A model generated the notes under the pieces. That model did no database searches. It saw nothing but the letters and a program-made list of their open reading frames with translations, and had not been told where the DNA came from. The position numbers and the translations under genes were made by a program. From Flagellimonas beolgyonensis (GTDB taxonomy: Bacteria > Bacteroidota > Bacteroidia > Flavobacteriales > Flavobacteriaceae), in NCBI RefSeq assembly GCF_003992615.1, contig NZ_RZMY01000013.1:226238-290237 (forward strand): DNA of 64,000 nt. Direction: 5' to 3'. Positions 1 through 64,000 of the stretch are shown one piece after another. How positions within the stretch are numbered: position 1 is the stretch's first letter; each line of letters starts with the position of its first letter.

Positions 1-1015
1 AGTGCTTTCCGGATGCACCGGAAACAACTTAAAAAACATTACCGTTGAATTTCCATTAGGGCAGTTGATCGGGGTTACCGGGGTGTCTGGCAGTGGAAAA
101 TCCACGTTGATCAATGAGACTCTCTACCCTATTATGAACGCCCATTATTTCAATGGGGTCAAAAAACCGATGCCGTATAAAAAAATCACCGGTCTGAACC
201 ACATTGATAAGGTGATCGACATCAACCAATCGCCCATTGGACGCACACCACGTTCCAATCCGGCAACGTACACGGGGGTTTTTAGTGAGATTAGATCCCT
301 GTTCGCAAAAACGACGGAAGCCGCCATTCGCGGATACAAACCCGGTCGGTTCAGCTTTAATGTGGCCGGTGGACGATGTGAAACCTGCCAAGGAGGCGGA
401 CTCAGGGTCATTGAAATGAACTTTTTGCCCGATGTGTATGTGGAATGTGAGACCTGTAACGGCAAACGGTTCAATCGGGAAACCTTGGAAATTCGATACA
501 AGGGAAAATCCATCGCGGATGTCTTGGAAATGACCATCAACGAAGCGGTTGATTTCTTCGAGAATATCCCAAAAATCCACCGTAAGTTGCAGACAATAAA
601 AGATGTGGGATTGGGTTATATATCTTTGGGGCAGCAGTCCACTACCCTTTCCGGTGGGGAAGCGCAACGGGTAAAGCTGGCAACCGAACTCTCGAAGCGC
701 GATACCGGAAACACCTTTTACATCCTCGACGAACCAACCACAGGTCTTCATTTTGAAGACATTAGGGTGCTGATGGAAGTGCTTAATAGGTTGGTGGATA
801 AAGGCAATACGATCTTGGTAATCGAACACAACATGGATGTGATCAAAATGGTGGACCATATTATCGATATCGGTTATGAAGGAGGTCGCGGTGGCGGCAT
901 GGTGGTGGCCACAGGAACACCGGAAGAGATTGCAAAAGACAAAAAAAGCTACACGGCCAGGTTCTTGAAAAAGGAATTGGAGCAAACCAAACATAAAATT
1001 GCGAGAGCCGTTTAA
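1..1015 (+). CDS. uvrA: UvrA, excinuclease ABC subunit A (3' part only)
   Basis: DNA-damage recognition ATPase of nucleotide excision repair; the dimer scans DNA and loads UvrB. Only the C-terminal ~338 residues are here; the reading frame is open to the left edge, so the start lies outside the window. Visible in order: the second Walker A (GVSGSGKST, fragment residues 27-35), the zinc-finger cysteines CETC...CETC (about 127-152), the ABC signature [12 protein letters not shown] (about 218), and Walker B followed by the D-loop ([11 protein letters not shown], about 242). These are the diagnostic features of the UvrA second ATPase half. It stops at TAA 12 bases before the next gene, so the two may share a transcript. 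No sign of damage in the part seen. Confidence 0.97.
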
Positions 1016-1027
1016 TTAGATTTAATT

Positions 1028-1720
1028 ATGCACATGCGAAAAGAACAACATTCTAAAGCTTGGAATGAAATTAAGACAAACGATTCATGGGCCATTTTCA
1101 AAATAATGGGCGAGTTTGTCAATGGATTTGAAAAAATGAGTGTTATTGGGCCCTGCGTTTCCATTTTTGGATCGGCAAGGGTGCGACCCGGCAATGCCTA
1201 CTATGATTTGGCCGTACAGATTTCCAAAAGGATAGCAGAAGCGGGCTACGGTATTATTACAGGAGGTGGACCGGGAATCATGGAAGCGGGGAACAAAGGC
1301 GCCAGTTTGGCCGGGGGCATCTCAGTCGGATTGAACATAGACCTTCCATTTGAACAGCATGACAATCCATTTATTGACGATGATAAAAGCTTGGATTTTG
1401 ATTATTTCTTCGTACGGAAAGTCATGTTTGTGAAATATTCGCAAGGCTTTGTGGTCATGCCAGGCGGTTTTGGCACTTTGGATGAACTTTTTGAGGCCAT
1501 CACCTTGATCCAGACACACAAAATACATACCTTCCCAATTATCTTGGTGGGCACGGAATTTTGGAAAGGCCTGATCGATTGGATTCGAAATACCATGTTG
1601 GAAGCTGGAAATATCAGCGCCAAAGATCTTGATCTTATTAAAATTGTCGATACCGAGGACGAAGTTGTCGAAATCATCGACGCGTTTTACAAAGGTCGTA
1701 CCCTCAGCCCCAACTTTTAA
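1028..1720 (+). CDS. LOG / TIGR00730 family Rossmann-fold protein
   Basis: A 230-residue protein of the 'lysine decarboxylase-like' LOG family, whose characterised members hydrolyse nucleoside 5'-monophosphates (including cytokinin ribotides) to base plus ribose 5-phosphate. They are not lysine decarboxylases despite the old name. Seen here: the glycine-rich GGGPGIMEAGNKGA segment (about residues 78-91) and the family hallmark PGGFGTLDE (about 144-152). It has no signal peptide and should be cytosolic. The start ATG lies 12 bases after uvrA and another ATG lies two codons on, so the first two residues are uncertain. The next gene follows after 14 bases, suggesting one transcript. Family assignment is firm; the actual substrate is unknown. 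Confidence 0.9.
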   Translation: MHMRKEQHSKAWNEIKTNDSWAIFKIMGEFVNGFEKMSVIGPCVSIFGSARVRPGNAYYDLAVQISKRIAEAGYGIITGGGPGIMEAGNKGASLAGGISVGLNIDLPFEQHDNPFIDDDKSLDFDYFFVRKVMFVKYSQGFVVMPGGFGTLDELFEAITLIQTHKIHTFPIILVGTEFWKGLIDWIRNTMLEAGNISAKDLDLIKIVDTEDEVVEIIDAFYKGRTLSPNF

Positions 1721-1734
1721 AATACCGAACGTTG

Positions 1735-4569
1735 ATGAGCCATCGTTTGCTTTACAGGTTCCCTATCTTGCTTTTTTTGCTGGGCAACACCCTCTGGGCG
1801 CAGCATAAGAATGAGATAGTGGCTACCCTTGACGGTGCTACCAAACAAATTCGGATTCGTCAACATTTCACTTATGTGAACCACTCGGACAAGGGCCAAT
1901 CCACCTTGTTCTTCAACGATTGGAACCATGCCTATTCCAATAAGAATACAGCATTGGCCAAACGCTTTGCCGAAGAGTTCAATCGGGGATTGCACTTGGC
2001 AAAAGATCGCGAAAGGGGCTTTACCACCATCATTACCATTGTGGATGACAAATATGCCGGGCTGGAATGGAACCGACTGGGCAACAGGGATATTATATTC
2101 GTTCAATTGAATGAAATTTTAAAGCCCGGGGAGTCCATTGATCTCTTCTTTACCTATACCATAAAGCTCCCCATGGAAAAGTTTACCTCGTATGGCCATC
2201 TGCCCAATGGAGGTTATAATTTAAAGGATTGGTATTTTACCCCAGCAGTGTTCGATGAAGGTGAATGGAAATTGTACGATAATATCAGTCTGGATGATCT
2301 TTATACTGACATCACGGAGACCAGAATAAACTTCACATTTCCAGAAAGGTTGTTCCTGACAACGAATTACCGACAATCCAATATAGCTCGGTTTCCGGGT
2401 GCGCAACAAGTTATTTTATTTGGGGAACAACGTAAAAATTGTGAAATCCTTCTATCCGTTGAAGACAAGTTCTCAAAGCACATAACAGCAAACCTCACGG
2501 TGACCACAGATATTGAATCCAATAAATATGATGAGATATCCCAAGGCATTTCCATCAATAAGATTACCGAATTTTTGAATGAGAACTTAGGGAAGTACCC
2601 ACATGAAAATCTGTTGGTGAGTGAGTACGATTACAATAAATCGCCACTGTACGGCATCAATCAACTACCCTCTTTCATTCGCCCGTACGAGGAACAGTTT
2701 CAATTTGAGATGAAATTCCTTAAAACGGCCATCAGGAGTTTTCTTAAGGAAACCATCTTCATAGATCCACGAAAAGAGCGATGGGTGAACGATGCCATTG
2801 GCTATTATTTGATGATTAAATATGTGGATGAACACTATCCTGACCAAAAGTTGGCAGGTAAGCTATCCCAGATTTGGGGCATAAAAAACTTTCATTTTGC
2901 CCAAATGGACTTCAATGAGCAATATACTTTGTTCAGTATGCTTTCTGTAAGAAAGAACATCGACCAGGCCTTGACCACCCGAAACGATTCCTTGATTAAG
3001 TTCAATGAAAAGATTGCCAATGGCTACAAGGCAGGCTTGGGTATGTCCTACTTGTCGGCCTTTTTGGGGCATAACGAGGTAATCAACGGTATTCAGGAAT
3101 TTTATAGGACGTACAATCTTAAGGACCATGTGCGGGCTTCCGATTTTAGGGGAATCCTCGAAAAACATGCAGAGAAGGACATCAGTTGGTTTTTTGACGA
3201 ATATGTCTCCACTGACAAAAAAATCGATTTCAAGATCAAAAAAATCGAAAAAACGGAAGACTCCATCACCTTGGAAATCAAGAACAAACAAGGAACGAAC
3301 GTCCCCATTTCTCTATTTGGCCTCCAAAAAGATTCGGTGGTTTCCAAATACTGGTTCGCCGATATTGACAGTGTTAAGAGCGTAACTGTTCCCCGGACCA
3401 CGGAAGATCGTATGGTGTTGAATTATGACCAAAAAATTCCAGAGTTCAATCAAAGGGACAACTGGAAAACCCTGAACGGATTCTTTTCCAGCAATAAGAA
3501 ACTGAAGTTCCAATTTTTCAAGGACACAGAAAATCCGTACTACAACCAGGTCTTTTATGTGCCCGTAGCCAATTTCAATTTGTATGATGGGATCACCCCT
3601 GGCATGCGGCTTTATAACAAGACGTTTCTGGAGCGTCCTTTCCAATACGATATAACCCCCACCTATTCCTTTTTGGAGCGGACCATGGTGGGAAAAGTGA
3701 GTTTAAGGTACCGAAAATACCATAAAAAGACGGGGCTTTATATGACCAATTATTCCTTTACGGGATCCACGTCGCATTTTCAGAAAAATTCCCGGTTTTC
3801 TACCCTCACCCCAGCTGTAAGCTTTGCTTGGCGACCCAATGACCTGCTTTCCAACAGAAGGCAGTTTCTTCTTTTTAGATATAGAAATGTGTTCCGGAAT
3901 GTGGATGCCTTGTTGGATGGTCAAATTGACACCGAACCGGATTATGGCGTAATGAACGTACGGTTTACCGATGTGGACAATAATATCCTGAATTATTCGT
4001 CCTGGTCATTGGATGCGCAGCATTCCAGTGATTTTAGCAAAATCGCCTTCGAAATGGAGTACCGTAAGCTTTTTCAAAGCAATCGCCAATTGAACCTTCG
4101 TTTTTATGCCGGTAAGTTTTTGCGGAATACCACCCAATCCGATTTCTTCAGTTTTGCCTTGGACAGACCGACGGATTATATGTTCGACCTGGCCTATTTG
4201 GGAAGGTCGGAAAGTACGGGCCTGTACAGTCAGCAGATTATTATTGCAGAAGGTGGTTTCAAGTCCAAACTGGAAAATCCGTTTGCCAACGACTGGATCG
4301 CCACAACCAATGCGAGCACCAATATTTGGCGATGGGTGGAGGCTTATGGCGATTTAGGTATGATCAAGAGCAAGGGACAGAATGTACGCTTTGTATATGA
4401 TTCGGGAATACGGTTAAATCTGGTGACGGATTATTTTGAATTGTACTTCCCTGTCTATTCCAATTTGGGTTGGGAAATTGGTCAGGACGATTACGGCCAA
4501 CGAATCCGATTTATTGTGACCATAAGCCCAAAGACCTTGATTGGATTGTTCACCCGAAAATGGTTGTAA
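1735..4569 (+). CDS. M1 peptidase-like protein with degenerate zinc site and C-terminal beta-barrel-like region
   Basis: A 944-residue exported protein (signal peptide ending ...GNTLWAQ). The N-terminal half follows the M1 aminopeptidase (gluzincin) plan: a beta-rich domain, then YGINQLPSF (about 304-313) where active enzymes have GMEN, then the helical catalytic region. The HEXXH zinc motif is absent. Counting back from WVND (350-353), which aligns with the WLHE of active members, the zinc site reads K330-T-A-I-R334, and the third ligand Glu is D353. All metal ligands and the catalytic Glu are therefore replaced. The last ~330 residues are alternating aromatic/polar beta-strand sequence resembling an outer-membrane barrel. 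I chose ATG 1735 rather than the adjacent upstream TTG 1732. Likely a non-catalytic surface protein; its role is unknown. Confidence 0.8.
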   Translation: MSHRLLYRFPILLFLLGNTLWAQHKNEIVATLDGATKQIRIRQHFTYVNHSDKGQSTLFFNDWNHAYSNKNTALAKRFAEEFNRGLHLAKDRERGFTTIITIVDDKYAGLEWNRLGNRDIIFVQLNEILKPGESIDLFFTYTIKLPMEKFTSYGHLPNGGYNLKDWYFTPAVFDEGEWKLYDNISLDDLYTDITETRINFTFPERLFLTTNYRQSNIARFPGAQQVILFGEQRKNCEILLSVEDKFSKHITANLTVTTDIESNKYDEISQGISINKITEFLNENLGKYPHENLLVSEYDYNKSPLYGINQLPSFIRPYEEQFQFEMKFLKTAIRSFLKETIFIDPRKERWVNDAIGYYLMIKYVDEHYPDQKLAGKLSQIWGIKNFHFAQMDFNEQYTLFSMLSVRKNIDQALTTRNDSLIKFNEKIANGYKAGLGMSYLSAFLGHNEVINGIQEFYRTYNLKDHVRASDFRGILEKHAEKDISWFFDEYVSTDKKIDFKIKKIEKTEDSITLEIKNKQGTNVPISLFGLQKDSVVSKYWFADIDSVKSVTVPRTTEDRMVLNYDQKIPEFNQRDNWKTLNGFFSSNKKLKFQFFKDTENPYYNQVFYVPVANFNLYDGITPGMRLYNKTFLERPFQYDITPTYSFLERTMVGKVSLRYRKYHKKTGLYMTNYSFTGSTSHFQKNSRFSTLTPAVSFAWRPNDLLSNRRQFLLFRYRNVFRNVDALLDGQIDTEPDYGVMNVRFTDVDNNILNYSSWSLDAQHSSDFSKIAFEMEYRKLFQSNRQLNLRFYAGKFLRNTTQSDFFSFALDRPTDYMFDLAYLGRSESTGLYSQQIIIAEGGFKSKLENPFANDWIATTNASTNIWRWVEAYGDLGMIKSKGQNVRFVYDSGIRLNLVTDYFELYFPVYSNLGWEIGQDDYGQRIRFIVTISPKTLIGLFTRKWL

Positions 4570-4677
4570 AATTATTGATTCCTCAAAATCAATGTTTCAA
4601 AATTGCTGTTTATTGATTTATTGGTGATTTATACAACAATTTATTAACAGATGTTCATTTTATTAACAGGGGTTACT

Positions 4678-4709
4678 ATTGCCAATATCGTTGTGATTTT
4701 GTAATTTTG
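4678..4709 (+). promoter_or_regulatory. Putative Bacteroidota-type promoter of the E1 gene
   Basis: TTG at 4679-4681, a 20-base spacer, then TAATTTTG at 4702-4709, an exact match to the Flavobacterium/Bacteroides -7 consensus TAnnTTTG. The ATG at 4729 is 19 bases further on, giving a very short leader. Pattern match only; no transcript data. Confidence 0.45.
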
Positions 4710-4728
4710 CGAAAATCTTCAACAGCCT

Positions 4729-7140
4729 ATGAAACCCAAACCGAGCACCAGTAACGACATTTCCTTTGATGATTTTAAATCCCAGATTCTTCAGGATTAC
4801 GAAATCGCGATTACGAGTAGGGAATGTAGTCTTTTGGGACGACGTGAGGTACTATCTGGCAAAGCAAAATTCGGCATCTTTGGTGATGGTAAGGAATTAC
4901 CACAGTTGGCCATGGCACGGGCTTTTCAGGACGGGGATTTCCGGAGTGGGTATTACCGCGACCAGACCTTTATGATGGCCCTTGGCTATTTGAGTCCAAA
5001 GGAATTTTTCCATGGATTATATGCCACTACGGACCTTGATAAGGAACCCATGAGTGCCGGAAGGCAAATGGGAGGACATTTTGTGACCCATAGCCTAAAC
5101 GAGGATGGCACATGGAAAAATCTGACCGAACAAAAGAACAGCAGCGCGGATATATCGTGTACTGCCGGTCAAATGCCCCGGTTGTTGGGATTGGCACAGG
5201 CTTCCAAAATCTATAGGAACGTTGAAGGTATTGATCAATCGAATTTCTCCAATAACGGAAATGAAGTGGCATGGGGTACCATAGGCAACGCCAGTACCAG
5301 TGAAGGTCACTTTTTTGAAACGTTGAATGCTGCCGGTGTGATGCAGGTTCCCATGGTTATCTGTGTTTGGGATGACGATTATGGCATTTCCGTGCCGGCC
5401 AAGTTCCATACCACCAAAGGCAATATTTCTGAAGCGTTGAGTGGCTTGCAAAGGGACGAGGAACATGATGGGTTCGAAATCTTAAAAGTGAATGGCTGGG
5501 ATTATACGGCTCTGATCCATGTATTTGAAAATGCTTCGGACATTGCCCGTGAAGAACATGTTCCCGTTTTAATACACGTTACCGAACTCACCCAACCACA
5601 AGGACATTCCACTTCAGGCTCCCACGAAAGATATAAATCGGCGGAACGTTTGGAATGGGAACGTGAAAACGATTGCAACAAACGATTTAGGGAGTGGATT
5701 CTCGAGAACGGCATCAGTACCGAGGAGGATTTGAAAAAATTGGAACGGGAGATCAAACAAAAGGTGCGCTCTGCCAAAAAAGAGGCATGGTCCGAGTTTT
5801 TACAACCTATTGTAGAAGCGAAAAAGCAACTCGTACAGCTTCTGGACAACGCAGCCACAAAAAGTCCAAACCGTACCTTCATCAATAAACTCAAAAACGA
5901 TTTGATTGCCATTGAGGAACCTTTAAAAAAAGACCTGGCATCCAAATCCAGGACAGCATTGCGATACCTTTTGGGAGAATCCTCACCGGAAAAAACCCAA
6001 TTACAGCAATGGGTCACACAATTTTTGGACACCAACGAACCGCATTTCAGTTCACACCTTTACAATGAACTGCCCACAAAGGCAACCAATGTGAAGGCCA
6101 TTGTGCCGACATATACCGACAATAGTGAAGAAGTTGATGGCCGTATCATTCTTCGTGACAATTTTGACAAGCTTTTTGAAAAATATCCCGAAGCCTTGAT
6201 TTTTGGTGAGGACACCGGAAACATTGGTGATGTGAACCAAGGACTCGAGGGCCTTCAAAAGAAATATGGTGCCCTTCGTATTGCCGATACAGGAATTAGG
6301 GAAGCCACCATTATCGGGCAAGGCATTGGCATGGCGATTCGTGGCCTTAGGCCCATTGCCGAAATCCAGTATCTCGATTATATTCTGTATGGCCTACAAA
6401 CTTTGAGTGACGACCTGGCCACATTGAGGTATCGAACCGTCGGTAAACAGAAAGCCCCGTTGATTGTGCGAACACGAGGTCACCGTTTGGAGGGAATTTG
6501 GCATTCGGGATCCCCAATGGGAGGACTTATCCATTTACTGAGAGGGCTCTATATTTTGGCGCCAAGAAACATGACGCAGGCAGCTGGTTTCTATAACACG
6601 TTAATGAAAAGTGACGAACCGGCATTGGTTATTGAAAGCTTGAACGGGTATCGATTGAAGGAACCCAAGCCCGCCAATATAGGTGAGTTCTGTACCCCCA
6701 TTGGAAAAGTGGAAACACTAAAAGAAGGTACCGATATTACGTTGCTTTCCTACGGGTCCACCCTTCGCATTGTGGAAAAAGTGGCCCAAGACCTTTTGGA
6801 AGTTGGTATTGATGCCGAAGTCATCGATGCACAGACCCTGCTTCCCTTCGATTTGGAGCACGAGGTTGTGAAAAGTCTTCAAAAAACGAACAGACTATTG
6901 ATCATTGACGAAGATGTTCCTGGAGGATGCTCAGCTTATTTGATGCAGGAAATCCTTGAAAATCAAGGTGGATACCAATATTTGGACAGCGCTCCACAAA
7001 CGTTGACAGCCAAAGCGCATCGACCCGCTTATGCAACGGATGGAGACTATTTTTCAAAACCAAGTGCAGAGGATATCTTCGAAAAAGTGTACGCCATAAT
7101 GCATGAAGTGGACCCCAGTTCATACCCTGAATTGCGCTGA
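4729..7140 (+). CDS. Fused 2-oxoacid dehydrogenase E1 alpha-beta (transketolase-like)
   Basis: Thiamine-diphosphate E1 decarboxylase of a 2-oxoacid dehydrogenase complex, probably branched-chain 2-oxoacids, with alpha and beta subunits joined in one 803-residue chain. This fusion is common in Flavobacteriia. The alpha half (about 1-400) contains the ThDP-binding stretch GNASTSEGHFFETLNAAGV and DDDYGISVP. A charged helical linker (about 310-400) follows. The beta half (about 455-800) has the E1-beta signature FGEDTGNIGDV...IREATIIGQGIGMA and the C-terminal transketolase domain (DITLLSYGSTLRIV...IDAQTLLPFD). It stands alone with its own promoter; no E2 gene lies next to it. An E3 (lpdA) is 51 kb away in this window. 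Pyruvate cannot be excluded as substrate. Confidence 0.88.
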   Translation: MKPKPSTSNDISFDDFKSQILQDYEIAITSRECSLLGRREVLSGKAKFGIFGDGKELPQLAMARAFQDGDFRSGYYRDQTFMMALGYLSPKEFFHGLYATTDLDKEPMSAGRQMGGHFVTHSLNEDGTWKNLTEQKNSSADISCTAGQMPRLLGLAQASKIYRNVEGIDQSNFSNNGNEVAWGTIGNASTSEGHFFETLNAAGVMQVPMVICVWDDDYGISVPAKFHTTKGNISEALSGLQRDEEHDGFEILKVNGWDYTALIHVFENASDIAREEHVPVLIHVTELTQPQGHSTSGSHERYKSAERLEWERENDCNKRFREWILENGISTEEDLKKLEREIKQKVRSAKKEAWSEFLQPIVEAKKQLVQLLDNAATKSPNRTFINKLKNDLIAIEEPLKKDLASKSRTALRYLLGESSPEKTQLQQWVTQFLDTNEPHFSSHLYNELPTKATNVKAIVPTYTDNSEEVDGRIILRDNFDKLFEKYPEALIFGEDTGNIGDVNQGLEGLQKKYGALRIADTGIREATIIGQGIGMAIRGLRPIAEIQYLDYILYGLQTLSDDLATLRYRTVGKQKAPLIVRTRGHRLEGIWHSGSPMGGLIHLLRGLYILAPRNMTQAAGFYNTLMKSDEPALVIESLNGYRLKEPKPANIGEFCTPIGKVETLKEGTDITLLSYGSTLRIVEKVAQDLLEVGIDAEVIDAQTLLPFDLEHEVVKSLQKTNRLLIIDEDVPGGCSAYLMQEILENQGGYQYLDSAPQTLTAKAHRPAYATDGDYFSKPSAEDIFEKVYAIMHEVDPSSYPELR

Positions 7141-7241
7141 TTTTTTTAAGTACACTCATCGAATAATCGGTTTTTCAGGATAGATTATGCTAATTTTTGA
7201 ATCATAATTTATTACTTTCACAAGAACTAAATCCCCCGTGA

Positions 7242-7619
7242 ATGAAAAACAACACACTTATACACCTTGGACTAGCTATTTTAAGAATTGTACCCTCAGC
7301 CTTCATGCTAACCCACGGTTACCCCAAACTAATGAACCTTATCAATGGAAATATCGAGTTTGCCAACCCTTTTGGCATCGGTCAGGCTCCATCCTTGTTT
7401 TTAGCCGTTATTGGTGAATTTATATGTCCCCTACTCATGATCATCGGCTTTAAAACCCGATGGGCGGCCATTCCTACAGCAATTACTATGTTTGTTGCCG
7501 GTTTTATGATTCAAGGTGCCGACCCTTTTGCCACCAAGGAAAAAGCATTGCTTTACTTAGTGGTATTTATAGTTATCATGTTGCTGGGTCCCGGTAAATA
7601 CAGTGTGGACAAAAAATAG
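7242..7619 (+). CDS. DoxX family membrane protein
   Basis: A 125-residue inner-membrane protein with four hydrophobic segments (about 7-27, 50-68, 73-93 and 102-118) and the DoxX-type N-terminus (LAILRIVPSAFMLTHGYPKL, with a GFKTRWAA loop). DoxX proteins are small quinone- or thiol-linked membrane proteins of poorly defined function; some act with SodA and oxidative-stress factors. It is monocistronic, about 100 bases after the E1 gene. Its stop codon is one base away from the stop codon of the convergent holA gene, leaving no room for a terminator. Confidence 0.85.
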   Translation: MKNNTLIHLGLAILRIVPSAFMLTHGYPKLMNLINGNIEFANPFGIGQAPSLFLAVIGEFICPLLMIIGFKTRWAAIPTAITMFVAGFMIQGADPFATKEKALLYLVVFIVIMLLGPGKYSVDKK

Positions 7620-7620
7620 T

Positions 7621-8622
7621 TCATACGATTTCGGCCAACAATTCCTTGAGCAGATCACTCTGTTCCATGTTACTGGCCCCTACTCCTTTACCTTTTAGGT
7701 CCAGTTCCCTGAGACTGGAAATAATGCCACTCACTCGTTTCATGGGATAGTTTTTGGCAGCAACCGTAAATTCCTTGACAAAATAGGGGTTGACGCCCAG
7801 TACCTTGGCCACATTTCCTGGGGAGTGATCATTAAGGCCATGGTATTGCAACAGTTGTGCGAAAAATGTGCTCAACAAGGTCACGGTGACCACAAATGGA
7901 TTGTCCTTGGGATTCTGTGCAAAATAATCGATGATCCTCGATGCCTTTTTAACATCCCTTTCCCCGATGGCCTTTTTCAGCTCAAAATTGTTGAAATCCT
8001 TGCTGATACCAATATGTTCCTCGATCAACTCTGGAGTAATCTCCGTTTCTGTGGACACCACCAAGGTCAATTTATCCAGTTCATTGTTGATTTTGCTCAG
8101 ATCGGTTCCCAAGAATTCGACCAACATAATGCAGGATTTTGGTGAAATCGAATAGCCCTTGCCCGCCATGGCGCGTCGTATCCAATCGGAAACCTGATTT
8201 TCATACAACTTATTGCTCTCAAAAAGCACTCCGCTCTTCTGTACGGCCTTGTAAAGCTTCTTACGTTTATCGAGCTTTTTGTATTTAAAACAAATCACCA
8301 AAATGGTGGTTGGTTGTGGGTTTTCGGCATAGGAAACTAAACTCTCTATGGTTCTTGAAAGATGTTGGGCCTCCTTAACAATCACCACCTGGTAATCGGC
8401 CATCATGGGAAACCGCTTGGCGTTGGCAACCACTTCATCAACAGAGGTGTCCTTACCATACAACACCATTTGATTGAATCCCTTTTCTTCCTCAGAAAGC
8501 ACATTTTCGGCAATGTATTGGGAAATCTTATCAATATAATAAGGCTCCTCACCCATTAAAAAATATATGGGTTTGGGCCTACCACTGTTTATTTCCGATA
8601 CAATCTCCTTAACCTTGTCCAT
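7621..8622 (-). CDS. holA: DNA polymerase III subunit delta
   Basis: The delta subunit opens the beta sliding clamp in the clamp-loader complex at the replication fork. At 333 residues it matches the family's usual ~340. Visible features: the N-terminal PIYFLMGEEPYYIDKI (a Walker-A-like region without the P-loop lysine, normal for delta), QVVIVKEAQHLSR and TTILVICFKYKKLDKRKK in the first domain, and the helical C-terminal collar domain with PYFVKEFTVAAKNYP and the terminal DLLKELLAEIV. The ATG start at 8622 is 28 bases from the divergently transcribed HsdR-N-like gene, so the two promoters must overlap the coding starts. Cytosolic, expected to be essential. Confidence 0.93.
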   Translation of the reverse strand: MDKVKEIVSEINSGRPKPIYFLMGEEPYYIDKISQYIAENVLSEEEKGFNQMVLYGKDTSVDEVVANAKRFPMMADYQVVIVKEAQHLSRTIESLVSYAENPQPTTILVICFKYKKLDKRKKLYKAVQKSGVLFESNKLYENQVSDWIRRAMAGKGYSISPKSCIMLVEFLGTDLSKINNELDKLTLVVSTETEITPELIEEHIGISKDFNNFELKKAIGERDVKKASRIIDYFAQNPKDNPFVVTVTLLSTFFAQLLQYHGLNDHSPGNVAKVLGVNPYFVKEFTVAAKNYPMKRVSGIISSLRELDLKGKGVGASNMEQSDLLKELLAEIV

Positions 8623-8650
8623 TCCAAAAAAAAATCATCAAATTTGTTCC

Positions 8651-9097
8651 ATGCAGTCGTTGAACTTCCCCAAGTATGCGTTTCGAATCAAAAATAGCCA
8701 AAATAGGCAGTACATCTTTGACGGCATACGTAAAAAATTTGTGGTACTGCAACCAGAGGAATGGGTTCGCCAACATGTGCTCCATTTTCTGATTTTTACG
8801 AAGAATTATCCAAAAAGCCTTGTCAATGTGGAGAAACAGTTGACGGTCAACCAATTGAAAAAACGGTATGACATTGTGGTTTTCAATCCTGATGGGTCCA
8901 TTTACCTGTTGGTGGAATGCAAGGCTCCGGATATCCGCATCGATCAAACCACTTTTGACCAAATTGCACGCTACAATTATCAATTGAACGCAAAATACCT
9001 CATGGTGACCAATGGTTTGGACCATTACTATTGTGAAACGGATCACATCAATGAAAAATATCGGTTTTTAGCGGAAATTCCTGATTTTAGCCGTTAA
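8651..9097 (+). CDS. Solo HsdR-N-type (PD-(D/E)XK) protein
   Basis: A 148-residue protein resembling the N-terminal nuclease domain of type I restriction HsdR subunits but standing alone: no helicase, methylase or specificity subunit lies nearby. The nuclease core is intact on inspection: D at KKRYDIVVF (about residue 79), then VECKAP (E-x-K, about 97-102), then a helix with DQIARYNYQL (motif-QxxxY-like). The frame stays open upstream into holA, but the first sensible start is ATG 8651; anything longer would overlap holA on the other strand. In Bacteroidota this type of gene is often found beside holA (from memory), which argues for a housekeeping rather than restriction role. Substrate unknown. 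Confidence 0.8.
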   Translation: MQSLNFPKYAFRIKNSQNRQYIFDGIRKKFVVLQPEEWVRQHVLHFLIFTKNYPKSLVNVEKQLTVNQLKKRYDIVVFNPDGSIYLLVECKAPDIRIDQTTFDQIARYNYQLNAKYLMVTNGLDHYYCETDHINEKYRFLAEIPDFSR

Positions 9098-9109
9098 TTT
9101 GCTCCCGTT

Positions 9110-10111
9110 TTGAAAATTGCCGTCGTCATACTCAATTGGAACGGGGAAGCCTTGCTCGAAAGGTTTCTTCCCTCGGTCATGGAGCATTCCAAAGGTGCCG
9201 AAATCCATGTGGTGGACAATGCCAGCACCGATGGTTCCATCGCTTTTTTACAAGAGCACTATCCAACAATTGGCATAGTACAAAACGATTCCAATGGAGG
9301 GTTTGCCAAAGGATACAATGATGGGTTGAAATCCATTGAGGCCGATATATACTGCTTGTTGAATTCAGATGTTGAAGTAACACCCAATTGGCTGGAACCC
9401 ATCAAGGAAACATTCGAAAAATTCCCGGAAGCTGCTATCATCCAGCCTAAAATACTGGACCTAAAACAAAAGGACCATTTTGAATATGCCGGTGCCGCCG
9501 GTGGATTTATTGACATGTTGGGGTATCCATTTTGTAGAGGCCGGATTTTTCAGTCCATTGAAAAAGATGAAGGCCAGTACGATGATATCAAGGAAGTGTT
9601 CTGGGCAACCGGGGCATGTATGTTCATTAAACCGGAGGTGTTTTGGCAACTCCATGGTTTTGATGAGGACTACTTTGCCCATCAAGAGGAAATCGACCTA
9701 TGTTGGCGGGCCAAAAATGCAGGTCATAAAGTGTATTATGTGGGGTTGAGTTCGGTATACCATTTGGGAGGGTCAACCTTATCCAACATGAACCCAAAAA
9801 AAACCTATCTCAACTTTAGGAACTCTCTGTATTCCATCACCAAAAACTTACCCCGTAAAAAAGCTTTTCCAATCATCCTATTACGCCTATTATTGGATGC
9901 TATTGCAGCTGCACGATTCATTTTCCAACTTAAATTGGACCATTGTTGGGCCATCCTAAAGGCCCATTTTAGCTTTTATGCCCATTTTGGAAAAATGTAC
10001 AAAAAGCGCGAAAAAGCTAATTTTATATTAAAGTACTACCCTGTGACATCCATAGTGTGGTCTTACTTCGTACATCATATAAAGAATTTTAACATTTTAG
10101 TAAAAGATTAA
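9110..10111 (+). CDS. Glycosyltransferase family 2
   Basis: A 333-residue GT2 (GT-A fold) transferase resembling rhamnosyltransferase-type enzymes of cell-surface polysaccharide synthesis. Seen: the N-terminal nucleotide-sugar strand AVVILNWNG, then VDNASTDGS (about 34-42), the metal/sugar-binding NSDVEV (about 84-89, in the DxD position), and the downstream FDEDYFAHQEEIDLCWR (catalytic ED/acid region). A basic, hydrophobic C-terminal tail may attach to the membrane. The start is TTG at 9110, because no ATG lies between the upstream gene and the conserved KIAVVILNWNG. It lies 12 bases after the HsdR-N-like gene and is probably co-transcribed. Not part of a visible polysaccharide locus. Confidence 0.9.
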   Translation: MKIAVVILNWNGEALLERFLPSVMEHSKGAEIHVVDNASTDGSIAFLQEHYPTIGIVQNDSNGGFAKGYNDGLKSIEADIYCLLNSDVEVTPNWLEPIKETFEKFPEAAIIQPKILDLKQKDHFEYAGAAGGFIDMLGYPFCRGRIFQSIEKDEGQYDDIKEVFWATGACMFIKPEVFWQLHGFDEDYFAHQEEIDLCWRAKNAGHKVYYVGLSSVYHLGGSTLSNMNPKKTYLNFRNSLYSITKNLPRKKAFPIILLRLLLDAIAAARFIFQLKLDHCWAILKAHFSFYAHFGKMYKKREKANFILKYYPVTSIVWSYFVHHIKNFNILVKD

Positions 10112-10144
10112 CGATGCCGAAATAAGGAAGCCTTGCTTTTTCTA

Positions 10145-10152
10145 TAATTTTG
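10145..10152 (+). promoter_or_regulatory. Possible -7 element (TAATTTTG) before the OmpA lipoprotein
   Basis: An exact TAnnTTTG match 53 bases before the OmpA start. No good TTG is at the expected -33 distance, so this is only a candidate. Confidence 0.25.
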
Positions 10153-10205
10153 GTGTAGTTTTTTAACAATTGATATCTAACAATCCTTAAATTATACTTT
10201 GAACT

Positions 10206-11078
10206 ATGAAAAAAATTTTTCTAGGAACACTGGCAATGACAGTTCTTCTATCTTCTTGCGTATCCCAAAAGAAATATGCAGAACTTGAGGCCAAGCAAAA
10301 AGAAACCCAAGACTTATTGAACTCTGCAACCGTAAAACTGAACGACTGTTTGGAAGATAAGGCCACTGCAGACGCAAGATTGAAAACACTTGAAGATCAA
10401 AACGCCTTTTTGAAGGCCAACAACCAAGAGCTCATCAACAACATGGGTAACTTGACCACTCTAACTACCAAAGGTGCAGAAAACCTTGAAAAATCTTTGG
10501 AAAGTCTTCGTGAAAAAGATTTGACCATCAGAAAATTGCAAGATGCCGTTACCCGTAGAGACTCCGTAAACCTTGCTTTGGTACAAAGCTTGAAAGGTGT
10601 ATTGGGCAACTTGGACGACGAGGATATCGAAGTAAGCGTTGAAAAAGGCGTGGTATTCGTATCCATCTCCGACAAATTGTTGTTCAGAAGCGGAAGTTAC
10701 ACCGTAACCAATGCTGCCAAAGAAGTATTGGGCAAAGTGGCCAAGGTTGTTAACAACAAACCAGACTTTGAATTTATGGTGGAAGGTCACACAGACAACG
10801 TACCTTACCGAAGCGGAGTTTTGTTGGACAACTGGGATTTGAGTGCAAAACGTGCCACATCCGTTGTTCGTATCCTTCAAAACGATTTTGGTGTTGACCC
10901 AGCTAGAATGACAGCTGCCGGACGTAGCTACTACATTCCATTGGTGAACAACGACACCTCTGCCAACAGGGCCAAAAACAGAAGGACCCGTATCGTAGTA
11001 CTTCCAAAAATTGATCAGTTCTATAACATGATCGAAGAGGGGATGAAAGATTCTGCCATTGGAGGAACTGGTAAATAA
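10206..11078 (+). CDS. OmpA family lipoprotein
   Basis: A 290-residue outer-membrane lipoprotein that anchors the envelope to peptidoglycan. The signal peptide ends in the lipobox LLSSC (Cys about 18). A long coiled coil follows (about 25-125, Lys/Glu/Leu-rich). The C-terminal OmpA/MotB domain (about 160-278) has the full peptidoglycan-binding set: VEGHTDNVPY, the aspartate in LDNWDLSAKRAT, and the arginine in RAKNRRTRIVV. It is monocistronic and followed by a strong terminator. Codon use is notably regular (AAC, GGT, GAA), as expected for an abundant envelope protein. A diverged paralogue lies at 18644-19417. Confidence 0.93.
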   Translation: MKKIFLGTLAMTVLLSSCVSQKKYAELEAKQKETQDLLNSATVKLNDCLEDKATADARLKTLEDQNAFLKANNQELINNMGNLTTLTTKGAENLEKSLESLREKDLTIRKLQDAVTRRDSVNLALVQSLKGVLGNLDDEDIEVSVEKGVVFVSISDKLLFRSGSYTVTNAAKEVLGKVAKVVNNKPDFEFMVEGHTDNVPYRSGVLLDNWDLSAKRATSVVRILQNDFGVDPARMTAAGRSYYIPLVNNDTSANRAKNRRTRIVVLPKIDQFYNMIEEGMKDSAIGGTGK

Positions 11079-11098
11079 GCAGAAAAACAATGAAATGA

Positions 11099-11125
11099 AA
11101 AGCGGCCTATCGGCCGCTTTTTTTA
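11099..11125. terminator. Bidirectional rho-independent terminator
   Basis: A 7-bp perfect GC-rich stem (AGCGGCC 11101-11107, loop TATC, GGCCGCT 11112-11118) flanked by A-run and T-run, between the convergent OmpA and YciO-like genes. It should work on both strands. Confidence 0.85.
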
Positions 11126-11126
11126 T

Positions 11127-11747
11127 TTATAAAATATCCAAATTGCCCTTACCTTCCCGAACAACTTCTGGTACTCCGGAAGAAAGGTCAATCACCGTGG
11201 AAGCCACATTGTCCCCATAACCACCATCGATGACCACATCGACCAAATTATCCCACTTCTCATGGATAAGCTCAGGATCCGTGGTATACTCCAAAATATC
11301 ATCCTCGTCCCGAATGGAAGTGGACACAATCGGGTTTCCCAATCCGGCGACCAATGCCCTTGCTATGTTGTTATCGGGCACTCTGATACCCACCGTTTTC
11401 TTCTTTTTGAAATCCTTTGGTAAGTTGTTGTTCCCCGGCAAAATAAAGGTATAGGGGCCCGGCAGACAACGCTTTAAAATTTTGAACGTAGAAGAGTCAA
11501 TTTGCCGTACATAGTCCGATAGATTACTCAAATCGGCGCAAATAAAGGACCAATTCGCCTTTTCCAATTTTATGCCCTTTATCCGGGCCAGTTTTTGCAA
11601 AGCCTTGGAATTGGTAATGTCGCACCCAAGTCCGTACACCGTATCGGTCGGGTATATTACAAGGCCACCCTTCCGAAGCACGTCCACTACTTTTTCGACT
11701 TGCTTTGGATTGGGATTCTCCTCATACAACTTTATCAATTCCGCCAT
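11127..11747 (-). CDS. YciO-type Sua5/YrdC family protein
   Basis: A 206-residue member of the YrdC/Sua5 fold, which makes threonylcarbamoyl-AMP for tRNA t6A. The sequence follows the YciO branch rather than TsaC: after GGLVIYPTDTVYGLGCD (about 27-43) comes NWSFICADLSNLSDYV, then LPGPYTFILPG, IGIR-like VGIRVPDN, and PIVSTSIRDEDD. YciO's biological role is less certain than that of TsaC, but weak TC-AMP synthase activity has been reported for the branch. The true tsaC/sua5 may be elsewhere in the genome. Single-gene unit; it ends at the shared terminator with OmpA. Confidence 0.87.
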   Translation of the reverse strand: MAELIKLYEENPNPKQVEKVVDVLRKGGLVIYPTDTVYGLGCDITNSKALQKLARIKGIKLEKANWSFICADLSNLSDYVRQIDSSTFKILKRCLPGPYTFILPGNNNLPKDFKKKKTVGIRVPDNNIARALVAGLGNPIVSTSIRDEDDILEYTTDPELIHEKWDNLVDVVIDGGYGDNVASTVIDLSSGVPEVVREGKGNLDIL

Positions 11748-11871
11748 TTACAAAAATTATTTGCTTGTCTATGTAAAAGTAGGAAAGAAAGGCCGTATAG
11801 TCTTTGAAAAAAGTGGAAACTGTTGCTGAGCCTTAAAACTAAGATCAACAATGCCAAAACATATGATGAGC

Positions 11872-14085
11872 CTACCGCCTATTCAACCCCAAATCATCCA
11901 AAATGATCACGCCAATGGAATCTTTATCAAAAACCAGTTCCAATTGTTGGATTTTGCTTAAGTTCAAACTGTCGACATTTGATTTAAAACGAGACATGGG
12001 AATGTAATAGTTCCTCAATTGCACTTCCTCATTCTTGCCCATCATCTGTTTGTCCAAAAACTTAAACTTGGTAAACTTGGACCGAATGGGCTCTGATAAT
12101 ACGTTGGTTTCAGAAATGGCAACCGACGATGTATTTCCCAAGCTATCCTTTACCACCATACTAAAATCAAAACGGGTATCTACATCCTTGGGAGCCTTGG
12201 ATTTCTTATTCTTCAGTTTTAATTCCTTTGGATCTCCCATAGCCATCGAGAATACCAGTGAATCCGAAAGGGACCAGTTTTTAAGGGAATCCGGTAGTGC
12301 AATGGTATATGTAGGAAGAGAATCCAATTTGTGTTTTTGGTCATAGGCCCAACCCAATACCACGGCATTGTTTTCCTGGCTACCACCATCGCGTGCACTT
12401 AGTTCGGTTTCACGCCAAACTTTTAGATTTTCAGCCATTACCTGTATTCCGGAAGACCCTGAAACCACATCGATATCTTCCTCAAAGTCGAGCAAAATTG
12501 ATTTAGCGTTGTCCTCATACTGACTTAAATACCTCTCTTTGGGCAACCAATCCGCAACCATTTCGGCATTTTGAAACATAGGCTTATAGACTTTTTTCCC
12601 CTTAAAGACCCTATCAACAAAAGCACTGATGTAAACCTGCGCCACCTTCCTTTGCTCCTCCCCGGTCATCAACGGTTCCAAATTAAGCAACCAGGACATG
12701 GGTGGTCCAAAATCGGCCCTGCCCCATGTGGAATTGAATTGGCCATGATTGGCATGGTCGATATACAAACCGGCCTTAAATCCTTTGAAATCCTTTGAAA
12801 AGGTCAACCGATGATAGGGCCGCATCCCCCAAAAACTGGTCTCATCGGAATCGTAAGACCCTTGCAACGACAAATAATTGATGTTTTTAAGGTGCATTTG
12901 TCGATCATACCGATAATCAGTGGGCGCAATGGTTACAATACCCTTGATTCCGAAATTAAAGTCGAAGACTTCGTTGGCATTATCCGGAAAACGGTCCAAT
13001 TGATTGAAAGCTGCCGCAATGGAAACAGCTTCACCTCCCCTGGAATGTCCTATCAAAATAATGTTGTCCATATCCACCTTTCCGTTCAAGGACACTTCCT
13101 CACCAGTATTCCAACGTTTCCACTGTTCCAAATGTTTGAGCAGCAACCAGCCTCTGGTGGGCATTTCCCTCCCCCTGAAATCGCCGGACCAATGGGCATT
13201 GATGAAATTTTCATCCACAGAGACCACAATGTTACCGCGACTTGCCAAAAGGGTGCCTAAATAGCCATACCCATCATCCGAATAATCGATCATACTATGG
13301 TTGCCATGCACAATCAGCACCAGCGGAAAGGGCCCTTCACCTTGCGGCATATATACCCGGCCGTTCAAAGGAAAATTGGATACCCCAAAACCCCAAAACT
13401 TTTCACGCCATTTTTTCTTTTTACCTTTCCAATCCGGTAACAACAGTGAAGCATCCACGGTCGGGGTTTTTATTTTCACTCCAGACGCATATTCGGGACG
13501 TTTTTTATCGGTACCACTGCCATAAGTGAACGTATCTACCTTAAAAGGTCCTTCTACGGTTGGGTCTTCAACGCCAAAAGCAGCAAGGGTTGTGGTGTTT
13601 GAAGAATTGGAAACCTCTCCGTCTTTGGTATACGGGTCGCCGTCCAGGGAAGAAAATCCAACATAGCCCAAAACTGCCAAAACCAAAGCAACGGCCAAAA
13701 ACATCAACCCCTGTTTTCGTTCATTATCTTTAGTCATCTTCCAGATGCCAAAAAGCAAAAACAAACAACAAATAAACCCAAAGGAAGCTAGTGCATAAAA
13801 CAAGACGGACGGCCATCCGAATGCTATCGTGCGGAGCAACAGGAGCGCAACAAAACCAACTATCAAACTTGTTACAATCTTTGCCGGAATCCGTTTGAAC
13901 CACGGCCATAAAAATATTGCCAGCAATTGCAACAGGAAAACTGTAATGGCACCCAAAAGAATGCCAACAATCATAGTTAGCCAAGCGGGGTACCCCAATT
14001 CAAAATAAAAGCCTGCAATACCAAAAAGTAGGATTACGAGTAACGCAACGGATAAAAAAAAGGGATGGGTAAAATGTTTTTTCAT
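11872..14085 (-). CDS. Membrane-anchored alpha/beta hydrolase
   Basis: A 737-residue protein with about five N-terminal membrane helices (roughly 8-30, 36-62, 69-90, 94-114, 125-147) followed by a large hydrolase domain outside the membrane. The catalytic core shows VLIVHGNHS (oxyanion region, about 258-266), the nucleophile elbow LIGHSRGGEA (Ser about 347), and a later Asp/His region (LYIDHANHGQFN, about 440). The last ~200 residues are beta-rich with no recognised family. Arrangement and length fit a Bacteroidota-specific family of alpha/beta hydrolases rather than a known esterase. Substrate unknown. It stands alone, with about 125-135 base gaps on both sides that hold no gene. Confidence 0.75.
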   Translation of the reverse strand: MKKHFTHPFFLSVALLVILLFGIAGFYFELGYPAWLTMIVGILLGAITVFLLQLLAIFLWPWFKRIPAKIVTSLIVGFVALLLLRTIAFGWPSVLFYALASFGFICCLFLLFGIWKMTKDNERKQGLMFLAVALVLAVLGYVGFSSLDGDPYTKDGEVSNSSNTTTLAAFGVEDPTVEGPFKVDTFTYGSGTDKKRPEYASGVKIKTPTVDASLLLPDWKGKKKKWREKFWGFGVSNFPLNGRVYMPQGEGPFPLVLIVHGNHSMIDYSDDGYGYLGTLLASRGNIVVSVDENFINAHWSGDFRGREMPTRGWLLLKHLEQWKRWNTGEEVSLNGKVDMDNIILIGHSRGGEAVSIAAAFNQLDRFPDNANEVFDFNFGIKGIVTIAPTDYRYDRQMHLKNINYLSLQGSYDSDETSFWGMRPYHRLTFSKDFKGFKAGLYIDHANHGQFNSTWGRADFGPPMSWLLNLEPLMTGEEQRKVAQVYISAFVDRVFKGKKVYKPMFQNAEMVADWLPKERYLSQYEDNAKSILLDFEEDIDVVSGSSGIQVMAENLKVWRETELSARDGGSQENNAVVLGWAYDQKHKLDSLPTYTIALPDSLKNWSLSDSLVFSMAMGDPKELKLKNKKSKAPKDVDTRFDFSMVVKDSLGNTSSVAISETNVLSEPIRSKFTKFKFLDKQMMGKNEEVQLRNYYIPMSRFKSNVDSLNLSKIQQLELVFDKDSIGVIILDDLGLNRR

Positions 14086-14222
14086 GGATTTGGTCGGTTT
14101 GGTCGAAAATGGTTCGAAATAGTGCTGAATTTAAACAATTTTGTCCAGCACTGGCACGACCGTGACCCATTTTACCATGTTCCCAAAAAGAAACTTGATA
14201 CACCATGGACTTAATGGGAATC

Positions 14223-16556
14223 TCAGTTTTGATCCAAAACTTCCAATTTTGCAAAGCGAAGCAGCAGTTTTTTAATACCCCCCTGATCAAAATTGATTTC
14301 GGCCTTCTTATCGTTGCCCACGCCTTCAATATTGATCACTTTACCACGTCCAAAACGGGTATGGTTCACCAAGGCACCAATTTCCAAATCCGTATCCGTG
14401 GCGCTCGTGCTGGAAACGGGCATGGACAGGTCGGGTTTTAGTTTGCGTAGCTTGCGCAATTGGTTTTCGTTGGGGCGCTGCACACTGGGCGGTGTGCCAT
14501 TCATTGGTTTTACCTGACGGAGTTTACTCTTGTCCACTTCGCCAAAAATATCGGCATTGATCATGGACTTGTACCGATAGCCATCATTTACCGGGGTGAG
14601 GTTTTCCACGTATTGCTCATCGATCTCCTCCAAAAATCGGCTAGGTTCCGCATCAATCAATTTGCCCCACCGATATCGGTTTTGGGTATAGGTAAGGTAG
14701 GCTTGTTTTTCGGCCCGTGTCAAGGCCACATAAAATAACCTTCGCTCCTCTTCCAACTCACTACGGGTATTCATGCTCATGGCTGAAGGAAACAGGTCTT
14801 CTTCCATCCCCACAACATACACGTATGGAAACTCCAATCCCTTGGCCAAGTGTATCGTCATCAGGGCCACACGGTCATCATCACCCACATCCTTGTCCAT
14901 ATCGGTGGCCAAGGCCACATCTTCCAAAAACTCGGTAAGGCTTCCCGTGGCATCGGCCAATTCCTTTTGTCCCTCCACAAAGTCCTTGATCCCGTTCAAA
15001 AGTTCCTCAATGTTTTCCATTCGGGCAATTCCCTCCGGCGTGCCATCCTTTTTGAATTCCAACAACAAGCCGGTCTTTTTGGCCACATGTTCGGACAAGG
15101 TGAAGGCATCGGAACCTTCGTTCATGATCTGGAAACTTTTGATCATGGTGACAAAGTCTTCCAATTTGCGTTTGGTTCCCGAATTGATCTTCAGGTCCAG
15201 TTTGTCCAAATGCTCCATGACTTCAAAGATGGATCGGCCATAATGGTTGGCCGCCACGATCAGTTTATCAATGGTACTTTGTCCAATACCCCGTGCCGGA
15301 AAATTGATCACCCGTTTTAGCGCCTCCTCATCTTTCGGATTGATCACCAACCGCAGGTAGGCCAATACATCCTTGATTTCCTTTCGTTGATAGAAAGACA
15401 GTCCGCCATAAATACGATAGGGAATATCCCGTTTTCTAAGTGCGTCCTCTATCGCCCTCGATTGGGAGTTGGTACGGTACAAAACAGCAAAGTCACCATT
15501 TTGCAATTGGTGCTGCATTTTGTTTTCGAAAATGGAACCTGCCACATAACGTCCTTCCTCGGCATCGGTTACGCTACGGTGAATGATGATGCGTCCACCA
15601 TCGTCGTTGGAGGTCCAAACGTTCTTCTCCAATTGGTTTTTATTGTTGGCAATAATGGAATTGGCAGCATTAACGATGTTTTTGGTGGAACGGTAATTCT
15701 GTTCCAATCGATACACGGCCACCTCGTCATAATCCCTTTGAAAATTGAGGATGTTGCTGATGTTGGCACCCCGGAAGGAATAGATACTCTGGGCATCGTC
15801 CCCCACCACACAAATGTTCTGGTAGCGATCGGAAAGGGCCTTCACAATCAAATATTGTGAATGGTTCGTATCCTGGTACTCATCCACCAAAATATAACGG
15901 AACCGATCTTGGTACTTCGCCAGTACATCGGGAAATCGGGTAAGGAGTTCATTGGTTCTTAGCAGCAAATCATCAAAATCCATGGCTCCTGCTTTAAAGC
16001 AGCGGTCCACATAATTTTGGTAGATATCCCCCATCCTGGGCCGTTTGGCCATGGCATCGGCCTCCACGAGTTCAGGATTTTGAAAATAGGCTTTTACCGT
16101 GATCAGACTGTTTTTATAGGAAGAGATGCGGTTCTGGATCTGCTTGTATTTGTAAATGTCCTTATCCAACCCCATCTCCTTGATGATGGACGCAATCAAC
16201 CGCTGTGAATCCTGGGTATCGTAAATGGTAAAATTGCTGGGGAAACCCAATCGATGCCCATCAATGCGCAACAATTTGGCGAAAACCGAGTGAAAGGTTC
16301 CCATCCACAGGTTCTTGGCCTCGGAATTGCCCACAATGGAGGCAATCCGTTTCTTCATTTCGCGTGCCGCTTTGTTGGTAAAGGTCAGGGCCAATATGTT
16401 AAAGGCGTCCACCCCTTGTTCCATCAAGTGGGCGATACGAAAGGTTAACACCCGGGTCTTGCCCGAACCCGCACCCGCAATGACCATCAAAGGACCATCT
16501 TTGTGCAAAACCGGCGCTCGCTGCGCATCGTTCAATTCATCCAAAAAAGTACCCAA
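14223..16556 (-). CDS. uvrD: UvrD/PcrA-type superfamily 1 DNA helicase
   Basis: A 3'-5' SF1A helicase of nucleotide excision and mismatch repair, 777 residues as usual. Visible motifs: Q-motif region LNDAQRAPV (about 8-16), Walker A GAGSGKTRVL (about 28-37), DEYQDTN (about 227), VVGDDAQSIYSFRGA (about 253), YRLEQNYRST, IHLAKGLEFPYVYVVGMEE (about 570), VALTRAEKQAYL, and a C-terminal Tudor-like domain (GALVNHTRFGRGKV...) typical of PcrA/UvrD. The start is probably TTG 16556: no ATG exists between the in-frame stop upstream and the conserved Q-motif. Monocistronic. Confidence 0.95.
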   Translation of the reverse strand: MGTFLDELNDAQRAPVLHKDGPLMVIAGAGSGKTRVLTFRIAHLMEQGVDAFNILALTFTNKAAREMKKRIASIVGNSEAKNLWMGTFHSVFAKLLRIDGHRLGFPSNFTIYDTQDSQRLIASIIKEMGLDKDIYKYKQIQNRISSYKNSLITVKAYFQNPELVEADAMAKRPRMGDIYQNYVDRCFKAGAMDFDDLLLRTNELLTRFPDVLAKYQDRFRYILVDEYQDTNHSQYLIVKALSDRYQNICVVGDDAQSIYSFRGANISNILNFQRDYDEVAVYRLEQNYRSTKNIVNAANSIIANNKNQLEKNVWTSNDDGGRIIIHRSVTDAEEGRYVAGSIFENKMQHQLQNGDFAVLYRTNSQSRAIEDALRKRDIPYRIYGGLSFYQRKEIKDVLAYLRLVINPKDEEALKRVINFPARGIGQSTIDKLIVAANHYGRSIFEVMEHLDKLDLKINSGTKRKLEDFVTMIKSFQIMNEGSDAFTLSEHVAKKTGLLLEFKKDGTPEGIARMENIEELLNGIKDFVEGQKELADATGSLTEFLEDVALATDMDKDVGDDDRVALMTIHLAKGLEFPYVYVVGMEEDLFPSAMSMNTRSELEEERRLFYVALTRAEKQAYLTYTQNRYRWGKLIDAEPSRFLEEIDEQYVENLTPVNDGYRYKSMINADIFGEVDKSKLRQVKPMNGTPPSVQRPNENQLRKLRKLKPDLSMPVSSTSATDTDLEIGALVNHTRFGRGKVINIEGVGNDKKAEINFDQGGIKKLLLRFAKLEVLDQN

Positions 16557-16694
16557 ACCGTCGGTTTTTTTAAAGTAGGGGTGAAATTAGCCAATATTGC
16601 CAATCCGCTAAAATGATACTGTCAATTTTTATAAACAGTTGTTTCGGATATCAATTCGATTTTAAATATATTTAGGGCCTCAACAAATTTGCTG

Positions 16695-17234
16695 ATGAAA
16701 ATTCACCATTTCCCCCTATTCCTTTTATTTTTTATTGGATTTTTAGGTTTTTCCCAAGAAAAAAGTGCCGGACCGGTCATTGAAGAGTATGGACCTGTCT
16801 TTAAAATTGAAAACCCTGATTTTAAAACCGATACCTCCCAAGAGTTCAAGGTAGTGTTCGATGTTATGGACTCTCCGGAATCGCATACGGAAATCAATAA
16901 GAAATTGGAGACGGCCGCTCGTTTCCTAAATCTGCATGCCCAAAGTGGCATCCCCGTTGAACAACTGAAAGCTGCTTTGATCGTGCACAATGTCGCTTCC
17001 AAGGACATTACCACAGATGAGGCCTACCAAAAACGGTTTGGGATGCCCAATCCGAATTTGGGGCTTATCCAAGCCTTATTGGATGCCGGGGTGGAGGTTA
17101 TTTACTGTGGACAATCGTCCATGGCCCGCAATTTTCCCAAGGAAGATTTGATTCCCGGGGTTAAAATTGCCCTTTCCGCAATGACAGCCAATATACAATT
17201 GCAAAACCAAGGATACCGTCCTATAAAACTGTAA
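16695..17234 (+). CDS. Exported DsrE family protein
   Basis: A 179-residue protein with a signal peptide (LFFIGFLGFSQ) and a DsrE/DsrF-like fold (sulfur-relay relatives): KVVFDVMD...INKKLETAARFLNLHA, then ALIVHNVASKDITTDEAYQKRFG, and IQALLDAGVEVIYCGQSS. One cysteine (about 146) sits where DsrE proteins often carry a functional Cys. The periplasmic location is unusual for sulfur relay; this secreted subfamily has no defined role. I chose ATG 16695 over TTG 16689. It is only 6 bases from the following amidohydrolase, so they are very likely one operon. The AT-rich upstream region contains TATATTTA at 16667-16674, a near match to the -7 consensus. Confidence 0.8.
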   Translation: MKIHHFPLFLLFFIGFLGFSQEKSAGPVIEEYGPVFKIENPDFKTDTSQEFKVVFDVMDSPESHTEINKKLETAARFLNLHAQSGIPVEQLKAALIVHNVASKDITTDEAYQKRFGMPNPNLGLIQALLDAGVEVIYCGQSSMARNFPKEDLIPGVKIALSAMTANIQLQNQGYRPIKL

Positions 17235-17240
17235 ACCAAT

Positions 17241-18530
17241 ATGATGAAGAACATTCTTGCACTTGCCGTTTTCACAGCAAGTCTATCGTTGCACGCCCAA
17301 GAACATGGGTTGGAAAAGGATATCAATGCCGTTGAATCGAAAGTGATCGAGTGGCGACGCGACATACACCAAAGCCCTGAACTGAGCAACCGCGAGTTCA
17401 AGACGGCTGAGAAAATTGCCAAACACCTCAAATCCTTGGGCATTGAAGTCCAAACGGGAGTGGCCCACACGGGCGTTGTTGGCCTATTGAAAGGAAAACA
17501 TCCCGGAAAAGTGGTGGCACTACGTGCAGATATCGATGCATTGCCTGTTACCGAGCGTAATGACCTCCCTTTCAAATCGAATGTAACCTCCGAATATTTA
17601 GGCCAGGAAGTGGGTATAATGCACGCCTGTGGCCACGATACACACATCGCCATTTTGATGGGAGTTGCCGAGGTACTTGCCAAGAACACGGATAAAATCC
17701 ACGGTACGGTAAAATTTATTTTCCAACCTGCTGAAGAGGGAGCGCCTCCAGGGGAACAAGGCGGGGCCGAATTGATGGTGAAAGAAGGCGTTTTGGACAA
17801 CCCAAAGGTAGATGCCATTTACGGACTGCACATCGGTTCCTATTTACCTGTGGGACATATCGCATACAAACCCGGTGGTGCCTTGGCCGCTGCGCAACGC
17901 TTTGTGGTGAACATTAAAGGAAAACAATCGCATGGTTCACAACCATGGGGCGGTATCGACCCCATTTACGTAGCCTCAAAAATCGTGGACGGTTTCCAGT
18001 CCATCGTTAGCCGCGAGTTGGAATTGACCAAGGAAGCTGCCGTGATCACCGTTGGCAAAATCAGTGGAGGCGTCCGGAACAACATCATTCCCGAAAGCGC
18101 GGAATTGATCGGGACGATAAGAACCTTGGACTATGATATGCAAAAGCAGGTGAACGACCGTATGAAGGAAATGGCCGCGGACATTGCCAAAGCCTACAGG
18201 GCCGAAGCAACTGTGGAAATTGCCAAAGGCGTGCCGATTACGTATAATGATCCTGCACTTACTGAAGCTTCATTGCCCAGCTTGCAACAAATGGCTGGAG
18301 CCGAAAATGTGCATTTGATCAAAGCCATCACAGGAGCCGAGGATTTCTCCTTTTATCAGGAAAAAGTACCTGGATTCTTCTTTATTTTGGGAGGCAAAGA
18401 CCCAAATGCAGGACCTGATGAGCATTTCCCACACCATACACCCGATTTTAAGATTGATGACAGCGGATTATTGCTGGGAGTTAAGGCCATGAGCGAAGTG
18501 GCTTTGGATTATCTCGAAAGGAGCAAATAA
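17241..18530 (+). CDS. Exported M20D family amidohydrolase
   Basis: A 429-residue zinc amidohydrolase (hippurate/IAA-amino-acid hydrolase-like) that releases amino acids from N-acyl conjugates. Signal peptide ILALAVFTASLSLHAQ. Metal-site motifs in order: IMHACGHDTHIAI (Cys and His, about 128-140), FQPAEEGAPPGEQ (Glu pair, about 161), YGLHIG (about 195), and the C-terminal ITGAEDFSFY (about 362) with HFPHHTPDF. The dimerisation domain lies in the middle (about 215-325). It follows the DsrE gene by 6 bases. The actual substrate cannot be read from the sequence; a periplasmic or surface site suggests peptide or amide scavenging. Confidence 0.9.
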   Translation: MMKNILALAVFTASLSLHAQEHGLEKDINAVESKVIEWRRDIHQSPELSNREFKTAEKIAKHLKSLGIEVQTGVAHTGVVGLLKGKHPGKVVALRADIDALPVTERNDLPFKSNVTSEYLGQEVGIMHACGHDTHIAILMGVAEVLAKNTDKIHGTVKFIFQPAEEGAPPGEQGGAELMVKEGVLDNPKVDAIYGLHIGSYLPVGHIAYKPGGALAAAQRFVVNIKGKQSHGSQPWGGIDPIYVASKIVDGFQSIVSRELELTKEAAVITVGKISGGVRNNIIPESAELIGTIRTLDYDMQKQVNDRMKEMAADIAKAYRAEATVEIAKGVPITYNDPALTEASLPSLQQMAGAENVHLIKAITGAEDFSFYQEKVPGFFFILGGKDPNAGPDEHFPHHTPDFKIDDSGLLLGVKAMSEVALDYLERSK

Positions 18531-18557
18531 TCATATCGAACGTTTGAATAGGTCAAA

Positions 18558-18587
18558 ATAACCCGGATCGTTCATGATCCGGGTTAT
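18558..18587. terminator. Hairpin terminator after the amidohydrolase
   Basis: A perfect 12-bp inverted repeat (ATAACCCGGATC 18558-18569, 6-base loop, mirror arm 18576-18587). The T-run after it is poor (CTTTG), so termination may be partial. Confidence 0.6.
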
Positions 18588-18643
18588 CTTTGAAAAAAAC
18601 ATTATAATTTAGCCCCACGATTAATGAACCTATTTTACTACTT

Positions 18644-19417
18644 ATGAAAAATAAACTACCCCTTATACTCTTGATGGTGTTTACGGTAAGTGCTTTTGCC
18701 CAACGTAAAAGTGACCTGATTGCAGAGATCGATACGTTGAAGAGCAAAATTTCCTCAGTGGAACAAGAATTGGCCAAGGCCAAACGCGAAATCTCCTCGG
18801 CCAATGCACGGGCAGAATCCATGGAATCGGAGAATGCAAGTTTACGGGATGCCAATGCCACCCTTTTGAGCAACCTGGGCAATTTTTCAGAGCTTTCCAA
18901 ACAGAATTCCGAAAACGTGAACAAGGCCATGGCAGCCTTGGCACGCAAAGAAAAGCAGTTGAGTGGCATCAACGATATGATATCTGCCAACGACTCCACA
19001 GCTATTGTATCCTTGACCCGAATCAAGCAGACTTTGGGTGAAAATGCCAATGTAGGCGTTGGTGAAGGCATTATTTCCATTTCGAGTAGTTTGAGCAATC
19101 TTTTTGGCTCGGATACAGGAACCGAACTATCCGAAACTGGCAAGGCATGGTTGGCGAATGTGGCCAAAGTGATCAAGGGCAACCCCAATTTCAAGACTGA
19201 AGTGGAAGGGCTGAACATTACCGGAGAATTTGGTCCAACCTACGACCAAGCTGCTGCAGTGGCCAAAGAACTGGTCGGAGTATTGGAGATTCCATCGGAA
19301 CGTATCAGCATTGTGGCCAAGGACGGAAACTTCAAGGAAGGCATCAACATCAAATTGAGACCTGACTACAAAGGGTTTTATGCCAAGGCCAAGGAAAGCG
19401 CCAAGGCGGCTCAATAA
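18644..19417 (+). CDS. Coiled-coil OmpA-like paralogue with degenerate C-terminal domain
   Basis: A 257-residue exported protein (signal peptide LLMVFTVSAFAQ; no lipobox Cys) that parallels the OmpA lipoprotein at 10206-11078. It shares the coiled coil (about 20-110), a NATLLSNLGNFSEL segment matching NQELINNMGNLTTL, NDSTAIVSL before a hydrophobic beta segment, and KAWLANVAKVIKGNPNFKTEVEGLN matching EVLGKVAKVVNNKPDFEFMVEGHTD. The peptidoglycan-binding residues are gone: HTDN is replaced by NITGEF, and the NxxLSxxRA helix by TYDQAAAVAKEL. It is therefore probably a structural relative that no longer binds peptidoglycan. Soluble periplasmic; function unknown. Confidence 0.75.
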   Translation: MKNKLPLILLMVFTVSAFAQRKSDLIAEIDTLKSKISSVEQELAKAKREISSANARAESMESENASLRDANATLLSNLGNFSELSKQNSENVNKAMAALARKEKQLSGINDMISANDSTAIVSLTRIKQTLGENANVGVGEGIISISSSLSNLFGSDTGTELSETGKAWLANVAKVIKGNPNFKTEVEGLNITGEFGPTYDQAAAVAKELVGVLEIPSERISIVAKDGNFKEGINIKLRPDYKGFYAKAKESAKAAQ

Positions 19418-19493
19418 GAAATCCCGATGACATACTTTTTGGGAATTTGGTGCGTTGTAGGTTAAGTAAAATCAACAAAAACCAAACTATCCT

Positions 19494-20015
19494 ATGAGTG
19501 GAGATCAAATCCTTCAGCTTTTTGCCTATTTAATGCCTGCTGTGGTAACCGGAGCCGTAGCATTCTATTTTTTCCGATTGCACACCCGAAACGAGGACGG
19601 TCGTCGTCGTTTTCTATTGCACAAAGATTCCCAAAAGGAAACCTTACCGGTTCGTTTGCAAGCCTATGAGCGCATGGCCCTGTTCTTGGAGCGTATTGCC
19701 TTAAACAGCTTGGTGGTACGTGTGGCGCCAAAGAGCAAGAGCAAAAGCGATTATGAAAATTTGCTCATCAAGCAGATAGAGACCGAGTTTGAGCACAACC
19801 TATCGCAACAGATCTATATGTCCGATGAGTGTTGGAACATCATCAAAACGGCCAAAAATGCCACTATTCAGATAATCCGGTCCGCTGGGATGAGTGAAAC
19901 CGATTCCCCGGACAAACTTCGGGAAGACATCTTGAACCAGACCATGGAAAAACAGTCGCCTTCCAACACGGCCTTGGCCTATGTTAAAAAGGAAGTGAGC
20001 GAACTTTGGGATTGA
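19494..20015 (+). CDS. Conserved hypothetical membrane-anchored protein
   Basis: A 173-residue protein with one N-terminal membrane helix (about 8-27, ending FYFFRLH) and an arginine-rich junction (EDGRRRFLLHKD) that places the rest in the cytoplasm. The remainder is helical: LPVRLQAYERMALFLERIAL, then a charged segment ending with YVKKEVSELWD. I recognise this as a type common in flavobacteria but cannot name a function. Its TGA stop directly abuts the stop of the convergent patatin gene, so no intergenic sequence separates them. Confidence 0.65.
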   Translation: MSGDQILQLFAYLMPAVVTGAVAFYFFRLHTRNEDGRRRFLLHKDSQKETLPVRLQAYERMALFLERIALNSLVVRVAPKSKSKSDYENLLIKQIETEFEHNLSQQIYMSDECWNIIKTAKNATIQIIRSAGMSETDSPDKLREDILNQTMEKQSPSNTALAYVKKEVSELWD

Positions 20016-20930
20016 TCATTCCTGTAGTTCCGGACTGATCGGACTGGTTTCCTCATTTTTGTTCTTGGCATAGAGGTAACCCCTTTTCCACCACATCGTC
20101 ATTCGTTCTTTATTGAATATCAATGAGTTGGTCGTCAATACCGTTGGTGTGTAATAAAAGTTTATGATGGCGTCCCTTTGGTTGGCCACCAATTTTCCGA
20201 TTCGAATATTTTGGTTTTCAATGCGATCGAGCATAAATCCGAAAATGGTGGTAATCAAATCAAAAGGGTTTTTGGTAGACATCCTGTTCAGATGGTTCAC
20301 CTCGGTATGCAATACAACCACATCTACCTCGGTGGCCCCACGTTGTAGTGCCTCTTCAATCGGAACCAAACTGCCCAGTCCACCATCGGCATATTCACAT
20401 CCATTTTTTTTGGCCAAGCTCATAAAGGGCGTATAGTTGGAAGAAATCCAGATCCAATCACAAAATTCCTCGTAGGTGCAATCGTTGATGGATTTGTACT
20501 CCACTTGGTTGAGGGAAAGGTTGGAAACCGTGACTACCACATCGGTATCGCTTTCTTTCAACTCCTCAAATTCTTCAATGGTAATGGATTCACGGATCAG
20601 TTTACGGAGGTTTTCACTTTCACCAAAAGTCTTTTTCCCTCGAATGAAGTTTTTCACCACGTTCCAGTGATTGATGGCGATAATCTCGACGCCGTGTTTT
20701 TTCTTGATAATGAATGGGCAATTGTTGAAAATGCTTTCCTGGTTGACGGAAGAATAGATTTCCTTGATCTTGTCCAATTTGTTCAATGCCAAATGGGAAA
20801 TCAACAGACTACCAGTAGAAGTGCCCACAAACAGGTCGTACTTGTGTTGGGCGCCCTCTATCAAAAACTGCGCAACGCCACCTGCAAAAGCACCCTTACT
20901 GCCTCCACCTGAAATCACCAATGCCCTCAT
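20016..20930 (-). CDS. Patatin-like phospholipase
   Basis: A 304-residue Ser-Asp dyad lipid acyl hydrolase. Seen: the oxyanion glycine stretch ISGGGSKGAFAGG (about 6-18), the nucleophile GTSTG (about 37-41), and DGGLG (Asp about 184) as the dyad acid. It has no signal peptide or membrane helix; patatins of this size act on inner-membrane lipids from the cytosol. Its start overlaps the end of the upstream M1 peptidase by 4 bases (ATGA), so the two are translationally coupled. A link between aminopeptidase and lipase activity is not obvious. Confidence 0.9.
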   Translation of the reverse strand: MRALVISGGGSKGAFAGGVAQFLIEGAQHKYDLFVGTSTGSLLISHLALNKLDKIKEIYSSVNQESIFNNCPFIIKKKHGVEIIAINHWNVVKNFIRGKKTFGESENLRKLIRESITIEEFEELKESDTDVVVTVSNLSLNQVEYKSINDCTYEEFCDWIWISSNYTPFMSLAKKNGCEYADGGLGSLVPIEEALQRGATEVDVVVLHTEVNHLNRMSTKNPFDLITTIFGFMLDRIENQNIRIGKLVANQRDAIINFYYTPTVLTTNSLIFNKERMTMWWKRGYLYAKNKNEETSPISPELQE

Positions 20931-23014
20931 TCGCCCAATTTTTCGTCCAAAAATAGCCTTTCTGCCTCATTTAAGGTTGGATATAGTGACCGTATTCGTA
21001 CCAGACCATTCTCGTTGGCCAAATACGTGTTCAAAATAGAGCGGGCGGATTTTTTAAAATGCCATACATGGTGGTCACAAGCATCGATAAGATTCTTTAA
21101 TGCATCATCGCTGAACCCGCCAATACTTTGCAAATATTGAAAGGCCATCAACCGGGTCTCAAAATGATGTTCCGGACCTGTATATCCATTGAGTTCGCCG
21201 TAATAATCTGCACTTTTTTCGGGATGATATTCGGGTGTCACCAAGGCCAAGGCCAGCCATAGCAATCGAAGATTTTTATTGGGAAAGCCTATCAAACCAT
21301 TCGTTTGATCAAGATATTGGGTTCTATTTGCCGGAAAAGCCGACCACAATTTGAAAAGGGCCGCTTCTTGGGTGGTATAACTCGCATCGGCCAGAAGTCC
21401 TTCCATTTCGTTTTTCAATTCTTGAGGAAACTGCTCCAAAACCAACGCGACGGCCTGCCGTTCCTTTACCCCACCAACTTCCAAAATCTCCTTCAAAAAA
21501 TCATTGGAAAATTGGGCGCCATGGTCCAAAATCAAATTGGATTTGAGTTGTGTTACAGCTAACGTTGCCCAAATTGGCCGAAGAATGGCCTCCGCATTTT
21601 CCGATTGATTGCCTATCTTTTGGGTAAGTTCAAAATAGTGTTTGATGGAGGGTTCCACTTTCGATAAATAGGTTTGTACCGCTTCCATTGGAAAATCCTC
21701 TTCATGTAACCAAGTTGATTCAAACTGGGACAGATCCATCCCGGAAACCTGTTCAATTTCTGCTATAAAATCAGGAATGGTCACATTTTGGTAGGCATGT
21801 TTCTTCAAATAATTTTGGATAGCTTGCTTAAAAAAAACATCGCCTACCTTATCACGGAGCATCACCAAGGCCCATGCACCTTTTTCATAAAAGGTAAGAC
21901 TCCCCGCCCCTGGGTTTTGCAAGGCTTCACCCTGCCCCTCTTCCGATAGGTTTTGGAGCGCTTTTGCCGTTTCCAACAGATGCCAATGGAAATGGGCATC
22001 ACCAAAAATGTCCTTTTCGGCCAAATAAGCATAATAAGTCGCAAAACCCTCGTGCAACCAGTGGTGCTCACTGCTCGTCTCCGTGACCAAATCCCCAAAC
22101 CAATGATGGGCCAGTTCGTGGGCGTTTACATTCACATAATTTTTATCCACAAAAGCAGTGGAATCAATCACGTATTGATTGGAAAAAATGGTACAGGTGG
22201 TATTTTCCATGCCGGCGTACAAAAAATCCTGAACGGGCACTTGTTTGTAATTCTGCCACGGATAGGGAACCCCGATTTCCTTTTCCAAAAAGTCGAAAAT
22301 GTGTTGGGTGTAACGATACGTGGGCTCCACTTTTAAGCTGTCCTTGGGCTCGTAATATAGTTCAATCGGGACTCCGGAAGAAGATTTGATGGTTTTCTTT
22401 TCAAAATTACCGATGGCAAATCCCACCAGATAACTGCTCATGGGTTTTTTCATGTCAAACATCCAAGTGTGTTTGTCATTCCAATTTTCACCACCATTAA
22501 ATAATTTTCCGTTGGCAATAACCGCTAAATCTCTCCTAACAGTAATTCCCAAATCAAACTCCACTTTCTCGGTCATGTCTTCCAAACTGGGCAACCAATG
22601 GCTGGTATATTTACCCTGACCTTGGGTCCAAATCTGTTCATTCCCATCTACACTATCCTCCCATCCCAAAAAATACACAGTCTGTTTTGGATGGGCGGTG
22701 TAACTTACAATCAGCTGATGGGAAGCGTTCTTTTTAAAATCATAGTGAACAATTATTTTATTCCCTGTATTCTCGAATGGTACTGAAACCCCATCAAGTT
22801 CAACCTTGGAAAAGGACATGTTGTGTGCATCCAAAAAAAGGGAATCTACTGACTGAAGTACCTTAAATTCATACGTTACAGCACCCTCAATTGTTTTTTC
22901 CTCGGTAATCGGGTTGACAAAAACGTTGGCATGGACAAAATCCACCTTGTCCTGAACCTGGGCGCTCAGGCATTGCACAATTAGGTAAAAAATAAGAATC
23001 GGGGTCAGCTTCAT
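20927..23014 (-). CDS. M1 family metallo-aminopeptidase
   Basis: A 695-residue zinc aminopeptidase, exported (signal peptide FYLIVQCLSAQ). The active-site set is complete: YAGMENTTC (exopeptidase motif, about 265-273), HELAHHWFG (zinc site, about 299-307) and WLHEGFATYY, whose Glu about 20 residues later is the third zinc ligand; a later YEKGAWAL provides the catalytic-tyrosine region. The C-terminal ~200 residues form the helical ERAP1-like domain. This active enzyme gives a local contrast for the zinc-less relative at 1735-4569. It is transcribed divergently from recG with 46 bases between and coupled to the patatin gene downstream. Confidence 0.93.
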   Translation of the reverse strand: MKLTPILIFYLIVQCLSAQVQDKVDFVHANVFVNPITEEKTIEGAVTYEFKVLQSVDSLFLDAHNMSFSKVELDGVSVPFENTGNKIIVHYDFKKNASHQLIVSYTAHPKQTVYFLGWEDSVDGNEQIWTQGQGKYTSHWLPSLEDMTEKVEFDLGITVRRDLAVIANGKLFNGGENWNDKHTWMFDMKKPMSSYLVGFAIGNFEKKTIKSSSGVPIELYYEPKDSLKVEPTYRYTQHIFDFLEKEIGVPYPWQNYKQVPVQDFLYAGMENTTCTIFSNQYVIDSTAFVDKNYVNVNAHELAHHWFGDLVTETSSEHHWLHEGFATYYAYLAEKDIFGDAHFHWHLLETAKALQNLSEEGQGEALQNPGAGSLTFYEKGAWALVMLRDKVGDVFFKQAIQNYLKKHAYQNVTIPDFIAEIEQVSGMDLSQFESTWLHEEDFPMEAVQTYLSKVEPSIKHYFELTQKIGNQSENAEAILRPIWATLAVTQLKSNLILDHGAQFSNDFLKEILEVGGVKERQAVALVLEQFPQELKNEMEGLLADASYTTQEAALFKLWSAFPANRTQYLDQTNGLIGFPNKNLRLLWLALALVTPEYHPEKSADYYGELNGYTGPEHHFETRLMAFQYLQSIGGFSDDALKNLIDACDHHVWHFKKSARSILNTYLANENGLVRIRSLYPTLNEAERLFLDEKLGE

Positions 23015-23060
23015 ACCATCATCATATCAAAAGTCCTTCCAAATTACATATTTTAGTTTG

Positions 23061-25166
23061 ATGAATCCCAATTTTCTGCAAACTCCCTTAGCGTATTTAA
23101 AAGGTGTCGGCCCCAACCGGGCAGAGACCTTAAAGTCGGAACTGGGCCTGGAAACCTTTCGGGATTTGCTCCATTTGTTCCCCAATCGCTACTTGGACCG
23201 CACCAGCTATTACAAGGTCAACCAATTGCAGCCCAGTGGGGCCGATGTGCAAGTGGTGGGCAAGATCATACACATTAAAACCGTGGAACAAAAACGGGGT
23301 AAACGCTTGGTGGCCACTTTTGTGGATGAAACCGGGCAAATGGAACTGGTATGGTTCCGGGGCCACAAATGGATCAAGGAAAGTTTACAAATCAATGAAC
23401 CCTACGTGGTGTTCGGTCGGGTCTCCAAATACGGGAGCGTTTTTTCAATGCCCCACCCCGATATGGAATTGCTGAGCAAGCACCAACAAGGTTTAAAAAT
23501 AGCCATGCAGCCGATCTACCCCTCCACCGAAAAATTGGTGAACAAAGGAATAACCAACCGCGTGGTAAGCCAAATGCTGCAGCAGTTGCTTTTGGAATCC
23601 GGGGGGCAGTTTGCCGAATCTTTGCCCCAATCAATTTTGGAGGAACTGCGCTTGATCTCAAAAAGTGATGCGCTGTTGAACATCCATTTCCCCAAAAATC
23701 AAGAATTGTTGGCCAAGGCCCAGTTTCGGTTGAAGTTTGAGGAGCTCTTCTTTGTGCAGATGCAATTGATCTCCAAAAAAATGCTGCGCAAACAAAAGAT
23801 CAAAGGGCTTCCGTTCGAAAATGTTGGGGAGAAATTCACCGATTTTTTTGCAAACCATCTGCCATTTGAACTGACCGATGCCCAAAAGCGGGTAATCAAG
23901 GAAATCCGTAACGATTTGGGGAGCAATGCACAAATGAACCGACTTTTGCAAGGAGATGTGGGTTCCGGAAAGACCATCGTGGCGTTGATGTGCATGCTCT
24001 TGGCCATAGACAATGGGTTTCAGGCTTGTTTGATGGCACCTACGGAAATTTTGGCAACCCAACATTACAATGGTTTGAAAGAACTCCTAGTGCATATGGA
24101 TGTCAAGATAGCTCTGTTGACAGGCTCTACAAAAAAATCCGAGCGAACCTTGCTCCATAATCAATTGGAAAATGGCAATCTTAACATTTTGGTGGGCACC
24201 CATGCTGTTTTGGAGGATAAGGTCCAGTTCAAAAACTTGGGATTGGCCATTGTGGACGAACAGCATCGATTTGGGGTGGCACAACGGTCTAAATTGTGGC
24301 GTAAAAATGAAACCCCTCCCCACATATTGGTGATGACGGCAACCCCTATTCCCCGAACCTTGGCCATGAGTCTGTATGGCGATCTGGATGTCTCGGTGAT
24401 TGATGAGCTCCCACCTGGTCGTAAACCAGTAAAAACGGTACATCGATTCGATAGCAATCGGTTGAAAGTTTTCCGGTTCATCAAAGATGAAATCAAAAAA
24501 GGCAGACAGATTTACATTGTCTACCCCTTGATCCAAGAGTCGGAAGCCATGGATTACAAAGACCTGATGGACGGTTATGAAAGTATTGCCCGTGATTTCC
24601 CCCAACCGGAATACCAAATTTCCATTGTACACGGCAAAATGAAACCAACCGACAAGGATTACGAAATGGAACGGTTCTTAAAAGGTGAAACCCAGATCAT
24701 GGTAGCCACCACCGTAATTGAGGTAGGCGTGAACGTGCCCAATGCCTCAGTAATGATCATTGAAAGTGCAGAACGCTTCGGACTCTCCCAATTGCACCAG
24801 TTACGCGGCCGTGTGGGTCGCGGTGCAGAGCAGAGTTATTGCATATTGATGACAGGGCATAAACTATCCGATGACGCCAAAACCCGATTACAGACCATGA
24901 CGGGCACCAACGATGGTTTTGAAATAGCCGAAGTAGATCTGAAACTCCGCGGCCCTGGCGATTTGATGGGTACCCAACAAAGCGGTATGCTGAACCTAAA
25001 AATCGCCGATATTGTTAAGGACAATCAAATCCTGAAAACAGCCCGTTACCACGCCATTCAATTGTTGAAAAACGACCCAAGACTTGAAAAAACCAAAAAT
25101 AGACCCGTACTCAACGCCTATTCCAAAATGATGGCCAACAAGACCATTTGGAATTATATTAGTTGA
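23061..25166 (+). CDS. recG: ATP-dependent DNA helicase RecG
   Basis: A branch-migration helicase that rescues stalled forks. The product is 701 residues from ATG 23061 (the preceding TTG is less likely). Domains: an N-terminal wedge/OB domain (about 1-150) with the LKGVGPNRAETL helix-hairpin start, helicase Walker A QGDVGSGKTIVAL (about 297-309), DEQH box VDEQHRFGVAQR (about 400), TATPIPRTLAMS, and the C-terminal motor with IMVATTVIEVGVNVPNA and LHQLRGRVGRG. Length and motif order are normal. The plus-strand gap after it (25167-25351) holds the leuC promoter region. Confidence 0.96.
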   Translation: MNPNFLQTPLAYLKGVGPNRAETLKSELGLETFRDLLHLFPNRYLDRTSYYKVNQLQPSGADVQVVGKIIHIKTVEQKRGKRLVATFVDETGQMELVWFRGHKWIKESLQINEPYVVFGRVSKYGSVFSMPHPDMELLSKHQQGLKIAMQPIYPSTEKLVNKGITNRVVSQMLQQLLLESGGQFAESLPQSILEELRLISKSDALLNIHFPKNQELLAKAQFRLKFEELFFVQMQLISKKMLRKQKIKGLPFENVGEKFTDFFANHLPFELTDAQKRVIKEIRNDLGSNAQMNRLLQGDVGSGKTIVALMCMLLAIDNGFQACLMAPTEILATQHYNGLKELLVHMDVKIALLTGSTKKSERTLLHNQLENGNLNILVGTHAVLEDKVQFKNLGLAIVDEQHRFGVAQRSKLWRKNETPPHILVMTATPIPRTLAMSLYGDLDVSVIDELPPGRKPVKTVHRFDSNRLKVFRFIKDEIKKGRQIYIVYPLIQESEAMDYKDLMDGYESIARDFPQPEYQISIVHGKMKPTDKDYEMERFLKGETQIMVATTVIEVGVNVPNASVMIIESAERFGLSQLHQLRGRVGRGAEQSYCILMTGHKLSDDAKTRLQTMTGTNDGFEIAEVDLKLRGPGDLMGTQQSGMLNLKIADIVKDNQILKTARYHAIQLLKNDPRLEKTKNRPVLNAYSKMMANKTIWNYIS

Positions 25167-25259
25167 TTTGAATTCTGATTTTATGGAACTACATTGTCTT
25201 TGTGATATTTTGAAAATCAGATGATAATATTTGTTGTCTATCTGAATTTTGAATTAAAA

Positions 25260-25306
25260 TAACGGTTGAACATCGTAATTTTAGCGTATATCGATTAACG
25301 GTTGAA
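25260..25306. repeat. Paired direct repeat upstream of leuC
   Basis: TAACGGTTGAA occurs at 25260-25270 and exactly again at 25296-25306, 36 bases apart and just upstream of the predicted leuC -7 box. The spacing is a little over three helical turns. It could be a regulator site or a duplicated promoter region; not recognised. Confidence 0.5.
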
Positions 25307-25317
25307 AATTCAAATTT

Positions 25318-25325
25318 TAACTTTG
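25318..25325 (+). promoter_or_regulatory. Putative -7 element of the leuCD-leuB operon
   Basis: TAACTTTG is an exact TAnnTTTG match 26 bases before the leuC ATG. A TTG lies 13 bases upstream, shorter than the usual ~20-base spacing, so the -33 part is unclear. Confidence 0.4.
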
Positions 25326-25351
25326 TTAGCTTACAAATTATCGACGATACC

Positions 25352-26761
25352 ATGAGCAAGACACTATTTGATAAAGTCTGGGATTCCCATGTAGTAAAAC
25401 ATATTGAAAACGGCCCCGATGTATTGTTCATCGACAGGCATTTGGTCCACGAAGTCACTAGTCCTGTGGCTTTTCTGGGGTTGAAGAATAGGGGCATCAA
25501 AGTTTTGTATCCCGAACGCACCTTTGCGACCGCAGATCACAACACCCCAACCCGTAACCAACATTTACCGGTCAAGGATCCATTGTCTGCAAACCAATTA
25601 CGGGCCTTGGAAGAAAATGCAAAGGCCCACAACATACCCTATTGGGGTCTTGGACATGAGAAAAACGGAATTGTGCACGTTATCGGCCCTGAGAACGGAA
25701 TTACCGTGCCCGGTGCCACTATTGTCTGTGGTGATTCACATACATCCACTCACGGAGCGTTTGGTGCCATCGCGTTTGGTATCGGTACCAGCGAGGTGGA
25801 AATGGTATTGTCCACCCAATGCATCATGCAGCCGAAACCGAAAAAAATGCGCATCAACATTAATGGAACCCTGAGCAAAGCAGTTACGCCAAAAGACGTA
25901 GCGCTTTTCATCATTTCCAAATTGACCACATCGGGCGCCACAGGTTATTTTGTGGAATATGCTGGGGATGTGTTCCAAAACATGTCCATGGAAGGGCGAA
26001 TGACCGTTTGTAACCTGAGTATTGAAATGGGAGCACGTGGTGGAATGATCGCCCCGGACGAGACTACCTTCAATTACATCAAAGGGCGCGAATATGCACC
26101 AAAAGGAGCGGATTGGGACAAAGCAATGACCTATTGGGAAACATTGTACACCGATGCAGATGCCATTTTTGACAAAGAATTGACGTTTGAAGCCAGTGAG
26201 ATCGAACCTATGATCACTTACGGAACCAATCCAGGGATGGGTATGGGTATCAAAAATGACATTCCATTGGCCGAAGCTGTGGAAGGTGGTGTGGCAACCT
26301 ATAAAAAATCGTTGGAGTACATGGCGTTCAATGAAGGTGAGGCCATGATCGGCAAACCTATCGATTTTGTATTCTTGGGCAGCTGTACCAACGGTCGAAT
26401 CGAGGATTTCAGGGCTTTTGCCTCTATCGTAAAAGGACGTAAAAAAGCTGACAACGTCACCGCTTGGTTGGTGCCTGGATCACACAAGGTGGAAGCGGCC
26501 ATCAAAGAAGAAGGCATTTTGGATATATTGACCGATGCTGGTTTTGAATTGCGGGAACCTGGCTGTTCTGCCTGTTTGGCCATGAATGATGATAAAATCC
26601 CTGCCGGGAAATATGCAGTGAGCACCTCCAACCGGAACTTTGAAGGAAGGCAAGGTCCCGGAGCCCGAACCCTATTGGCAAGCCCATTGGTGGCGGCCGC
26701 CGCAGCTGTAACCGGAAAGGTGACCGATCCAAGGGAATTGATGGAAGAAATCTACGCGTAA
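25352..26761 (+). CDS. leuC: 3-isopropylmalate dehydratase large subunit
   Basis: Aconitase-family [4Fe-4S] enzyme that, with LeuD, isomerises 2- to 3-isopropylmalate in leucine synthesis (or citramalate to 3-methylmalate). 469 residues, the standard LeuC length. Cluster cysteines are visible in FLGSCTNGR (about 347) and [11 protein letters not shown] (about 407 and 410). Other family stretches: [24 protein letters not shown] (about 130) and [12 protein letters not shown] near the end. First gene of leuC-leuD-IPMS-leuB. A 79-base gap to leuD carries a hairpin element. Confidence 0.97.
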
Positions 26762-26840
26762 CAATAAACAATGACCAGTGAACAATTAGCAATAAAACCC
26801 ATTGTTAATTGAACATTGATAACTGATAATTGAAAGAAAA
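26762..26840. repeat. AT-rich hairpin-containing element between leuC and leuD
   Basis: A low-complexity stretch built of AACAATG/AATTAAC/TTGATAACTG units. It contains an 11-bp inverted repeat with one G-T pair (26783-26793 and 26801-26811, 7-base loop). It resembles short dispersed intergenic elements I associate with Flavobacteriaceae genomes. It does not look like a terminator (no T-run). Confidence 0.45.
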
Positions 26841-27437
26841 ATGGCATACGATAAATTCAACATACTAAAGAGCAGTGCGGTACCCATGCCCATAGAAAAT
26901 GTGGATACCGACCAAATTATACCAGCCCGATTTTTAAAGGCTACCGAACGAAAAGGCTTTGGCGACAACTTGTTCAGGGATTGGCGATACAATACGGATG
27001 GTACTCCCAAAGAGCATTTTGTGTTGAACAATCCTATCTACAGCGGAAAAATCCTTGTGGGGGGCAAAAATTTTGGCTCTGGATCATCCAGGGAACATGC
27101 CGCTTGGGCGGTTTATGATTATGGTTTCCGATGTGTGGTGTCGAGTTTCTTTGCGGATATCTTCCGTAACAACTGTTTAAATGTGGGCGTTTTGCCCGTT
27201 CAGGTGACTCCAGAATTTTTGGACCAAATATTCAAGGCCATCGAAGCTGACCCGAAAACGAAATTGGAAGTAAATCTTCCACAGCAATCCATTACCATTC
27301 TAGCTACCGGTGAAAGTGAAAATTTTGACATCAACGGTTATAAAAAGCAGAACATGTTGAACGGGTTTGATGATATCGACTATTTGTTGAACATCAAAGA
27401 AGGAATCCAAAAGTTTGCGGAGAACACACCGTTGTAA
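26841..27437 (+). CDS. leuD: 3-isopropylmalate dehydratase small subunit
   Basis: The swivel-domain partner of LeuC; 198 residues, as expected. Signature features: MPIENVDTDQIIPARFLK (about 15-32), GKNFGSGSSREHAAWAVYDYGF (substrate-loop region, about 75-96), and SSFFADIFRNNCLNVGVLPV. Cytosolic heterodimer subunit. It lies between leuC and the isopropylmalate/citramalate-synthase-type gene and should be co-transcribed. Confidence 0.97.
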   Translation: MAYDKFNILKSSAVPMPIENVDTDQIIPARFLKATERKGFGDNLFRDWRYNTDGTPKEHFVLNNPIYSGKILVGGKNFGSGSSREHAAWAVYDYGFRCVVSSFFADIFRNNCLNVGVLPVQVTPEFLDQIFKAIEADPKTKLEVNLPQQSITILATGESENFDINGYKKQNMLNGFDDIDYLLNIKEGIQKFAENTPL

Positions 27438-27464
27438 TCTTTTTTTAGCAGCACTATATCCTAA

Positions 27465-28982
27465 ATGAAAGCACGAACCATTGAAATAATGGACACCACC
27501 CTACGTGATGGTGAACAAACCTCCGGGGTATCCTTTTCGGCTTCCGAAAAATTGACCTTGGCCAAATTGCTGCTGGAAGAACTCAAGGTGGACCGCATTG
27601 AAGTTGCTTCTGCCCGGGTTTCCGAAGGAGAGATGCAGGCGGTTAAAAATATTACCGAATGGGCCGCTTCGGAAGGGTATTTGTCCAAAGTTGAGGTGTT
27701 GACCTTCGTGGACGACGGTGTATCGTTGGATTGGATGCAGGAAGCCGGTGCAAAAGTCCAAAATCTATTGACCAAAGGTTCGCTGAACCATTTGACCCAT
27801 CAGCTCAAGAAAACTCCGGAGCAACATTTTTCCGGAATCGCAGCTGTTATTTCCAAGGCTAAAAAGTTGGGCATTGAAACCAATGTCTATTTGGAGGATT
27901 GGAGCAATGGCATGCGCAATTCGAAGGAATATGTGATGCAGTTTCTCGATTTTTTGACCCAACAGCCCATCAAAAGGGTTTTGTTGCCCGATACACTTGG
28001 TGTACTAACCCATTCGGAAACAGGAGTATTTTTCAAGGAAATCATTGCACGCTATCCCAATACCCATTTTGACTTTCACGGTCACAACGACTACGACCTT
28101 AGTGTTGCCAACGTCATGGAAGCGTTAAAAGCGGGTGCCCACGGTTTGCACCTGACCGTGAATGGAATGGGTGAACGTGCCGGCAATGCCCCACTGGCCA
28201 GTGTGGTTGCCGTAATCAACGATTTTTTGCCGGAAATCCACATTGGTGTTAAGGAAAGTTCGCTTTATAAGGTGAGCAAATTGGTTTCAGCGTTCACCGG
28301 TTTCAGCATTCCCGACAACAAACCGATTGTGGGAGATAATGTTTTCACTCAAACAGCTGGTATACACGCAGATGGAGATAGTAAAAAGAATCTATACTTT
28401 AACGATTTATTGCCCGAGCGCTTTGGTAGAAAACGCAAATATGCGTTGGGCAAAACCTCAGGGAAGGCCAATATCCAAAAGAATTTACAGGAGCTGGGGT
28501 TGACCTTGAATGATGACGAACTGAAAAAGGTTACCGAACGCATTATTGAACTGGGCGACAAGAAAGAACGTGTTACAAAAGAAGATCTACCGTATATCAT
28601 TTCGGACGTTCTGGACAGCAACCTGCACCAACAAAAAGTATTTGTAAAATCCTATGTGCTCACACATTCCAAAGGATTGAAACCCTCCACTACCCTTTCC
28701 ATTGAAATTGAAGGCAAAACCTATGAGGAACATGCCCAAGGGGATGGGCAATTTGATGCCTTCATCAATGCCTTGAAAAAAGTGTACAAAAAAGAAAACC
28801 GGGAATTGCCCAAGTTGGTGGATTATGCTGTTCGTATACCTCCGGGCAGTACCTCGGATGCCCTTTGTGAAACTGTAATTACCTGGCAGACCAAAGACAA
28901 GGATTTCACTACCCGTGGTCTGGATTCCGACCAAACGGTATCCGCGATCAAAGCCACTGAAAAAATGCTCAACCTTGTATGA
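27465..28982 (+). CDS. 2-isopropylmalate / citramalate synthase family protein
   Basis: A 505-residue DRE-TIM acyltransferase that condenses acetyl-CoA with a 2-oxoacid. The N-terminal barrel (about 1-290) shows MDTTLRDGEQTSGVSF (about 9-24) and the metal ligands in HFDFHGHNDYDLSVANV (about 203) plus NGMGERAGNAPL. A linker and a C-terminal LeuA allosteric (dimer) domain (about 380-500) follow. It sits inside leuCD-leuB, so it could be 2-isopropylmalate synthase (leucine) or citramalate synthase (isoleucine from pyruvate). The second-shell TSGVSF replaces the SPGASM usual in LeuA, so I leave the symbol blank. It is the only such gene in this cluster. Confidence 0.88.
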   Translation: MKARTIEIMDTTLRDGEQTSGVSFSASEKLTLAKLLLEELKVDRIEVASARVSEGEMQAVKNITEWAASEGYLSKVEVLTFVDDGVSLDWMQEAGAKVQNLLTKGSLNHLTHQLKKTPEQHFSGIAAVISKAKKLGIETNVYLEDWSNGMRNSKEYVMQFLDFLTQQPIKRVLLPDTLGVLTHSETGVFFKEIIARYPNTHFDFHGHNDYDLSVANVMEALKAGAHGLHLTVNGMGERAGNAPLASVVAVINDFLPEIHIGVKESSLYKVSKLVSAFTGFSIPDNKPIVGDNVFTQTAGIHADGDSKKNLYFNDLLPERFGRKRKYALGKTSGKANIQKNLQELGLTLNDDELKKVTERIIELGDKKERVTKEDLPYIISDVLDSNLHQQKVFVKSYVLTHSKGLKPSTTLSIEIEGKTYEEHAQGDGQFDAFINALKKVYKKENRELPKLVDYAVRIPPGSTSDALCETVITWQTKDKDFTTRGLDSDQTVSAIKATEKMLNLV

Positions 28983-29041
28983 CGGTTCGCCAACAAAAAA
29001 GCAACCATAAACCAACAACGATTAACGAAGAACGATAAAAA

Positions 29042-30100
29042 ATGAAATTAAACATAGCGTTATTGGCCGGTGATGGAATCGGTCCGGAAGTAATAGATCA
29101 AGCCGTTAAAGTATCCGATGCCGTGGCCAACAAATTTGGACATGAGATCCATTGGACGCCCGCATTGACCGGTGCAGCTGCAATTGATGCTGTTGGAGAA
29201 CCCTACCCTGATGAAACCCACGAAATATGTGTTGCAGCCGATGCTGTGCTATTTGGCGCCATTGGCCATCCCCGCTTTGACAATGACCCTTCCGCCAAAG
29301 TAAGACCCGAACAAGGTTTGTTGAAAATGCGTCAGAAATTAGGGCTTTTTGCCAATGTACGTCCCACGTTCACATTTCCATCGTTAATCGATAAATCCCC
29401 TTTAAAAAGGGAACGCATCGAAGGTACCGATTTGGTATTTCTACGTGAATTGACCGGTGGCATCTATTTTGGCAAAAGAGGCCGCGAAGATGGGGACAAT
29501 ACTGCATACGATACCTGCACCTACACACGAGAAGAAGTGGAACGTTTGGCCAGAAAAGGATTTGAAATGGCCCTACAGCGTTCGAAAAAGTTATGCTGTG
29601 TGGATAAGGCCAACGTATTGGAAACATCGCGTTTGTGGCGGGAAACCGTTCAAAAATTGGAAAAGGAATATCCAGAAGTGGAAGTTTCCTATGAATTTGT
29701 GGATGCCGTGGCCATGCGATTGGTGCAATGGCCTAGCTCCTACGATGTTTTGATCACAGAAAACCTATTTGGGGACATCCTGACCGATGAAGCTTCAGTA
29801 ATCTCAGGTTCCATGGGATTGATGCCCTCCGCCTCCTTAGGGGAAAAGACATCACTTTTTGAACCGATACATGGTTCCTATCCACAAGCTGCTGGAAAGG
29901 ACATTGCCAACCCATTGGCTACCGTGCTTTCTGCCGCGATGATGTTCGAAACGGCATTTGGTCTAAAAGACGAAGCAGAAGCCATTCGTGATGTGGTGAA
30001 CAAATCACTGGCCGAAGGCGTGGTCACAGAAGACCTTGCCGATGGCGGAAAAGCGTATAAAACCAGTGAGGTTGGCGATTGGCTGGCCAAAAATATTTAA
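29042..30100 (+). CDS. leuB: 3-isopropylmalate dehydrogenase
   Basis: NAD-dependent oxidative decarboxylation of 3-isopropylmalate to 2-oxoisocaproate (also accepts 3-methylmalate). 352 residues. Family features: IALLAGDGIGPEV at the start (about 4-16), FGAIGHPRFDN, the substrate-binding RPEQGLLKMRQKLGLFANVRP (about 88-108), ELTGGIYFGKRG, VDKANVLETSRLWRETV (about 182), ENLFGDILTDEAS, and LFEPIHGSYPQAAGKDIANP. Last gene of the leu operon; a strong terminator follows. Confidence 0.97.
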   Translation: MKLNIALLAGDGIGPEVIDQAVKVSDAVANKFGHEIHWTPALTGAAAIDAVGEPYPDETHEICVAADAVLFGAIGHPRFDNDPSAKVRPEQGLLKMRQKLGLFANVRPTFTFPSLIDKSPLKRERIEGTDLVFLRELTGGIYFGKRGREDGDNTAYDTCTYTREEVERLARKGFEMALQRSKKLCCVDKANVLETSRLWRETVQKLEKEYPEVEVSYEFVDAVAMRLVQWPSSYDVLITENLFGDILTDEASVISGSMGLMPSASLGEKTSLFEPIHGSYPQAAGKDIANPLATVLSAAMMFETAFGLKDEAEAIRDVVNKSLAEGVVTEDLADGGKAYKTSEVGDWLAKNI

Positions 30101-30121
30101 TCAACCCTAACTGCAAACCAA

Positions 30122-30156
30122 GGGAAGCCCGGACATCTGTCTGGGCTTCCTTTTTT
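30122..30156 (+). terminator. Rho-independent terminator of the leu operon
   Basis: Ten-base stem GGAAGCCCGG (30123-30132) with CTGGGCTTCC (30141-30150), an 8-base loop and a run of six T. Confidence 0.88.
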
Positions 30157-30252
30157 ATCGATATCCGTCAATTGAAAACGGGCATCCATAAATTACGAGA
30201 TCTTCAATCCTTTCTGCCTCCTTAGTTTTAGTGCGAATTAAATTTAAAATCT

Positions 30253-31377
30253 ATGCATAGATTACTCCTTCTTCTGACTTCGATTCTATTAAGTTCAACA
30301 ATGTTGTTTGGTCAACGTGCCAAAAAAGAAAGGCTTTCATACACATATATCCAGTCTCCTTTGCTAAAGTTTGATAGTAACTGGAAATATGATGTAAAGG
30401 TTATCCAAGTAAACAAAGCCGATTTAATTGAAAAAAGAAATGCATTTGAGGAAAGGCAAAGAATATACGATGAGACTTTTGAGAAAGAACTTGAAGCTTA
30501 CAATAATTCAAGTGTAGCTGGGAGAGTATTATTGAAAAAGCCAGTACGAAAAATTGCTGCTCCAGATTTCATGGGTGCAATTTTGAATGAAGAGATATTG
30601 AGTAATTCAGCAATTGAAATCCAAGGCTTGGAAAGGGCTCTTTCCGATGGTGAAATTAATATCGAAATAAAACTTGAAGGGTTTTCCGTAGTCTCAAATG
30701 AAAAAATTGTCGATGAGAAAAAGCAAAGGATGTACTATAAAACCATGTACCGAAACCCATTTACGGTAAGTGTAATAACCAATAATAAACAGTTGGTTTT
30801 CTCCAAAGCTTTCGGAAATGAATTACGTGAGCACCACTTTCTTGACAGAAAATATGAACTGACATCCCGTAAGTTAGATGATGAATGGCGAGCAAACAAA
30901 GTTTCACTAATAGCTGGTATCGAGGACAAAACCATTAAAAATGATCTAGCAATGGCGAACGAAGTATTGAACGATCAAATAGGATATCCACAAAAAACTG
31001 TAGAATTGGAATTGTACAGTGCTGCTGGAAAAAAATTCGACTTCACAGAATCAGAAAATGCTATCGATATGTTGAAAGAGGCTTTTCTAATCAGAATGTC
31101 AAATGAAGATTCCTCAAATGAAAAACTAAACATGGCGGTTGAAATTTGGCAAACCGAACTGGCTTCCAAGGACGTTGAGGACAAAAAAGCCCGTATCAAC
31201 AAGAAGGTGGCAACGGGTTTCTATTTGAACTTGGCATATGTGAACGCAATCCAAAAAAAACACGGAGAAGCTGAGAAGAATTATTTGGAAGCCGAAAAAT
31301 TAAGAACCACTTGGACCGGGCCAGAAATTGACGCCGTTAAAAGATTCATTAAAGAATCCAAAGAGAGAAATCCCTAA
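30253..31377 (+). CDS. Exported protein of unknown function (TPR-like end)
   Basis: A 374-residue protein I cannot assign. It has a signal peptide (LLLLLTSILLSSTMLFGQ). The body is charged and mixed alpha/beta, and the last ~80 residues (KVATGFYLNLAYVNAIQKKHGEAEKNYLEAEKLRTTW) look like one tetratricopeptide-type hairpin. Its DNA is visibly richer in A/T than the leu and ilv genes on either side. It is followed after 18 bases by another secreted unknown, so the two form a probable operon placed between the leu terminator and a bidirectional terminator. Likely lineage-specific; probably periplasmic or envelope-associated. Confidence 0.7.
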   Translation: MHRLLLLLTSILLSSTMLFGQRAKKERLSYTYIQSPLLKFDSNWKYDVKVIQVNKADLIEKRNAFEERQRIYDETFEKELEAYNNSSVAGRVLLKKPVRKIAAPDFMGAILNEEILSNSAIEIQGLERALSDGEINIEIKLEGFSVVSNEKIVDEKKQRMYYKTMYRNPFTVSVITNNKQLVFSKAFGNELREHHFLDRKYELTSRKLDDEWRANKVSLIAGIEDKTIKNDLAMANEVLNDQIGYPQKTVELELYSAAGKKFDFTESENAIDMLKEAFLIRMSNEDSSNEKLNMAVEIWQTELASKDVEDKKARINKKVATGFYLNLAYVNAIQKKHGEAEKNYLEAEKLRTTWTGPEIDAVKRFIKESKERNP

Positions 31378-31395
31378 ACCAAAACTCCTTTCAAA

Positions 31396-32184
31396 GTGAA
31401 GAAATATAAGTTCAAATATATCCAAATAGGTATCGTTTTTTTGGTAATTGGCTTTAACCTTAAAGCCCAAGAAAAATACACTATAATCTCTGCCTACACA
31501 CTAAAAATGGATACAGACCAAGGAGCTCAATATCTTGACGCCCTTGCTAAATTCATCAATGCAGACCAAACCCATTTAAAAGCAATAGAAAATAAACTTT
31601 CAGATCTTGTCTTGGCATTAAACTCGAAAATCACCATCGATTCTTCGACCTCCTTTCTTTCGGAACCTTTCTACAAGTATATGTTGGATGAATATGAAAG
31701 TGCTCCAAAAAATGTGAAATTTACCTTAACCGGGTTAGGCACAAGTATACACGATCCATTGGTGTTAAAAACAGATTATCGCATGAGCGAATATCATGTT
31801 TTCACTATTGGAGAATATTTACCAATTGGGACTGGAAGGCCATTTAATAATGATGGTGCCATTGAAACGTTGATTCAAAATCTACCAGAATCTGATGCCT
31901 TTATTATTTTGGAATTCTCCCCTAGTCTATCCTATATGGGAAACACCTATGGAATGGGAGAATCAGGAGTCAACCTATCCCTCCAAATGAAAATTTTAAA
32001 CACCAAAAACAAATTAATATTCAAAAACACTATATCCGCAGGATCTAAAGATTTTAAATTTCAGGTAGCCGGAAACACAGAACCCAATATGGATGATGTT
32101 TTAAAAGCCTTTGAATTGGCTTTTGATAATTTGATGGTGAAGCTTGACAAATTTGATAAAAAGCTAACCAAGTTAAAATATTGA
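31396..32184 (+). CDS. Exported protein of unknown function
   Basis: A 262-residue protein, GTG start at 31396, with a signal peptide (IQIGIVFLVIGFNLKAQ). After it, the protein is mostly beta-strand-like with a helical start (LDALAKFINADQTHLKAIENKLSDLV) and a helical lysine-rich end (LAFDNLMVKLDKFDKKLTKLKY). There are no cysteines, lipobox or recognisable catalytic motifs. AT-rich like its partner at 30253-31377, with which it is probably co-transcribed. I cannot suggest a function; the pair may be partners in the envelope. Confidence 0.65.
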   Translation: MKKYKFKYIQIGIVFLVIGFNLKAQEKYTIISAYTLKMDTDQGAQYLDALAKFINADQTHLKAIENKLSDLVLALNSKITIDSSTSFLSEPFYKYMLDEYESAPKNVKFTLTGLGTSIHDPLVLKTDYRMSEYHVFTIGEYLPIGTGRPFNNDGAIETLIQNLPESDAFIILEFSPSLSYMGNTYGMGESGVNLSLQMKILNTKNKLIFKNTISAGSKDFKFQVAGNTEPNMDDVLKAFELAFDNLMVKLDKFDKKLTKLKY

Positions 32185-32214
32185 AATTATAATTCCAGTA
32201 ACGATTCAACAATA

Positions 32215-32244
32215 AAAAAGCCCCTAACAAATTAGGGGCTTTTT
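32215..32244. terminator. Bidirectional terminator between the secreted pair and gapN
   Basis: A 13-bp perfect stem AAAAAGCCCCTAA (32215-32227), loop CAAA, TTAGGGGCTTTTT (32232-32244). A-run and T-run on either side let it act on both strands. Confidence 0.9.
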
Positions 32245-32260
32245 AATTCTCTGATTGTTA

Positions 32261-33853
32261 TTACAAAATATAATCGGTGCTCAAGAAATTACTCACTTTC
32301 GCCTCCAACAATTGTTCCACAGTTTGGTTGTTCAAATCGTTGTCCTTGAATGCCACAAAAGTTCGAATCGAGAACGAACGTAGGGCATCATGAACACTCA
32401 ACGTGGATTGGGCCGAGTCCTTTCGTCCCGTAAACGGATACACATCCGGTCCACGTTGGCAAGAACTGTTCAGGTTCACTCGACACACCAAATTGGCCAA
32501 AGTATCAATAAGTGGTGATAAGGTGTATACATCCTTTCCGAATAAACTCACTTGCTGACCATAGTTGGATTCTGCCATGTCATCCAAAGGCTCCTCAATA
32601 TCCTTGAAAGACAAAACTGGGATTATTGGCCCAAACTGCTCCTCTTCATACACCCTCATATCCTTGGTTACTGGGTACACCACTGCCGGCCAAATGTAAT
32701 TATCGAAATGTTTCCCTCCTTTTTTGTTCAAAACCTTGGCTCCTTTCATTTTGGCGTCATCCAAAAGCTCCTGGATATAGGCTGGTTTGTCCGGTTCCGG
32801 AAGTGGGGTAAGGCTTACACCATCATCCCATGGATTTCCAAATTTCAAGGCATCTACCCTTTCGGAGAATCGTTTTAAAAATTCATCCTTGATATCCTCA
32901 TGCACATAAACCACTTTCAGTGCCGTACAACGTTGCCCGTTAAAGGAAAGGGTGCCCGCGATACATTCGTTTATGGTCAGGTCCAAATCGGCATCGGGCA
33001 GCACAATGGCCGGGTTTTTTGCTTCTAGACCCAACACCAATCGCAGCCTGTTACTTTTTGGATGCTGATCTTGCAAAGCATTGGCCGATTTACTGTTTCC
33101 GATCAAGGCCAACACATCCACCTTGCCTGTTTTCATTATGGGAGCCGCTACGGCCCTTCCTCGTCCAAAGAGTATATTGACTACTCCTTTGGGAAAACTG
33201 CTCTGAAATGCCTCCAAAAGCGGTGTGATCAATAGAACGCCATGCTTTGCTGGTTTAAAAATGGTAGTGTTCCCCATAATTATGGCGGGAATCAACAATG
33301 CAAAGGTTTCATTCAACGGATAGTTGTATGGTCCCAAACAAAGCACAACACCCAATGGCCCCCTGCGTATGTGGGCATACACCCCATCGTGCTTTTGGAA
33401 CTTGGCACAATCGCGATCCAACTGCTTGTAGTCTTCGATGGTATCATAAATATACTCAACGGTACGATCAAATTCTTTGTACGAATCGGGTTTGGATTTT
33501 CCTATTTCCCACATCAACAACTTCACCACCTCTTCGCGTTTTTGCTCCATTTTCTTCACGAAGGATTCCATGCACTCGATGCGGTCCTTCACCTTCATGG
33601 TAGGCCACACACCCTGACCCTTGTCATACGCTGCCAAAGCAGCTTCCAACGCAGACATGGCCTCAGGCTCTCCCATATCAGGGATGCTTCCCAAAGGGGT
33701 TGGGGCATATGCTTCGGTCGATGAAATGGTAGAAACTACCGGACTGGTCGCTCCCTCCCATTTACGGAGTTCGCCATTGACCAAATATGTTTTTTGATGT
33801 ATCTGTTCCGTAATCTGAAAAGCTTCAGGGATTACCGTTTTTGTTTTTGACAT
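32261..33853 (-). CDS. gapN: NADP-dependent glyceraldehyde-3-phosphate dehydrogenase-type aldehyde dehydrogenase
   Basis: A 530-residue ALDH-superfamily enzyme resembling non-phosphorylating GapN, which oxidises glyceraldehyde 3-phosphate to 3-phosphoglycerate with NADP+, by-passing ATP formation. Seen: cofactor region [24 protein letters not shown] (about 164), [11 protein letters not shown], general base Glu in [11 protein letters not shown] (about 282), and the nucleophile in FNGQRCTAL (Cys about 315). Near its C-terminus an [10 protein letters not shown]-type segment supports the GapN subgroup. Same strand and downstream of ilvA after a ~150-base gap. Exact substrate is inferred from family only. 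Confidence 0.82.
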
Positions 33854-34003
33854 AGGTTGTTTATTATAGCATTAATGTTCTCAAATAGGATTGCCCATCC
33901 CTAACAAAGCTAACACAAAATCGTTTTTATGGCTCTTCATTGCCGAAGGTTTTGGCCCGCAAACGATGGAAATCTTCAATTGGAACAAGATGGGGAATTG
34001 TTG

Positions 34004-35272
34004 TTATACCAGATATTGAAAAAGATCGGGTTTGTCGTTCAAATAATCCCCAAAAAAATGTCTTGCCTTCATTCGAGCAATCAAGGGCTCCAAATCTTCG
34101 GAAGATTTCAGTTCGATCCCGACCACGGCCGGTGCATTCTCCCGACTGGATTTCTTGGAATACTCAAAATGGGTGATGTCATCATCCGGGCCCAAAATTT
34201 CGGCCACAAACTCTTTTAAAGCCCCGGGGCGTTGTGGAAACCGAACGATAAAGTAATGTTTGAGGTTGGCAAACAACAAGGCTCGCTCCTTAATTTCAGC
34301 GGTCCGTGTGATATCGTTATTGCTACCACTGATCACACATACCACATTTTTACCCTTGATCTCCGCTGCAAAATCATCCAGTACCGCAATGGTCAAAGCT
34401 CCAGCAGGTTCCACCACAATGGCATCCCGATTGTAAAGATCCAAAATAGTTTGACACACTTTTCCTTCTGGAACGGTCACCATTTCGGATAAATATGATC
34501 GACAAATGGGAAAGGTCAATCCTCCAACGCGCTGCACGGCCGCGCCATCCACAAACTTGTCAATCTGTTGCAATTCGACCAAATGGCCCTCCTCTATGGA
34601 TTTTTTCATAGATGGGGCACCTTCCGGCTCAACACCAATGATCTTTGTTTTGGGAGACAATGCCTGAAATGTGCCACACAGTCCAGCCGCCAGTCCACCA
34701 CCACCAACTGGTACAAACACATAATCGATGGGTTCGTTGGACTGTTGCAAAACTTCCAGGCCCACAGTGGCCTGTCCCTCTATGATCTTTTCATCATCGA
34801 AAGGATGCACAAAGGTTTTTCCTTCCTGATTACAGTATTCCTGGGCTGCCTTGTTGGAGTCGTCAAAAGTATCACCTTCCAAAACCACCCTGACCCAATC
34901 CCCACCAAACATTTTGGTCTGGTCGATTTTCTGTTTTGGGGTCACCACGGGCATATAGATAGTGCCTTGTACTTTTAGATGACTGCAGGCGAAAGCCACA
35001 CCTTGGGCATGGTTTCCCGCACTGGCGCAAACCACTCCTTTTTCAAGTTGTGCTTGTGATAGGGACGCAATTTTATTGAAGGCACCCCTAATTTTATAAC
35101 TGCGAACACGCTGAAGGTCCTCGCGCTTTAATAGTATATTGGCCCCATACTTTTTGGAATAGCGAATGCTTTGCTGCAAAGGCGTTTCGTCCACTACTTG
35201 TGAAATTACCTTTGCGGCCTGATAAATATTCGCTATTTGTGGAAAATAGGTATCCACGGTCTCACTTTTCAT
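34004..35272 (-). CDS. ilvA: Threonine ammonia-lyase (threonine dehydratase)
   Basis: PLP enzyme making 2-oxobutyrate from threonine, the entry to isoleucine. 422 residues, the shorter biosynthetic type with one C-terminal ACT-like domain (about 330-420, starting HYFIVRFPQRPGALKEF). The PLP lysine lies in RVRSYKIRGAFNK (Lys about 61), followed by CASAGNHAQGVAF (about 83) and the glycine loop VPVGGGGLAAGLCG (about 190). The ACT region suggests isoleucine feedback. Last of the ilvD-B-N-C-A set; 19 bases after ilvC. Confidence 0.95.
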   Translation of the reverse strand: MKSETVDTYFPQIANIYQAAKVISQVVDETPLQQSIRYSKKYGANILLKREDLQRVRSYKIRGAFNKIASLSQAQLEKGVVCASAGNHAQGVAFACSHLKVQGTIYMPVVTPKQKIDQTKMFGGDWVRVVLEGDTFDDSNKAAQEYCNQEGKTFVHPFDDEKIIEGQATVGLEVLQQSNEPIDYVFVPVGGGGLAAGLCGTFQALSPKTKIIGVEPEGAPSMKKSIEEGHLVELQQIDKFVDGAAVQRVGGLTFPICRSYLSEMVTVPEGKVCQTILDLYNRDAIVVEPAGALTIAVLDDFAAEIKGKNVVCVISGSNNDITRTAEIKERALLFANLKHYFIVRFPQRPGALKEFVAEILGPDDDITHFEYSKKSSRENAPAVVGIELKSSEDLEPLIARMKARHFFGDYLNDKPDLFQYLV

Positions 35273-35291
35273 GGGGCCAATACGCTTTGGG

Positions 35292-36764
35292 TTATATCGG
35301 CTTCATTGCCGTCATGGAGGCGCGTAGTCTTGCACCCACAATCTCTACATCATGATTTCGAATGGCCTTGTTCACGGCGATCAATTTTACGTTGTCCACG
35401 CCATTGTCCTTCCCGGCACCATACGTTTTTCCGATGATTTCCGTTTCCACCTTTTTCATAAAGTCCGTCAATAATGGCTTACAGGCGTGATCGAACAAGT
35501 AACAGCCATATTCAGCGGTGTCGGAAATGACACGGTTCATTTCGAACAATTTTTTTCTGGCAATGGTATTAGCAATCAACGGGGTTTCGTGCAATGATTC
35601 ATAGTAAGCGGATTCACCGATAATACCCGATTCGGTCATGGTCTCATAGGCCAGTTCCACACCAGATTTCACAAAAGCAACCATCAACACACCATTATCG
35701 TAGTATTCTTGTTCAGAAATGGACATGTCGCCAGCTGGCGTTTTTTCAAATGCAGTTTCGCCCGTGGCCGCTCTCCAATCCAACAAATTTTTATCGCCAT
35801 TGTTCCAATCTTCCATCATGGTCTTGGAAAAATGACCGCTCATAATGTCGTCCATGTGTTTTTGGAACAGGGGACGCATGATTACCTTCAACTCTTCCGC
35901 CAACTCAAAAGCCTTGATCTTAGCAGGGTTGGACAAACGGTCCATCATATTGGTGATACCGCCTTGCTTTAGCCCTTCGGTAATGGTTTCCCAACCGTAC
36001 TGGATCAATTTGGAGGCATAGCCTTTATCCACTCCTTTTTCCACCATTTTATTGAAAGAAAGAATGGAACCGGTCTGTAACAAACCACACAAAATGGTCT
36101 GCTCGCCCATTAAATCGGATTTAACCTCGGCAACGAATGAAGATTCCAAAACACCGGCCCTATTTCCACCGGTAGCGGTCGCGTAAGCTTTTGCCCACTC
36201 CAATCCCTTGCCTTCCGGATCGTTCTCTGGGTGCACGGCAATCAATGTAGGTACACCAAAACCGCGTTTGTATTCTTCACGCACCTCTGACCCTGGGCTT
36301 TTGGGTGCCACCATGATCACGGTAATGTCCTCACGCACCTGCATGCCTTCCTCCACAATGTTGAAACCATGGGAATAGGAAAGTGTGGACCCTTTTTTCA
36401 TCAAGGGCATTACAGTACCTACCACATTGGTATGTTGTTTATCGGGAGTTAGATTGATGACCAAATCGGCAGTAGGAATCAATTCCTCATAGGTGCCGGC
36501 CACAAAGTTGTTCTCCGTAGCATTTTTATAAGAAGCTCTTTTTTCCTTGATAGCGGCTGCACGAAGCGCATAAGAAACATCCAATCCGGAGTCGCGCATA
36601 TTGAGGCCTTGGTTCAATCCTTGGGCTCCGCAGCCCACTATAACGATTTTCTTTCCTTTTAAAGCGTTTACACCATCTGCAAATTCACTCGGGTCCATAA
36701 ACCTACATTTGCCCAGTTGGGTCAATTTTTCGCGTAATGATAGTGTGTTAAAGTAATTTACCAT
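35292..36764 (-). CDS. ilvC: Ketol-acid reductoisomerase, class II
   Basis: Isomerises and reduces acetolactate/acetohydroxybutyrate. 490 residues: the long class II (plant/E. coli type) with a doubled helical domain. The Rossmann motif [14 protein letters not shown] (about 37-50) is followed by [14 protein letters not shown], which keeps the Arg and Ser residues that select NADPH in the E. coli enzyme. The magnesium-binding carboxylates lie in [12 protein letters not shown] and further Glu residues in the helical domains. Very similar overall to E. coli IlvC as I remember it. Same transcript as ilvN, 23 bases downstream of it. Confidence 0.97.
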
Positions 36765-36787
36765 TTTCCTGTTTGATTTTATGCTAT

Positions 36788-37315
36788 TTAGTTTTCTTGA
36801 AATTCTGTCAATAGTTCTGTGATCGGCATAGTAGCCTTGGTAACTGCAATACGGCCTGAACGCACAAACTGCATGATTCCATAAGGCTCCAAAGCATCGT
36901 GCATTTCGTCGATTTCATGTCGGCGTCCCGTTTTGGCCAACACAAAAAATTCGCGGTTTACGGTAACGATTTGAGAATTGCTTTCCTTGATGATATTCTG
37001 GATCTGTCGCTCGTCGAACAACAAATGGGAAGCGATTTTGAACAAGGCCGATTCCTGATAGATGATCTCATCATCAGTATGGTAAAATGCCTTGATCACT
37101 TCCACCTGTTTTTCAATTTGCTGGACAATTTTCCGGGTCCAATCCTCTGTGGTGTACACAACTATTGTAAATTTGGAAACATGCTCTATTTCTGATTTAG
37201 AGACATTTAATCCTTCTATATTAATGTGTCGCTTTAAGAATATTCCAGATATTCGGTTCAACAAGCCCACATTATTTTCGGAATACACCGATATGGTATA
37301 CCATTGTTTTTCCAT
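36788..37315 (-). CDS. ilvN: Acetolactate synthase small (regulatory) subunit
   Basis: A 175-residue ACT-domain partner of IlvB that gives valine feedback. The N-terminal ACT domain reads [34 protein letters not shown] (the G-L-L-x-R-I core is typical). A C-terminal ALS_SS-type domain follows (about 85-170) with [23 protein letters not shown]. No membrane features. About 76 bases separate it from ilvB upstream. Confidence 0.95.
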
Positions 37316-37391
37316 CGTGTTTTGCTATTGATGTCGATTGATGCGGGGCACTGCCAAGCCGTTCACCAATGACACTTATACTTTTACTTCT

Positions 37392-39125
37392 TTATTTCAA
37401 TCTGATATCGGCCACGGAAGCCCCAGAAGGGATCATCGGGAACACATTATCTTCTTTTTCCACCTTGACCTCCAAAAAATAGGGATTCTTGGATGCCATC
37501 ATCTCTTGCACAGCTTCCTTAAGATCAGCCCGTTCGGTCACCCTTCGTGATTGGATATGATACCCTTCCGCAATTTTCACAAAATCGGGGTTGGTCATCA
37601 CTGTGGATGCGTAGCGTCTATCAAAGAACAGTTCTTGCCATTGGCGCACCATGCCCAAGTGGTCGTTGTTCAATACCACAATCTTAACGGGTACATTGTG
37701 CTGAAAAATCACCCCAAGTTCCTGTATGGTCATTTGATAACCCCCATCACCAATAATGGCGACCACTTCGCGGTCCATCGCTCCCATTTTGGCCCCAATG
37801 GCCGCAGGTAGACCAAAGCCCATGGTCCCCAAACCACCGGAGGTAATGTTACTCTTGGTCTGTTTGAACTTGGCATATCTACAAGCAATCATCTGATGCT
37901 GGCCCACGTCTGAAACGATGACTGCATTTTGGCCAGAAGCTTGGTTGATCTGCTCGATTACCTCACCCATGGTCAATCCTTCTTTGGTAGGATGGATATC
38001 TTTCTCGATCAGTTCATTGTACTCAATCTGGTGTTTTTTCTCAAATTCGGCCAACCATGCCTCATGCTTGTTTTCATTGATCAACGGCAACAACATGCCC
38101 AACGTTTCCTTTGCATTGCCCAAAACGGCCACGTCTGCTTTCACATTTTTATTGATTTCCGCTGGGTCAATATCAAAATGAATGACTTTGGCCTGCTTTG
38201 CGTAGGTATTGAGGTCTCCTGTTACGCGATCATCGAAACGCATGCCAATGGCGACAAGCACATCACATTCGTTTGTGAGGACATTGGGTCCGTAATTGCC
38301 GTGCATCCCCACCATTCCCACATTAAGAGGATGGTCGGTTTCCATGGCGGAAAGTCCCAAAATGGTCCACGCCGCGGGAATACCCGCTTTTTCAACCAAT
38401 GCCTTGAGTTCTGCCTCAGCCTCTCCCAAGATTACCCCCTGTCCAAACACGATATACGGTTTTTTGGCTTTATTGATCAATTCCGCAGCTTGCTCAATGG
38501 CTTGGGGATCCGGTTGTGGAACGGGTTTATAGCTGCGAACACCGGTGCACTTTTCATAGGAAAAATCCAACTCATCAAATTGGGCATTCTTGGTGATATC
38601 CACCAAAACAGGGCCCGGCCTACCTGACTTGGCAATATAGAATGCCTTGGCAATGATTTCTGGGATTTCCTCTACTTTGGTGACTTGGTAGTTCCACTTG
38701 GTCACCGGTGTGGAAATACCAACGATATCTGTTTCTTGAAAGGCATCGGAACCCAACAAATGTCTGGGCACCTGACCCGTGATACACACCATGGGAGTTG
38801 AATCGATTTGCGCATCGGCCAATCCGGTGACCAAATTGGTGGCACCGGGTCCGGAAGTGGCCATGGCCACGCCTACTTTCCCTGTAACCCTGGCATAACC
38901 TTGGGCCGCATGGGTAGCGCCTTGTTCATGACGGGTCAAAATGTGGGTCAACCTATCCTGAAACTTATACAATTCATCATAAACGGGCATAATTGCTCCG
39001 CCCGGATATCCGTAGATCAAATCCACACCTTCTGCCAACAAACACTGAATGATGGCCTCTGCACCTGTAATTCTCATGGTGGTCTGTTTTTGCTGTTCTT
39101 TTTTTTGTGCCTTCAACGTTTCCAT
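37392..39125 (-). CDS. ilvB: Acetolactate synthase large (catalytic) subunit
   Basis: ThDP- and FAD-dependent condensation of pyruvate (or pyruvate plus 2-oxobutyrate). 577 residues. Seen: GYPGGAIMPVYDEL (about 39-52), the catalytic Glu in LTRHEQGATHAAQGYAR (about 67), ATSGPGATNLVTG, and the ThDP motif IIGDGGYQMTIQELG...VVLNN (about 472-500). The first ~15 residues are a charged extension before MRITGAEAI. Second gene of the ilv operon. Confidence 0.97.
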   Translation of the reverse strand: METLKAQKKEQQKQTTMRITGAEAIIQCLLAEGVDLIYGYPGGAIMPVYDELYKFQDRLTHILTRHEQGATHAAQGYARVTGKVGVAMATSGPGATNLVTGLADAQIDSTPMVCITGQVPRHLLGSDAFQETDIVGISTPVTKWNYQVTKVEEIPEIIAKAFYIAKSGRPGPVLVDITKNAQFDELDFSYEKCTGVRSYKPVPQPDPQAIEQAAELINKAKKPYIVFGQGVILGEAEAELKALVEKAGIPAAWTILGLSAMETDHPLNVGMVGMHGNYGPNVLTNECDVLVAIGMRFDDRVTGDLNTYAKQAKVIHFDIDPAEINKNVKADVAVLGNAKETLGMLLPLINENKHEAWLAEFEKKHQIEYNELIEKDIHPTKEGLTMGEVIEQINQASGQNAVIVSDVGQHQMIACRYAKFKQTKSNITSGGLGTMGFGLPAAIGAKMGAMDREVVAIIGDGGYQMTIQELGVIFQHNVPVKIVVLNNDHLGMVRQWQELFFDRRYASTVMTNPDFVKIAEGYHIQSRRVTERADLKEAVQEMMASKNPYFLEVKVEKEDNVFPMIPSGASVADIRLK

Positions 39126-39169
39126 ATCGTCTATTTAGGAAATTAAATATCCCGTAAGGGCCTTATCGC

Positions 39170-40846
39170 TTAAAACAAATCAGTTACACAGCCTTTGGAT
39201 GCTGACGATACTGTTTTGGCATATTTATACAAACTTCCCGATTTGATCTTCAACTCGGGCTGTTTCCATTCTTTTCTGCGTTGTTCCAACTCTTCGTCGG
39301 AAATGTTGATGTCGATCGTATTGTTCACCGCATCAATGGTTATGGTGTCTCCATCCTTTACCAGGGCAATCCCCCCACCCACTTGGGCTTCGGGCGAAAC
39401 GTGACCGACCACAAATCCATGGGATCCACCCGAAAAACGACCATCGGTGATCAACGCAACATCCTTGCCCAAACCGGCACCCATAATGGCGGAGGTCGGT
39501 TTCAGCATTTCTGGCATACCAGGGGCTCCTTTTGGTCCTTCGTATCGGATTACCACAACATCGCCTTTCTTCACTTTTCCGTTATGGATTCCTTGGTTCA
39601 CCTCAACTTCACTGTTAAAAACCCGTGCGGTTCCTGTAAAACTAAGCCCTTCCTTGCCTGTAATTTTGGCTACCGCTCCCTCTGTGGCCAAATTGCCATA
39701 TAGAATCCGGATATGCCCGGTTTCTTTTATAGGTTGGTCTATTGGTCGGATAATATCCTGGCCTTCCGCCAAATCGGGCGCATCCAATAGATTTTCTGCC
39801 AAGGTTTTTCCTGTCACTGTCATACAATCGCCATGCAGCAATCCTTTCTTCAACATATATTTAAGCACGGCCGGTACACCTCCAATTTTATGCAGGTCTT
39901 CCATCAAATACTTTCCACTGGGCTTTAAATCGGCCAACAAAGGGGTATTTTCACTGATTCGGGTGATGTCTTCCAAAGTGAAATCGACCTCCGCAGCATG
40001 TGCAATGGCCATAAAGTGCAACACGGCATTCGTGGAACCACCCAAAACTGTAACCAATCGGAAGGCATTCTCCAATGCTTTTTTGGTAACGATATCCTTC
40101 GGTTTAAGATCCATTTCCAAAAGGTTCAGCAATGCGGCACCTGAGGATTCGCAATCGGCTCCCTTGGCTTCGTTTACCGCTGGTATGGATGAATTGAAGG
40201 GCAATGACATTCCCATGGCTTCAATGGCAGAGGCCATGGTATTGGCCGTGTACATACCACCGCAGGCGCCTGCCCCTGGGCAAGCTTTGTGGATAACCGC
40301 CTTGTATTCGGTCTCATCTATGGTACCGGCCACTTTCTGTCCGTAAGCCTCAAAAGCGGAAATGATGTCCAGTTTCTTGTTGTTATGGCACCCCGGTGCA
40401 ATGGTACCGCCATACACCAAAATGGAGGGGCGGTTCAAACGCAGCTGCGCCATTAAAGCACCTGGCATGTTTTTATCACAACCCACCACGGTCACCAAAC
40501 CGTCATAGCTCATGGCCTGCACCACGGTTTCAATGGAATCGGCAATAATATCCCTGGATGGCAAGGAGTAGCGCATACCCGGCGTGCCGTTTGAAATACC
40601 GTCACTCACTCCAATCGTATTGAATATGAGTCCGACCATATTGGTGGACTCCACTCCCTTTTTCACTTCCAGGGCCAATTGATTGAGGTGCATGTTGCAA
40701 GGGTTGCCCTCATAACCTGTACTTGCAATTCCTATTAAGGGTTTTTGTAGGTCTTCATCAGTCAACCCGATGGCGTGCAACATGGCCTGGGCGGCAGGCA
40801 ACGTTGGATCTTGGGTCACACTTTTACTAAACTTGTTCAATTCCAT
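39170..40846 (-). CDS. ilvD: Dihydroxy-acid dehydratase
   Basis: Fe-S dehydratase forming 2-oxoisovalerate and 2-oxo-3-methylvalerate. From ATG 40846 it is 558 residues (the TTG two codons upstream is less likely). Cluster cysteines occur in GNPCNMHL (about 50), [11 protein letters not shown] (about 118) and [17 protein letters not shown] (about 190); the C-terminal beta-barrel has [21 protein letters not shown]. First gene of the ilv operon, with a probable promoter just upstream. Confidence 0.97.
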
Positions 40847-40896
40847 TGTCAAATTTCATTCAAATACAGAATTCCACTGAATTTTATACTGTAATT

Positions 40897-40924
40897 CAAA
40901 GATAGATGTTTAAAAAGCCTCAAA
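40897..40924 (-). promoter_or_regulatory. Putative ilvD operon promoter
   Basis: On the minus strand, TTTG (complement of 40921-40924), a 16-base spacer and TATCTTTG (complement of 40897-40904), an exact TAnnTTTG. The spacer is slightly short of the usual ~19-20. The ilvD ATG is 50 bases downstream. Confidence 0.4.
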
Positions 40925-41036
40925 TTTTTAACAGTCTTTGCGTGTTTAAATCCACTGGAAACATAATATACTTATATAATTGAATATCAATATTTTAGAT
41001 TAATTCAAAATCCAACATTCAATTATTTTTATTGAA

Positions 41037-41076
41037 AAGAAAAAGGGCCTGCATCCATCGAGATACAGGCCCTTTT
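41037..41076. terminator. Bidirectional terminator after the pxp operon
   Basis: Stem AAAGGGCCTG (41041-41050) with CAGGCCCTTT (41065-41074), 14-base loop, with T-rich tracts on both strands. It lies ~105 bases beyond the pxpC stop and upstream of the ilvD promoter. Confidence 0.8.
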
Positions 41077-41182
41077 TAGCAACAAGCAATCTGTATCACC
41101 CCTTAATCGGAGCAATAATGACCACATTGTTGATTAGGATATTTCCTTCCATAGTCCAACGATACAAAAAATAACTGGGAAT

Positions 41183-42022
41183 CTACAACAGCTTAAAGGT
41201 TAATTTGTCGCCCGATTTCTTTTGGGCCAGGGTACAAATGGAAGCTTCCGACAATTGTAAAACCCTTGGGTAGCCTCCAGTCGTCTGCCCATCTTTCATC
41301 AAGACGATCAATCGACCTGCCGGTGTTAGTTGCACCGATCCTGGCAAGGTGCCCGAAGTGAGCATGGAATGGGAATGGCCTTCAATCAATTCTGCCATTT
41401 GATAAGCCATTCGATTGTTTTCCTTGGAGACCGAGAATGAGGAATCGAAAATTTGATTGAGTTGGGCATCGGTCAGTAGGTCGAACTCTGGACCTTTATG
41501 AACCATCAACTCGTCATGATGGTAATGCTCTTCAATCTTCACCTCAGAAATCATGGGATTATAGGAATCGAACGCCTTATAAGGCACCTCATCCCCGTCC
41601 TTTAGGCGTTTGGTGGCAGTAACCGGGATGAACTGAGAACGGCTACCCATGATTTTTTCCGTTAAAAATCCGCCTTTTATGGCCAAATAGGATCTAAAAC
41701 CGTCTGTTAACCGGCCATACGACAATATATCCCCCTTTTCCACCTTCACCACTTCATAATTTTCCAAGGGATGGTTGTTCAATGTTGCGGAAAGGTGCGC
41801 GCCCGTCAAACAGATATAGGTTGGATCATGGAATTCAAGGGTTGGGCCGGTCATTGTAATTTCCAAAACGGCATCGTTGGGGTCATTTTCCAACAACAGG
41901 TTTGCTTTTTTCACGGAATCCGAGTCCATCGCACCTGAGATAGGCACTCCAATATCACGATATCCAAATCTACCCAAATCTTGTATGGAGATAAAAAATC
42001 CAGATTTCAGCACTTTAAGCAT
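41183..42022 (-). CDS. pxpC: 5-oxoprolinase subunit C (biotin-dependent carboxyltransferase-like)
   Basis: A 279-residue AHS2-domain protein (KipA/allophanate-hydrolase subunit 2 family). With PxpA and PxpB it forms the ATP-dependent prokaryotic 5-oxoprolinase converting the damage product 5-oxoproline to glutamate. Seen: IQDLGRFGYRDIGVPISGAMDSDSV (about 13-37), LEITMTGPTLEF, and GQTTGGYPRVLQLSEA near the end. Overlaps the end of pxpB by 8 bases. Last gene of nramp-pxpA-pxpB-pxpC. Confidence 0.93.
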   Translation of the reverse strand: MLKVLKSGFFISIQDLGRFGYRDIGVPISGAMDSDSVKKANLLLENDPNDAVLEITMTGPTLEFHDPTYICLTGAHLSATLNNHPLENYEVVKVEKGDILSYGRLTDGFRSYLAIKGGFLTEKIMGSRSQFIPVTATKRLKDGDEVPYKAFDSYNPMISEVKIEEHYHHDELMVHKGPEFDLLTDAQLNQIFDSSFSVSKENNRMAYQMAELIEGHSHSMLTSGTLPGSVQLTPAGRLIVLMKDGQTTGGYPRVLQLSEASICTLAQKKSGDKLTFKLL

Positions 42023-42749
42023 TCAAAACGGTCTTTTCTGGTTGATAAATGCCCACTTCCGCCTCTATAATGTGGAGTTTGTATTCGGCCTTGGATATTT
42101 TTTCGAACTGTATCTTATCGCCCACTTTCACAAAGCAAGGTTGTTTGGCCGATGGATTGAAAAGGGAAACCGGACAATTTCCGATAATGTTCCATCCACC
42201 CGGTGAATCCTGCGGATAGATTCCTGTCTGTTTTCCTGCCAATCCAACGGAGCCTTTAGCCACCTGCAAACGAGGTTCGGCCCTTCTAGGAATTTCCAAG
42301 GATTGGGGCAATCCTCCCAAATACATAAAGCCCGGTAAAAAGCCAATACCATACACCACATATTGGTGTGATGTATGCTGTGCAATCAATTCTTCCACCG
42401 AAAGATGAAGCGAATCGGCCACCGACGCTATGTCCATACCGAATTCCGGGTCGTAACAAACAGGCAAGGTCCAAAGATGGCGCACTCGTTTGGATTCGGT
42501 GTTAAATCGGTTGCTATAACATTCCAAAAGCAAGGTTTTGGTTTCCTCAAAATCCAAATGATCCTGATTATAGACCATGGTGACGGAATTGTAGGCCACA
42601 GACATTTCCCAACCTTTAATTTTCAATGCTTTAAAGGCATCCATAAAAATCAGGATGTCTTCCAAAATGGTTTCTTTTACTTCGTTGGGCCATTCCATAA
42701 GAACGGCCCGCTCTCCAAAGGGTTTTATGCTGATGGGGTAACTTTTCAC
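42015..42749 (-). CDS. pxpB: 5-oxoprolinase subunit B
   Basis: A 244-residue AHS1-domain protein (KipI/allophanate-hydrolase subunit 1 family). Seen: FGERAVLMEWPN at the start, PVCYDPEFGMDIASVADSL, GIGFLPGFMYLGGLPQSLEIPRRAEPRLQVAKGSVGLAGKQ (split for length; about 134-175), TGIYPQDSPGGWNIIGNCPV. These are hallmark stretches. It overlaps pxpA by 4 bases and pxpC by 8, so translation is coupled. Cytosolic. Confidence 0.93.
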   Translation of the reverse strand: MKSYPISIKPFGERAVLMEWPNEVKETILEDILIFMDAFKALKIKGWEMSVAYNSVTMVYNQDHLDFEETKTLLLECYSNRFNTESKRVRHLWTLPVCYDPEFGMDIASVADSLHLSVEELIAQHTSHQYVVYGIGFLPGFMYLGGLPQSLEIPRRAEPRLQVAKGSVGLAGKQTGIYPQDSPGGWNIIGNCPVSLFNPSAKQPCFVKVGDKIQFEKISKAEYKLHIIEAEVGIYQPEKTVLNA

Positions 42750-43489
42750 TGATGTATCTTAACCTGGTGATTTGGTAATTCTGTTGAAAGATACATCAAT
42801 ATTTCCAATGCCGAGGAAGTGTCGCCGTGCACGCACAAGGTTTGCACTTCTATGGGGACCAACTGGTCCGAAATGGTAAGTACCCTGTTTTCACAAATCA
42901 TCGGTAAGACATGGTTCAGGACCTCTTCTGGTCGATGTATCAAGGCTTTATCGGACTTTCGGGAGACCAAGCTAAGATCTGGATTGTAATTCCTATCCGC
43001 AAATCCTTCAAACCACAGTTCAAAACCTTGCGCTTTCGCCAAACTGGCAATCACCGAACCATAGGGTACATATACTATTGCCCTTGTCCTATATTCGGAA
43101 ATGGCATTGAGATAATTTTGTGCCAATTCCTCATTTTTGGCGGTTTCATTATACAGTGCACCATGGGCCTTAATATGGTGCAGCTTCCCGTTGATTTCTT
43201 CCAAAATACCATCAAAGGTCGCCAATTGATTCTTGATGCTTGCTGAAAGTGCTTCGTTGGAAATATCCATCACTTCCCTTCCAAAATTCGGCTTGTCCGG
43301 ATACGAAGGATGTGCCCCTATCTTGACCTGATGCTGTTGGGCCAATGCTGTAATGCTACGCATGGTGGCTTCATCACCGGCGTGTCCACCACAGGCGATG
43401 TTACAAGAACTGATATATGGAAAAAGGTCGGGCTCATTGCCCACGCCCTCCCCTACATCACAGTTGATATCGATAACAAATGGTTTCAT
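42746..43489 (-). CDS. pxpA: 5-oxoprolinase subunit A
   Basis: A 247-residue LamB/YcsF family protein. The N-terminus carries the family signature DINCDVGEGVGNEP and ISSCNIACGGHAGDEATM (about 6-40), and the protein ends with CVHGDTSSALEIL. It is the subunit binding oxoproline in the current model. It overlaps the transporter upstream by 4 bases. Confidence 0.95.
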   Translation of the reverse strand: MKPFVIDINCDVGEGVGNEPDLFPYISSCNIACGGHAGDEATMRSITALAQQHQVKIGAHPSYPDKPNFGREVMDISNEALSASIKNQLATFDGILEEINGKLHHIKAHGALYNETAKNEELAQNYLNAISEYRTRAIVYVPYGSVIASLAKAQGFELWFEGFADRNYNPDLSLVSRKSDKALIHRPEEVLNHVLPMICENRVLTISDQLVPIEVQTLCVHGDTSSALEILMYLSTELPNHQVKIHQ

Positions 43490-44682
43490 ATAGTCCCCAC
43501 TACCTTTAGTATACTCTTAATGCCCAAAAACAGGGAAAACAAGACAATGGCCCATCCAAAAATGTTCTGCACAAGTGAATTTGCATTGGCGCCCATCACG
43601 TCTTTCTTATTTACCACCCAAAGCAGTAACAAGGCCATTACGGGCAATAAAATACCATTGGCCACTTGGGCAAATTGAATAACTTGAATCGGTTTAACAT
43701 CGAAGGAAAGAAAAACAACACCGCAAAACAATACCGTGGTCCAAACCAGCTTGAAACGTTTGTCCTGCATCCCTCCTTTCCAGCCAAAACAACTACTGGC
43801 AACAAAGGCCGCTGCCAGTGGAGCAGTGATCGCTGAAGTTATTCCGGCGGCCAACAAGCCAAAGGCCATGAAATAGAGTGCCATTTTACCAAATAACGGT
43901 TCCAGTCCCTTTGCCATATCCAATGCATTGTCAATATAGGCAATGGGTGCCGCCGCTGCGGTTACCAAAATAGCAATGGATACCAGCCCCCCCAAAGCGA
44001 TGGAAATTATGGTATCCCATTTTACAATATTTAGATCCTCTTTCGATTGCCATTTTTCCTTGACCAAGGAAGCGTGCAAAAACAGGTTGTAGGGTACCAC
44101 AGTGGTACCCACCAAGGCAATTACCGTCAACAAACTGCCTTTAGGCAACTTGGGCACCAAGGCCCCTTTTACAATTTCATTCAAAGATGGTTTGGTCAAT
44201 AGGGCACAGATAACAAAACTCACCCCCATAAGGGCGACCAATCCGATAAATAGGCGCTCCAATACCTTATAATTACTGAACCACAACAAAAGAAAAATTA
44301 CAATGCCAATAATGGCGGGCAGAAAGGGTCTAATTTGAGGAAAGGGAAGTAATTGTTCCAGACCTAATGTAGCCCCACCAATATTGCCGCCCTCATAAGC
44401 TGCATTGCCGATCAATATTGCACCCAAAACAATGATCAAAACCAAGTTTTTAAGCCAAGGTGTCTTGAGTTGGTCCTTAACCACATCCACCAATCCTTGT
44501 TGGGTTACCACGCCAATTCGCCCTGCCATTCCCTGCAAAACAATGGTGGCCAAAACGGACACTAGAAGGGCCCAAATCAATGAATAGCCAAATTGCACTC
44601 CAGCCAGGGTGCACATCGTCAACGTTCCTGGGCCAACAAAGGCTGCCGCGACCAATATACCGGGTCCTAATTTTTTGAGCAT
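43486..44682 (-). CDS. Nramp-family transporter lacking the canonical metal motifs (YcsG-like)
   Basis: A 398-residue, roughly 11-helix membrane protein of the Nramp (SLC11) fold and first gene of the pxp operon. In manganese/iron Nramps, helix 1 has DPGN and helix 6 has MPH(N). Here helix 1 reads V-G-P-G-T-L-T (residues 16-22; Asp replaced by Gly17 and Asn by Thr20) and helix 6 reads V-V-P-Y-N (about 195-199; Met and His replaced by Val and Tyr). Both metal-binding sets are therefore missing. Bacillus subtilis has the same association: ycsG beside ycsF (pxpA) in the kip cluster. Substrate is unknown; 5-oxoproline or a cation such as Mg2+ are candidates, not shown. Confidence 0.88.
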   Translation of the reverse strand: MLKKLGPGILVAAAFVGPGTLTMCTLAGVQFGYSLIWALLVSVLATIVLQGMAGRIGVVTQQGLVDVVKDQLKTPWLKNLVLIIVLGAILIGNAAYEGGNIGGATLGLEQLLPFPQIRPFLPAIIGIVIFLLLWFSNYKVLERLFIGLVALMGVSFVICALLTKPSLNEIVKGALVPKLPKGSLLTVIALVGTTVVPYNLFLHASLVKEKWQSKEDLNIVKWDTIISIALGGLVSIAILVTAAAAPIAYIDNALDMAKGLEPLFGKMALYFMAFGLLAAGITSAITAPLAAAFVASSCFGWKGGMQDKRFKLVWTTVLFCGVVFLSFDVKPIQVIQFAQVANGILLPVMALLLLWVVNKKDVMGANANSLVQNIFGWAIVLFSLFLGIKSILKVVGTI

Positions 44683-44864
44683 TTGAATAGTTGGTTTGTG
44701 GTGTTGAAATTAACAGGATATTGGGACAAACCATGTATTTCATCCAAAAAAATGCATTTCGTCTAAAAGTGGGGTGTTTTACATCGACAATTTATACGAT
44801 TTTGAAAAAGGCAAAGTTATAATAGTCCCAAATCGAACTTTGACCTTAAACTTTGCAAGTACTT

Positions 44865-45308
44865 ATGACATGTAAGGATTGTGACAAGCGTATAGAACAC
44901 CAACAATTTGAAAATTCCATGGAGTCGCTGGGTGTTCCTCTTTGCGATAGACATTCCCGTCTTATTAAAAAAGTGATCCTGGACAACGACACCCCGATCG
45001 AGGCCATTCACTTATTCTATGCCCTAAAGGAAGCCGGAGCGCATCCCATGTTGGAATGGTGGGATGGTAAAAAATCAGTGGATATCGCCATTTCCCGGGT
45101 AAAACTCAACATCGAAATCGATAAGGATTATAACATGATCACGCACGAACAGGCCATTAATGACCTGGAAGATGCCATGCACTCCTTTAAAAATGGGTTT
45201 ACCACAATCCGGATTCCCCATTTGGCCATTAAGTACTATTTGGAGGATACCGTAAAGAACATTCTCGGCATTATTTCCGGACTAAGGGCCAACATCAAGG
45301 CCATTTAG
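44865..45308 (+). CDS. Unknown protein: putative zinc knuckle plus PD-(D/E)XK-like domain
   Basis: A 147-residue protein I do not recognise by name. From ATG 44865 it starts MTCKDCDKRIE, and a second Cys/His pair (PLCDRHSRLIKK, about 28-39) could complete a Cys3-His zinc site. The rest follows a restriction-endonuclease-like pattern: MLEWWDGKKSVDIAI (Glu, then Asp), KLNIEIDKDYNMIT (E-I-D strand), then an EQAINDLEDAMHSF helix, reminiscent of DUF559/Vsr-type PD-(D/E)XK proteins. The final lysine of the motif is replaced by Asp, so activity is uncertain. Its stop overlaps the stop of the convergent cupin gene by 4 bases. No methylase is near. Confidence 0.6.
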   Translation: MTCKDCDKRIEHQQFENSMESLGVPLCDRHSRLIKKVILDNDTPIEAIHLFYALKEAGAHPMLEWWDGKKSVDIAISRVKLNIEIDKDYNMITHEQAINDLEDAMHSFKNGFTTIRIPHLAIKYYLEDTVKNILGIISGLRANIKAI

Positions 45309-45715
45309 TTGCAAAAGATATTGCTTGTGTCCTTTTGTGCTTGTTTATATTCCAGAATATTGATGACAATCGGGAATTCACCGATATTCTCGAGGTCGTT
45401 CACATAATTTTTGCCACAGTGCTCAAAAAATTCTGAATCGCCTGGCTCCAATTTCAGCATGTCTATTTTGCCATTGCCATACCTGGTCAACGCCAATCCA
45501 CCCGTGGTACATGCCATCACGTAATTGGAATTATGTCTTCTAAAAGGTATCCGCTCCCCAGGCAGCAGGATCAAATCCCACAACTTCATGTTTTCATTTT
45601 CGAACACCAGTGTATTACTTAGGGCATCCGAAATATCTTGACGCAGCAACTCATCCAGCTTCTCCTGTTCCCATGGATCAAAGTTGCCCACCGGGTTCAA
45701 TTCTACACATTGCAT
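45305..45715 (-). CDS. Small cupin-like protein
   Basis: A 136-residue single-domain protein with cupin-type beta-strands: LWDLILLPGERIPFRRHNSNYVMACTTGG (first motif region) and MLKLEPGDSEFFEHCGKNYVNDLEN (second). Metal-ligand histidines are few (RRHNS, EHCG), so metal binding is uncertain. ATG 45715 is preferred because a real Shine-Dalgarno (AAAGGAG) lies five bases upstream, which is unusual here. The longer TTG start at 45742 would overlap that SD. Substrate unknown; no operon partners. Confidence 0.65.
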   Translation of the reverse strand: MQCVELNPVGNFDPWEQEKLDELLRQDISDALSNTLVFENENMKLWDLILLPGERIPFRRHNSNYVMACTTGGLALTRYGNGKIDMLKLEPGDSEFFEHCGKNYVNDLENIGEFPIVINILEYKQAQKDTSNIFCN

Positions 45716-45975
45716 TTGTTCTCCTTTAAAAAATGGCGGCAAAGATAGGATTGTTTACGAATCAAATTGATTGAATTTGAACAGTTTAACTCATTTTTTG
45801 CGTTTTTAAAACCCTTGAGCCACAGGATTGTTGAATTCATTTTGAAACCCTTAAAAAATTAATGGGTCGAAAATCAATGGAAAGTAAGGTGTCTAACCAA
45901 ATTTTCAATAATTTGTAGCTCTTGTGGGCTGGCTGTTCATCCAACCGGTCACAAACCAACCAAAAAAACCTATTC

Positions 45976-47403
45976 ATGAAAAAATTACTTCTGGGCCTTT
46001 TGGCCGTTATCGTGGTTGTTGGAGCCTTATTGATCTTCAACACCTTATCGCTATCATCCAAACAAGTGGCCCCAGAGCCTTTGGAAGCCATGATTTTTCC
46101 CGATTCGGCATATTACAACCTTTCCAAGGCCATTCAGTTTAAAACCATTTCCTTTGGCGAAGATGCGATACCCGATTCCACTGCATTTAATGGATTCCAT
46201 GAATTTTTAAGGGAAACCTATCCCTTGGTTCACGAACAACTTTCCCTTGAAAAAATCAATGAGTACAGCTTGCTGTACAAATGGCAAGGGACAGATGCCT
46301 CCAAAAAGCCCATTATACTCATGTCCCATCAGGATGTGGTTCCGGTGGACCAACCCACCCTATCGGATTGGGAAGCACCACCATTTGAAGGACGAATTAC
46401 GGATACCCATATTATTGGTCGGGGAACTTTGGATGATAAGAGTTCGTTAATGGCCCTTATGGAATCGGTTGAAACCTTGCTTCAACAGAATTTCAAACCA
46501 GCCCAGACCATTTATCTGGCGTTTGGCCATGATGAGGAGCTCGGTGGCTCAACCGGAGCCAAAGAAATTGCTGCCCATTTAAAAGCAAAGGGGGTAAATG
46601 CTGCCATGGCACTTGACGAGGGTGGTTTTTTGGCCGTTCAGATGGTCCCTGATTTTGACAAAACCGTGGCCATGGTCAACTTGGCCGAAAAAGGCTATGC
46701 CTCCTTCAACTTGATAGTTGAAACAAGGGGCGGACACAGTTCAGCGCCACCGAAAGACAATACTTTGGGTATGTTGGCCCAAGCCATCGTGGACCTTGAA
46801 AACAATCAATTTCCCTACAAAATGGTGAAGCCGATTGATTACCAATTTGAATATATGGGTGCCGAAATGCCGTTTATGAAGAAACTGGCCTTTGCCAATC
46901 CATGGTTGTTCAAAGGCCCTGTATTAAAAGCGCTCAATGCACATACCACTACTGCCCCAACCATTGTGGAGGGCGGTGTTAAGGACAATGTGATACCCAC
47001 CGTAGGCAAGGCCACCATTAATTTTAGGATATTGCCCGGAGAAACGGTTGCATCGGTAAAAGAACATGTGCAAGAAACTGTGGGCGATAAGATCAAGGTT
47101 GAACTGGCCGGTTTTTCCACTGACCCATCCCCAGTTTCGGGAATTGATTCGGAAGCGTTCAAAAATCTTGAATTGACCATCCGTTCCGTGTTCCCGGAAG
47201 CTGTTGTAGTGCCAGGTCTGATTGGCGGTGGTACGGATGCCCGCTATTTTTATGATGTGGCCGACGATGTCTATCGCTTTTACCCGATTCGACTTGAACC
47301 CGATAGCTATACAAGGTTCCACGGCATCGACGAAAAAATTAGCAAGGAGAATTATCGTGAAATGGTGGAGTTTGCCTATCAATTGATCAAAAAGTTCGGT
47401 TAA
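45976..47403 (+). CDS. M20 family peptidase (carboxypeptidase S-like)
   Basis: A 475-residue zinc peptidase with an N-terminal signal/anchor (MKKLLLGLLAVIVVVGALLIF). Metal-site motifs: LMSHQDVVPV (about 115), GRGTLDDKSS (bridging Asp, about 152), FGHDEELGGSTG (Glu pair, about 185), and GGGTDARYF near the end. The dimerisation domain contains RGGHSSAPP (about 254). This is the CPS1/PM20D1-like M20A branch, including carboxypeptidases and N-acyl-amino-acid hydrolases. The start is MKK at 45976, not the in-frame ATG 18 codons upstream, because a signal peptide must be N-terminal. The upstream gap (45716-45975) shows no gene. Confidence 0.88.
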   Translation: MKKLLLGLLAVIVVVGALLIFNTLSLSSKQVAPEPLEAMIFPDSAYYNLSKAIQFKTISFGEDAIPDSTAFNGFHEFLRETYPLVHEQLSLEKINEYSLLYKWQGTDASKKPIILMSHQDVVPVDQPTLSDWEAPPFEGRITDTHIIGRGTLDDKSSLMALMESVETLLQQNFKPAQTIYLAFGHDEELGGSTGAKEIAAHLKAKGVNAAMALDEGGFLAVQMVPDFDKTVAMVNLAEKGYASFNLIVETRGGHSSAPPKDNTLGMLAQAIVDLENNQFPYKMVKPIDYQFEYMGAEMPFMKKLAFANPWLFKGPVLKALNAHTTTAPTIVEGGVKDNVIPTVGKATINFRILPGETVASVKEHVQETVGDKIKVELAGFSTDPSPVSGIDSEAFKNLELTIRSVFPEAVVVPGLIGGGTDARYFYDVADDVYRFYPIRLEPDSYTRFHGIDEKISKENYREMVEFAYQLIKKFG

Positions 47404-47406
47404 TAC

Positions 47407-48942
47407 TCAGCCCAACCAGCCATCGCGGTCCAGACTGCGGTATTGAATGGCTTCCGAGATGTGTTCTTCGTTCACATGTTCCGATTGACTGAGGTCAGCA
47501 ATGGTTCGGGATACTTTTAATATCCGATCATACGCACGTGCCGATAAGTTCAAACGTTGCATGGCATTTTTTAACAGATTTTTGGAAGTGGCATCCAATC
47601 TGCAAAATTGACGGATATGCTTGGTGCCCATTTGTGCGTTGTAGTGTACTTCCTTGAAGTCTTCAAATCGGATGGTTTGGATTTCACGGGCCATTTCTAC
47701 CCGCTTTCGAATGGCAACGCTGCTTTCTCCTCTACGGTCGTCCGACAATTTATCAAAAGGTACGGGGGTAACCTCTATATGGATATCGATTCGATCCAAC
47801 AACGGACCCGAAATTTTTCCCAAATACCGCTGCATTTCAGCCGGGGAGGATGTAACCGGAGCATCGGGATCGTTAAAATAGCCTCCCGGACTTGGATTCA
47901 TGCTGGCGACCAACATAAAGCTACTGGGATAGGTTACCGCATATTGGGCTCGTGCAATGGTTACCTCCCTATCTTCCATGGGCTGTCGCATCACCTCGAG
48001 TACACGACGTTCAAACTCCGGTAATTCGTCCAGGAACAAAACCCCGTTGTGCGACAAGGAAATTTCCCCAGGTTGGGGATAGCTGCCACCACCGACCAAG
48101 GCAGCGCTGCTAATGGTGTGGTGTGGACTTCGAAAAGGCCTTTGACTCATCAGCCCCTTGTTCTTTACCTTGCCCACTACACTATGGATTTTTGTGGTCT
48201 CCAACGCCTCTTGAAGGGTCATCGGAGGTAAAATGGAAGGAAGTCGTTTGGCCAGCATGGTCTTGCCTGCTCCGGGGGGACCTATCAAAATAATGTTGTG
48301 CCCTCCAGCCGCTGCGATTTCCATACATCTTTTTATACTTTCCTGGCCCTTAACGTCGGCGAAATCAAAATCAGGAAGATCCAAATGGTCATAAAATTCC
48401 TGTTTGGTATCCACATGGGTTTCCTGCAAAGGTGTGCCTTGATCAAAAAAATCGATTACCTCCTTGATGTTGTCCACCCCAAAAACCGTCAGATTATTCA
48501 CAATGGCTGCTTCACTGGCATTTTCCTTTGGAAGGATGAAGCCTTTAAACCCTTCCTCTTGGGCCTTAAGCGCAATGGGCAATGCTCCTTTAATGGGTTG
48601 TAGGCTACCGTCCAAGGAGAGCTCCCCCATGATAAGATAGTCCTGAATGTTCAAGGAATTGATTTGATTGGAAGCGGCCAATATTCCCAAAGCCAAGGTG
48701 AGGTCATAGGCAGAGCCTTCTTTCCGCAGATCGGCAGGGGCCATGTTGATGGTGATCTTTTTGCCCGGAATCTTGTAACCGTTGTTCTGCAGTGCCGCAG
48801 CAATCCGATAGTTACTTTCTTTAATGGCATTGTCGGGTAGCCCTACCAAATGGTATCCTACCCCTTTATCCACATTCACTTCCACCGCAATGGTGGTTGC
48901 CTCAATGCCAAAAACGGCACTTCCATAAACTTTGATGAGCAT
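47407..48942 (-). CDS. comM: YifB/ComM-type Mg-chelatase-like AAA+ ATPase
   Basis: A 511-residue protein with an N-terminal Lon-like fold domain (SAVFGIEATTIAVEVNVDKGVGYHLVGLPD..., about 6-170) and an AAA+ motor: Walker A IGPPGAGKTMLAKRL (about 215-229), Walker B LFLDELPEF (about 298), and a C-terminal helical Mg-chelatase domain. In Vibrio cholerae and other bacteria ComM promotes branch migration during natural transformation, but the gene is widespread in non-competent species too. Monocistronic, tail-to-tail with the M20 peptidase (3 bases apart). Confidence 0.93.
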   Translation of the reverse strand: MLIKVYGSAVFGIEATTIAVEVNVDKGVGYHLVGLPDNAIKESNYRIAAALQNNGYKIPGKKITINMAPADLRKEGSAYDLTLALGILAASNQINSLNIQDYLIMGELSLDGSLQPIKGALPIALKAQEEGFKGFILPKENASEAAIVNNLTVFGVDNIKEVIDFFDQGTPLQETHVDTKQEFYDHLDLPDFDFADVKGQESIKRCMEIAAAGGHNIILIGPPGAGKTMLAKRLPSILPPMTLQEALETTKIHSVVGKVKNKGLMSQRPFRSPHHTISSAALVGGGSYPQPGEISLSHNGVLFLDELPEFERRVLEVMRQPMEDREVTIARAQYAVTYPSSFMLVASMNPSPGGYFNDPDAPVTSSPAEMQRYLGKISGPLLDRIDIHIEVTPVPFDKLSDDRRGESSVAIRKRVEMAREIQTIRFEDFKEVHYNAQMGTKHIRQFCRLDATSKNLLKNAMQRLNLSARAYDRILKVSRTIADLSQSEHVNEEHISEAIQYRSLDRDGWLG

Positions 48943-49060
48943 ATTTTGAAAATCTCTTTAGTGTGGAATAAAATAGCTATTCCCACAACCAAAGAACCTT
49001 CTATTTGATGGATGCCCCAGTTTGGATTGACAAAAGCCTATTACCAACCAATAAAATTGG

Positions 49061-51454
49061 TTAACGCTTTGTAAACGTCAGCACAGATTCGGCAGTTTCT
49101 TGGATCTCTGCTTTGTTCATCATCATTTTCCGAAACTGACCATTAACATACATCTCGGCTTGATCCTTGTAGTGTTTACTGAAAGGGTTGCCGGATTGCC
49201 CTGTAGGCAAAATACTGATACTGTTTTCGATATCTGAAAAATCGATGATACGCCGCGTGGACGGTCCTGAACTTACTTTGTAAAAACCGGTTCCGTCATA
49301 CGGAAAAGAAAGATTGTTGATTACTTCACGTGTGCCTTCCACTGGAAAAGGACCAACATTGAAATACGACCGCAATGATGCTACTTTCCCAAACGGGTGT
49401 TGGTGTTCCAAGGTATGTACTTTGTCCCATGTCCATTGGCTCGGATCGGGTCCAAGGTCGTTCTCGAGCGAGGCCCATGCTTCCGCAAAGGATTTCATGA
49501 TCATATCCTTTCTGGTTTCCACCACATCCGGGGTATTGATATTGTCCCACCATTTGCCATTTTCCATTTTTGCTCCCCAAGCAATTTGTCGTTTAAACAG
49601 GTGTGTGCCCAAAAACTGTTGGAACATTTCAGGCCCCAATTCATCTTCCATGGTGTTCTTGACCATGAAATATTCACTGCGATGAAACAACGTAGGGCTG
49701 GTGCTGGAAAGTGTATATCTTCCATCCCAGTTCTTCAACGAATCCACCAACACCAATTGTTCCTTGGTCAAATGGGAAACATCGAACCATTTGATGAGTT
49801 CGGTGATCAATTCAGTATTTACGGGAGAAGTCACATCCAAAATCATGTCGGAAATGGACTCCTTATCCCAGTCATTTTTGGCATCGAGCAACTGCACAAT
49901 ACGTTTGGCCCTGTTCTCTGGCAAATAATAGCCAGGGTACAGCATGCCAGCTATGGAATCGGGTTGGTTATTGGCCGAATATACATAGTTCCATGGTGGA
50001 TTTATGGCACTTGGGTTTTCTGAAAAATCCAAAAAGCGTAAGGGTTCTTCCGTTCCCGACGCCCCGTTTAAGATAAATTTGGTGGATAGGCTATCGGGCA
50101 TTTGATAAAGTTTTGCCGTGGCCCACCAAGCCACATTGCCTTCGGCATCACCATACATTACATTTAATCCCGGTGCATGGATTTTTGGCAAAGCACTTTT
50201 GAATTCACCCAGATTGGTTGCGTGGCTCAATCCATGCAAAGCGTGCAATACCTCATTTTTTTGTTGGGTATAGATCCATGACATGGCCACAGGTGATTCT
50301 CCAGTAACGAAATCAACAACTTGATTCATAACAGGACCATGCTGTGTTTTCTTGTAAGTGAAAGAAACGTCGTCACCATCCTTAACTTTGATGGTCTTGG
50401 TCACATATTCAAAATTCTTCCAACCTTCAACGGTTTTGTATTGGGTACTATCAGAAGGATTGACTTCCTCATAATAGAAATCGATATCATCATTTTCGAA
50501 CATGGTAAGTCCATAGGCCAAGTTCCTGTCGTGACCCAAAAGCGGAAAGGGCACGCCGGCCAAATGATATCCATATTTTTCATACGTTGGGGTGTTCACA
50601 TGGGCTTCGTACCAAACCGATGGCTGTGCAAACCCAATGTGCGGGTCGTTGGCCAAAATAACTTTACCACTTTTTGTTTTGGCCGGTGCCACTACCCAAC
50701 TGTTGCTGCCTTCAAATAGTGGGACGGGCAAATTTTCCAGTGCAGCATAAACGCTTGCCGTAATATCCGTTCCCAAAGTATCGGCTGGGGTCCCTTTATA
50801 ATTTTTGATCCAAACGGTTGTTGTATCCGAATCAATGGCCAAATCCTTCATGTACTCATCCCCCAACTTTTCTCGCATAGCGGACAACAAAGGATCGGTC
50901 TTTTGTGCTTGTGCAAAACTGAAGGCCATATACCCCACGGCATTGTACACATCTTCCAAAGTGAACGGTTCCTTGTCAATTCCTGTCAGGTAAAACTCAA
51001 TGGGTGTCGGTCCCTGTGCTATAAACTCGTTAATGCCATCCAAATAGGCCTGGGCCCTTTCCACCATGGGATCGTTCTGTCTTAAATTGGAAACCGTGGC
51101 AACAGATTGGTCTGCTATGCCCAAGGAAAGAAAGAACTTGTCCGTTTTCACAAAATCGGCTCCGAACACCTCGGCAATTCTTCCTTTTGCCACCCTACGC
51201 AATAGCTCCATTTGCCACAAACGGTCTTGGGCATGAACATAGCCCAATGCCCTCAGTGCGTCGGATTCATCATCCGCATAAATATGCGGAATTCCATAAT
51301 TATCATAGTAAACCTTTACTTCATTTTGAAGATTGGCCAAGGATTTAGTTCCCTTATAATCAGGTTTTAACGTGTTGAAAAAGATGAAGATGCCAACAAT
51401 AAGCAGTACAATGAGAACTGCAAGTGCAAGAAGTACTTTTTTAAGCGTTTTCAC
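49061..51454 (-). CDS. Penicillin acylase family protein (Ntn hydrolase)
   Basis: A 797-residue envelope protein with an N-terminal hydrophobic anchor/signal (about 8-27), cut autocatalytically in its family into alpha and beta chains. The catalytic N-terminal serine of the beta chain is in EGSNSWVV (Ser about 250). Alpha region: YDNYGIPHIYADDESDALRALGYVHAQDRLWQMEL (split for length). Beta region: ILANDPHIGF and GVPFPLLGHDRNLAYGLT. Substrates of relatives include penicillins, acyl-homoserine lactones and cyclic lipopeptides; nothing here decides among them. Single gene; no clear terminator. Confidence 0.9.
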   Translation of the reverse strand: MKTLKKVLLALAVLIVLLIVGIFIFFNTLKPDYKGTKSLANLQNEVKVYYDNYGIPHIYADDESDALRALGYVHAQDRLWQMELLRRVAKGRIAEVFGADFVKTDKFFLSLGIADQSVATVSNLRQNDPMVERAQAYLDGINEFIAQGPTPIEFYLTGIDKEPFTLEDVYNAVGYMAFSFAQAQKTDPLLSAMREKLGDEYMKDLAIDSDTTTVWIKNYKGTPADTLGTDITASVYAALENLPVPLFEGSNSWVVAPAKTKSGKVILANDPHIGFAQPSVWYEAHVNTPTYEKYGYHLAGVPFPLLGHDRNLAYGLTMFENDDIDFYYEEVNPSDSTQYKTVEGWKNFEYVTKTIKVKDGDDVSFTYKKTQHGPVMNQVVDFVTGESPVAMSWIYTQQKNEVLHALHGLSHATNLGEFKSALPKIHAPGLNVMYGDAEGNVAWWATAKLYQMPDSLSTKFILNGASGTEEPLRFLDFSENPSAINPPWNYVYSANNQPDSIAGMLYPGYYLPENRAKRIVQLLDAKNDWDKESISDMILDVTSPVNTELITELIKWFDVSHLTKEQLVLVDSLKNWDGRYTLSSTSPTLFHRSEYFMVKNTMEDELGPEMFQQFLGTHLFKRQIAWGAKMENGKWWDNINTPDVVETRKDMIMKSFAEAWASLENDLGPDPSQWTWDKVHTLEHQHPFGKVASLRSYFNVGPFPVEGTREVINNLSFPYDGTGFYKVSSGPSTRRIIDFSDIENSISILPTGQSGNPFSKHYKDQAEMYVNGQFRKMMMNKAEIQETAESVLTFTKR

Positions 51455-51536
51455 GAAAATTTGGTTAAGTCAATTAGTCAACCCTAAGGTATGATTAATT
51501 TCTTAGACCCCTATGAAATATTTGTTCGGGTTGGTA

Positions 51537-53516
51537 TTATTTGTTCATCGACAACTGATACTTCTCCAACCCCGATTTTAACCATTCGCGATACGTTTCC
51601 ACATCCACATATTGCACAGCCTCGTTCAATACTTCCAGATCTGATGAAAGCAACACATAATACGGCTGTGAGGCTGCATTGAAGTTAATGGTTTGGAAAG
51701 TGCCCCATTTTTGCCCTACGGTTTCAATGGCCTTTATGCGTCCTGAATCGAACTTAAAATCGAACTTTTCATCATCCGGCAGCTCCTTTCTATCATCCAC
51801 ATAAAGCGAAATCAGCACATACTCATTTTTCAAAATGGAATAAACGCTCGGGTCGCTCCAAACATTTTCTTCCATCTTTCGACAGTTCACACAGGCCCAA
51901 CCGGTAAAATCGAGCAAAATGGGCTTGTTCTGCTCCTTGGCATGGGCCACGCCTTCTTCAAAATCCTTGTAGCAGTCCAACCCTAGCGGGCAATCACTTT
52001 CGGTTTCGACCACACTGTAAAAACTGGGTGGCGGGAAACCACTCAACAGTTTCAGGTCGGTCAGCTTGAACAGTCCCAAAATCAAATAGATAGAAAATAC
52101 TGCGCTCAAAATACCTGTGAGCTTCCGTGCCGGCGAAAGATTTTTTCTTGGGCCATCGTGCGGAAATCGAAACACACCGAACAAATACAGGGTCATCAGT
52201 ACAAAGAGCACCACCCAAATACCCACAAATATTTCACGCTTGAAAATGCCCCAGTTGCCCACCAAATCGGCATTGGAAAGGAACTTGAAGGCCAAGGCCA
52301 GCTCCAAAAAGCCCAATACCACTTTTACGGTGGTCATCCATCCGCCTGACTTTGGCAAAGAATTCAACCAAGCCGGGAACATGGCAAACAGAGCGAATGG
52401 CAACGCCAAGGCCAACCCAAACCCAACCATACCTGCTGTTAGATTGGTGGCCACATTTCCTTCGGCCAAGGTAGTGCTCCCCAATAATCCGCCCAAAATA
52501 GGGCCGGTACAGGAAAATGAAACAATGGCCAAGGTGAGTGCCATAAAGAAGATACCCAGTCCCCCTCCTACCTTGGAGGAAGCGGAATCCATTTTGTTGG
52601 CCCAAGAACTGGGCAATGTCAGTTCGTAATATCCAAAAAAGGAAAACGCGAAAAACACGAAAATGACAAAGAAGAACACATTGAGCCAAATGTTGGTGGC
52701 GATGGTGTTCAATATTTGTGAATCCACCGAATTGAACAAATGAAAGGGCAGACTCAATAGAAAATAGATCAAAACGATAAAGAATCCGTACAACAAGGCA
52801 TTACCGATTCCTTTGGTTTTTTGTTGGGTCTGCTTGGTAAAAAACGAAACCGTCAACGGAATCATGGGAAATACACATGGGGTCAAAAGAGCGATCAAGC
52901 CGCCCAAAAAGCCCAAGCTAAAAATCATCCAGAGATTGGATTTGCCCTCGGAGTCCGTCATCCCGCCCTGGTTCAACAGGGTTTTGTTCTTCAAATCCAA
53001 TTTTAGCGATTGTCCAAGGGCCACGCTCCTATCATCCACTGCCTTGGTATCCGTAACATAGGTCCCACCATCCAACGAAATTTCAAAAAGGTGGTCCATG
53101 GGAATGCACACCTCTTTACAAATCTGGTAGAAAAGGTTTACGGAAATCTGGCGCACATTGGGATCGAGTAATTTGATTTTTTGGGTAAATATGGCCTCTT
53201 CTTTAAAAAAGGTTTCCTCCACTTCAAAAATATCGCTGTATTCCTTTATTGTCTCACTCTCCTCTGTCATGCCGACCAATTCGTAATCCTCACCGGCTCT
53301 CTCATAGGTAAATTCGCTCGGCAGCGATCCTCCTTCATCGGTATATTGGGAATAGATGTGCCAGCCTTCCATGATCTTGCCTTTGAACACCAATTCGTAT
53401 TCGGTGTCGGACAACTTATGTACTTCGTGGCTCCACAATGCGGGTTCTTTATCGGTTTGGCCAACCAATGAAAAGTTGGCAAAAAGCAATCCTAAAAGCA
53501 GTATAAAATATCTCAT
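51537..53516 (-). CDS. dsbD: DsbD-family thiol:disulfide interchange protein
   Basis: A ~659-residue membrane protein passing electrons from cytosolic thioredoxin to the periplasm. Order: signal peptide (ILLLGLLFANFSLVG), periplasmic N-domain (about 20-170) with CKEVCIPMDHLFEI-type cysteines, eight membrane helices (about 188-470) carrying the paired cysteines near LLTPCVFPMIPL and VSFSCTGPILG, and a C-terminal thioredoxin domain with FTGWACVNCRK (C-x-x-C, about 540). A complete DsbD arrangement. The start ATG 53516 overlaps the tilS stop as ATGA; an in-frame ATG three codons earlier (53525) is also possible. Confidence 0.9.
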   Translation of the reverse strand: MRYFILLLGLLFANFSLVGQTDKEPALWSHEVHKLSDTEYELVFKGKIMEGWHIYSQYTDEGGSLPSEFTYERAGEDYELVGMTEESETIKEYSDIFEVEETFFKEEAIFTQKIKLLDPNVRQISVNLFYQICKEVCIPMDHLFEISLDGGTYVTDTKAVDDRSVALGQSLKLDLKNKTLLNQGGMTDSEGKSNLWMIFSLGFLGGLIALLTPCVFPMIPLTVSFFTKQTQQKTKGIGNALLYGFFIVLIYFLLSLPFHLFNSVDSQILNTIATNIWLNVFFFVIFVFFAFSFFGYYELTLPSSWANKMDSASSKVGGGLGIFFMALTLAIVSFSCTGPILGGLLGSTTLAEGNVATNLTAGMVGFGLALALPFALFAMFPAWLNSLPKSGGWMTTVKVVLGFLELALAFKFLSNADLVGNWGIFKREIFVGIWVVLFVLMTLYLFGVFRFPHDGPRKNLSPARKLTGILSAVFSIYLILGLFKLTDLKLLSGFPPPSFYSVVETESDCPLGLDCYKDFEEGVAHAKEQNKPILLDFTGWACVNCRKMEENVWSDPSVYSILKNEYVLISLYVDDRKELPDDEKFDFKFDSGRIKAIETVGQKWGTFQTINFNAASQPYYVLLSSDLEVLNEAVQYVDVETYREWLKSGLEKYQLSMNK

Positions 53517-54820
53517 GCGATCCATGTAATCTTTACAATCTGTCGGGTTGATTCCTCAACCTTAAAACGTTCGTCGGCCCTGCGACCCAAAACCCAAACG
53601 ATTTGTTCGTCCGAGCACAAAAGCCATTGGTTTTCCTTGGAAATCAAATCCATTTTTTCATCCTTGAAAAACTTGGACAATTTCTTTTTTCCTTTCATTC
53701 CAAAAGGATAAAAATAGTCGCCTTTTTCCCATTTTCTTAACACTAACGGGAAGTTTAACTTTTCCTTATCCAAATAAACGGTATTGTCATCGAATTTCTC
53801 CAATTCGCCTACAATTTCCAGTCGGAGGTTAATGGGCAAGTCATTTTTATCTCCCTGTTCAAAGACAAGGAATGTCTCCTCTACCCTATTTTTTATTTTG
53901 GAGAGCAACAAATATGCCCTGTCTTTCAACAAAGTATGTGTTTTGGAGACCACCTGTTTACCGCTGGATGCTTTCAACAATGCTTTTAAAGCATCAAAAT
54001 CGGTAAAGCCATAGCACTCGAACAATCCATACAAATAGGCAGGCAAAGGGCTCAATTTCTCCAAATCCGAAATCTTGATCTGGGTTATGCCATCATCGGC
54101 TATATGCCAACCTTCCCTGATTTCATTCAGATGGTTTTGAATCAGGGCTTGGGATTGTTGCAGATACTCTTGGGTTTGCTTAAAATTCTGTAAAAAGGTA
54201 GGATGCAGTGCTTTTAAATGGGGAACAATTTGGTTGCGAATCCTGTTCCTAAGGTATTTGTTATCGGCATTGCTGCTATCCTCGCGCCACGAAATGCTTT
54301 GCTTTTCGGCATAGGTGGCAATCTGCTCTCGTGAAAACACCAACAACGGCCGCACCACCTCATTGTTCACTTCGGGAATACCGGTCAAGCCTTCCATACC
54401 GGTTCCGCGTGACAAATTGATCAAAAAGGTTTCCAAAGCATCATCGGCATGATGGGCCGTTAAGACAAAGTCAAATCCACTGTCTCTAATCAATTCCGAG
54501 AACCATTGGTACCGCAACTCCCTTGCAGCCATTTGTACAGAGCCTCGATGGGTACTCGCAAAAGCCTTGGTATCGAACCCTTTTTGAAGGACTTCCACTC
54601 CCAGCTGCGCTCCCAATTGCCCTACAAATTCGGCATCACCGTCACTTTCCGCCCCCCTCAACTTAAAATTGCAATGGGCCAGGGTCACCTCCAAATCGAT
54701 TCGACTGCACAAATGGGCCAGCACTACGCTATCCAATCCGCCACTACAGGCCACCAGCAGTTTTCTTCCCGAAAGGAAAGGAAAATGGATGTCCACGTGC
54801 TTTTTAAATTCCGATAGCAT
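53513..54820 (-). CDS. tilS: tRNA(Ile)-lysidine synthetase
   Basis: Modifies C34 of the tRNA(Ile) CAU anticodon to lysidine so that it reads AUA; essential. 435 residues. The N-type ATP pyrophosphatase motif VACSGGLDSVVLAHL (about 23-37) is present, with TAHHADDALETFLINLSRGTG (about 124), and a C-terminal TilS domain with FGMKGKKKLSKFFKDEKM (about 380) characteristic of this enzyme. It overlaps dsbD by 4 bases. Cytosolic. Confidence 0.95.
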   Translation of the reverse strand: MLSEFKKHVDIHFPFLSGRKLLVACSGGLDSVVLAHLCSRIDLEVTLAHCNFKLRGAESDGDAEFVGQLGAQLGVEVLQKGFDTKAFASTHRGSVQMAARELRYQWFSELIRDSGFDFVLTAHHADDALETFLINLSRGTGMEGLTGIPEVNNEVVRPLLVFSREQIATYAEKQSISWREDSSNADNKYLRNRIRNQIVPHLKALHPTFLQNFKQTQEYLQQSQALIQNHLNEIREGWHIADDGITQIKISDLEKLSPLPAYLYGLFECYGFTDFDALKALLKASSGKQVVSKTHTLLKDRAYLLLSKIKNRVEETFLVFEQGDKNDLPINLRLEIVGELEKFDDNTVYLDKEKLNFPLVLRKWEKGDYFYPFGMKGKKKLSKFFKDEKMDLISKENQWLLCSDEQIVWVLGRRADERFKVEESTRQIVKITWIA

Positions 54821-54842
54821 GGCGCAAAATTACAAATAAACC

Positions 54843-56129
54843 TTAGCTCTTTTCCAATACACTGCGCATGGCCTTGGCCTTGAGCAGACATTCTTGGTAT
54901 TCATTCTCGGGGATCGATCTTGATGTAATGGCGCTACCCACCGAATAGGAAATGTATTTTGTTTGGGCATTGTACAAAATACTTCGAATGACCACATTGA
55001 AATCAAAATCACCGTTGGGTCCGAAATAACCCACAGCGCCACTGTACAGACCCCGTTTGGTCTCTTCCAGTTCCTCAATGATTTTCATGGCAGATACCTT
55101 GGGTGCACCGGTCATGCTGCCCATAGGAAAGGTTTCCGCAATCAGATCCAATGGGGATTTGTCTTCGTCCACTTCTGAAACTATGGTTGAGATCATTTGA
55201 TGTACCTGCTTGTACGTGTATACTTTACAAAGTTCCGCTACCGTTACAGAACCCTTTTTAGCGCTTTTGGAAAGATCGTTTCGGACCAAATCGGCAATCA
55301 TGATGTTTTCGGCCCGTTCCTTCTCATCCTTGGCCAAGTTTTCGGCCAATTTTTCATCCTCCTGTGGAGTCTGACCCCTTTTCGCGGTACCCTTGATGGG
55401 TTGTGAAATAACCTTTGTACCCATTTTTTTGAGATAACGCTCTGGAGATGCACACATCAAATAGCGATCATCCAAACGCATGAACGCTGAAAAGGGCGGT
55501 TCGGAAATGGCATTTAATTTAGTGTGGGTGTCCCAAGGGTCAATGGATACTTCTTCGGCAAAAAATTCCTGACAAAAGTTGGCTTCGTAAATGTCCCCAC
55601 GGTGAATATGCTCCAAAAATTTGTAGGCCTTTTCAAAATAAGCATCTTTATGGATGCGCATTTTTATTTTGATGGGTGTTTCAGCCATTGTTTCGAAACC
55701 AACCGCCAATTCATTCGAATACAATGTTTTAAAATCCAAATCGATTTCATGGGAGACCTCCTCCAAATACAAGAAGTGCAGATCATCCCCTTTTAGGAAA
55801 ATTAACTTAAGGGGTTGATAAAAGTATAGGTTTGGAAATCCCAACTCATCGTGATTTTCGGAAACCAAATCTTCAAATTCGTTCTTAAGGTCATAGGAGA
55901 AATAGCCGAACAGCCAATCTGGTGAAATATCGGTGAATTTTTTCAATTCATCCAAACCCTGAAAGGTGTTGTGTTTACCGATTGCCAAACAGGCTTCAAA
56001 GGTCGAGTACGGATCCGTATGGTTATTGCTGTCCAACCAAACTACATGATCGAAAGACTTTGACCAGCCCAAAAGTGCTTGCTTGATTTTAACAGGGTCT
56101 TCGGCCCTAAATGTGCGATAGGTTCGCAA
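54843..56129 (-). CDS. pabB: Aminodeoxychorismate synthase component I (PabB-like)
   Basis: Chorismate-binding enzyme for p-aminobenzoate (folate) synthesis. 428 residues. The diagnostic PIKGT lysine motif (QPIKGTAKRG, about 236-245) is present; anthranilate synthases have PIAGT, so PabB is favoured over TrpE. Other core stretches: IMIADLVRNDLSK, ETFPMGSMTGAPKVSAM (about 335) and YFGPNGDFDFNVVIRS. The glutamine amidotransferase partner is not adjacent; it could be elsewhere. It lies 6 bases after the FMN reductase on the same strand. Confidence 0.88.
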   Translation of the reverse strand: MRTYRTFRAEDPVKIKQALLGWSKSFDHVVWLDSNNHTDPYSTFEACLAIGKHNTFQGLDELKKFTDISPDWLFGYFSYDLKNEFEDLVSENHDELGFPNLYFYQPLKLIFLKGDDLHFLYLEEVSHEIDLDFKTLYSNELAVGFETMAETPIKIKMRIHKDAYFEKAYKFLEHIHRGDIYEANFCQEFFAEEVSIDPWDTHTKLNAISEPPFSAFMRLDDRYLMCASPERYLKKMGTKVISQPIKGTAKRGQTPQEDEKLAENLAKDEKERAENIMIADLVRNDLSKSAKKGSVTVAELCKVYTYKQVHQMISTIVSEVDEDKSPLDLIAETFPMGSMTGAPKVSAMKIIEELEETKRGLYSGAVGYFGPNGDFDFNVVIRSILYNAQTKYISYSVGSAITSRSIPENEYQECLLKAKAMRSVLEKS

Positions 56130-56135
56130 GTTTGA

Positions 56136-56669
56136 TTAGTTTAGGGAATCCAAAAAAGTCTGAAGCGCTTTTTGGTGCTCCTCTTTCAACGCCTTGTCCA
56201 AGATTTCTTCATCGCTGAAATTATCATAAAAGGAAGGCAATGAAAAAGTAGCCACGATCTCTGCACCGAACCTTGGCAACATTTTTTCAACAACGCCCAA
56301 AGAGCCCATGGCACCACGTTTACCGCCCGAGGTGGACATCAACAAAACCTTTGTGCCCTCCAAAAATTTGATGTCGATTCGGGACAACCAATCCAGTACA
56401 TTCTTAAAATAGGCCGATGGGTTTCCGTTATGCTCGTTCACCGATAAGATCAATCCATTCGATTTGGCTATTTCATCCTTTAGTTCCACCAACGAATTGG
56501 AATACCCTTTTTGTTTCTCATCGTCCTCACTGAACATGGGAAACGGGTAACCTGTCATGTTTAACACCTGAACGTCATGCCCTTGCACCATTGAAACCGT
56601 CAGTTTTACCAATCTAAAATTGATGGATGTTGAAGAATTGCTTCCAGCGAATGCCAAAATTGCAGCCAT
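56136..56669 (-). CDS. NAD(P)H-dependent FMN reductase
   Basis: A 177-residue flavodoxin-fold reductase. FMN-binding features: the N-terminal ILAFAGSNSSTSINFRLV phosphate loop (about 4-21), PSAYFKNVLDWLSR (about 84), and LLMSTSGGKRGAMGS (about 110). It is preceded by ~130 bases with no gene and followed by pabB 6 bases later, so they form a two-gene unit. The physiological partner is unknown. Confidence 0.9.
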   Translation of the reverse strand: MAAILAFAGSNSSTSINFRLVKLTVSMVQGHDVQVLNMTGYPFPMFSEDDEKQKGYSNSLVELKDEIAKSNGLILSVNEHNGNPSAYFKNVLDWLSRIDIKFLEGTKVLLMSTSGGKRGAMGSLGVVEKMLPRFGAEIVATFSLPSFYDNFSDEEILDKALKEEHQKALQTFLDSLN

Positions 56670-56798
56670 AGTTATGAATTGTTGATTGTTTCGCTAAAAT
56701 ACCCCAATTGCCACAGAGATGCGAGTATTTTGCATATTTTTGGCCCGAGAAGCATCCAAACCATCTCTAAAACAAGTATATAGAGTAATTAGATTTTA

Positions 56799-57995
56799 AT
56801 GGATTCCAAAAGTAACCGGTTGTATTTTATTGATGCCATGCGTGCGTGGGCCATCTTGATGATGCTGCAAGGGCATTTTATCGATGGGCTGTTGGATCCT
56901 GTTTTCAGGGACCTAAGCAACCCAGTGTACAACATTTGGTTGTATTTCCGAGGAATCACCGCTCCTGTATTCTTTACGGTCTCCGGTTTTATTTTCACTT
57001 ACCTTTTAATTCGAGGCACCCAAAAGGGATGGGATAATCCAAGGGTGGCAAAGGGCATACGAAGGGGACTTCAGTTATTGTTGATCGGCTATTTGCTGCG
57101 TTTGAACCTCTTTGGCCTTTTTAAAGGACAGCTATACCATGCTTTTTATTTGGTGGATGTGCTCCATTGTATCGGTTTATCCATCTTGGCCTTAATCGGC
57201 ATCTACCTATTTAGTGTTTCGAAGAAAAGATATGTATTCCCTACCTTATTAATAGGTATCACATTACTCTTGTTCTTGTTTGAACCGCTCTACAAACAAT
57301 GGTCTTTTAGCTTTTTGCCAGAATTTCTGGCCAACTATTTCACCAAGGCGAATGGTTCCGTGTTCACTATTATTCCCTGGTTGGGCTATACCACGTTAGG
57401 TGCTTTTATTTCGGTTTTGTTCACCAGGCACAAGGATTATAAGTATTTGTATCCTGCGGCCATATCCATTGCTTTGGCAGTAGGTTATCTGTTGATTTAC
57501 CAATCATCCCGTTTTTTCGATTTCATGTACGGTTGGACCGATATTGAATTGTTCAAGCTGATTTTGTCCAACAATTACCTGTTCATCCGATTGGGTAATG
57601 TGTTCATGGTGTTTGTAGTCTTCATGGTGCTGCGCAGATTTATGACCAACAAAACGGTTTTGGCCATTGGCGCCAGTACGCTCTCCATCTATGTGATCCA
57701 TTTCATCCTATTGTATGGAAGCTTTACCGGATTGGGTCTCCATCGTTTCTTTAACCGCTCTCTTGTTCCGAGCGTGGCCATTCCAGGTGCTATTCTGTTT
57801 ATGGTTGCCTGTACTTTCTTGGCTTTACGCTACAACAAATACGAGACGCAAATCAAGGGCACTATTGCTTCGGCTATCAACATGGTCAAATTTCAATGGA
57901 ACGATTTACGGGAAGCTTCCATTCCCGCTTTAAGGGAATTGATCATTCGGGCCAGATTGTTTTTAAGAAGGTTCTTGCGTACGGTTCGAGGCTAA
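56799..57995 (+). CDS. DUF1624-like multi-pass membrane protein (HGSNAT-type acyltransferase)
   Basis: A 398-residue protein with about 10 membrane helices and the start NRLYFIDAMRAWAILMMLQGHFIDGLLD (split for length). The histidine in LQGHF sits where HGSNAT/DUF1624 acyltransferases have their catalytic His. Later: RGITAPVFFTVSGFIFTYLL, TIIPWLGYTTLGAFISVL. These proteins are thought to pass acyl groups to extracytoplasmic acceptors such as glycans. A basic cytoplasmic C-tail follows (RARLFLRRFLRTVRG). Substrate unknown; monocistronic and convergent with lpdA. Confidence 0.8.
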   Translation: MDSKSNRLYFIDAMRAWAILMMLQGHFIDGLLDPVFRDLSNPVYNIWLYFRGITAPVFFTVSGFIFTYLLIRGTQKGWDNPRVAKGIRRGLQLLLIGYLLRLNLFGLFKGQLYHAFYLVDVLHCIGLSILALIGIYLFSVSKKRYVFPTLLIGITLLLFLFEPLYKQWSFSFLPEFLANYFTKANGSVFTIIPWLGYTTLGAFISVLFTRHKDYKYLYPAAISIALAVGYLLIYQSSRFFDFMYGWTDIELFKLILSNNYLFIRLGNVFMVFVVFMVLRRFMTNKTVLAIGASTLSIYVIHFILLYGSFTGLGLHRFFNRSLVPSVAIPGAILFMVACTFLALRYNKYETQIKGTIASAINMVKFQWNDLREASIPALRELIIRARLFLRRFLRTVRG

Positions 57996-58006
57996 TTCCC
58001 AACAAA

Positions 58007-58037
58007 AAAAGCATCCAACTTGAGGTTGAATGCTTTT
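58007..58037. terminator. Bidirectional terminator between the DUF1624 protein and lpdA
   Basis: AAAAGCATcCAAC (58007-58019) pairs with GTTGaATGCTTTT (58025-58037) with one internal mismatch; A/T runs on both sides. Confidence 0.65.
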
Positions 58038-58056
58038 CCAATTTCATTTCATTTTA

Positions 58057-59460
58057 TTACACGTGCAATGCCCTATCGGCTGTTGCGGCCAAGGCAGCTT
58101 CCTTAACAGCTTCGGCAAAGGTTGGGTGGGCATGGCTCATCCGTGAAATATCTTCGGCGGATGCCCTAAATTCCATGGCCGTAACGGCTTCCGCAATCAA
58201 ATCGGCACAACGGGCTCCGATCATATGGACTCCCAGTACCTCATCCGTTTTTTTGTCGGCAAGAATTTTCACAAAGCCATCCAAGTCCATACTGGCACGT
58301 GAACGACCCAAGGCACGCATTGGAAACTGGCCGACTTTGTACTCGACTCCTTCTTCCTTCAATTGCTCTTCGGTTTTACCCACGGCGGCTACCTCTGGCC
58401 ACGTGTACACAACACCTGGAATCAAATTGTAATCGATATGTGGTTTTTGACCGGCCAACAATTCGGCCACCAGTGTTCCTTCTTCTTCGGCCTTGTGTGC
58501 CAACATAGCTCCTTTTACCACATCGCCAATGGCGTAGATATGTGAAACGTTGGTCTGTAGATGACTGTTCACTTCTACCCTTCCACGATCATCCAACTTA
58601 ATTCCAGCTGCCTCTAGGTTCAATCCATCGGTATAAGGTCTACGGCCAACGCTCACCAAACAATAATCCCCGGTCAAGGTTACTTCCTCTCCTTTTTTAT
58701 CATCGGCCTTTACAATGACTTCATCCCCTTTACGCTCCACAGATTTTACTTTGTGAGACAGGTTGAATTTCACTTTTTGCTTTTTCATCACCTTGGTAAG
58801 CTCTTTGGAGAGCGCCCCATCCATTCCCGGAATAATGCGGTCCATATACTCCACCACGGTCACTTCGGAACCAAGACGTTTGTACACTTGGCCAAGCTCC
58901 AACCCGATAACCCCACCGCCGATTACAATCAGGTGCTTTGGAATTTCCTTCAGTTTTAAAACTTCTGTGGAAGTGATGATGCGTTCCTTGTCTATTTTGA
59001 TGAAGGGCAAGGTGCTTGGTTTGGATCCCGTGGCAATTATGATGTTTTTGGCTCCAATGGATTCCTTCCCATCCTCTTTTTCTATACTGATGGTATTGGC
59101 ATCGGCAAAACTACCAAAGCCGTGGTACACATCTATCTTGTTTTTATCCATCAGAAACTCAATACCCTTGGTGGTTTGGTCGACCACGCCTTGCTTGCGG
59201 GCAATCATTTGTTCCAGGTTCACTTTGATTTCACCTGGAATCTCGATACCGTGCTCCTCAAAATGCTTAACTGCATCCTCATAATGGTGGGAAGAGTCCA
59301 ACAAGGCCTTGGATGGAATACACCCTACATTGAGACAGGTTCCCCCAAGGGTTGCATATTTTTCGATAAGGGCAGTTTTCATTCCCAATTGGGCACAACG
59401 AATGGCCGCTACATAGCCTCCAGGTCCAGAGCCAATGATAGCTACATCATATTGATTCAT
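58057..59460 (-). CDS. lpdA: Dihydrolipoyl dehydrogenase (E3)
   Basis: Reoxidises the dihydrolipoyl arm of 2-oxoacid dehydrogenase complexes and the glycine cleavage system. 467 residues. FAD Rossmann GSGPGGYVAAIRCAQLG (about 11), redox-active GGTCLNVGCIPSK (Cys about 42 and 47), NAD Rossmann GGGVIGLELGQVYKRLG (about 181), AIGDVVKG (about 312), and the catalytic His-Glu pair in HAHPTFAEAVKEAAL (about 442). Likely serves the fused E1 enzyme among others. Upstream (59461-59583) is AT-rich with a possible promoter and no gene. Confidence 0.96.
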   Translation of the reverse strand: MNQYDVAIIGSGPGGYVAAIRCAQLGMKTALIEKYATLGGTCLNVGCIPSKALLDSSHHYEDAVKHFEEHGIEIPGEIKVNLEQMIARKQGVVDQTTKGIEFLMDKNKIDVYHGFGSFADANTISIEKEDGKESIGAKNIIIATGSKPSTLPFIKIDKERIITSTEVLKLKEIPKHLIVIGGGVIGLELGQVYKRLGSEVTVVEYMDRIIPGMDGALSKELTKVMKKQKVKFNLSHKVKSVERKGDEVIVKADDKKGEEVTLTGDYCLVSVGRRPYTDGLNLEAAGIKLDDRGRVEVNSHLQTNVSHIYAIGDVVKGAMLAHKAEEEGTLVAELLAGQKPHIDYNLIPGVVYTWPEVAAVGKTEEQLKEEGVEYKVGQFPMRALGRSRASMDLDGFVKILADKKTDEVLGVHMIGARCADLIAEAVTAMEFRASAEDISRMSHAHPTFAEAVKEAALAATADRALHV

Positions 59461-59583
59461 ACTATGATTTTTGAAAGGATAATTTGTATAAATGCTTTTT
59501 CAAACAAAACGAGTGTAAAAATACGAATGTTTTTTGGGAAGCACCCCATGCAAAAGGATTGAAATTCCAACAAGACCAATGGT

Positions 59584-60045
59584 CTACGCCACATGCACTG
59601 TGGGACTGTTCTTCACCTCATTGATCACAAAAGAGCTTTGGGTATTGCCTATATTATTGATGGCCGTCAATTTTGTAATCATAAACTCCCGATAACTTTT
59701 CATATCCTCCACATTGATCTTTAAAATGTAATCGTAATCGCCACCAACGTGGAAACATTCGGACACTTCATCCAGCTTCAGGATTTCCCTCTCGAACTTC
59801 AAGACGTTGTCCTTGGTGTGCTGCACCAACCGAATATGACATAGGACGGTGAAGTTGCGGTTTACCTTCTCCTTGTTAACCAAGGCCACATATTGGGTCA
59901 CAATGCCGTTCCGCTCCAAACGCCGGATGCGCTCATACACTGCGGTCTTGGATAAATTAAGTGCATCTGCATACTGTTTCGTGGTCTTCTTGCAATCCGA
60001 TTGGAGCATTTTGACCAGCTCCAAATCTTTTTGATCCAATTCCAT
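59584..60045 (-). CDS. Lrp/AsnC family transcriptional regulator
   Basis: A 153-residue DNA-binding regulator with an N-terminal helix-turn-helix (LDQKDLELVKMLQSD...YADALNLSKTAVYERIRRLERNG) and a C-terminal RAM domain (about 70-150: FTVLCHIRLVQHTKDN..., SECFHVGGDYDYILKINVEDM) that senses amino acids. It is divergent from the PLP enzyme at 60195 with a 149-base AT-rich gap that should hold both promoters and the operator. Its own strand shows TATTTTTG (complement of 60071-60078), an exact -7 match. The probable ligand is methionine or another substrate of the neighbouring enzyme (inference). Confidence 0.92.
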   Translation of the reverse strand: MELDQKDLELVKMLQSDCKKTTKQYADALNLSKTAVYERIRRLERNGIVTQYVALVNKEKVNRNFTVLCHIRLVQHTKDNVLKFEREILKLDEVSECFHVGGDYDYILKINVEDMKSYREFMITKLTAINNIGNTQSSFVINEVKNSPTVHVA

Positions 60046-60147
60046 ACCGACTATTTTTCTATAATTTCATCAAAAATAAATATTTAAAGAACAAAAATCC
60101 TATTTTATTATTTTAATAGAACCATATTCCTAAAATTGATATTTATA

Positions 60148-60178
60148 TTGACTTTATATCACAAGTTGTTTAATTTTA
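60148..60178 (+). promoter_or_regulatory. Putative promoter of the PLP enzyme gene
   Basis: TTG 60148-60150, a 20-base spacer and TAATTTTA 60171-60178 (7 of 8 to TAnnTTTG including the free positions). Sits in the intergenic region shared with the Lrp gene; ATG at 60195. Confidence 0.4.
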
Positions 60179-60194
60179 TCAAAAACTGTACATC

Positions 60195-61415
60195 ATGGAC
60201 TACAAAGCATCAGATCATATTCAGGACCTTCAATATTTTGGTGAATTCGGAGGCGTAAATCCCTCCATTTCAGATTCATCCACCTATACTTTCTTGTCTG
60301 CAAAGACGATGTTCGACACGTTTGAGGGCAACACAGAGGGTTGTTATCTTTATAGCCGACACTCCTCTCCTTCCAATTTATACCTGGGTGAGGCCATGGC
60401 ACAATTGGAGGGCACCGAATCGGCCAACGTGTACGCCAGTGGTATGGGCGCAATCACCGCGGTCATTTTACAGCTTTGTGATTCCGGCGACCATATCGTG
60501 TGCAGCAGAACCATTTACGGTGGTACCTACGCCTTCCTGAAAAACTTCGTGAAAAAGTTCAATATAGAAGTGTCCTTTGTGGACATTACCAATTTGGATA
60601 TTGTAAAGGATGCCATAACGCCCAAAACCAAAATGATTTATTGTGAAGCTGTGAGTAATCCGTTGTTAGAAATTGCCGATATCGCTTCGCTTGCCAAATT
60701 GGCAAAAAAACATGGTATGCCTTTGGTAGTTGACAATACTTTCTCTCCTTTGACCATCAGTGCTGCTCAATTAGGTGCGGATATCGTGGTGCACAGTTTG
60801 ACCAAATTCATTAATGGCAGCAGTGATTGTGTAGCAGGTGCGGTTTGTGCTTCCTCTGAATTTTGCTTGAGTTTGAAAGATGTGAACAATGGTGCGGGAA
60901 TGCTCTTGGGAAGCACTTTGGACAGTTTGCGGGCGGCTTCCATCCTTAAAAATATGCGAACGCTTCACATTCGAATGAAAAAACACAGTGAGAATGCCCA
61001 TTTTCTTGCTGAAAAATTTGAAAATGATGGATTGAAGGTGGTCTATCCCGGGCTTGAAAGCCATCCAAGCCACGAATTGATGAAATCCCAAATGAACGCC
61101 GAATTCGGTTTCGGGGGCATGCTTACCCTCGATGTAGGCACGCTGGACAAGGCCAATGCCCTTATGGAACTGATGCAAGAGCGCAAATTGGGGTATCTGG
61201 CGGTGAGTCTCGGTTTCTACAAAACACTTTTCAGTGCTTCCGGCACCTCCACCTCTTCGGAAATACCTGAGGACGAACAAAAACAATTGGGTCTTACTGA
61301 GGGACTTATCCGATTTTCCATCGGATTGGACAATGACATCCATAAAACCTATAAAGCCATGAGGGGCTGCATGGTGGATTTGGGCATCTTGGAATCCAAG
61401 TCGGCATTGGTATAG
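60195..61415 (+). CDS. Cys/Met-metabolism PLP-dependent enzyme (methionine gamma-lyase-like)
   Basis: A 406-residue gamma-family PLP enzyme. Seen: substrate region YLYSRHSSPSN (about 52-62), SGMGAITAVIL, cofactor-stacking RTIYGGTYAFLKNF (Tyr about 107), VVDNTFSPL (Asp about 185), PLP lysine in VHSLTKFINGSSD (Lys about 207), and the C-terminal carboxylate-binding Arg in LIRFSIGLDN. Closest in layout to methionine gamma-lyase, but the MGL-specific Cys (YGCT) is Gly here (YGGT), so cystathionine gamma-lyase or synthase-type chemistry cannot be excluded. Divergent Lrp regulator; followed by an NhaC-type transporter after 71 bases. Confidence 0.88.
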   Translation: MDYKASDHIQDLQYFGEFGGVNPSISDSSTYTFLSAKTMFDTFEGNTEGCYLYSRHSSPSNLYLGEAMAQLEGTESANVYASGMGAITAVILQLCDSGDHIVCSRTIYGGTYAFLKNFVKKFNIEVSFVDITNLDIVKDAITPKTKMIYCEAVSNPLLEIADIASLAKLAKKHGMPLVVDNTFSPLTISAAQLGADIVVHSLTKFINGSSDCVAGAVCASSEFCLSLKDVNNGAGMLLGSTLDSLRAASILKNMRTLHIRMKKHSENAHFLAEKFENDGLKVVYPGLESHPSHELMKSQMNAEFGFGGMLTLDVGTLDKANALMELMQERKLGYLAVSLGFYKTLFSASGTSTSSEIPEDEQKQLGLTEGLIRFSIGLDNDIHKTYKAMRGCMVDLGILESKSALV

Positions 61416-61486
61416 GGCGTATACAATTACGGTTTGCAGAACAGGGTTCAAAATCGTAATATTACCGCTATACAAACCCAATCCAA

Positions 61487-63217
61487 ATGTCAAACACCGA
61501 AGAAAAGTCAAAGTTCAGGGAAGACGAACACATAGTTGAGAACAAAAACCTATCGATTTGGGAAGCTCTAATTCCCGTTATTGCACTGGTGGGCATGTTG
61601 GCCTATAATGTATTTGTCTTTGGTGATGATGCCCTAAGCGGTTCCAACCAGTTTATTCTGCTTATGGGCGGTGCTGTGGCAGCCATCGTGGGCTTTTTCA
61701 AGAAGGTTTCCTATGAGCAGATGATTGCCGAAGTAGCCGAAAACGTGCGTTCCACCTCAGGCGCTTTGCTTATCCTTTTAATGGTCGGGGCACTATCAGG
61801 CACCTGGTTAATTAGTGGAATTATCCCCGCCATGATCTATTACGGACTACAAATATTGAACCCCACCATCTTTTTGGCCGCTTGTGTGGTTATTTGCGCC
61901 ATTATTTCCATAGCTACGGGAAGTAGCTGGACAACGGCCGCTACCGTCGGTATCGCTTTGGTCGGTATTGGCAACGCATTGGACATATCCTTGGGCATGA
62001 CGGCAGGTGCCGTACTTTCAGGAGCTTATTTTGGAGATAAAATGTCGCCCTTGAGCGATACCACCAATTTGGCACCCGCCATGGCAGGTGGAGATTTATT
62101 TTCACACATCCGGTATATGGCGTTGACCACCGTGCCGACCATAGTAGTTACGCTCATCGTGTTCATTGTTCTCGGTTTTACCATTGATACTTCCGGCGAA
62201 GCTGATACCAGTGCCATATTATCTAATATAAGTTCCGCTTTCAATATCAATGGCTGGTTGTTCTTGGTGCCTGTTGTCGTTATTTTTCTTATCGTTAAAA
62301 AGGCACCGCCCTTAATGGCGCTATTGATCGGAACCTTGTTGGGTGGAGTTTTCGCAATTTTATTTCAAAGCCAAATAATTTGGAGTACTGGTCTCAAGTA
62401 CACAATAGATCAAATTCCTTCACACCTCAATGAGTATGTTGAGTGGGATGCTGGGGATAAAAACTTTTACTCCCCAGGCGTTTATTCACTGTTTTCAAAG
62501 CAAAACAACATTACATTTGATAATCCAATTAAGTTTGAACTACCGACTTCTTCTTCTAGGGTCAAAGAAACTTTTAGGGAAAGCACAAAAATTTATAAAG
62601 ATGGAAAATTTATTGGGGAGTATGCAGCTATGGCTAAGCCAACATCTTTCCTGCAAAGTTCCTATTTTGCTGTAATAAATGCCATTACAGTAGATACCCA
62701 AATCGCAACCAGCGACCCTGCTTTGAACGATCTATTTTCATCGGGCGGTATGTCAAAAATGATGGGGACAATTTGGTTGATTCTTTCAGCTATGGTATTT
62801 GGTGGCATTATGGACGGTATCGGAGCCTTGGAACGCATTACGGAATCGTTGCTAAAAATGGCCAAGACCACTTTTGGGCTTTTTGCCAGCACAGTAGGTA
62901 GCTGTTTGGCGCTCAATGTAACTGCATCGGACCAATATTTGGCCATTGTGGTGCCGGGTAAAATGTTTTCCAAAGCCTACAAGGAACGTGGGCTGGCTCC
63001 AGAAAATCTAAGCCGTACCCTGGAAGATTCCGGAACCGTAACATCGGTATTGGTGCCCTGGAACACTTGTGGGGCCTACCACAGTGGGGTTTTAGGGGTT
63101 GGGGTGGCCGAATATGGCATCTATGCCATATTCAACTGGCTCAGTCCTATGATGACATTATTGTTCGCCGCTTTTTCCATCAAGATCAAACAATTGACCA
63201 CAAGCACGGCCTCGTAA
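61487..63217 (+). CDS. nhaC: NhaC-family transporter with an internal soluble insertion
   Basis: A 576-residue membrane protein with the NhaC core (helices from about 25; GSSWTTAATVGIALVGIGNAL, GAYFGDKMSPLSDTTNLA, LEDSGTVTSVLVPWNTCGAYHSG). Typical NhaC proteins are about 450-500 residues. Here a ~95-residue hydrophilic segment (about 300-395; starting WSTGLKYTIDQIPSH and containing KIYKDGKFIGEYAAM) interrupts the transporter between two helices, and its DNA is visibly richer in A/T. NhaC-superfamily members next to methionine genes have been proposed as methionine importers (MetT), so the substrate need not be Na+/H+. Probably in one unit with the PLP enzyme. Confidence 0.85.
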   Translation: MSNTEEKSKFREDEHIVENKNLSIWEALIPVIALVGMLAYNVFVFGDDALSGSNQFILLMGGAVAAIVGFFKKVSYEQMIAEVAENVRSTSGALLILLMVGALSGTWLISGIIPAMIYYGLQILNPTIFLAACVVICAIISIATGSSWTTAATVGIALVGIGNALDISLGMTAGAVLSGAYFGDKMSPLSDTTNLAPAMAGGDLFSHIRYMALTTVPTIVVTLIVFIVLGFTIDTSGEADTSAILSNISSAFNINGWLFLVPVVVIFLIVKKAPPLMALLIGTLLGGVFAILFQSQIIWSTGLKYTIDQIPSHLNEYVEWDAGDKNFYSPGVYSLFSKQNNITFDNPIKFELPTSSSRVKETFRESTKIYKDGKFIGEYAAMAKPTSFLQSSYFAVINAITVDTQIATSDPALNDLFSSGGMSKMMGTIWLILSAMVFGGIMDGIGALERITESLLKMAKTTFGLFASTVGSCLALNVTASDQYLAIVVPGKMFSKAYKERGLAPENLSRTLEDSGTVTSVLVPWNTCGAYHSGVLGVGVAEYGIYAIFNWLSPMMTLLFAAFSIKIKQLTTSTAS

Positions 63218-63314
63218 CTAACTTGAAGCTTTAATTTTTATTAAAATCGTTGAAGGGACTATGTCTTCAGCATGAAACTTTTTACCTTCACGCCAAAAAT
63301 CAAAGAACATTAAT

Positions 63315-63821
63315 ATGGCTTCAATCACATTTGGCGGAAACCCTGCCACAACCATTGGAGAACTTCCACAAGTAGGTGCCAAAACACCTGATTTTAAATT
63401 AACTAAGACCGATTTGACCGATGTAACCCTATCGGATTTTCTTGGCTCCAAATTGGTATTGAACATTTTTCCGAGTGTGGGAACTGGCGTTTGTGCCCAA
63501 TCCGTTCGGCAATTCAATCAGGAAGTTGCAAATATGGACGGTGTGAAGGTGCTTTGTATTTCCAAGGACCTGCCCTTTGCCCAAAAAGAATTTTGTGGCG
63601 CGGAAGGCATCCACAACGTAGAAATGCTCTCCGATTACAAAGCGGGCAAGTTTGGTTCCGAGTATGGGGTCACCCTTTTGGACGGTCCTTTCGAGGGGTT
63701 GTTGTCCAGAAGTGTTGTGATCGTTGATGCAGATGGTACAGTGGTCTATACCGAACAAGTAGGTGAAATTGGAGAAGAACCTGATTATTCCAAAGCCCTG
63801 GAAGCTGTAAAGAATGCCTAA
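63315..63821 (+). CDS. tpx: Thiol peroxidase
   Basis: A 168-residue atypical 2-Cys peroxiredoxin reducing alkyl hydroperoxides with thioredoxin. Seen: FPSVGTGVCAQSVRQFN (peroxidatic Cys about 60, with the T-x-x-C pattern) and KEFCGAEGIHNVEMLSDY (resolving Cys about 94), the standard spacing. The ATG start is consistent with the Tpx N-terminus ASITFGGNPATTIGELPQ. Its end overlaps the start of the next gene by 8 bases. Cytosolic or periplasmic; no signal peptide here. Confidence 0.95.
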   Translation: MASITFGGNPATTIGELPQVGAKTPDFKLTKTDLTDVTLSDFLGSKLVLNIFPSVGTGVCAQSVRQFNQEVANMDGVKVLCISKDLPFAQKEFCGAEGIHNVEMLSDYKAGKFGSEYGVTLLDGPFEGLLSRSVVIVDADGTVVYTEQVGEIGEEPDYSKALEAVKNA

Positions 63822-64000
63822 GGAATCGTTTTTCAAAAATAGGGTCCGAAGCATTGGATATGCCCTAAAGGGCATGTTCCTGTTGGTGTGGACAGAGGCC
63901 AGCATACAAATACAGTTTGTTATCGCGCTGGTGATGACCGCCGCCGGATTCTATTTTGAAATTTCCCCAACTGAGTGGATACTGCAACTTTTCGCCATTG
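63814..64000 (+). CDS. Diacylglycerol kinase-family protein (5' part)
   Basis: The frame from ATG 63814 to the right edge gives ~62 residues starting MPKESFFKNRVRSIGYALKG, then a membrane helix (FLLVWTEASIQIQFVIALV) and another (AAGFYFEISPTEWILQLFAI). The R-x-R-S-x-G-Y-A-x-x-G start and the EASIQIQ segment are the signature of the DgkA/undecaprenol-kinase family, which phosphorylates membrane lipids. The start codon overlaps the tpx stop by 8 bases, so they are coupled. The 3' end lies outside the window. Confidence 0.85.
   Translation, partial: MPKESFFKNRVRSIGYALKGMFLLVWTEASIQIQFVIALVMTAAGFYFEISPTEWILQLFAI

Follow-up and report, generated by a model that had tools for sequence, protein, structure and literature searches.

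Why should a gene for an Nramp-like protein that lacks the canonical metal ligands stand at the head of an operon for 5-oxoprolinase, and what might this protein carry? The question is raised by a 64,000-nucleotide stretch of DNA from Flagellimonas beolgyonensis, the whole of which we call the window. 5-Oxoprolinase, or PxpABC, opens the ring of 5-oxoproline (pyroglutamate) to give glutamate, with ATP spent. The answer that we hold to be highly probable is that the encoded protein, a secondary transporter of the LeuT fold, imports 5-oxoproline (the ligand that we infer) for PxpABC. The direct observations behind this reading are a predicted fold, lost metal ligands, invariant GPG, N100, and Y198 residues, the operon itself, and the association of clade members with two ring-opening enzymes that are unrelated to each other.

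The transporter gene (43486..44682, minus strand) has an ATG start and encodes 398 amino acids. Downstream of it, on the same strand and in the order A, B, C, lie pxpA (42746..43489), encoding 5-oxoprolinase subunit A (LamB/YcsF; 247 amino acids); pxpB (42015..42749), encoding subunit B (244 amino acids); and pxpC (41183..42022), encoding subunit C (CT_A_B family; 279 amino acids). Upstream, the nearest listed gene (44853-45308) lies on the opposite strand, so the transporter gene is the first of the operon, as the original prediction held. The 4-base overlap that it described is also present: the transporter stop and the pxpA start share an ATGA at 43486..43489 (minus strand), an arrangement consistent with translational coupling. 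pxpA and pxpB overlap by 4 nt as well, and pxpB and pxpC overlap by 8 nt. PxpA, recognised by Pfam and NCBIfam, scores above the cut-offs of two NCBIfam PxpA subfamily models, and PxpB passes its NCBIfam equivalog cut-off. PxpC matches Pfam CT_A_B with 249 bits and falls under the NCBIfam PxpC cut-off (202 of 500 bits).

Databases annotate relatives of the window protein as metal transporters. The protein itself matches Pfam Nramp with 297 bits and passes NF037982, a looser model that carries the name "Nramp family divalent metal transporter" (107 bits versus a cut-off of 50); it falls below the cut-offs of the NCBIfam MntH model NF001923 (166.5 versus 430 bits) and of TIGR01197 (116 versus 272.5 bits). 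An Nramp family search of the window genome returned two matches over the cut-off, namely the transporter and a very divergent protein on contig C14, and neither a second copy of the transporter nor a canonical MntH. The genome has room for a metal role in this respect, although it also encodes FeoB and a ZIP protein. An Rfam scan of positions 40800-46000 gave no Mn riboswitch or other element at gathering score. The nearest named relatives of the transporter among the matches listed are from Allomuricauda/Flagellimonas. Close relatives were absent from a viral contig collection and from a phage collection, in which 8 records had matches of merely 22-26% identity.

The original prediction noted two departures from the Nramp metal site, and the alignment bears both of them out. 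GPGT (residues 17-20; codons at 44623..44634, minus strand) replaces DPGN at the break in helix 1, and VPYN (residues 196-199; codons at 44086..44097, minus strand) replaces MPHN at the break in helix 6. The helix 3 stretch Y96-E97-G98-G99-N100 (codons at 44383..44397, minus strand; like the others, computed from the open reading frame) has N100 at the position of the canonical helix-3 Glu (E134 of DraNramp) and E97 at a canonical Asp position. For our alignment, 217 loci each contributed one Nramp-like protein. The window clade (clade 1) supplied 175 rows, or 164 distinct sequences after the removal of 11 repeats of a gene; two of these (L087 and L179) are gapped at residues 17-20 and were dropped there, which left 162 readable sequences. 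G17-P18-G19 is found in all 162 and T20 in 161 (Ser in one), while N100, T193, T194, V196, Y198, and N199 are each present in 164 of the 164 distinct sequences. E97 is found in 156 of 164, with Gln in 8. Canonical loci in the same alignment have D17-P-G-N20, E100, M196, and H198, and NRMT-type loci (n = 4) have D-A-G-G at helix 1 and W198. Across the window clade, no readable distinct sequence retains the canonical Asp, Asn, Met, His, or helix-3 Glu, and the NRMT Asp is replaced as well. The conservation of GPG and Y198 across the clade is more than chance would give. The change of E97 to Gln was considered as a marker of lost pxp linkage and rejected: among the 9 rows with Gln (8 distinct), three are linked (L062, L083, and L162).

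An AlphaFold2 model of the transporter, built from 58 sequences (the window protein plus 57 of the best 80 named loci), has a mean pLDDT of 84.2 and a pTM of 0.84; in it, helix 1 is interrupted at residues 14-17 and helix 6 at residues 195-196. The best structural match is DraNramp (6d91; Z 48.1, rmsd 2.5 over 385 residues). EleNRMT matches with Z 46.1 and, ranked by Foldseek E-value, comes first among the solved structures, at 28-29% identity, while KimA, ApcT, and AdiC, other carriers with the LeuT fold, match near Z 29-30. The transporter is thus predicted to have the Nramp (LeuT-type) fold. A shared fold by itself shows no function: canonical Nramp/MntH proteins (SLC11; DraNramp and BfraNramp) have the same fold and the same broken helices 1 and 6, but the window protein differs from them in its replaced metal ligands and is 24-27% identical to them (n = 9 loci).

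A phylogeny against canonical MntH and the NRMTs, the check that the original prediction called for, placed the window protein outside both. The tree was made from 55 chosen rows, a choice that left out odd or long-branched sequences such as L002, L032, L087, L096, and L097, among others. Canonical Nramps, NRMTs, and a second Nramp-related clade that is linked to pxp genes (clade 2) each formed a clade with support of 100/100; the window protein lies outside all three, and its own clade forms one side of a branch with support of 92/93. Approximately unbiased (AU) tests rejected neither an arrangement that holds the window clade and clade 2 together (p 0.258) nor one that makes the window clade the sister of canonical Nramps (p 0.496). 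Identity to the window protein is 34-58% within its own clade (n = 19), 28-30% for NRMT-type proteins (n = 4 loci), and 20-22% for clade 2 (n = 14). These results bear directly on the suggestion that the protein supplies PxpABC with Mg2+ in the manner of an NRMT. EleNRMT is, as noted, the nearest solved structure and shares the fold; nevertheless, the NRMT motif (NDAGG, APW) is missing, with neither Asp at 17 nor Trp at 198, and the NRMT clade is a separate one. We consider Mg2+ transport of this type scarcely credible.

Linkage to the oxoprolinase genes was examined at three scales. In a genus sample, the gene is present in 29 of 30 genomes, and pxpA and pxpB adjoin it in 29 of 29. Among the best 80 named Bacteroidota loci, chosen by similarity from the matches listed, 77 have a codirectional pxpA downstream, 75 of them within 300 nt, and three (L144, L161, and L186) have none within reach; two Kordia loci (L142 and L145) have pxpA and probably pxpB fused in one frame. 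The third sample covered 198 Bacteroidota genomes, in which a close type was defined by at least 44% identity to the window protein. The close type occurs in 30 genomes, and pxpA is encoded in all 30 of these versus 17 of the 168 others (Fisher p 9e-24, a value overstated because the genomes are related). In 26 of the 30, the close type is linked to pxp genes, once with an inverted gene between, and in the other 4 pxpA lies elsewhere.

The 17 pxpA genomes that lack the close type hold other transporters at the same place. Clade 2 is directly beside pxpA in 6 of them, and a major facilitator superfamily (MFS) transporter lies by the pxp genes in 3 (two called by Pfam and the third by likeness to one of those two). 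Clade 2 is found in 7 of the 198 genomes altogether, beside pxpA in 6, and never together with the close type. Hence the 47 pxpA genomes divide into 30 with the close type, 6 with clade 2, 3 with a nearby MFS transporter, and 8 with no recognised transporter nearby. The wide conservation invoked by the original prediction stands insofar as Nramp-related genes recur beside pxp genes; it does not stand as the conservation of one transporter, since two separate clades, plus MFS transporters in some genomes, occupy the position. Two of these counts weigh against 5-oxoproline as the substrate, namely the 4 of 30 close types away from pxp genes and the 8 of 47 pxpA genomes in which no transporter was recognised.

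Amino acid carriers of the same superfamily hold the carboxylate of their substrate via the backbone of an unwound helix 1. By analogy, the main chain of the unwound GPG in helix 1 of the window protein may bind the carboxylate of 5-oxoproline, and Y198 and N100 may line the ligand site. The transporter would be made together with PxpABC; 5-oxoproline would be imported, perhaps with H+ through E97, and its ring would then be opened to glutamate by PxpABC at the cost of ATP. The operon, the co-occurrence across genomes, and an exchange of enzyme partners all support the original proposal that the transporter works for the oxoprolinase, with 5-oxoproline as its most likely cargo, an idea that is already in print for PxpT of Corynebacterium glutamicum (PMC13274462).

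The exchange of partners involves hyuAB. Haloarchaeal relatives of the transporter are 42-45% identical to it in 22 of 23 listed plasmid records; among the 12 of these loci that were opened, hyuA-hyuB lies directly downstream of the transporter in 10, while one (L189) is without hyuAB and another (L195) is cut by the end of the record. In Bacteroidota, 17 loci hold window-clade members of mid-range identity (about 32-42%): hyuAB is found no more than 1.5 kb away at 7 of these, two of which have it as a single frame, and another (L078) has just a portion of hyuB, at a distance of 5 kb. Both HyuAB and PxpABC open cyclic amides with ATP, and their families are unrelated. Because a ring-opening amidohydrolase and a transporter with GPGT and Y198 stay constant across the partners, we argue for an organic ligand. 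These HyuAB enzymes may act on 5-oxoproline or on hydantoin.

Some members of the wider clade may carry related cyclic amides (hydantoins) for HyuAB, and one could suppose that the window protein is likewise a broader carrier of cyclic amides or lactams (hydantoins, dihydrouracil, or caprolactam-like compounds), with 5-oxoproline as one ligand among several. The hyuAB partners in haloarchaea and Bacteroidota fit such a carrier, as do the arylmalonate-decarboxylase/racemase-type gene that several haloarchaeal operons also hold and the transport of hydantoin on the same fold by Mhp1 (4d1a, among the structural matches). However, the partner in the window is PxpABC, a 5-oxoprolinase, and helix 6 varies with the partner: it reads VPYNLFLHA with pxp genes in Bacteroidota, VGYNLFLHA in haloarchaea, and VPYN-L/I-FLG in the Bacteroidota hyu group, a difference that suggests separate specificities. 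A broad carrier is, in our judgement, distinctly unlikely for the window protein. Features of the wider clade that sit poorly with 5-oxoproline itself are the ambiguous HyuAB substrates, the racemase-type gene in haloarchaeal operons, and the 9 of 17 mid-range loci with neither pxp nor hyu genes nearby. A further group with VTYN in helix 6 (L068, L069, L070, and L073) gave no common theme among the few neighbour genes scanned.

The original prediction also drew a parallel to Bacillus, where ycsG is associated with ycsF, kipI, and kipA, and this parallel does not carry over to the window protein, as ycsG belongs with a different subfamily. PDB entry 9a52 models B. subtilis YcsG together with FabL by an integrative approach. 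PDB sequence searches did not list it, and structural alignment of its YcsG with the window model gave 21% identity over 379 aligned residues (VIA-align; 392 columns by Foldseek). Because 21% falls in the range of 20-22% seen for clade 2, and not in the 34-58% of the window clade, YcsG fits clade 2 and not an orthologue of the window protein, a placement made by structural-alignment identity rather than by its own sequence. C. glutamicum PxpT is reported to be 50% identical to YcsG, and Clostridioides difficile PxpG 46% identical to PxpT (PMC13274462); from these published identities, and not from their own sequences, PxpT and PxpG would belong to clade 2 as well.

Like the window protein, members of clade 2 are encoded beside pxpA or in its cluster, and 5-oxoproline uptake has been proposed for two of them (PxpT and YcsG). 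Unlike it, they have the motifs IGPGFLTQ and VGGTVGGYI in place of GPGT and VGTTVVPYN. The clade 2 proteins scanned match Pfam Nramp and are 44-84% identical to one another, and the GPG of helix 1 and the equivalents of N100 and Y198 are kept in 14 of 14 loci. In the eight plasmid-collection loci opened, the gene directly adjoins pxpA in 6 (Rhizobium, Lactiplantibacillus, Acinetobacter, Klebsiella, Gemmobacter, and Paracoccus) and shares one cluster with it in the other 2 (Deinococcus and Moraxella). A divergent regulator of the GntR type is present in four opened proteobacterial loci (L227, L230, L232, and L233), as it is in C. glutamicum. The Acinetobacter baumannii locus, which is unannotated, has the order transporter, pxpA, and proteins of 268, 527, and 573 amino acids, and the mumTLUHC operon of A. 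baumannii has a matching layout (PMC5050338). On the basis of this layout, MumT probably belongs to clade 2, and MumL is probably a PxpA homologue.

The literature on YcsG-type proteins is divided between 5-oxoproline and Mn. C. glutamicum pxpT is required for growth on 5-oxoproline, and its authors leave room for metal transport; they also cite an earlier proposal of a 5-oxoproline role for YcsG (PMC13274462). Another study reports ycsG as a Mn importer gene, renamed mntG: its overexpression raised cell Mn, and a triple mutant of mntH, mntA, and ycsG was unobtainable without a second copy of ycsG. The same study notes that a polar effect was not fully ruled out for the earlier 5-oxoproline result (PMC10448178). 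In A. baumannii, deletion of mumT delayed growth in calprotectin, and added Mn reversed the delay (PMC5050338). These Mn phenotypes of YcsG and MumT, both placed in clade 2, count against the 5-oxoproline reading. By inference, the published claims for 5-oxoproline and for Mn concern clade 2; our literature search for a function of the window clade found nothing.

Could the window protein, then, import Mn2+ or another transition metal through unusual ligands, with its operon reflecting a metal need of nitrogen metabolism, as for YcsG (MntG) and MumT? Beyond the phenotypes just described, the predicted Nramp fold and the lack of a canonical MntH in the window genome suit such a role. Nevertheless, YcsG (by identity) and MumT (by operon layout) sit in another clade, the canonical metal ligands are replaced throughout the window clade, a need for metal does not obviously explain the swap to hyuAB, and the window genome has FeoB and ZIP. 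We regard metal import as quite unlikely here. The direction of transport poses a separate question. Direction is unreadable from sequence, and 5-oxoproline arises spontaneously in cells (PMC13274462), so the protein might be conceived as an exporter of 5-oxoproline or glutamate. Against this, it shares an operon with an enzyme that consumes cytoplasmic 5-oxoproline, and pxpT, though of the other clade, is needed for growth on external 5-oxoproline (PMC13274462). Export seems very improbable, and the preferred reading of the window protein as a 5-oxoproline importer has transport directed inward.

The window clade appears, from its residues, to be the "orphan" outgroup in Cellier's Slc11 tree. 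The substituents given for that group are Y and N four apart in helix 3 and, in helix 6, T at 228 followed by V and Y (PMC10606218); they fit Y96, N100, T193, V196, and Y198 of the window protein when matched by spacing, with the helix 6 V and Y taken as 231 and 233. The available text of that paper names no substrate for the group, and its main text has no match for YcsG or for oxoproline. Nramp-related proteins that lack the metal motif are treated as a paraphyletic group by Ray et al. (2026; PMC12873925).

The idea of 5-oxoproline transport is already known for YcsG and PxpT; what is new is a second, distant Nramp clade that apparently does the same job, with an independent swap of enzymes. 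More broadly, we put forward a proposal that we take seriously without quite leaning towards it: the "orphan" outgroup would be a family of importers of 5-oxoproline and cyclic amides that bind their ligand at the unwound GPG, Nramp-related proteins would have been recruited to oxoprolinase operons in two far-apart clades, and the metal transport of Nramps may stem from, or have arisen beside, carriers of organic solutes. If true, a substrate would be given to the group that serves as the outgroup of the Nramp family, the finding would bear on the evolution of metal transport within the amino acid carrier superfamily, and annotations in Flavobacteriia and haloarchaea would be corrected. The window clade offers a cleaner test than the YcsG-type proteins because it has no canonical metal ligands and keeps GPGT and Y198 despite the swap of enzymes.

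Finally, a third partner, DUF2891, recurs at these loci. Of the best 80 named loci, 45 have a DUF2891 gene upstream of the transporter, in 42 cases within 300 nt of its start and often overlapping; a crude pattern assigns a lipoprotein-like start to 17 of the 45 encoded proteins. A structure model built from 40 of the 45 genes matches Campylobacter jejuni CJ0554 (8iev/8ieu) at 38-39% identity. C. jejuni cj0552-4 encodes DUF969, DUF979, and DUF2891, and a mutant deleted for these genes failed to use 5-oxoproline in a preliminary test of growth (PMC12795558). DUF969/DUF979 and, according to PMC13274462, TRAP systems are also proposed to take up 5-oxoproline, but they belong to other transporter families; DUF2891 travels with two unrelated candidate 5-oxoproline transporters, being beside DUF969/979 in C. 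jejuni and beside the Nramp-like transporter in window-clade loci. In the phylum sample, DUF2891 occurs in 18 of 198 genomes and lies beside the transporter in all 5 that also hold the close type. A constant pairing of DUF2891 with a 5-oxoproline transporter was not seen: 12 of the 18 genomes had no such neighbour recognised in a search that covered families other than DUF969/DUF979, and the three membrane neighbours scanned were two polysaccharide-type proteins and a 467-amino-acid protein beside the DUF2891 of L244 with no Pfam match. DUF2891 was also looked for in the window genome and is absent from it; this absence and the unpaired genes of the 12 Bacteroidota genomes are further points against 5-oxoproline as the ligand. 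In one locus (L072), DUF2891 has a HyuAB frame and a transporter of the window clade in its neighbourhood, and in another (L199), away from pxp genes, the order is DUF2891, transporter, and gamma-glutamyltranspeptidase.

A DUF2891 (PF11199) gene adjoins or lies near the window-type transporter in many Flavobacteriia-type operons, including 45 of the 80 best named Bacteroidota relatives among the matches listed (loci L108-L187), as well as in L039, L042-L044, L072, and L199 and L203. The operon DUF2891 proteins belong to the same family as Campylobacter jejuni CJ0554 (8ieu/8iev), and DUF2891 is likely a further component of 5-oxoproline use. At L199 (4823-9037), genes for DUF2891, a window-type transporter, and gamma-glutamyltranspeptidase are consecutive, and pxpA lies at another site in that genome. 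In a Pontixanthobacter comparison (PMC10040529), HyuB/oxoprolinase, DUF969, DUF979, and DUF2891 gene clusters co-occur with halotolerance; their consecutive numbering there hints at a single locus.

On haloarchaeal megaplasmids (L033-L035, L191-L194, and L196-L198), the operon order is GPGT transporter, hyuA, and hyuB, usually with a CopG-type regulator upstream and, in several cases, with an arylmalonate-decarboxylase/racemase-family gene. In Deinococcus, Bacillota, Proteobacteria, and Bacteroidota, genes of a second Nramp-related clade, annotated as metal transporters, lie beside pxpA (L206-L209, L211, L213, and L226-L233). Judging by operon layout, Acinetobacter baumannii MumT is probably a member of this clade, and MumL is probably a PxpA homologue.

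In Kordia, a single reading frame of about 484 codons holds pxpA and probably pxpB (L142, 6243-7694; L145, 6219-7673). MFS transporters located inside or adjoining pxp clusters without an Nramp-type transporter (L216-L218) are candidate stand-ins for 5-oxoproline uptake.

The window genome also encodes a very divergent Nramp-family protein (contig C14, 198202-199254; L002 and L104) that has GTSH at the helix-1 site and lacks Tyr198; most of the genomes sampled from the genus carry it. Further Bacteroidota Nramp-related clades carry the non-metal helix-1 motifs FGPGS-like, IGTGS, and FGSGS (L090, L099, and L101; L095, L098, L102, L103, L105, and L107; and L097).
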